From a virus: 21,773 bases of DNA. Shown in pieces: positions 1 through 21,773 of the stretch; the stretch's first letter is position 1; every line of letters starts with the position of its first letter. The notes below the pieces were generated by a model. That model was not told where the DNA came from and did no database searches. It worked only from the letters and a program-made list of their open reading frames with translations. The stretch lies in IMG/VR virus record IMGVR_UViG_3300037847_000579, positions 1 to 21,773 of that record; one strand, written 5' to 3'. The translations under genes were made by a program, and so were the position numbers.

Positions 1-1
1 A

Positions 2-1084
2 TTACAAGGACAAATATCAGGGTTACAGCAACAAATAGGTAATATACCTCAGTTTGATCCTACTGGATTACAGAGTCAAATATCAGGATTGCAATCACAG
101 TTCGGTGGATTACCAGACTTTAGTCAATTTGCTATGAGATCAGATATACCAACTATGCCAGATATGAGTCAGTATGCTTTACGATCACAGTTGTTTGATC
201 CATCAGGAATGCAGAATCAACTTTCAGGTTTACAAGGACAGTTCAATGCATTACCAGACTTTAGTCAGTATGCATTAGCATCACAGATTCCAACAATGCC
301 TGACATGAGTCAATATGCTTTAGCATCTCAAGTACCACAGATGCCAAACATGAGTAACTTTGTAACACAACAAGGATTAGCTAATGCATTAAATCCTTAT
401 GCATTACAAAGTCAAATGCCAATGATGCCAGACATGAGTCAGTTTGCGTTGGCTTCACAGATACCAAACGTTTCTAATTTTGTTACCTCGTCAGGATTAG
501 CAAACGCTTTATCGCCTTACGCTTTTAGATCAGAGATTCCTCAATTTCCAACAGGCGGTAGTTTTTCTGTAAGCCAACCACCTGTACAACAAGTACCAGT
601 ACAACAATTTCCACCAGGATATAGAGGCTATCAAGAAGGTGGTAAGGTTGAAGTAACAGAAGAAGTTATGAGTGATCCTTTAACAATAGATTTAATATCT
701 TTTATACAAGGAGAGACAGAAGATAACAGTATAGTAGAAACTTTTATTGAGAAGTATGGTAATGAAATGTTTACTGCTGTAAGAGAAATGATACTGCAAC
801 AAATAAATCCAGGTGCACAAACAGAAGGTCAAATAGAAGGTGCAGGAAATGGCGGTATGGATGATGATATACCTATGTCTATAGGAGCAGATACAACTGC
901 TGCTGCTGTATCACAAGATGAATATATTATACCTGCTGATGTAGTAGCTATGGCAGGCGATGGTAGTTCTGATGCAGGTGCTAATAAGTTTGACAAATTA
1001 TTAGACAATATACGTCAAGAAAAATACGGAAAAAAAGAACAACCCAAACCATTAAAGGGTGATCTAAGGAGTTATATGTCATGA
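2..1084 (+). CDS. Repeat-rich phage structural protein (5' end outside window)
   Basis: The reading frame is open from the first bases of the window, so the gene starts upstream; a TTG at 89 is not a convincing start. The N-terminal half is a tandem array of units such as PDMSQYALASQIP with variants (PDFSQYALASQIP, PNMSNFVTQQG). The second half is a non-repetitive domain with GGKVEVTEEVM, an acidic stretch and a segment DEYIIPADVVAMAGDGSSDAG. That last segment resembles the C-terminal part of structural proteins encoded beside tail genes in marine podoviruses (recalled resemblance, not searched). It ends in an ATGA overlap with the next gene. A virion or tail-associated role is inferred from position and composition; no enzymatic motif is visible. 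Confidence 0.75.
   Translation, partial: LQGQISGLQQQIGNIPQFDPTGLQSQISGLQSQFGGLPDFSQFAMRSDIPTMPDMSQYALRSQLFDPSGMQNQLSGLQGQFNALPDFSQYALASQIPTMPDMSQYALASQVPQMPNMSNFVTQQGLANALNPYALQSQMPMMPDMSQFALASQIPNVSNFVTSSGLANALSPYAFRSEIPQFPTGGSFSVSQPPVQQVPVQQFPPGYRGYQEGGKVEVTEEVMSDPLTIDLISFIQGETEDNSIVETFIEKYGNEMFTAVREMILQQINPGAQTEGQIEGAGNGGMDDDIPMSIGADTTAAAVSQDEYIIPADVVAMAGDGSSDAGANKFDKLLDNIRQEKYGKKEQPKPLKGDLRSYMS
107..548 (+). repeat. In-gene tandem repeats encoding about 13- and 26-residue units
   Basis: About seven degenerate units are seen, with the pattern P-[DN]-[MF]-S-[QN]-[YF]-A-[LM]-x-[SQ]-[QDE]-[IVM]-P. Some are extended by NFVTxxGLANALxPYA. The repeats are visible in DNA as well (for example atgagtcagtatgctttagc at 165-184 and close variants), which suggests growth by duplication followed by drift. 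Such arrays usually form elongated or fibrous virion parts. Confidence 0.8.
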
Positions 1085-1566
1085 GCAATCAAGTAGTAGA
1101 AGCAGAGTACAAAGAAGTTGTACCTGATATAATTGTATCTGCGGTCTTACCTGAACAAGTAGATTATGTTTGGGAAAAAATATGGTTATTTGTACAAAGA
1201 TGTTGTAAGCGTTCTAATGGTAGACACAATCCTTACACTGTTCGCGATCAAATAAAAAATAACGAGATAAATTTATGGATAGTAATTAGTACAGAAGATG
1301 ATTCTATTATGGGATTTGGCACTACAAGTATTGTTTCATATGCAACAGGTATGCGTATGCTAGAGATAGTACATTTAGGTGGTTCTAAAATAGATGAATG
1401 GGTTGATGACGGCTGGAAAGTATTAGAGAAATGGGCTAAAGATAATGGATGTCATGGCTTACAAGCTTTAGGTAGACCAGGATTAAAACACGTTACTACT
1501 AAAAAAGATAACAAGTGGAAACAAAAAGAAGTATTTTTTGAGAAAAAATTTAAGGAGGATAATTAA
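1081..1566 (+). CDS. GNAT-like acetyltransferase-fold protein
   Basis: This 161-aa protein starts with an ATG overlapping the previous stop (ATGA). The central segment INLWIVISTEDDSIMGFGTT resembles beta-strands of a GNAT domain, and VLEKWAKDNGCHGLQALGR resembles its C-terminal helix-strand. Small GNAT-like proteins ending in an 'LQxxGRxG' type motif are common near tail genes of marine podoviruses; this is recalled family knowledge. A canonical acetyl-CoA P-loop (Q/RxxGxG/A) is not clear, so catalytic activity is uncertain. The C-terminus is Lys-rich. The next gene's Shine-Dalgarno sequence (AAGGAGG, 1552-1558) lies inside this gene's 3' end. Confidence 0.6.
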   Translation: MSNQVVEAEYKEVVPDIIVSAVLPEQVDYVWEKIWLFVQRCCKRSNGRHNPYTVRDQIKNNEINLWIVISTEDDSIMGFGTTSIVSYATGMRMLEIVHLGGSKIDEWVDDGWKVLEKWAKDNGCHGLQALGRPGLKHVTTKKDNKWKQKEVFFEKKFKEDN

Positions 1567-2463
1567 ATGGGAAGCGGAGGCGGAGGCAGCAGTGCACCAA
1601 CAGAACAAACTATTTATAACACTTCATTACCTGAATATGTAGAACCTTATTTTAAGGATATATTAGGTAGAGCAAGTGCAGAAAGTAAATCACAATACAC
1701 ACCATTTCCAGGTAGAAGAGTAGCATATTTTTCTCCTGACGAAATGGTAGCTCAAGGTATGAGCAGAGGTTATGCTTCTACAGCACCTGGAGGTTATGAT
1801 GTAGGTATAGGTAGAGCAGCAATGACATCTGGTTATCATGGATTACCTTACAGTAATCTTAGATTACAAAGTTATATGGACCCATATCAACAAAATGTAA
1901 CTGACATACAAAAACGTGAAGCTATAAGAAGGTCACAACAAATGGGTTCTAATATCATGGGACAAGCAGCACAAGCTGGTGGTCTTGGTGGTTATAGAGA
2001 AGCTATTATGCAAGCAGAAAGACAGCGTAATCTTGCACAACAGTTAGATGACATTCAAGGTAGAGGAAGTCAACAAGCATTTATGAATGCTCAACAACAA
2101 TTACAACGTGATAGAGATGAATCAGCTAGATCAGCACAGATACGTTTGTCTGGTGCTCAAGCATTACCAGGTTTATTAGGTGCTAGATCACAAGATGTTG
2201 AAAACAGAATAGGTATGTTAAGCAGATTAGGTCAGCAAGCTAGGGCTATGAGACAAGCAGGTTTAGATATTGGTTATCAAAACTTCCAAGCTCAAAGACA
2301 ATACCCAAGAACATCTCTTGGTTTCTACAGCAATATCTTAAGAGGTGTGCCTGTACAACCAGAGCAAACTATAAGTACATATCAACAACAACCAGGATTA
2401 TTCCAGTCATTAGTAGGTGCAGGATTAGGTGGTCTTGGATTATATAAAGGACTAACAGGATAA
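1567..2463 (+). CDS. Gln/Arg-rich virion-associated protein
   Basis: This 298-aa protein has a strong ribosome-binding site (AAGGAGG 9 nt before the ATG). It opens with a Gly/Ser-rich segment (MGSGGGGSS), followed by a conserved-looking block (SLPEYVEPYFKDILGRA) and a long Gln/Arg-rich helical middle (about residues 120-240). A Gly-rich C-terminus (SLVGAGLGGLGLYKGLTG) could be membrane-active. No enzymatic motif is visible. Its position among late genes and its composition suggest a structural or internal virion protein, perhaps one ejected with the DNA. The stop codon overlaps the next start by one base (TAATG). Confidence 0.7.
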   Translation: MGSGGGGSSAPTEQTIYNTSLPEYVEPYFKDILGRASAESKSQYTPFPGRRVAYFSPDEMVAQGMSRGYASTAPGGYDVGIGRAAMTSGYHGLPYSNLRLQSYMDPYQQNVTDIQKREAIRRSQQMGSNIMGQAAQAGGLGGYREAIMQAERQRNLAQQLDDIQGRGSQQAFMNAQQQLQRDRDESARSAQIRLSGAQALPGLLGARSQDVENRIGMLSRLGQQARAMRQAGLDIGYQNFQAQRQYPRTSLGFYSNILRGVPVQPEQTISTYQQQPGLFQSLVGAGLGGLGLYKGLTG

Positions 2464-3830
2464 TGGCAAACTTAGTAGAACTATCAAAAATGGCAGAGAA
2501 TATGCCAGATCAACAACTTGTTCAAGCAGCTCAAGGTCAAGGAAGCTTACCTGCGTATGTTGCTATAACAGAAGTAAAACGTAGGGCAGACTTGCGTAAA
2601 GCTTATGATGCACAGGTAGCACAAGCTGAAATGCCACAAGCTACAGTGTCTGAACAATTAATATCTGAATATGTACAGCCTGGATTACAAGGCATGGCAC
2701 AGCAAGGTATGGCATCAGAACGTCAAGGTTTTCAAGAAGGAGGAAGCACTGCGTTTAGTATAAAAGATTTATCAAAGTTTAGAGAAAAACGTAATAGACC
2801 ATATAACATGGATGCAATAGATCAATATTTAATGTCAGCAGGTATTGATCCAACAAACTTATCAAGAACTGAAAAGATAAGATATGTAAGAGATTTGCAA
2901 CGTCAGGTGTTAAAACCACAAACAAGTGCAGACCCTATATCAAAGGCAGCAGTAAATATTGACCAGTCACCAGAAGTTGTTCCTGGTTCTGAAACTAAAG
3001 AAATAGATGAACCTATGGTAGACCAACCACCAGTAAGTTCTTTATCTGACTTTACACAAATTTATGATGCAATCGCTGCACCTCTTGATGTTAAGTCAAC
3101 CCCGATTAATACACCGCAAGCATTAAAAGATTATCAACAAAGAATACAAGAGCAAAGAGATGCACCTATAGAAGGTTTACAAGCTATTAATATACCGATT
3201 AAATCAGCAGAAGAAAAACAAAATGAACGTGAAGTTAGTGCTTTAAGTGATATAGCTATAGCTTTAGGTGATTCTACAAACTTAGGTCAGTTTGGTGCTG
3301 GTTTAGGACAAGCAGCTAAAGGTGTACAAGCTATTAAAGATAAACAAGAAGCACAAACACTTGATGCTCAACTAAAACAAAGAGAACTGCAAAGACAAAA
3401 TATAGAATTTACTAGAGCACAAGAAAAAGAGATTACTGAATCTTTAGGAACACTTGCAGGTATTGAATTAGAAATGGATAAAGCACAAAGAGATGCAGAT
3501 GACAAAGCAGAAACAAGAGCTTTCGAGCAAAAGAAAGCTACTCTTGATGCATTAAGTAATACAGTAAAATTAGAAATATATGAACGAAGCATCTTAGCTA
3601 CAAACGATGCTAATGCAAGAAAACAAGAAACTGCACTTGTAAATTATTACAAAGCTAAACAAGCAGAATTAGAATTAGCTAATGAAGATAGAAGAAAAGT
3701 AATAGAAGAAGAATTGAAGGAGCTTGATAAAATAATAACTGCTGCTTTAGTAAACAAACCAATTGATGCTTCTGCATTAGGTAACACAGGTTCTGATGAA
3801 GTAGGTATGACAGAATTTTTAAACGAATAA
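2463..3830 (+). CDS. Coiled-coil virion-associated protein
   Basis: This 455-aa protein starts by a TAATG overlap with the previous gene. About residues 1-90 are helical and Gln/Ala-rich, ending in GFQEGGS, a linker motif frequent in marine phage internal proteins. A segment near residues 100-155 (SKFREKRNRPYNMDAIDQYL onward) looks folded. A low-complexity linker follows, then a long charged coiled coil (about residues 255-430). A copy of the dispersed 20-bp motif lies in the linker at 2954-2973 and encodes VNIDQSPE. No catalytic motif is seen. An internal-virion or scaffold role is inferred from location just before the giant polyvalent protein. Confidence 0.65.
   Translation: MANLVELSKMAENMPDQQLVQAAQGQGSLPAYVAITEVKRRADLRKAYDAQVAQAEMPQATVSEQLISEYVQPGLQGMAQQGMASERQGFQEGGSTAFSIKDLSKFREKRNRPYNMDAIDQYLMSAGIDPTNLSRTEKIRYVRDLQRQVLKPQTSADPISKAAVNIDQSPEVVPGSETKEIDEPMVDQPPVSSLSDFTQIYDAIAAPLDVKSTPINTPQALKDYQQRIQEQRDAPIEGLQAINIPIKSAEEKQNEREVSALSDIAIALGDSTNLGQFGAGLGQAAKGVQAIKDKQEAQTLDAQLKQRELQRQNIEFTRAQEKEITESLGTLAGIELEMDKAQRDADDKAETRAFEQKKATLDALSNTVKLEIYERSILATNDANARKQETALVNYYKAKQAELELANEDRRKVIEEELKELDKIITAALVNKPIDASALGNTGSDEVGMTEFLNE
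2954..2973 (+). repeat. Dispersed 20-bp motif, copy A (in gene)
   Basis: AAATATTGACCAGTCACCAG matches the consensus AAATATTKACCAGTCWATAG except near the 3' end. It lies in a linker-coding part of the 455-aa protein, in coding orientation, and reads N-I-D-Q-S. Confidence 0.8.
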
Positions 3831-3831
3831 T

Positions 3832-4446
3832 ATGCCAAAAATAAGATTACCAGATGGAAGACTTCTTAATGTTCCTGATGACATATCACCAGAAGATAAA
3901 GCTATACTTCGAGCAAAGTTAGTTGAAAAATTTCCCGAAGAATTTCGTGAAAAAACTTTTGGTGGTCAAGCATTAGAAGTTGCTAAAGGTATACCAAGAG
4001 GATTTATATCTGGTCTTTCTAGTGCAGTAGAAGGTGTTGGTGAACTTATAGGTCTTGAAGGGCTAGCACAATCACAACGAGACTTTCAACAATCATTAAG
4101 AGAAAGTGATTTGTTAGGTGCTGATAAATTATATGAAGATACTTATGTATCTAAACTTGGAGAAGGTTTAGGTTCTTTCGCATCTTTTTTTGTACCATCT
4201 ACACTAGCAGCTAAAACTGTAGGTACAATCGGCAAGGGTGGTAAAGCATTATCACAAGCAGAACGTGCTAAAGAAATGGCTAAACGTTCAACATATACTG
4301 CTGCTGGTATAGCTGCACCTATAGGTGTTTCAGAACAAACCGATAGAATAAGAGAAGCAGTTAGGAGAAGAAGTAAGTTTTGTACAAAAGAAAATAGCAC
4401 AAACTCTTGGTCTTGGTATAGGTTTAACAGAACTAGCACCTGCTGA
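3832..4446 (+). CDS. Polyvalent virion protein, N-terminal part (frameshifted)
   Basis: The protein starts MPKIRLPDGRLLNVPDD, a typical opening of giant phage polyvalent or internal virion proteins. Hydrophobic, Gly/Ala-rich stretches follow (FISGLSSAVEGVGELIG near residue 60; SFASFFVPSTLAAKTVG near residue 120). The frame stays plausible up to about TDRIREA (residues 170-175). It then runs into Arg/Ser/Thr-rich sequence and stops at 4446, while the +1 frame continues with VSFVQKKIAQTLGLGIGLTE, which fits the preceding sequence. A single extra base, or two missing bases, at about 4350-4380 would explain this. Joined, the product would be about 2329 aa. Confidence 0.7.
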   Translation: MPKIRLPDGRLLNVPDDISPEDKAILRAKLVEKFPEEFREKTFGGQALEVAKGIPRGFISGLSSAVEGVGELIGLEGLAQSQRDFQQSLRESDLLGADKLYEDTYVSKLGEGLGSFASFFVPSTLAAKTVGTIGKGGKALSQAERAKEMAKRSTYTAAGIAAPIGVSEQTDRIREAVRRRSKFCTKENSTNSWSWYRFNRTSTC

Positions 4447-7400
4447 AAGACTGTTTAAAGTATTAAGAGGAGTTCCTAAAAGTAGAGGTCAAGAGCTTCG
4501 TGTTACTGAAAGAATTACAGAAGCTTTAAAAGCAGGTGGATTTGAAGGAGCACAAGAAGCGGGTGCACAATTACTTCAAGATGCTACAGCACGAATGGTT
4601 TATTCAGATAAAATACCAATCGGTCAATCAATGCTTGATGAATTTACTGTAGGTGCTGGTGTTGGTGTTATTGCAGACCTTGCTGTTCGTGGCAGAAGAA
4701 GACCTGACACAGGAACTGAACAAGAAATAAAACAAGAAGAAAAGCTTAGAGAGTCTATGGATGTTAAGCTTAAAACTAGAGATGAAATAAAACAAAAATT
4801 ATTAGAGCAAGGTAGTCCAACCATAAATCCTAATAACGTAGTATCAGAAGAACAAATAGCACAAGAAGAAGAATACATACCAGAAGATGTAAAGCCTGCT
4901 GAGTCTGTAAAATTAATGCCATCACCTGATGGTAGTGTAAATATTGTAGGTACAATATCAGGCAATCTATATGGCAATACTACACAAGATAAAGCAGGAC
5001 AAGAAGCTGCTAAGATTGAAGATCAAATAAGGTCTGAATCTACTAGCACATTAGTCAATGATTTAAACTTTATTAATGGTAATTCTTTTAATGGCACAGC
5101 ATTTTTTATTGGACAAAAAATACACAACCCATACTCAACACAAGTAGCTATAGATCAAATAGCAAATCAAGACACTAATCTCAAAACATTTAAGAACGAA
5201 ACTAAAGCAGAAGCTATGCGTAGAAAAATGAAACGCAAAAAAATAGACCCTGCTAAATCTTATGTATCTTTTGCAGAAGCTAAAAAGTTATTAAGTCCTA
5301 AAGATTTTAATAACTTAATGATTAATAGGTCACAAGCACAAGAACAAACTAATGTATTAGACCTTAAACGTAAACCACTTACTATTGAAAAAGGTGGTAA
5401 GGTTTCTGTATCTAAACCTACATTTAATAAACTACTTAAAGAAAAAAATATAGACACAAGTTTGACATCGCCTGAGTTTGAATTCTTTTTAGAGCAAACT
5501 ACTGGTGCAAAAACTTTTGCGTCTGCAAACAAAGGACAAAAGCAAGTAGCACTTGCTAAGATACAATCGTTTCCAAAATTTAAAAGATTAACACCGCTAC
5601 CTAATTACAGACCAAGACCATATAGCGGAAGACAATTACAAGAGTTTGTAAGAAACTATAAAGAAACAGGACAAAGCAAACCAATAACCAAAGCAGCTAT
5701 TAAAAAGTATTTACCAAGACTCAATGCTCAAGGAGTTAATGATTTTTTTAATGACTTACAAACATCAGGAAGAGTTGTTGATAAACAAATTAATAATAAT
5801 TTTTATAATGAACAAGTACAAAAAGCAGAAGCTTATAATGAAACTGCACAAGAGTTTGCTGATAGATTAAGAAGTTATGGTGCTACTGATTCACAGATAA
5901 ATGAAAACATAAACTCTGTACAAATAGAAGAACAACAAGCAGAGCAACAAGAACAACAAACAGAAGTATTACAACTTGCTCCTCCAATACAAGAACAGTT
6001 TGAAGACATTAGGTCTAATGTAAGAAAGTATTTAGATGAAAAGGGTTTAAAAGATGTTGGTCTTAGATTTTCTAAAGGTTTAGAAAGTGCAACTAATTTA
6101 CAAAGAGATTCCGAAGGTAACTATTCTTTTAAAGAAAATCTTACTGATCCAGGAATGTATGACCAAGCATCTAAAGAAATAATTATAAACTTAAATGCTT
6201 TACCTAAGCAGGCGACTGACATTCAAATAGAAGAACATATTACAGAAACAGTTAATCACGAAATCATTCATGCTTTAAGAGACTTGGATTTAATTACTGA
6301 AAAAGAATATACAGACCTAGTTGCCTATGCGAAAAGAATATTGCCTGCAAGAGAAGAAACAAGAAATCTTATACCTAGAGTTCAAGCTGAATATGCTGAA
6401 CAATCAGAAGCAGTTATAGATGAAGAAATAGTAGCTGAATTATTTAGAGAGTATAAACGTAATCCAAATAAAATTGCTCCAAAACCTAAAGGTATTCTTG
6501 CTAGAATCAATGCTTTCTTAGAGGGTATAACAAGAGCTTTCAGTAAATCAGGCATTGTAAACACAGCAGACCTTCTACAAGCTATTGATAGCGGTAAGAT
6601 AGGGTCAAGGCAAAGAGGAGTATTACGAAGTCTTAGAGAGACTGTAAGGGATTCCAGTCAAGTACCATCCTTATCTAGTAGAGCATCTACAGAAACAGAA
6701 CCTGCGTATATGGATTTAACTCGTAGTGATATTTACGAAGCAACAAGTTTTGATGAACATTACAATAATGTTAGAACTGACAAGAATCCTCTTGGAGAAC
6801 AAATACCTAATGCTTTTGTTATGCGTATGCCTATTGATGCATACTTAAGATTAACTACACCCGACCAAGAATCTATAACTAAAATAAAAAAAGAAGTTAT
6901 AGAAGGTTATGGAACAGGATATAAGTTTGGAAAATTTGATCCTACTAAAGTTGATAACAAGGGATATCCTATACATTTAAATATAGATAATAAAGGAAAA
7001 GTAACATCACACGAAGGTAGGCATAGAGCCGCACTTCTTCAACGAGAAGGTGCAAGCACAATACCTGTTGTTATAAAATTACAAGAAAGACCTATGGAGT
7101 TTGTACTTGATACTCCAATGGCTAATATCAAAAGACCTTTAGACTTAGGTATTGTTGCTTTACGAAATCAATTTGGAACTGGCTATGAACTTGATTGGAA
7201 TAATGAAGATGTTGCAATGGTTCGTAGACTTAATTTCAAAGAAGATATAACCAATGCTGAACGAGTAGCAAATGCTCCAGACCTTGTGATACCAGTCTTA
7301 GCACAAAAAAATTCTTTAGTAACTGAGTCAAGAAAACTTCTTGATGTTATTAAAAACAATCCCGAAGGATTTACTATTGATGCAAAAACTGGAGAACCAA

Positions 7401-10400
7401 TAAAAAGAGGAGTTGCAGTAGCACCAGTTAAAGAAGCTGAGTATATTGTTGATGCAGATAATCTGACAGAAGACATGGTAGATGAATATGCTATAATACT
7501 TCATAGGATGTCACAGTCCACCGACAAAACCATAAGGGCAGGTGGATGGCTTAATAGTAAAGACAACAAGTATTATCTTGATGCTGTTATTATTATGGAC
7601 AATGTAGCTGATGCTCTGTATTATGCACAAGTTGGAAATCAGGAGTCAGTATTTAATATAAATACATACGAGGAGATAGATACTAATGAAGGAATCAAAC
7701 AACTCAAAGAATCTGGAGACTTTTCAAGTGAACAAAGGAATGTCATTAGAAGAGATCAGGCGAACATTAAAAGGGCATTTAGAAGCTCAAGGTTTAGAAA
7801 TCAAGCCCTCCAAGAAACCAAACAAGTCACAGTAAAAGAATACGAAGAAGCTGTACAAAATAAAGAAAATCTTGAAGAACAGAACAAGCGTTTGCAGCGT
7901 GGCGTTGTTCCTAAATATAATACAGAAGCCGACCCACTAGCACTTAAGACAGCAACTGATGTTGCTAACAACAAAACAAATCCTAAAGAAGACCAAGACA
8001 TACCTATACTTAAACGAGTAGAAGGTAAAGGTAAGGTTGTTCCTAACAAATACAAATCATTAGAAAATAGTATAGGTCAAGTCAGTCATAGCGAAGAGTC
8101 CAATGGTAATGCTTTGTTAAAACTTATGGAGCCATTGCGTAATGGACTAGAAAAGTTTACAACTAACTTTAGAAAAGAAATAGTATTTAAACTTGCCAAA
8201 GTAGAAAAAGGAATTAAAGAAGCACAAGAAAGAAATCCAGACTTGATCGCCAAAGAAAACTGGGCAGACACTGGAACAATACAAGCACTTCTTTTAGCTG
8301 ATAGATCAATAGGTATTTTTCAACAAGTATTACTAAGAGGTAGACCAAACCTTGATATGGGTATTGCCAGTGTTGATGAAAGTGGTGGCTTGTTAGATGT
8401 GCTTGAGTATTTATATACTGAAACACTTGATGCTAATGGCAATCCAATAGACAAAGAAGCTTTGTTTAAAATGTATGCTATTGGTAGAAGAGCAAAACGT
8501 CTTGATGAAAACGGATTAGAAGTTCCAGTAACACCAGAAGAGATTGAGTTGTCCCAGGAGATCGCAAAAGATTTTCCACAGATAGAAGAAACCTACGATA
8601 GATTCCAAGAGTTTAATGAAGGCATTATAGACTTTGCTGTTGACGGGGGTATTCTTCAAGAGAGAGTAACTACTGACCAGTTAATAGATATGTATAACAG
8701 TAAGGTTGAACAACCTTATGAAGTAAACTTGGCTAAAGGTAAGCAATTAATAAGAACAGAAATTCTTGATCTTATTGAGACTTACAATAGAAAACAGAAA
8801 AAAGCTAAGAATAGAATTGAAACAAGAGGTACTGCTGAGATATGGAGAGAGAACGCAGACTACTATCCTTTCTATAGAGAAATGGTTAATGGAAACCTTA
8901 ACGCACCTAAGATTGCATCAGGTTATTTAGGGGGTAATCCTCTTAACATGAGACTAAAGGGTGGTAAAGAAGACATTACACCTAATCCAATAGATGCTAT
9001 ATCAAGAAATTACATATCAATCATTACTGCTGTTAACAAAAACATAGGTATACAAAGACTTACAGATAGTTTTGTTCGAGCAAAAATGGCTCAAGAAGTA
9101 ACCAATCCTAAATTGCAAAAGGGTATTGATGTTTATCCTGTGTTCATTGACGGACAGAAAAGATATTACAAAGTAGAAGACCCAGAACTTATTGACGGAT
9201 TAAATACAGTTGGTATAGATGAACTTAATTCTGTTATGAAAGTTGTTGGAACACCTGCGGGTTGGTTGAGAGAACTTGTAACTCGTGACCCTACATTCTG
9301 GTTTAGAAACTATATGAGAGATACCTTGTCAGCCGCGATTACTTCGGGTGCAAACATGACACCATTTGTTGACTCAGCATTTGGAGCTTTTCAAGATGTT
9401 TCAATGTTAGAAAGAACTGGAGTTATAGGTGGTTATGATTTAGGTAGAGATGAAAGAGGAGTTCAAGACTTTATAAAAAGAAGAACTAAAGAGAGAAATG
9501 TTCTTAATCCTATAGATGCTACTGTAAAACTTTGGGATTTCTTAGGAGACCAAACATATAGATCAGACTATGCCACAAGAAAAGCTGTATACAATTCTGT
9601 ATTAGAAGAAACAGGTAACGAAGCAGAAGCTGTCTTCCAAGCATTAGAAGTTATTAACTTTAATAGACGTGGTGCTAATCCATTGTTTAGAGTAGTAACC
9701 GCAGGTATACCATTCCTTAATGCCAGAATCCAAGGTCTTGATGTTCTTTACAGATCGGCAACAGGAAAATATTCTGCATCTGGCAAACCAGTGGCTGGAC
9801 AAAATCAAATGGATTATGAACAAGACTTGTCAAGAAAAATGTTGACAAGACTAGGATTCTTGTCAGTGATAACTGGATTGTATTATTTATTAGTAAGCGA
9901 TGACGAAGAGTATAGAAAATTATCAAGAGAAGAAAGAGATAATTTTTGGAATGTCTTCGTAGGAGAATACAGACTTGCTGTTCCCATACCATTTGAAGTG
10001 GGTGTAATAGCAAAAGTTGTTCCCGAAAGAACATTAGACTTAGCATTTGGCGAAGACAATGCAAGAGACTTTGCTGAGTCAATGACTAGAAATATAAAGA
10101 CAACATTTAAAATAGACCCTCTTGGCTTCCAAATAATTAAACCACTAACAGAAGTTGCCAACAATAAAAGCACATTCTTTGGAACAGAGATTGTTCCATA
10201 CTATATGCAAAAACTTCCACCCGAATTACAGTACAATCAAAGCACTAGCGAGTTTGCAAAAGCAATAGGTGATGCATTAAATATTTCTCCTCTCAAAGTT
10301 GATTATCTTTTACGAGGATATGGTGGAACTATAGGAACTTATGTTTTAAGTACAGTTGATGCTGTGTTAAAAGAAACCATTGGCAATGGATTTATTCCAC

Positions 10401-10822
10401 CAAACCCAGAGCAATTACCTGTATTTAGAGCATTGATTAGAAACCCTCAAGCATCAGGTTATGTTCAACAGTTTTACGAGTTAAGAAGATTGACAGATTC
10501 TTATGTACAGGCAGTCAACAAGCTTAAGAAAGAAGGTAGGATAGATGAACTAGAAGTATACATGAAAGCTAATAGAGGTCTTGCACAAACTACAGGCAGA
10601 GTAAGAGCATTAGAAAGATACATGGAAAACTGGAGAAAGAGAAGAGATAGAATACTTTACAGTGATATGTCGGGTGCAAGAAAGAAAGAACTCATAAAAC
10701 AAATAACAGCAGAAAGAGATCAAAGGTTAGCAGTTGTTCCCGAACTAAGAGAAAATGCAGACATTCCTTTACCTTCAATATCTGATGTAGTCTTTGACCT
10801 ATTGGGTGCTGACAGACTATAA
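4352..10822 (+). CDS. Giant polyvalent virion protein (zincin, LPD38-like), main part
   Basis: The frame opens after a TAA at 4349-4351 and reads coherent protein from the first codons, though the first ATG is at 4595 (2075 aa from there); it is the continuation of the 3832 gene. Numbered from 4595: Gln-rich helices to about 470; a zincin-type site HEIIH at 555-559 followed by EEIVAELF near 610, likely a metalloprotease; a ParB-like patch HEGRHRAAL near 806; long helical regions; and from about 1560 RDPTFWFRNYMRDT, matching the LPD38 class of 'large polyvalent protein' domains. A hydrophobic segment FLSVITGLYYLLV lies near 1750. Such proteins are packaged in the capsid and injected with the DNA, where the modules act on host targets or form a conduit. 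Specific targets cannot be inferred. Confidence 0.8.
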   Translation, partial: EKQLGEEVSFVQKKIAQTLGLGIGLTELAPAERLFKVLRGVPKSRGQELRVTERITEALKAGGFEGAQEAGAQLLQDATARMVYSDKIPIGQSMLDEFTVGAGVGVIADLAVRGRRRPDTGTEQEIKQEEKLRESMDVKLKTRDEIKQKLLEQGSPTINPNNVVSEEQIAQEEEYIPEDVKPAESVKLMPSPDGSVNIVGTISGNLYGNTTQDKAGQEAAKIEDQIRSESTSTLVNDLNFINGNSFNGTAFFIGQKIHNPYSTQVAIDQIANQDTNLKTFKNETKAEAMRRKMKRKKIDPAKSYVSFAEAKKLLSPKDFNNLMINRSQAQEQTNVLDLKRKPLTIEKGGKVSVSKPTFNKLLKEKNIDTSLTSPEFEFFLEQTTGAKTFASANKGQKQVALAKIQSFPKFKRLTPLPNYRPRPYSGRQLQEFVRNYKETGQSKPITKAAIKKYLPRLNAQGVNDFFNDLQTSGRVVDKQINNNFYNEQVQKAEAYNETAQEFADRLRSYGATDSQINENINSVQIEEQQAEQQEQQTEVLQLAPPIQEQFEDIRSNVRKYLDEKGLKDVGLRFSKGLESATNLQRDSEGNYSFKENLTDPGMYDQASKEIIINLNALPKQATDIQIEEHITETVNHEIIHALRDLDLITEKEYTDLVAYAKRILPAREETRNLIPRVQAEYAEQSEAVIDEEIVAELFREYKRNPNKIAPKPKGILARINAFLEGITRAFSKSGIVNTADLLQAIDSGKIGSRQRGVLRSLRETVRDSSQVPSLSSRASTETEPAYMDLTRSDIYEATSFDEHYNNVRTDKNPLGEQIPNAFVMRMPIDAYLRLTTPDQESITKIKKEVIEGYGTGYKFGKFDPTKVDNKGYPIHLNIDNKGKVTSHEGRHRAALLQREGASTIPVVIKLQERPMEFVLDTPMANIKRPLDLGIVALRNQFGTGYELDWNNEDVAMVRRLNFKEDITNAERVANAPDLVIPVLAQKNSLVTESRKLLDVIKNNPEGFTIDAKTGEPIKRGVAVAPVKEAEYIVDADNLTEDMVDEYAIILHRMSQSTDKTIRAGGWLNSKDNKYYLDAVIIMDNVADALYYAQVGNQESVFNINTYEEIDTNEGIKQLKESGDFSSEQRNVIRRDQANIKRAFRSSRFRNQALQETKQVTVKEYEEAVQNKENLEEQNKRLQRGVVPKYNTEADPLALKTATDVANNKTNPKEDQDIPILKRVEGKGKVVPNKYKSLENSIGQVSHSEESNGNALLKLMEPLRNGLEKFTTNFRKEIVFKLAKVEKGIKEAQERNPDLIAKENWADTGTIQALLLADRSIGIFQQVLLRGRPNLDMGIASVDESGGLLDVLEYLYTETLDANGNPIDKEALFKMYAIGRRAKRLDENGLEVPVTPEEIELSQEIAKDFPQIEETYDRFQEFNEGIIDFAVDGGILQERVTTDQLIDMYNSKVEQPYEVNLAKGKQLIRTEILDLIETYNRKQKKAKNRIETRGTAEIWRENADYYPFYREMVNGNLNAPKIASGYLGGNPLNMRLKGGKEDITPNPIDAISRNYISIITAVNKNIGIQRLTDSFVRAKMAQEVTNPKLQKGIDVYPVFIDGQKRYYKVEDPELIDGLNTVGIDELNSVMKVVGTPAGWLRELVTRDPTFWFRNYMRDTLSAAITSGANMTPFVDSAFGAFQDVSMLERTGVIGGYDLGRDERGVQDFIKRRTKERNVLNPIDATVKLWDFLGDQTYRSDYATRKAVYNSVLEETGNEAEAVFQALEVINFNRRGANPLFRVVTAGIPFLNARIQGLDVLYRSATGKYSASGKPVAGQNQMDYEQDLSRKMLTRLGFLSVITGLYYLLVSDDEEYRKLSREERDNFWNVFVGEYRLAVPIPFEVGVIAKVVPERTLDLAFGEDNARDFAESMTRNIKTTFKIDPLGFQIIKPLTEVANNKSTFFGTEIVPYYMQKLPPELQYNQSTSEFAKAIGDALNISPLKVDYLLRGYGGTIGTYVLSTVDAVLKETIGNGFIPPNPEQLPVFRALIRNPQASGYVQQFYELRRLTDSYVQAVNKLKKEGRIDELEVYMKANRGLAQTTGRVRALERYMENWRKRRDRILYSDMSGARKKELIKQITAERDQRLAVVPELRENADIPLPSISDVVFDLLGADRL
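8668..8687 (+). repeat. Dispersed 20-bp motif, degenerate copy H (in gene)
   Basis: AACTACTGACCAGTTAATAG differs from the best match (copy G) at three positions. It lies inside the giant virion gene, in coding orientation and in the same codon phase as the other in-gene copies (reads T-D-Q-L-I-D). It could be a chance resemblance. Confidence 0.4.
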
Positions 10823-10840
10823 GAATAGACCAGTCAATAA
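10821..10840 (+). repeat. Dispersed 20-bp motif, copy B (intergenic)
   Basis: AAGAATAGACCAGTCAATAA keeps the core GACCAGTCAATA. It spans the stop codon of the giant virion gene and the short gap between the convergent late (+) and replication (-) operons. Its AT flank continues with AATATTTT at 10840-10847. An AAATATTT octamer at 10839-10846 recurs at 10883-10890. Confidence 0.75.
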
Positions 10841-10872
10841 ATATTTTAACCCCTGGAGCTTTTGCCTGGGAC

Positions 10873-11247
10873 TTAGTAATTTGAAATATTTTGTATGCGT
10901 GTTTCGTAGCTTTGATATTCGTCAATCTCTTTTTCTTCTTTCAAAGGTTTGACAGTAAAGAACCCTTCGTGTTGTGGAAACTTAGCATGAAACAATCTAG
11001 CATAGAAACAGATGTAGTCATTGCTTATCTTAAACTCCCCACCCTTTGTTTCTATTTCAGTGTTCCACCTAATTCTATTTATGATTGCCCATTGAGAGTA
11101 TTTATCTCTACCCGACTTGATTGCTTCAAAGGTGTAGTCTCTAAACTTTTCCCACACTTCGGGGTTATCTTTATGCCAGTTCCACCACTTAAGCTTTCTT
11201 TCGTGTAGGGCTTTTTTCTTTTCCTTTATGTACTCGTCCATTATCAT
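10873..11247 (-). CDS. Conserved phage protein, unknown function
   Basis: The protein has 124 aa from the chosen ATG at 11247, preceded by AAGGA at about 8 nt; the frame could extend to an ATG at 11301. I prefer the shorter form because the longer one would overlap much of the conserved part of the 51-aa gene at 11189-11344. The core KWWNWHKDNPEVWEKFRDYT, then SGRDKYSQWAIINRIRWNTE, then FKISNDYICFYARLF and FPQHEGFF, matches a small family I recall as common in phages and prophages. No function is established for it, but a compact helical, possibly winged-helix fold is likely. It is the last gene of the leftward operon and ends near the convergent late gene. Confidence 0.7.
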   Translation of the reverse strand: MIMDEYIKEKKKALHERKLKWWNWHKDNPEVWEKFRDYTFEAIKSGRDKYSQWAIINRIRWNTEIETKGGEFKISNDYICFYARLFHAKFPQHEGFFTVKPLKEEKEIDEYQSYETRIQNISNY

Positions 11248-11344
11248 CTTTCTTTTCCTTAAAAATCTTATCCCAGTTATCTCGGTATTTGTTTCCGTCA
11301 TGCGGTCTTACACGACTGCCTTTACCTCCGTGCCATTGACTCAC
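11189..11344 (-). CDS. Small GGKGSxxRP-family phage protein (51 aa)
   Basis: This is a GTG-start micro-gene whose start overlaps the previous stop (GTGA). The product begins VSQWHGGKGSRVRPHDGNK and continues YRDNWDKIFKEKK. This 'HGGKGS..RP....Y..NWD.IF' signature belongs to a widespread family of very short phage proteins of unknown role (recalled, not searched). The signature, the coupling to the upstream gene and the position in the operon make it credible despite its size. The C-terminal third is Lys/Arg-rich and overlaps the next gene's start, so it may be flexible or bind nucleic acid. Confidence 0.75.
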   Translation of the reverse strand: MSQWHGGKGSRVRPHDGNKYRDNWDKIFKEKKDDNGRVHKGKEKSPTRKKA

Positions 11345-11427
11345 TTTGTCAACCAATCCCAAAAGCTTTTGAGTTCAGCTTCTATGTTCTCTAATAGTTT
11401 CATTAAGTTTTTCATTTCTTCTTTCAT
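11341..11427 (-). CDS. Micro-protein, 28 aa helical
   Basis: ATG at 11427 overlaps the stop of the HNH nuclease gene (ATGA), with a Shine-Dalgarno-like TGGAG about 6 nt upstream. The product is an amphipathic helix, MKEEMKNLMKLLENIEAELK followed by SFWDWLTK. Its stop overlaps the GTG start of the next gene. Overlaps at both ends with other genes of the operon support real translation. An alternative is that it is only a translational-coupling leader for the 51-aa gene. Confidence 0.55.
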   Translation of the reverse strand: MKEEMKNLMKLLENIEAELKSFWDWLTK

Positions 11428-11726
11428 GCTTGCTCCAGTAATTCATTCACTTGTTCTAGTAACTTAGTCTCTTTACCATACCTCTTTTCAAACTCACGTT
11501 TAAATGGATGTCTTGATACATAGATAGGATTCTCTTCTCCTCTTCTGTGATGTTCAAAGCAAAGGGGTAGTATTTGTAAGTGTGCATCCTTCTTTGTTTT
11601 ACCATTGATGTGATGAATCTCACAAGGCACATACCCCATTCCCATGTTACGACAAACTATACAACCCAACTGTGATACAGCATCCATGTGTTGCTTTTCT
11701 TTTTTGTTTGGTGTTCGTCCTTTCAC
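11424..11726 (-). CDS. Ref-like HNH endonuclease (RecA-dependent nuclease family)
   Basis: The 100-aa protein starts at GTG, overlapping the stop of the 33-aa gene (GTGA). Visible motifs are zinc-type cysteines GCIVC (C22, C25), CEIHHINGKTK (H38, H39), LPLCFEHHRRGEE (C56, H59, H60), RHPFKREFEKRYG and a C-terminal helix. This order matches the C-terminal domain of phage P1 Ref, an HNH-type nuclease that cuts single-stranded DNA within RecA filaments or D-loops. It lacks the long N-terminal extension of P1 Ref, as many phage versions do. Its place in an operon with ERF, SSB-like and PD-(D/E)XK proteins supports a recombination role. Confidence 0.85.
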   Translation of the reverse strand: MKGRTPNKKEKQHMDAVSQLGCIVCRNMGMGYVPCEIHHINGKTKKDAHLQILPLCFEHHRRGEENPIYVSRHPFKREFEKRYGKETKLLEQVNELLEQA

Positions 11727-11824
11727 AAACTAATTATTAATTGAACTAATGCCCACCAAAAATAGATACAGCAAGAGAACATAACAATCCAAACAAATAG
11801 TTTAATCCAGTCTACGTCTCTCAC
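11723..11824 (-). CDS. Single-span membrane micro-protein, 33 aa
   Basis: The GTG start overlaps the previous stop (GTGA) and the stop overlaps the GTG of the HNH gene (GTGA). A GGAG sits 7 nt before the start. After a charged start (MRDVDWIK) nearly all residues are hydrophobic, LFVWIVMFSCCIYFWWALVQ followed by LIISL, so it should be a one-pass inner-membrane peptide. The size recalls small holin-like or superinfection-type membrane peptides, but placement inside a replication operon gives no clear function. It closes an otherwise unexplained 97-bp gap in the operon. Confidence 0.65.
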   Translation of the reverse strand: MRDVDWIKLFVWIVMFSCCIYFWWALVQLIISL

Positions 11825-12183
11825 TTAGTTACTCCATAAGCTTTCATTTCTTCCCGCCTAGAAACTTGGTCAGTCCTCCAAGTCTCAAACCCAATCTCAA
11901 CTGCTTTGATTTCACACTTAAGAAATTGTATGCGACCTTTCAGACTGCCAATCCTTAGTCTACTTTTGTAGACATCTTCATCGTTGTCAGCAAACCTTTG
12001 TTGAGATACAGCAGTCTTACATCCATGTTGTGCTTCTGCTTCAACTTGTTTTTGTGCTATGACTTTCTTCAAGTCAGCATCAGCAATATGTAATTCTTGT
12101 TCTGCTCTCTCGTAGAGTTTGCCAACATCCCTCATTAACTGCATCCAGTTCTCTCTTACTTCTTCCATTCTTCTTTCATCCAT
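11821..12183 (-). CDS. Conserved coiled-coil phage protein, unknown function
   Basis: The 120-aa product is nearly all helical. It has ENWMQLMRDVGKLYERAEQE near the N-terminus and ends FETWRTDQVSRREEMKAYG, a combination I recall from a common phage protein family without assigned function. The ATG at 12183 overlaps the upstream gene by 28 nt and lacks a clear ribosome-binding site. A second ATG at 12168 would reduce the overlap to 13 nt and is equally possible. The single CxxxxxxxxxxC-like pattern does not form a recognisable metal site. Confidence 0.65.
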   Translation of the reverse strand: MDERRMEEVRENWMQLMRDVGKLYERAEQELHIADADLKKVIAQKQVEAEAQHGCKTAVSQQRFADNDEDVYKSRLRIGSLKGRIQFLKCEIKAVEIGFETWRTDQVSRREEMKAYGVTK

Positions 12184-12404
12184 TGTTCAGCTACATCCCA
12201 ATGTTGATCTCTAACTCTTTCATCAACTTCGTTCAGCACTAAATCTATAAGAACTTGGTGCGGAGTTCCTTGCAGTTCATCCTTGTGTTTACCTAACTGT
12301 TTAGTTAGTTTTATATATAGATTGGTAATCTCCCAAAGATCATGTTCATCAACGTAATCTTTTTGGTCTACCATTTCTTGATACATTTCGCTACTTCTTC
12401 CCAT
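12156..12404 (-). CDS. Small hypothetical phage protein
   Basis: This 82-aa, charged, mostly helical protein has a good ribosome-binding site (AAGGAG, 5 nt before ATG), which fixes the start 9 nt after the SSB-like gene. It contains DLWEITNLYIKLTKQLGKHK and ends AEQWMKEEWKK. I do not recognise it. Co-transcription with the SSB-like and nuclease genes suggests a DNA-metabolism accessory role, without direct evidence. Confidence 0.65.
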   Translation of the reverse strand: MGRSSEMYQEMVDQKDYVDEHDLWEITNLYIKLTKQLGKHKDELQGTPHQVLIDLVLNEVDERVRDQHWDVAEQWMKEEWKK

Positions 12405-12413
12405 GTCTACTCC

Positions 12414-12791
12414 TTAAAATGGAATCTCTTCCGAATCGTCTTCGGCAGGAAAATCCTTATCATCTATTGACTGGTTATTATTTGCTTCGCCAATGTAAAC
12501 ACTTGGTTCTGCTCTAAGATAGAAATATTCTTTTCCATTCTTAGCGATCTGTGGGTTTGAAGACCCAACTTGTTTCTCACAAAATAAACTAAAGTTTAGG
12601 TATATCTCGGTAGCTTCTCCATTCTGAATCCTCTTCATGTTCTCTACCATATACTTAAGCCAAGCTTTGTTTTCTGTAATCTTAATCTTACCTTTGAACC
12701 TTGGTCTATTCGCGTTACCTTGTTGGTCTTCTTCAAATAAACCCGCTTCACTTTGCGGTACCTCGTTTCCAAATTTATCAGTCCATGCCAT
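12414..12791 (-). CDS. SSB-like single-stranded DNA-binding protein
   Basis: This 125-aa protein has a strong Shine-Dalgarno sequence (AAAGGAGG). The core (RPRFKGKIKITENKAWLKYM, then ATEIYLNFSLFCEK, then KEYFYLRAEPSVYI) fits a beta-rich OB fold. The end is a flexible linker and acidic tail finishing DDSEEIPF, the classical SSB C-terminal tip that recruits replication and repair partners. A copy of the dispersed 20-bp motif is embedded in this linker (NNNQSIDD). The ERF gene directly upstream and the recombination genes around it fit a role in protecting ssDNA during phage replication. Confidence 0.75.
   Translation of the reverse strand: MAWTDKFGNEVPQSEAGLFEEDQQGNANRPRFKGKIKITENKAWLKYMVENMKRIQNGEATEIYLNFSLFCEKQVGSSNPQIAKNGKEYFYLRAEPSVYIGEANNNQSIDDKDFPAEDDSEEIPF
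12464..12483 (-). repeat. Dispersed 20-bp motif, copy C (in gene)
   Basis: Read on the coding (-) strand it is AAATAATAACCAGTCAATAG. It lies in the linker before the acidic tail of the SSB-like protein, in coding orientation, and reads N-N-N-Q-S-I-D. Confidence 0.75.
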
Positions 12792-12792
12792 T

Positions 12793-13503
12793 TTAGTTAC
12801 CTCCTTTAATTAGCTTCACATGATTTTGTGTTTGTTGTTTTATAAATTGATTGACGTGTGGATTCAAATCTTTAATCCAAGATGTATTCTCTTTATAAAA
12901 TTCTGTACATTCGTCAACAGTCTTAAGTTTAAAGAAGTCTTGAATGAAGTCATTGCACTTAGTCCAATCTTGTCCTTGCACTTCGTCAACCATTCCTTCC
13001 TTCTTAAGCTTCTCAATGAAGCCAAAGATATCTTTCACACCCTCAGCAAGTTCTTCAAACTTAACTTCTTTTATTTCGGGTTTCTCCCATTTCTTTTTAG
13101 GTGCGGGTTTCTTCTCTATACTTTCAACTGCTGAGTTTCCGTCATCGTCACTACTTGGCAATCCACAAGCAGTCTGCAAAGAGAATCTTTTTGCATACGT
13201 CAAGGCACTACCAAAGCCATGCGGATTATCTTTAGGTGCGGGTATAAATATTTTTCCCGCAGATAATTCACTGCCATGACCAATGAATCTAGTTTCAATG
13301 ATTACCCCTTTCTCAGCTAAGTGAGACTTCTGTAAAAAGAATATACCATTGTTATTTAATGGTTCTTTTACAGCATTAATAACTGCTTCTAAGGTAGCAT
13401 AACCACTTTTATACAAAGGGTTTTCTCCGTCCTTACTTGCAGTCTCCATTTCAGCTTGTGCCTTTACTAAAGCATTAGCTAAATTTTCTTGGTTTTCGTT
13501 CAT
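12793..13503 (-). CDS. ERF-family single-strand annealing protein
   Basis: The 236-aa protein carries ERF hallmarks: NPLYKSGYATLEAVINAVKE (residues 28-47), NNNGIFFLQKS, then GFGSALTYAKRFSLQTACGL (96-115) followed by SSDDDGN. ERF proteins, named after phage P22 Erf, anneal complementary ssDNA and promote phage genome circularisation and recombination. The C-terminal half after residue 130 is a Lys-rich linker and a helical domain probably used for partners. The start has a strong ribosome-binding site (GGAGGAAAGGAA) and overlaps the nuclease stop by ATGA, so the exonuclease-like and annealing proteins are translationally coupled. Confidence 0.9.
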   Translation of the reverse strand: MNENQENLANALVKAQAEMETASKDGENPLYKSGYATLEAVINAVKEPLNNNGIFFLQKSHLAEKGVIIETRFIGHGSELSAGKIFIPAPKDNPHGFGSALTYAKRFSLQTACGLPSSDDDGNSAVESIEKKPAPKKKWEKPEIKEVKFEELAEGVKDIFGFIEKLKKEGMVDEVQGQDWTKCNDFIQDFFKLKTVDECTEFYKENTSWIKDLNPHVNQFIKQQTQNHVKLIKGGN

Positions 13504-14384
13504 TTCCTTTCCTCCATAGAAAGTTTATATTGGTCACAAAAATCTGCGACCCCACAATAATTGCCAACACAACGAGAACATTCGCCCTCGCGTTTAACAA
13601 TCTCCACATTACCTTCTATCTTAGAAACATACTCTCTTGCTTCCTCCTTAGTAGGTAAAACTCTTAATGCAGTTTTTCTATACTTCTTCATCACTGCATA
13701 CTTGTCTTCTTTTTTCCACATATCTTCACTGTTACATAGTGGTATTCTGTTATGTGTCATGTAGTCTGCCCATGCATCTTTATGTAATTTGACTTTATCT
13801 CTTATAAATTTTTCTGTGTCTTCAATATCCCATACAGGTATATCAACAACAGCTACTTGACATGGCGGATATCCGTCTCCCTTCTGTGCTTTTCTTTTAT
13901 CCCAGTCTCTAAGTATTGCAATGATCTCTAGCTTTTCTGCAAGCTTGCCAAAGTTCTTGTAGTACATATACCTATACATATTCAACTGTGATTCCCAATC
14001 TGATTTACTGCTAGCAAAAACAACTGACCATGCACTTGTAACTTTGTAATCTCTTAAAGTATTTTTTGCCAAAGAAAAACTATCAGCTTGTCCGCTTACT
14101 CTCCAACCCTCTATGTCTATAAACATTCTCCTTTCAATGTCTGTGTCATCATAGTTTTCATTTGCCCTCTCAAGGATTGTATGAGTAGCTTGCCCTAACA
14201 ATATCCATATCCTATCTGATACATCAGCTTCAAGCTTGTCCTCGTTTATCTTAGACAACAAAGATATTCTAGGTGGCTTTAGTAAACCAGTTACAGATAT
14301 GTCTGCATCCCCCATGTCGTAACTATCATTCTCAATGCTACGAACTATCTCTCTAGGAATATTATATTTGTTTGTAAGTTTCAT
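13500..14384 (-). CDS. PD-(D/E)XK nuclease (Cas4/RecB-like)
   Basis: I chose the ATG at 14384 (294 aa) over one at 14489. It begins MKLTNKYNIPREIVRSIEND and continues DISVTGLLKPPR, a typical start for this phage family, and it cuts the overlap with the upstream gene from 128 to 23 nt. Catalytic residues fit PD-(D/E)XK: GQATHTILE (H68), SGQAD (D101), RDYKVTSAW (D112, K114) and SQLNMYRYM (Q133). The C-terminus has four cysteines (C269, C272, C277, C283) that could bind an Fe-S cluster or zinc as in Cas4/AddB-type nucleases. The likely role is a DNA exonuclease feeding ERF with single strands. Confidence 0.85.
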   Translation of the reverse strand: MKLTNKYNIPREIVRSIENDSYDMGDADISVTGLLKPPRISLLSKINEDKLEADVSDRIWILLGQATHTILERANENYDDTDIERRMFIDIEGWRVSGQADSFSLAKNTLRDYKVTSAWSVVFASSKSDWESQLNMYRYMYYKNFGKLAEKLEIIAILRDWDKRKAQKGDGYPPCQVAVVDIPVWDIEDTEKFIRDKVKLHKDAWADYMTHNRIPLCNSEDMWKKEDKYAVMKKYRKTALRVLPTKEEAREYVSKIEGNVEIVKREGECSRCVGNYCGVADFCDQYKLSMEERK

Positions 14385-14583
14385 TTCTCTTGTCTCTCCA
14401 TTGTTTATCAAAACATTGAAATGCATCCTCTCTTTCTGTGAATGGTTTATCATCTGACTTAAAGTATTTGATTGCCATTTCCCTTTCAAGAGTATTCATC
14501 TTCCACCACCTTTGAAAGTTTTCCTCATAGGATTCTGTATCTAAGTATTGGAATACTAGGTTTTGGTCTTCTGCAAATAACAT
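14362..14583 (-). CDS. Small hypothetical protein
   Basis: The 73-aa product is rich in aromatic and charged residues (YEENFQRWWKMNTLEREMAI, ending KQWRDKRNETYKQI). The ATG overlaps the previous stop (TAATG) and has AGGAGG about 8 nt upstream. No family is recognised; the tight packing in the operon supports it as real. Confidence 0.6.
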   Translation of the reverse strand: MLFAEDQNLVFQYLDTESYEENFQRWWKMNTLEREMAIKYFKSDDKPFTEREDAFQCFDKQWRDKRNETYKQI

Positions 14584-14855
14584 TACTTCAACCTCCTAAT
14601 ATCTATAGTGTCATTATCAAATTTTCTAACACTAAACTTCATACCTAATTGTTCAGCTTTCCTATATACATACTGCCTAATCAAAGGTATCTCTTGCTCT
14701 AGTGTTCTATGCAATTCATCCTTTGATATAAACAAAGCATTACCAATACTCATTTCCTCTAAGGGTATGTTGTACTTGGCTTGTCTGTATTTTCTTTTGT
14801 AGGTAGGTGGCTCTTTGACAAGAGTACCTATTGTGTTTTCATTTGTTTTGTTCAT
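14583..14855 (-). CDS. First gene of the leftward operon, hypothetical 90 aa
   Basis: This is the first gene of the leftward replication/recombination operon. It begins MNKTNENTIGTLVKEPPTYK and has a Lys/Arg-rich N-terminus. A helix follows (ISKDELHRTLEQEIPLIRQY) and a C-terminal strand-like region ending DNDTIDIRRLK, an arrangement that could be a small DNA-binding protein, though no family is recognised. No Shine-Dalgarno precedes the ATG; instead a promoter -10 box ends 7 nt upstream, implying a leaderless or nearly leaderless transcript. Confidence 0.65.
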   Translation of the reverse strand: MNKTNENTIGTLVKEPPTYKRKYRQAKYNIPLEEMSIGNALFISKDELHRTLEQEIPLIRQYVYRKAEQLGMKFSVRKFDNDTIDIRRLK

Positions 14856-14861
14856 GTATCA

Positions 14862-14890
14862 ATATTAGTATTAATTTAAAAACTTTGCAA
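14862..14890 (-). promoter_or_regulatory. Promoter of the leftward replication operon
   Basis: On the - strand: TTGCAA (14890-14885), a 17-bp spacer, and TAATAT (14867-14862). The next bases are TGATAC and then the ATG at 14855, so the predicted start site falls at or next to the start codon. Confidence 0.6.
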
Positions 14891-14897
14891 GTATCAT

Positions 14898-14926
14898 TTG
14901 ACAAATAATTACACAGCACATAATAT
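14898..14926 (+). promoter_or_regulatory. Promoter of the rightward primase-helicase operon
   Basis: TTGACA (14898-14903), a 17-bp spacer, and TAATAT (14921-14926). The ATG at 14934 lies 7 bases beyond the -10 box, at the predicted start site. The TAATATTGA sequence is identical to that of the divergent promoter. The TTG at 14898 that could serve as an upstream start codon is better read as the -35 box. Confidence 0.6.
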
Positions 14927-14933
14927 TGAGAGG

Positions 14934-15206
14934 ATGTTATCAGAATCCAATAAAGTAGTAAGCATAGAAATCGCAGTCCTTAAACAAGGATTGCGTGACC
15001 TTGCTTCCGTAGATTTAATGACAAGACTAGAAGCGATAGAGTGGCTAGCAGATAAAAACTTTCAAGAACTTTTGGAGAGACTTAAGTTAGATAAGAAGAA
15101 AGTATTAACTTCTATACAGGCATTAATGCTTTATCCTTTAGAGTCAAGAAAGGTAGTCGTTGAAGATATGATTGGCATCCTAGATAGTTTAAAAGATAGA
15201 GACTAG
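14934..15206 (+). CDS. Conserved small helical phage protein
   Basis: The chosen ATG at 14934 gives 90 aa. A longer form from a TTG at 14898 would put the promoter inside the gene. The segment AVLKQGLRDLASVDLMTRLE, then AIEWLADKNFQELLERLKLD and a C-terminal helix, recalls a phage protein family of the type 'AL..AL.DLAS.D...R.EA..WL....F..L...L..D' with no known function. It is first in the operon that continues with the primase-helicase, so a link to replication or its regulation is plausible. GAGAGG directly abuts the ATG, too close for a normal ribosome-binding site. Confidence 0.65.
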   Translation: MLSESNKVVSIEIAVLKQGLRDLASVDLMTRLEAIEWLADKNFQELLERLKLDKKKVLTSIQALMLYPLESRKVVVEDMIGILDSLKDRD

Positions 15207-15211
15207 ATACT

Positions 15212-15240
15212 ACCTAGACTAGGTGTTACCTAGATAGGTA
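15212..15240 (+). promoter_or_regulatory. Two tandem palindromes upstream of primase-helicase
   Basis: ACCTAGACTAGGT (15212-15224) is a perfect dyad with a one-base centre. TACCTAGATAGGTA (15227-15240) is a perfect 6+6 dyad with a GA centre. Centres are about 15.5 bp apart. They sit between the small helical gene and the primase-helicase ribosome-binding site, so they could be a tandem operator or an mRNA hairpin controlling that gene. Confidence 0.6.
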
Positions 15241-15261
15241 AAACAAAATACAGGAGGAATT

Positions 15262-17022
15262 GTGAATAGTCAACAACAAATTATAAAAAATTCCAAAGCA
15301 TTTTATTTGGATGACGGACAGCATAAGATGATATGTCCTTTCTGCAACGATACAAGAAAGAACAAAGGAGATAAATCTTTATCTGTAAAAGTAGAGGGAA
15401 ATAAGATAGTTTATAACTGTCATAATTGCATGGAGAGTGGAGCAATGAATAAGAACCAAACAACAAAACCAAAACCAAACAACAAAAAGCAGGATCAGCT
15501 CGCTGCCTCAACAAATATTTACCAGTCTATTGTTATTCCTGACCCTCAGCGAGGGGGGGAAGCTGACGAGTATCTAAAGGTACGAGGTATTGATGTAGAT
15601 AAGTCTATTGATTGGGGTTGTTTACCGACTGTCATTAAGGGTAATCCCGCAGTTGCTTTTGTCTATGAAGACAAAGCAGTAAAGTATAGGTCAGTGCCAC
15701 AAAAAAGATTTTGGTTTGAAGGGGAGAATCAATTCAAGTTATGGGGTAAGACTGTTAAGGATGAAAAGATACCACACCTTGAAGACACCATAATAATTAC
15801 AGAAGGAGAACTTGATTGTCTAGCTATCAAGACCGCCTTTGCTAATGCAGTTGATAAGAATAAAAGATTTACAGTTGATTGTTTCTCAGTTCCAAATGGT
15901 GCTAATGCTAAAGTAAAGAATGGAGAGATAGACCCTAACGAAGACGGAAGGTTTAAGTATGTTTGGAATGATAAAGAAAAGTTTGAAGGCAAGGAGAAGA
16001 TAGTTCTTGCAGTTGACAACGATGAAAGCGGACAAGCATTACAAGAAGAACTATCACGAAGACTAGGTATAGCTAATTGCTACACCATAAATTACAAAGA
16101 AGAAAAGGATGCTAATGATATGTTGATGATGCATGGTGCGGATGAATTGTGCGATGCGGTATTAAATGCGAAGCCAATGCCACTGAAATACTTAAGGACA
16201 GTTGATGACTATCAAGCTGAAATGGATAACCTATATAACAATGGTAATCCAAAAGGAGTATCTACTGGGTTCAGTACACTAGATGATTTGTTTACTTTAA
16301 AAAGATCAACACTTGTTGTTGTAACAGGTATGCCTAACATGGGTAAAAGTAATTTTGTTTCTCAGTTAGTATTTAATGTCGCCAAGAACTATGGTTGGAA
16401 GACTTGCTTTTGTTCTTTTGAAATGCCACCCGCATTACATACAGCACAGCTATCGCAGATGTATGTGGGCAAGCCATTCTTTGACGGGTACACAGAACGA
16501 ATGACAGTAGAAGAAAAAGATAACTCAGCACAGTTTATCAAAGACCACTTCTTGTTTATGGATTTCAAAGAAGGAGCAGATATAGATTCAATACTAGAAA
16601 GTGCTTCTCAATCAATACAAAGAATGGGATGTAGGGTTCTAGTAATTGACCCATTTAATTACATCAATAGACCGAACAAAGGTTTAGTCACAGATGAAGT
16701 ATCAGATATGTTGACCAAGATAAATGTATTTGCTAAAGAAAAAGATGTACTTGTTTTCTTTGTATGTCATCCCGCTAAACCAATGGACAGAAGCAAAAAA
16801 TTTGTGCCGACAGGCATGGACATATCACACTCAATGTCTTTCTTTGCTAAAGCAGACTTAGGTTTTAGTGTACACAGGGGAGAAGAAGCGGTTGAGATAC
16901 ATTGTTGGAAGTCAAGATATTACTGGCTAGGCAAACAAGGTATGTGTAAAATGGATTATAACCCAGTAACAGGAACTTATACTGACCATGACAAAAAAGA
17001 CGACTACGATTGGACTCTCTAA
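15262..17022 (+). CDS. T7 gp4-like DNA primase-helicase
   Basis: This 586-aa bifunctional replication protein starts at GTG, set by AGGAGG at 15252-15257. An N-terminal zinc ribbon uses CPFC (C25, C28) and CHNC (C53, C56). A Toprim primase core follows, with ITEGELDCLAIK near residue 180 and VLAVDNDESGQAL near 250. The C-terminal hexameric RecA-like helicase has Walker A GMPNMGKS (356-363), ETP-like FEMPPAL and Walker B VLVIDPFNYI near 460, with FVCHPAKP after it. It should unwind the fork and lay down primers. The zinc-to-Toprim linker (about residues 65-95) is Lys/Gln-rich and carries a copy of the dispersed motif (NIYQSIV). The last 35 nt overlap the next gene. Confidence 0.92.
   Translation: MNSQQQIIKNSKAFYLDDGQHKMICPFCNDTRKNKGDKSLSVKVEGNKIVYNCHNCMESGAMNKNQTTKPKPNNKKQDQLAASTNIYQSIVIPDPQRGGEADEYLKVRGIDVDKSIDWGCLPTVIKGNPAVAFVYEDKAVKYRSVPQKRFWFEGENQFKLWGKTVKDEKIPHLEDTIIITEGELDCLAIKTAFANAVDKNKRFTVDCFSVPNGANAKVKNGEIDPNEDGRFKYVWNDKEKFEGKEKIVLAVDNDESGQALQEELSRRLGIANCYTINYKEEKDANDMLMMHGADELCDAVLNAKPMPLKYLRTVDDYQAEMDNLYNNGNPKGVSTGFSTLDDLFTLKRSTLVVVTGMPNMGKSNFVSQLVFNVAKNYGWKTCFCSFEMPPALHTAQLSQMYVGKPFFDGYTERMTVEEKDNSAQFIKDHFLFMDFKEGADIDSILESASQSIQRMGCRVLVIDPFNYINRPNKGLVTDEVSDMLTKINVFAKEKDVLVFFVCHPAKPMDRSKKFVPTGMDISHSMSFFAKADLGFSVHRGEEAVEIHCWKSRYYWLGKQGMCKMDYNPVTGTYTDHDKKDDYDWTL
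15513..15532 (+). repeat. Dispersed 20-bp motif, copy D (in gene)
   Basis: AAATATTTACCAGTCTATTG lies in the linker between zinc-ribbon and Toprim parts of the primase-helicase, in coding orientation, reading N-I-Y-Q-S-I-V. All three coding frames would be open here, yet the phase used is the same as in the other copies. Confidence 0.8.
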
Positions 17023-17503
17023 TCTTCATGTTAATGATGTAGGTAATCCACAATTACATCAAAGAAACAAGGTTAAGATTACGAGAATAGGAACTTCCAG
17101 TGTTGGTAGGGCAGTTGTTATAGATCAACACATCATTGATGTTCTATTGTTTGATAAAAAAATTAGCCCTGAAAGTCATCAGGTGCTAGAAAAATATCTT
17201 GAAATGATAGCCGTAGCAACAGGGAGTTCCTCAATAGATTTAGCCAAAGCAAATATTGACCAGTCATATAAAGCTGTAATACCCAAGTCAGTAATACTTA
17301 TCAAGGTGCAAAAGAGATTGCGGAAAGACTTAGGGTTTAATGGAGAGAAAGAGTTTTGGAACATCATGGTTGACCACCCACAAAAGATTAGTGAGTATAA
17401 GATTGATTTGGTTTTGAAAGCTAGTGAATCTCTATCTTCTTATTGGTATAGCTACACTAAGAATCCAGTTTCTTCTTTGCAATCAGCGATTTTAGACCAA
17501 TAG
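16988..17503 (+). CDS. Conserved phage protein, unknown function (171 aa)
   Basis: The ATG at 16988 lies in the 3' end of the primase-helicase gene (35-nt overlap) with no strong ribosome-binding site. The N-terminus (KVKITRIGTSSVGRAVVIDQ, then DVLLFDKKISPESHQVLEKY) resembles a family recalled from other tailed phages next to replication genes, with unknown role. A copy of the dispersed motif lies in the middle (KANIDQSYK). The C-terminus is helical (IDLVLKASESLSSYWYSYTK). The 3' end overlaps the - strand RHH-like gene tail-to-tail by 47 nt, so the two transcripts are antisense there. Confidence 0.65.
   Translation: MTKKTTTIGLSNLHVNDVGNPQLHQRNKVKITRIGTSSVGRAVVIDQHIIDVLLFDKKISPESHQVLEKYLEMIAVATGSSSIDLAKANIDQSYKAVIPKSVILIKVQKRLRKDLGFNGEKEFWNIMVDHPQKISEYKIDLVLKASESLSSYWYSYTKNPVSSLQSAILDQ
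17251..17270 (+). repeat. Dispersed 20-bp motif, copy E (in gene)
   Basis: AAATATTGACCAGTCATATA lies inside the 171-aa gene in coding orientation and reads N-I-D-Q-S-Y. It matches the consensus except near the 3' end. Confidence 0.8.
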
Positions 17504-17732
17504 ATTCTTCCTGCTCCGCAGAAATATTTTGCTCCAGCTCTTCTGAATTTTTTTCCACTGGTTCTTTTATATCTAAACTTAAGTCAGCATTTTTTGAGTA
17601 GTCTTTTATCAGTTGAATGATCTGTTTAGTTACACTTCTACCCTCTATCTTTGCGATAGTGTGTGCTAAGTTGTAAGTGTCTTCGTCTACTCTAATGTAA
17701 AGTGTTTTTTCTGTATTCTTCATAGTCATCAT
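17457..17732 (-). CDS. Probable ribbon-helix-helix DNA-binding protein
   Basis: The product has up to 91 aa, with candidate ATGs at 17732, 17729 and 17723; the last reduces the overlap with the upstream gene and starts right before the domain. TEKTLYIRVDEDTYNLAHTI, then AKIEGRSVTKQIIQLIKDYS, fits the strand-helix-helix pattern of Arc/CopG-type proteins, which bind operator DNA as dimers through the strand. The C-terminal half is acidic and disordered (VEKNSEELEQNISAEQEESI). It is the only obvious transcription-regulator candidate in the window and lies beside the hairpin-rich intergenic region. A palindromic DNA target, such as the dispersed motif, is possible but untested. Confidence 0.65.
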   Translation of the reverse strand: MMTMKNTEKTLYIRVDEDTYNLAHTIAKIEGRSVTKQIIQLIKDYSKNADLSLDIKEPVEKNSEELEQNISAEQEESIGLKSLIAKKKLDS

Positions 17733-17994
17733 TTTCCATAGTCATGCCAATCATTATTATTTCCCCGCCATGTTCAAACATAAACTTATGAGTAAGCAAA
17801 TCTATTGCATACTTTTTTAAATGCGGATTACCAAACCTAGGTTCATCTAATAACTTAATGGCAAATTCTAAAGCTTCTTCAATAGTATCAAAGTTCCATA
17901 CATAGTTTTGGAATGAGCCAATACTAGCACCCATACTACCTATGTAGTCCTTATCTTCTACGATTACATAAGTTCTTCTTACCACTGAAAACAT
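17692..17994 (-). CDS. Hypothetical 100-aa protein
   Basis: The start MFSVVRRTYVIVEDKDYIGS lies 7 nt after a perfect TATAAT, so its mRNA is probably leaderless. The protein appears alpha/beta (QNYVWNFDTIEEALEFAIKL resembles a strand followed by a helix). I do not recognise a family. The 3' end overlaps the RHH-like gene by up to 41 nt, which suggests the two are co-expressed from the promoter at 18002-18029. Confidence 0.6.
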   Translation of the reverse strand: MFSVVRRTYVIVEDKDYIGSMGASIGSFQNYVWNFDTIEEALEFAIKLLDEPRFGNPHLKKYAIDLLTHKFMFEHGGEIIMIGMTMENDDYEEYRKNTLH

Positions 17995-18001
17995 ATAGAA
18001 A

Positions 18002-18029
18002 ATTATAGCTTATTGATAGCAAAAAACAA
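18002..18029 (-). promoter_or_regulatory. Promoter for the two leftward small genes
   Basis: On the - strand: TTGTTT (18029-18024), a 16-bp spacer, and a perfect TATAAT (18007-18002), then 7 nt to the ATG at 17994. It overlaps, in opposite direction, the rightward promoter at 18013-18041. Confidence 0.65.
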
Positions 18030-18041
18030 TCACTTTATATA
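18013..18041 (+). promoter_or_regulatory. Rightward promoter into the non-coding region
   Basis: TTGATA (18013-18018), a 17-bp spacer, and TATATA (18036-18041). No ORF follows; the next signal downstream is the terminator at 18455-18484. Confidence 0.5.
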
Positions 18042-18145
18042 GACACTAATTCAGTAATCATGTATCATTGTGTTAGGTTTATATTTTGTAATTGAACTCA
18101 TTTAAACCTAGAAAGTAACTACCGAACAAACGTAGAGTGAATTCA

Positions 18146-18170
18146 GATAGTGTAGGTTAGTCAGCTATCA
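18146..18170 (+). repeat. 25-bp direct repeat, copy 1
   Basis: It starts GATAGTGTAGG and ends AGTCAGCTATCA, and is identical over 25 bp to 18373-18397. GATAG and CTATC at its ends can pair, leaving a 15-nt loop. Confidence 0.85.
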
Positions 18171-18372
18171 TTCATCTAACGATACAGTGAAGGGTAGTCT
18201 AAGAGGAGTTCCTGTTGGTTGAGTATAAACAACCTATGAAAAGATGCTTTCGTAATTAGTCTGATTTTTCCGCGTGTGCGGTGGCTTGTACAGACGATAA
18301 ACAACAAAGTCATAATCTGTTGACAGACTTTGCAAGTAATTTAAGCTGTCGTTAAATAAATCAAACTTGTTT

Positions 18373-18397
18373 GATAGTGTAGGTTAGTCAGCTATCA
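18373..18397 (+). repeat. 25-bp direct repeat, copy 2
   Basis: Identical to 18146-18170. Here the flanks extend the stem to TTGATAG with CTATCAA (7 bp), leaving the same central sequence in the loop. Copies begin 227 bp apart. Confidence 0.85.
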
Positions 18398-18454
18398 ATT
18401 ATTAGTATGTATGTTTTAATTGCCTACCTCCTTTTATTGTTAGGTAATTATCTT

Positions 18455-18484
18455 AAGGGGTAACATTAGTTACCCCTTTTTTAT
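18455..18484 (+). terminator. Strong rightward intrinsic terminator
   Basis: AAGGGGTAAC (18455-18464) pairs perfectly with GTTACCCCTT (18469-18478) across a 4-nt loop, followed directly by TTTT and AT-rich sequence. It ends transcription coming from the promoter at 18013. Confidence 0.85.
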
Positions 18485-18514
18485 TGAGAAAAAAAAATAA
18501 CTTGTGTGTTATAC

Positions 18515-18601
18515 TTTAGTTACTCCTTGCTTTAATTGTCTAAGAACTAGATGATTAAAAAGCATTAACTAAATGAGTAAGGGGTAGCTAAATTTTTCTT
18601 T
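18515..18601 (+). terminator. Branched hairpin with U-tract (terminator-like)
   Basis: TTTAGTTACTCCTT (18515-18528) pairs with AAGGGGTAGCTAAA (18579-18592) over 14 bp with two G-U pairs, followed by TTTTTCTTT. Inside, GCTTTAAT (18529-18536) pairs with ATTAAAAAGC (18554-18563) with a small bulge. A competing pairing exists between TTTAGTTA (18515-18522) and TAACTAAA (18566-18573). Confidence 0.55.
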
Positions 18602-18648
18602 GTTAGGTTGCATGGTTGTTCCTAACATTGTAGTTATCCCTTTCTTTT
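18579..18648 (+). terminator. Alternative terminator sharing the same strand
   Basis: AAGGGGTAGC (18579-18588) can instead pair with GTTATCCCTT (18633-18642), with two G-U pairs, enclosing a TGTTAGG (18601-18607) with CCTAACA (18621-18627) hairpin, followed by TCTTTT. It is mutually exclusive with the preceding structure. Confidence 0.4.
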
Positions 18649-18692
18649 AAATCCAACCACAGAATCTAGCGGTGACCACCTGCAAAAAAATT

Positions 18693-18712
18693 AAATATTT
18701 ACCAGTCAATAT
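18693..18712 (+). repeat. Dispersed 20-bp motif, copy F (non-coding)
   Basis: AAATATTTACCAGTCAATAT lies between the rightward terminators and the leftward terminator, outside any supported gene. The AT-rich flank continues as TAATA. Confidence 0.8.
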
Positions 18713-18784
18713 TAATATCAACGTTTATCATTCATCTATGAAATATTTCAGTAACACCAGAGAATTTTTCTGGATACGAATGGT

Positions 18785-18811
18785 AAAAAAAACCCCGCTA
18801 AATTGCGGGGT
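18785..18811 (-). terminator. Leftward intrinsic terminator
   Basis: ACCCCGC (18792-18798) and GCGGGGT (18805-18811) form a 7-bp GC-rich stem with a 6-nt loop. Read on the - strand it is followed by a run of eight T. It ends the leftward operon of 21773-18841. Confidence 0.9.
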
Positions 18812-18840
18812 CATAACAAAAAGAGTCAATTATTTCTATA

Positions 18841-19029
18841 TCATTTCATCATTCCCTCCTCCCAATCATGGAACTTTAAAAATTTTCTAACGTCCTTCAA
18901 AGAATGAAATTGATAGCTTTCGTTTTTACTATTTCTAATCATCCAAGATATGCCTGTATCAGATATATGCCAATCTTTATATTGATATTCAGATGTTCCA
19001 ATTTTCTTAAGTCTTATAGATTTACTCAT
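18841..19029 (-). CDS. Small hypothetical protein (62 aa)
   Basis: The ATG at 19029 is chosen because GGAGGAAGAAT precedes it; an upstream ATG at 19050 lies inside the previous gene without such a site. The product starts MSKSIRLKKIGTSEYQYKDW and has a small beta-rich look (WHISDTGISWMIRNSKN, SYQFHSLKDVRKFLKFHDWE). No family is recognised. The start overlaps the 47-aa gene by 8 nt. It is the last gene before the terminator at 18785-18811. Confidence 0.65.
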   Translation of the reverse strand: MSKSIRLKKIGTSEYQYKDWHISDTGISWMIRNSKNESYQFHSLKDVRKFLKFHDWEEGMMK

Positions 19030-19165
19030 ATTCTTCCTCCATTTCATCAAGAAATTGATCTACTCGCTTCGCTACCCAATCGGGTACATCGCCAATCTCT
19101 TCCTCAGTTCCGTCATTCCAAAGAATACCCAAGTTCCAAGAGATTATTTTTTTAGGTTCACTCAT
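19022..19165 (-). CDS. Small acidic protein (47 aa)
   Basis: The ATG at 19165 overlaps the previous stop (ATGA) and is preceded by GGAG at about 8 nt. The product begins MSEPKKIISWNLGILWNDGT and ends with an acidic helix (VAKRVDQFLDEMEEEYE). Overlaps at both ends (4 nt upstream, 8 nt downstream) and a good ribosome-binding site support it as real. Function unknown. Confidence 0.65.
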   Translation of the reverse strand: MSEPKKIISWNLGILWNDGTEEEIGDVPDWVAKRVDQFLDEMEEEYE

Positions 19166-19515
19166 TTCACTACTCCTTTATCTTTAGTAACCCATTCAAC
19201 CTCAAGAGTTTCGGGTAGACCAAAGCAAACATCATGCACATATCCGTCCTCTTCATAGTATTCAGACCATGAAGCATATAGCTTTCCTGTACTGGAATTG
19301 ATTTCATCCCCTTCATAAGGTTCAGTATCAAAATGATCTTTGATATCATCCCAGTTTACTATGTGTTGCACTGGCATTAATCCCGCACAACCCATGCACC
19401 AATCTTCAATAGACGTTCCGCTACCCCATGCATCAGCTATATCTTCATCGCTAAAGTCTTCAAGAATCCAAGGGATAAACCAGTCACGAATTACTTGCAT
19501 CTTTGCTTTCTTCAT
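19162..19515 (-). CDS. Acidic hypothetical protein (117 aa)
   Basis: The ATG overlaps the stop of the KOW-like gene (ATGA) and has GGAGGT close upstream. The N-terminus MKKAKMQVIRDWFIPWILED is helical; a CMGC pair follows (EDWCMGCAGLMPVQ), and the rest is acidic and aromatic-rich (WSEYYEEDGYVHDVCFGLPE). The Cys pair alone does not establish a metal site. It is unrecognised, but probably co-translated with its neighbours. Confidence 0.65.
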   Translation of the reverse strand: MKKAKMQVIRDWFIPWILEDFSDEDIADAWGSGTSIEDWCMGCAGLMPVQHIVNWDDIKDHFDTEPYEGDEINSSTGKLYASWSEYYEEDGYVHDVCFGLPETLEVEWVTKDKGVVK

Positions 19516-19679
19516 TTTGACACCTCCACTTTACTTATTGGCATCTTCTTCAACCTCCCAGTCTCCATATCAAGAAACCAAATTTTATTTTTGTCACTGG
19601 TCTTACCCATGTAACTTCCAAAGATAGCTTGATTTTTTAATTTCACTCTATCGCCTATACTAAATTGCAATTTTTCCAT
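19512..19679 (-). CDS. Small SH3/KOW-like protein (55 aa)
   Basis: The start ATG at 19679 has AGGAGG upstream; an open frame to 19748 lacks such support. MEKLQFSIGDRVKLKNQAIF, then GSYMGKTSDKNKIWFLD, reads like a small beta-barrel of the KOW/SH3 type (hydrophobic, GD-x-V-x-L, turn), which often binds nucleic acid. The assignment is by pattern only. The stop overlaps the next ATG. Confidence 0.6.
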   Translation of the reverse strand: MEKLQFSIGDRVKLKNQAIFGSYMGKTSDKNKIWFLDMETGRLKKMPISKVEVSK

Positions 19680-19714
19680 TATTACCTCCTGTTTTAAAAA
19701 AATTGACATCACAG

Positions 19715-19780
19715 AATCGCCTGTATGCGATTTTGTTAGGGTACCCAAGGGTAAGGCATACCTTAAAATACCCTACCCTT
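19715..19780. promoter_or_regulatory. Two inverted repeats between the VWA and KOW-like genes
   Basis: AATCGC (19715-19720) with GCGATT (19727-19732), and AAGGGTA (19747-19753) with TACCCTT (19774-19780), the latter enclosing AAGG-CATA-CCTT. Neither is followed by a long T-run on the - strand, so they look more like mRNA processing, attenuation or operator structures than terminators. Confidence 0.45.
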
Positions 19781-19798
19781 AGAATTGATTTAAAGAAC

Positions 19799-21094
19799 TC
19801 AAGCATACAAGTCACTTAAGTCCACGTTGATTATGTCCCCAAAGCTAGGATTGAAATGCCTATACTTACCATAGTCAGATGTATTCGCCCAAATGACGGG
19901 GATATTGGGGTCGCTTTCGTCTGAGACATCCCCGTATGTATCAGTGAAATAGATTAAGCAATCTATCTCGTCCTTATCATCCGTGTATTCATTCAGCAGA
20001 TTAAACACTGGGTCGAACTCAGTACCGCCACCGCCACGAAGCTGTAAGTTAAGTTCATCGCCACAATCTAAATCATAGTCATCCCACCATTCATCCGTGT
20101 CAGTATTTTTCCTAACAACGTGGTCACAGTAGCAGACCTTAATTTGATTAATGCCAACCTCAGATGCGATATGCTGTATTTCCTTAGCGATACAATCCAG
20201 TTCGTGTTGAGACATACTTCCGCTTGTATCAATCGCTACTGCAAGCTTGCCTTGAATATCACTATTGTCTCTACTAGGTAAGAAATTGTTTTGCCAAATG
20301 AATCTTCTTTCAGACCTCTTCCAAGACTTATCTTCTGAGTTAGAGTTTAAGAAGTAATCAGTTAGTATTTCTCTCCAGTCTTGAGCAACGTGATTCTTGT
20401 CAGCTACCAGTTTAGACATCGCAGAATTACTATCCGCAAGCTTATCTATCTTTGCGGACTGGGTAATAATCTCTTTGATTTGCTGTCGCACTTCATTGAG
20501 AGCAACCCCAGTTAATTCTTTTCCGTCCTTATCTGTAGGTGCGGTAACTTCTCCAATCCCAACCTCAGTTGTTGCATCGATGTAATCATCTATTGACTGG
20601 TCAATATTTGGAGAGTTACCTGTATCAGTATCAGAATCAGAATCGTCAGAAACATTTTCGTCTTCCATCGATTTTTGTTCTTCATATTCCTCTTCTTTTT
20701 CCTGATGCAGTTCTCTATAAATTTCTTCCGCACTCTTACTGGCAAACTTATAATCAAGCAATCCACCTTCGGGTAAAGGGATTCCTTGTTTATCTAGCCA
20801 CCAGTTAATCGCATAGTCAGTAGCTACATTCCAAAGTTTATGATTCCTTTTGCCTTTCCTTACTGGATGCTCCCATATAACGTGGCTAGCTTCGTGTATT
20901 AACACTCCGCCCAGTTCATCATCAAGATGATCTTCAATAAATTTATTGTTCCACCTTATGCAAGTCCCGTCAGTACACATAGTCTCAATGCTATCGTCCT
21001 CAATCAATGGTAAGTTGAGAAGCATAGAAGCAATACCCCTATGCTTGCTCATTAACTTAGCACGGATTTTTATAAGTCTATCCGCATTAGTCAT
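19799..21094 (-). CDS. VWA-like protein with N-terminal metallopeptidase domain
   Basis: The ATG at 21094 is chosen (431 aa; GGAGGTGGTAAAG upstream) over a TTG at 21109. An N-terminal zincin-like domain has LIHEASHVIWEHP (HEASH, 67-71) and a following WNVATDYAINWW that may supply the third ligand. After an acidic linker (about 130-175), holding one copy of the dispersed motif (NIDQSID), comes a VWA domain with MIDAS motif AIDTSGSMS (DTSGS, 289-293) and GGGGTEFDPVF. This matches the DUF2201 'putative metallopeptidase plus VWA-like' family, typically paired with a MoxR-type AAA+ ATPase and a DUF3150 protein in phages. It may act in metal-dependent assembly or disassembly of a macromolecular complex. 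Confidence 0.88.
   Translation of the reverse strand: MTNADRLIKIRAKLMSKHRGIASMLLNLPLIEDDSIETMCTDGTCIRWNNKFIEDHLDDELGGVLIHEASHVIWEHPVRKGKRNHKLWNVATDYAINWWLDKQGIPLPEGGLLDYKFASKSAEEIYRELHQEKEEEYEEQKSMEDENVSDDSDSDTDTGNSPNIDQSIDDYIDATTEVGIGEVTAPTDKDGKELTGVALNEVRQQIKEIITQSAKIDKLADSNSAMSKLVADKNHVAQDWREILTDYFLNSNSEDKSWKRSERRFIWQNNFLPSRDNSDIQGKLAVAIDTSGSMSQHELDCIAKEIQHIASEVGINQIKVCYCDHVVRKNTDTDEWWDDYDLDCGDELNLQLRGGGGTEFDPVFNLLNEYTDDKDEIDCLIYFTDTYGDVSDESDPNIPVIWANTSDYGKYRHFNPSFGDIINVDLSDLYA
20590..20609 (-). repeat. Dispersed 20-bp motif, copy G (in gene)
   Basis: On the coding (-) strand AAATATTGACCAGTCAATAG, the most complete copy; TATTGAC and GTCAATA form a perfect 7+7 dyad around CA. It encodes N-I-D-Q-S-I-D in the acidic linker of the VWA protein. 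Confidence 0.85.
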
Positions 21095-21773
21095 CTTTAC
21101 CACCTCCAAACATTGAACCTAATACTTGATCGTTAAGTTCGCTTGATGCTTCCTTGAGTCCCTTGCTCACATTCTCACGTTTAGATTGAGCAAAGTCTGA
21201 ATCATCCCTAAGAGAATCTATGTCATTAATCTTGCTCATAACTGCAACCAGTTTCTGATGTGCTTGATTAACTTCCTTGATATCTCCAAAGATTTCCTTG
21301 TTAGCTTGCGGTAGATTCTCAAGCTTCTGCCTAAGCTTCTCAAAACCACTATCACGAAATGGAGACTTACCTTTATTTTTAGGGTCATAGTTCTCTAAGT
21401 TCTCCGCTAAGTGTTCCGCCAGTTCAACAAGTCCGCCTATGCTTTCCTTGATACCGCCCTCAATATTAGCTTGCACTCTTCTCTCAGTGTCAGCTTGAAT
21501 CTTAGTCATCATAGCTTCACTAACATTGAGTCTAATATCATTGCTGTGACTAGGTATTAGATTAATCTCCCAATCAAATTTGAACTTCTTAATCAGTTCG
21601 TCCTTGCTAGGATAATCTAAAGGATTATATGCGGTGCCTAGAATATGTTTAGCTTCCGCTACATTCTTGTCATACTCATTCATAAATCCTCTTACCTCTC
21701 TATCCCATTGCTCCTTAGCTTCATTCACTTTATCTTGAAGTTCATCAAGCTTTGAGTTAGGGCAAAGTCTCCA
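21087..21773 (-). CDS. DUF3150-like protein (5' end outside window)
   Basis: The frame is open to the window edge (15 further codons, reading WRLCPNSKLDELQDK), so the GTG at 21728 is probably internal. The motif VNEAKEQWDREVRGFMNEYD, then a helical middle (GGIKESIGGLVELAEHLAEN), resembles DUF3150, the protein usually encoded between a MoxR-type ATPase and a VWA protein in phage modules. The 3' end (GGGKDD) overlaps the VWA start by 8 nt and contains its ribosome-binding site. The matching AAA+ ATPase would be expected just outside the window. Function unknown. Confidence 0.75.
   Translation of the reverse strand, partial: WRLCPNSKLDELQDKVNEAKEQWDREVRGFMNEYDKNVAEAKHILGTAYNPLDYPSKDELIKKFKFDWEINLIPSHSNDIRLNVSEAMMTKIQADTERRVQANIEGGIKESIGGLVELAEHLAENLENYDPKNKGKSPFRDSGFEKLRQKLENLPQANKEIFGDIKEVNQAHQKLVAVMSKINDIDSLRDDSDFAQSKRENVSKGLKEASSELNDQVLGSMFGGGKDD

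Follow-up and report, generated by a model that had tools for sequence, protein, structure and literature searches.

Gene setting and extent of the RNA locus

The window, i.e., the whole stretch of DNA that was analysed (21,773 nucleotides), covers the initial 21.8 kb of a virus record of 30.3 kb and bears genes for a primase-helicase, an Erf-type annealing protein, an exonuclease and a VWA/metallopeptidase protein, with terminase and portal genes, named by reading, lying beyond it in the same record. The RNA region considered here (18048-18484) is flanked by two minus-strand genes, namely 17692-17994 and 18841-19050, both neighbours of the plus-strand array being thus encoded on the opposite strand. 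The longest frame starting in 18030-18660 reaches only 45 aa, on the minus strand, and the region is non-coding on both strands, in line with the lack of any credible ORF reported in the initial annotation. In the window, no tRNA or tmRNA gene was detected by ARAGORN. No Rfam family, whichever it was, reached its gathering score in the window or in about 255 kb of related loci, every match at E up to 10 lying far under it, which supports the earlier impression that the RNA belongs to no known family.

Judging from the sequence, the transcript likely extends over about 18074-18484, i.e., ~410 nt. At the 3' end, an intrinsic terminator (18455-18484, plus strand, as for all the RNA features below) combines a perfect 10-bp stem (18455-18478) with T6 and reaches z = -4.1 when folded alone, as expected from the perfect terminator originally described. 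At the 5' end, the promoter-like element TAGACA-17-TATCAT (18040-18068) is indeed present with 10/12 matches, but such sites are not above chance in the scanned region (10 against 13.7 +/- 3.3 in shuffles). As such, the 3' end of the span first proposed (18048-18484, ~437 nt) can be kept but not its start, since position 18048 falls within the promoter-like element. Taken as a whole, 18074-18484 folds at -98 kcal/mol (z = -2.6), which none of 100 shuffles equalled; as to the several inverted repeats previously listed, no arm pair of at least 12 was reported.

Elsewhere in the window, a small Arc-like repressor homologue (17457-17732, minus strand; phrog_228, E = 2.7e-4) adjoins the 100-aa gene located beside the RNA. 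A DUF2201 metallopeptidase/VWA protein is encoded at 19799-21109 (minus strand), as well as in L083 (2042-3109, minus strand), near a MoxR-like ATPase recognised by reading, and relatives of both proteins occur in several array-bearing phages. A 204-aa frame with an odd C-terminal tail (3832-4446) is followed by a 2075-aa frame (4595-10822), the two being possibly one gene split by a frameshift or a sequencing error.

Structural modules of the array

Some modules were found in the window only. From the 5' end, hairpin W1 (18074-18111; TAGGTTTA/TAAACCTA) has an 8-bp stem (z = -1.95), W2 (18118-18198) comprises a long-range stem ACTACC/GGTAGT around a branched hairpin bearing the tip called T1, and W3 (18205-18254) consists of two small hairpins, W2 and W3 being predicted by MFE only (z = -1.3 and z = -1.4, respectively). 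The T1 hairpin tip, GATAGTGTAGGTTAGTCAGCTATC, is found in two identical copies (18146-18169 and 18373-18396) with a 30-nt family at 93%, and the segment 18371-18400 around the second copy folds with z = -3.0; an exact 24-nt repeat within about 750 bases is beyond chance and corresponds to the feature formerly reported as a 25-bp hairpin repeat. Another hairpin with a 10-bp stem (18417-18450; z = -4.6) lies 5' of the terminator. Profile searches of related loci recovered no homologue of W1, W2, W3 or T1, a near-exact T1 pattern gave 0 matches in viral contigs, and the structure of 18074-18256 and 18371-18450 is a prediction from one sequence with mostly weak z-scores.

Module B (18257-18320), on the contrary, is defined by homology and covariation. 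It was recognised as a 57-nt block common to the window and two contigs among the loci derived from the primase-helicase, on opposite strands relative to neighbouring genes; a pattern built from this block matched 51 viral contigs, where the flanks, on reading, proved to carry modules varying from contig to contig. Its architecture is that of a stem (18259-18263/18291-18295) enclosing a small hairpin (18270-18273/18278-18281), with a second stem (18283-18287/18307-18311) forming a pseudoknot. A search with nhmmer gave 70 matches in related loci (best about 1e-8), and a covariance model, with the window among its training sequences, scores the window at E = 2.4e-12 and finds one locus per genome, doubled in three. 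In the alignment (n = 33), 94% of cells are paired and 55 cells show double changes against 21.5 in shuffles (0/500), a count that kinship among the sequences inflates, so that the slid controls, where shifting the partner by 1-3 columns lowers pairing to below 48%, and the multiple pair types outweigh the 0/500; in the inner hairpin, for instance, a G-C pair in the window is replaced by U-A, A-U or C-G in relatives. Among paired cells, G-U (41) far exceeds A-C (9), which indicates that the folded strand of the module is the RNA strand. Scanning bacterial genomes with the B pattern yielded 16 matches; on reading, none had the flanking features of B, and they were taken as chance matches rather than as host antitoxins.

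Module E (18322-18370) is an H-type pseudoknot with homologues in 16 viral contigs, composed of stem 1 (18322-18326/18346-18350), stem 2 (18332-18337/18365-18370) and an A-rich third loop. In its alignment (n = 10, including the window), pairing amounts to 99% and double changes to 5 against 0.7 in shuffles (0/500), GACAG/CTGTC occurring among the sequences with C-G and A-U variants; the window itself has CAAGT/ACTTG where relatives have CTAGT/ACTAG, i.e., a U-A to A-U swap. Module A, a hairpin whose loop pairs downstream, was found in 22 contigs, with 97.5% of cells paired and 38 double changes against 14.4 in shuffles (0/500). For the pseudoknot stems of A, B and E alike, none of 500 shuffles matched either the paired cells or the covariation score, the inflation of such counts by kinship applying to all three.

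The initial annotation had proposed a structured non-coding RNA and had named covariance analysis of homologues as one check that could refute it. Compensatory changes were found for both B and E (0/500 each), some of them in the window itself, and the proposal is supported. The stems so supported are nonetheless pseudoknots within 18257-18370 and not the repeats that had been seen by eye. The window RNA comprises several distinct folded modules, and B and E at least are pseudoknots with evolutionary support. Energy-based de novo pseudoknot search in the window gave no clear excess over shuffles, and whole-gap MFE z-scores are uninformative, pseudoknots being missed by MFE. Over all loci, a strict pseudoknot descriptor matched intergenic DNA about twofold more than coding DNA and threefold more than shuffled DNA, with selection bias present in these ratios, and gave 0 matches in the intergenic DNA of the window; these ratios are accordingly not taken as proof.

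Mosaic organisation

Variously ordered, the structured pieces come back in well over a hundred marine viral sequences besides the window, in arrays that sit between genes, in gaps a few hundred nt long. An array holds up to seven recognised modules and, with modules assigned by profile search, at least 41 different arrangements of two or more modules were counted. A loose grammar is apparent, where A, G, H, I or F commonly precede B and C, D, E or Y commonly come after; apart from B, which a few arrays carry twice, the modules within an array differ from one another. Since B served as the anchor of most scans, its ubiquity is in part a matter of ascertainment, and most contigs found via the tip motif described below are devoid of B.

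This 18-nt hairpin-tip motif, CCTAGATTNAATTCGGGG (for example, L107:11065-11082), is present in at least 120 viral contigs, L084-L194 among them, where it is usually preceded by TATAAAT or similar and caps many unrelated stems. It was found in 29 groups of parent context; at least 7 Watson-Crick pairs can form between its flanks in 41% of these contexts, compared with 3% after shuffling, and identical parent stems, by reading, also bear other tips. In sequence terms, the motif looks like an aptamer or a protein-binding tip, and the T1 repeat of the window looks like the tip swapping seen among other arrays. The locus belongs to an array family that exchanges modules as cassettes, combined in many orders; what had been taken for a single novel RNA is indeed unmatched in Rfam but belongs to a widespread family in which modules are shuffled. 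The anatomy of the locus, namely a modular non-coding RNA of ~410 nt with an intrinsic terminator, the pseudoknots B and E and membership of the array family, can be considered as highly probable.

Phage lineages, orientation and downstream genes

The contigs bearing arrays stem from at least two phage lineages, (i) one with the primase-helicase and exonuclease of the window, and (ii) one with a terminase that shares 64-65% identity with those of Pelagibacter phages HTVC115P, HTVC103P and HTVC104P. A DNA search of cultured phages with three array queries gave no match. In phage HTVC115P (L195), an H-type pseudoknot candidate (7792-7830; GTTGG/CCAAC and AGTAGT/ACTACT) sits in a 404-nt gap before the gene for an ssDNA-binding protein and may represent a cultured relative but is not significant by itself, since descriptor matches occur genome-wide at about the shuffled rate; BLAST matches of this candidate to gut phages corresponded to AT-rich promoter-like DNA and were discarded.

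A same-strand gene preceded by a Shine-Dalgarno sequence lies within 700 nt in 66/77 contigs with B, at a median of 110 nt. Being mostly directly 5' of such a gene, the arrays could equally well play a role in cis, where the pseudoknots of a leader or spacer would protect, process or tune the next mRNA, their sequence being free to drift as long as the structure is kept, and the location of the arrays in short intergenic gaps agrees with this. Against it, the downstream genes of the 66 contigs belong to 29 unrelated protein families, so that there is no fixed target gene; an intrinsic terminator closes the array in the window as well as in L034, L054 and L080, and the window has no same-strand gene next. 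At the same site, moreover, orientation is flipped, the array of L003 (8688-8859, minus strand) being inverted compared to the window (18257-18320, plus strand) and L002 (8816-8985, plus strand) relative to the orthologous 100-aa gene; a search for orthologues of this neighbouring gene returned just two contigs, both already found. The strict sequence conservation of the 18-nt tip also exceeds what a spacer needs. Overall, a cis leader is a possible but rather unlikely explanation, and the absence of a fixed gene, the closing terminator and the occurrence of either orientation at a syntenic site favour action in trans; on balance, the RNA would seem to be transcribed and to act in trans rather than on the neighbouring gene.

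Relationship to known RNA systems

The known phage non-coding RNAs mostly form single families. Compared to riboswitches of the preQ1 and SAM-II types, the arrays share compact H-type pseudoknots and a frequent position 5' of a gene, but match no such Rfam family, are heterogeneous tandem arrays and show no consistent downstream gene.

Like ROOL and GOLLD, the RNA of the window is large, pseudoknotted, phage-borne and of unknown function (PMC12286853). It could accordingly be regarded as a single large, ornate RNA whose peripheral domains can be exchanged, forming an RNA-only or an RNA-protein particle, as the module order is non-random, the length of several hundred nt and the wealth of pseudoknots fit, and GOLLD likewise combines a 5' region that varies with a 3' region that is conserved (PMC12286853). 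Unlike ROOL and GOLLD, however, the arrays have no constant core, no domain being present throughout and B itself being missing from most tip-motif contigs and its prevalence elsewhere partly due to ascertainment; the cassettes are reordered, the window is free of tRNA genes, and GOLLD, ROOL and OLE are absent from the matches of the Rfam scan. We therefore hold the ornate RNA as unlikely. Less likely still are mobile DNA-level hairpin cassettes spreading by recombination without RNA function, which the swapped tips, the shuffled orders and the Erf-type annealing protein and exonuclease of the window phage would suit but which are very improbable, since the G-U over A-C asymmetry of B on one strand and the fact that about 50 arrays (read off the table) share the strand of the gene that follows both suggest that selection acts on RNA.

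Type III antitoxins are toxin-specific pseudoknots, the CptI units being of H-type with a short first loop and an A-rich last loop (PMC5086642). Like those antitoxins (ToxI, CptI, TenpI), the arrays consist of small pseudoknots, here with covariation for A, B and E and with a module shape of the CptI type (H-type, a short first loop and an A-rich last loop); unlike them, where one unit is repeated in tandem, the modules differ from one another and the arrays are mosaic. None of 21 array-bearing records exceeded the gathering score of the ToxI model (RF02519; best 18 bits against 50), and none of 22 records matched ToxN (PF13958), control genomes likewise giving no match.

No earlier description was matched in Rfam, in cultured-phage records or in the open-licence literature searched, one elsewhere being possible. 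The novelty resides in the mosaic organisation, which suggests a type of phage RNA not described before, and does not rest on a known function.

Proposed function

The best overall explanation, to which we would give a probability of roughly 0.4, is that of a trans-acting mosaic RNA presenting several protein-binding pseudoknots, perhaps as a polyvalent decoy. One such RNA would present several different pseudoknots at once, each of them occupying one host RNA-binding protein, in the way that the pseudo-ToxI of phage PhiTE, an RNA mimic of ToxI by which this phage escapes ToxIN, occupies ToxN (PMC3475682). The targets would most plausibly be RNA-recognising defence nucleases, i.e., of the kind of type III toxins. 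Since each type III antitoxin is specific for its toxin, it would pay a phage that meets many hosts to gather a variety of them and to reshuffle them, and this would account for the mosaic. The narrower proposal, a decoy against host RNA-binding defence nucleases, is the mechanism that we favour, albeit at a rather low probability. Few toxin-antitoxin systems are probably present in SAR11-like hosts, which would count against it. Slightly less doubtful, yet tentative, is the proposal that two or more marine phage lineages share a pool of RNA cassettes, mostly pseudoknots and hairpin tips, recombined into mosaic RNAs that act in trans as decoys or effectors with several host proteins as targets.

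If structured RNA cassettes are indeed pooled and reshuffled between phages with their pairing kept, this would represent a novel mode of evolution of RNA genes. Mosaic trans-acting RNAs, if confirmed, would constitute the RNA counterpart of a gene-cassette array, and the decoy, if true, an RNA-based counter-defence of phages in the ocean, some of them related to phages infecting SAR11. The cassettes offer small and direct test objects.

A second structured RNA downstream

A second, separate structured RNA lies immediately 3' of the terminator, at 18512-18660 (plus strand; z = -5.8, 0/200 shuffles). No homologue was recovered in related loci, and an extended -10-like element, TGTTATACT (TG-T-TATACT), is located just upstream of it, near 18505-18514.
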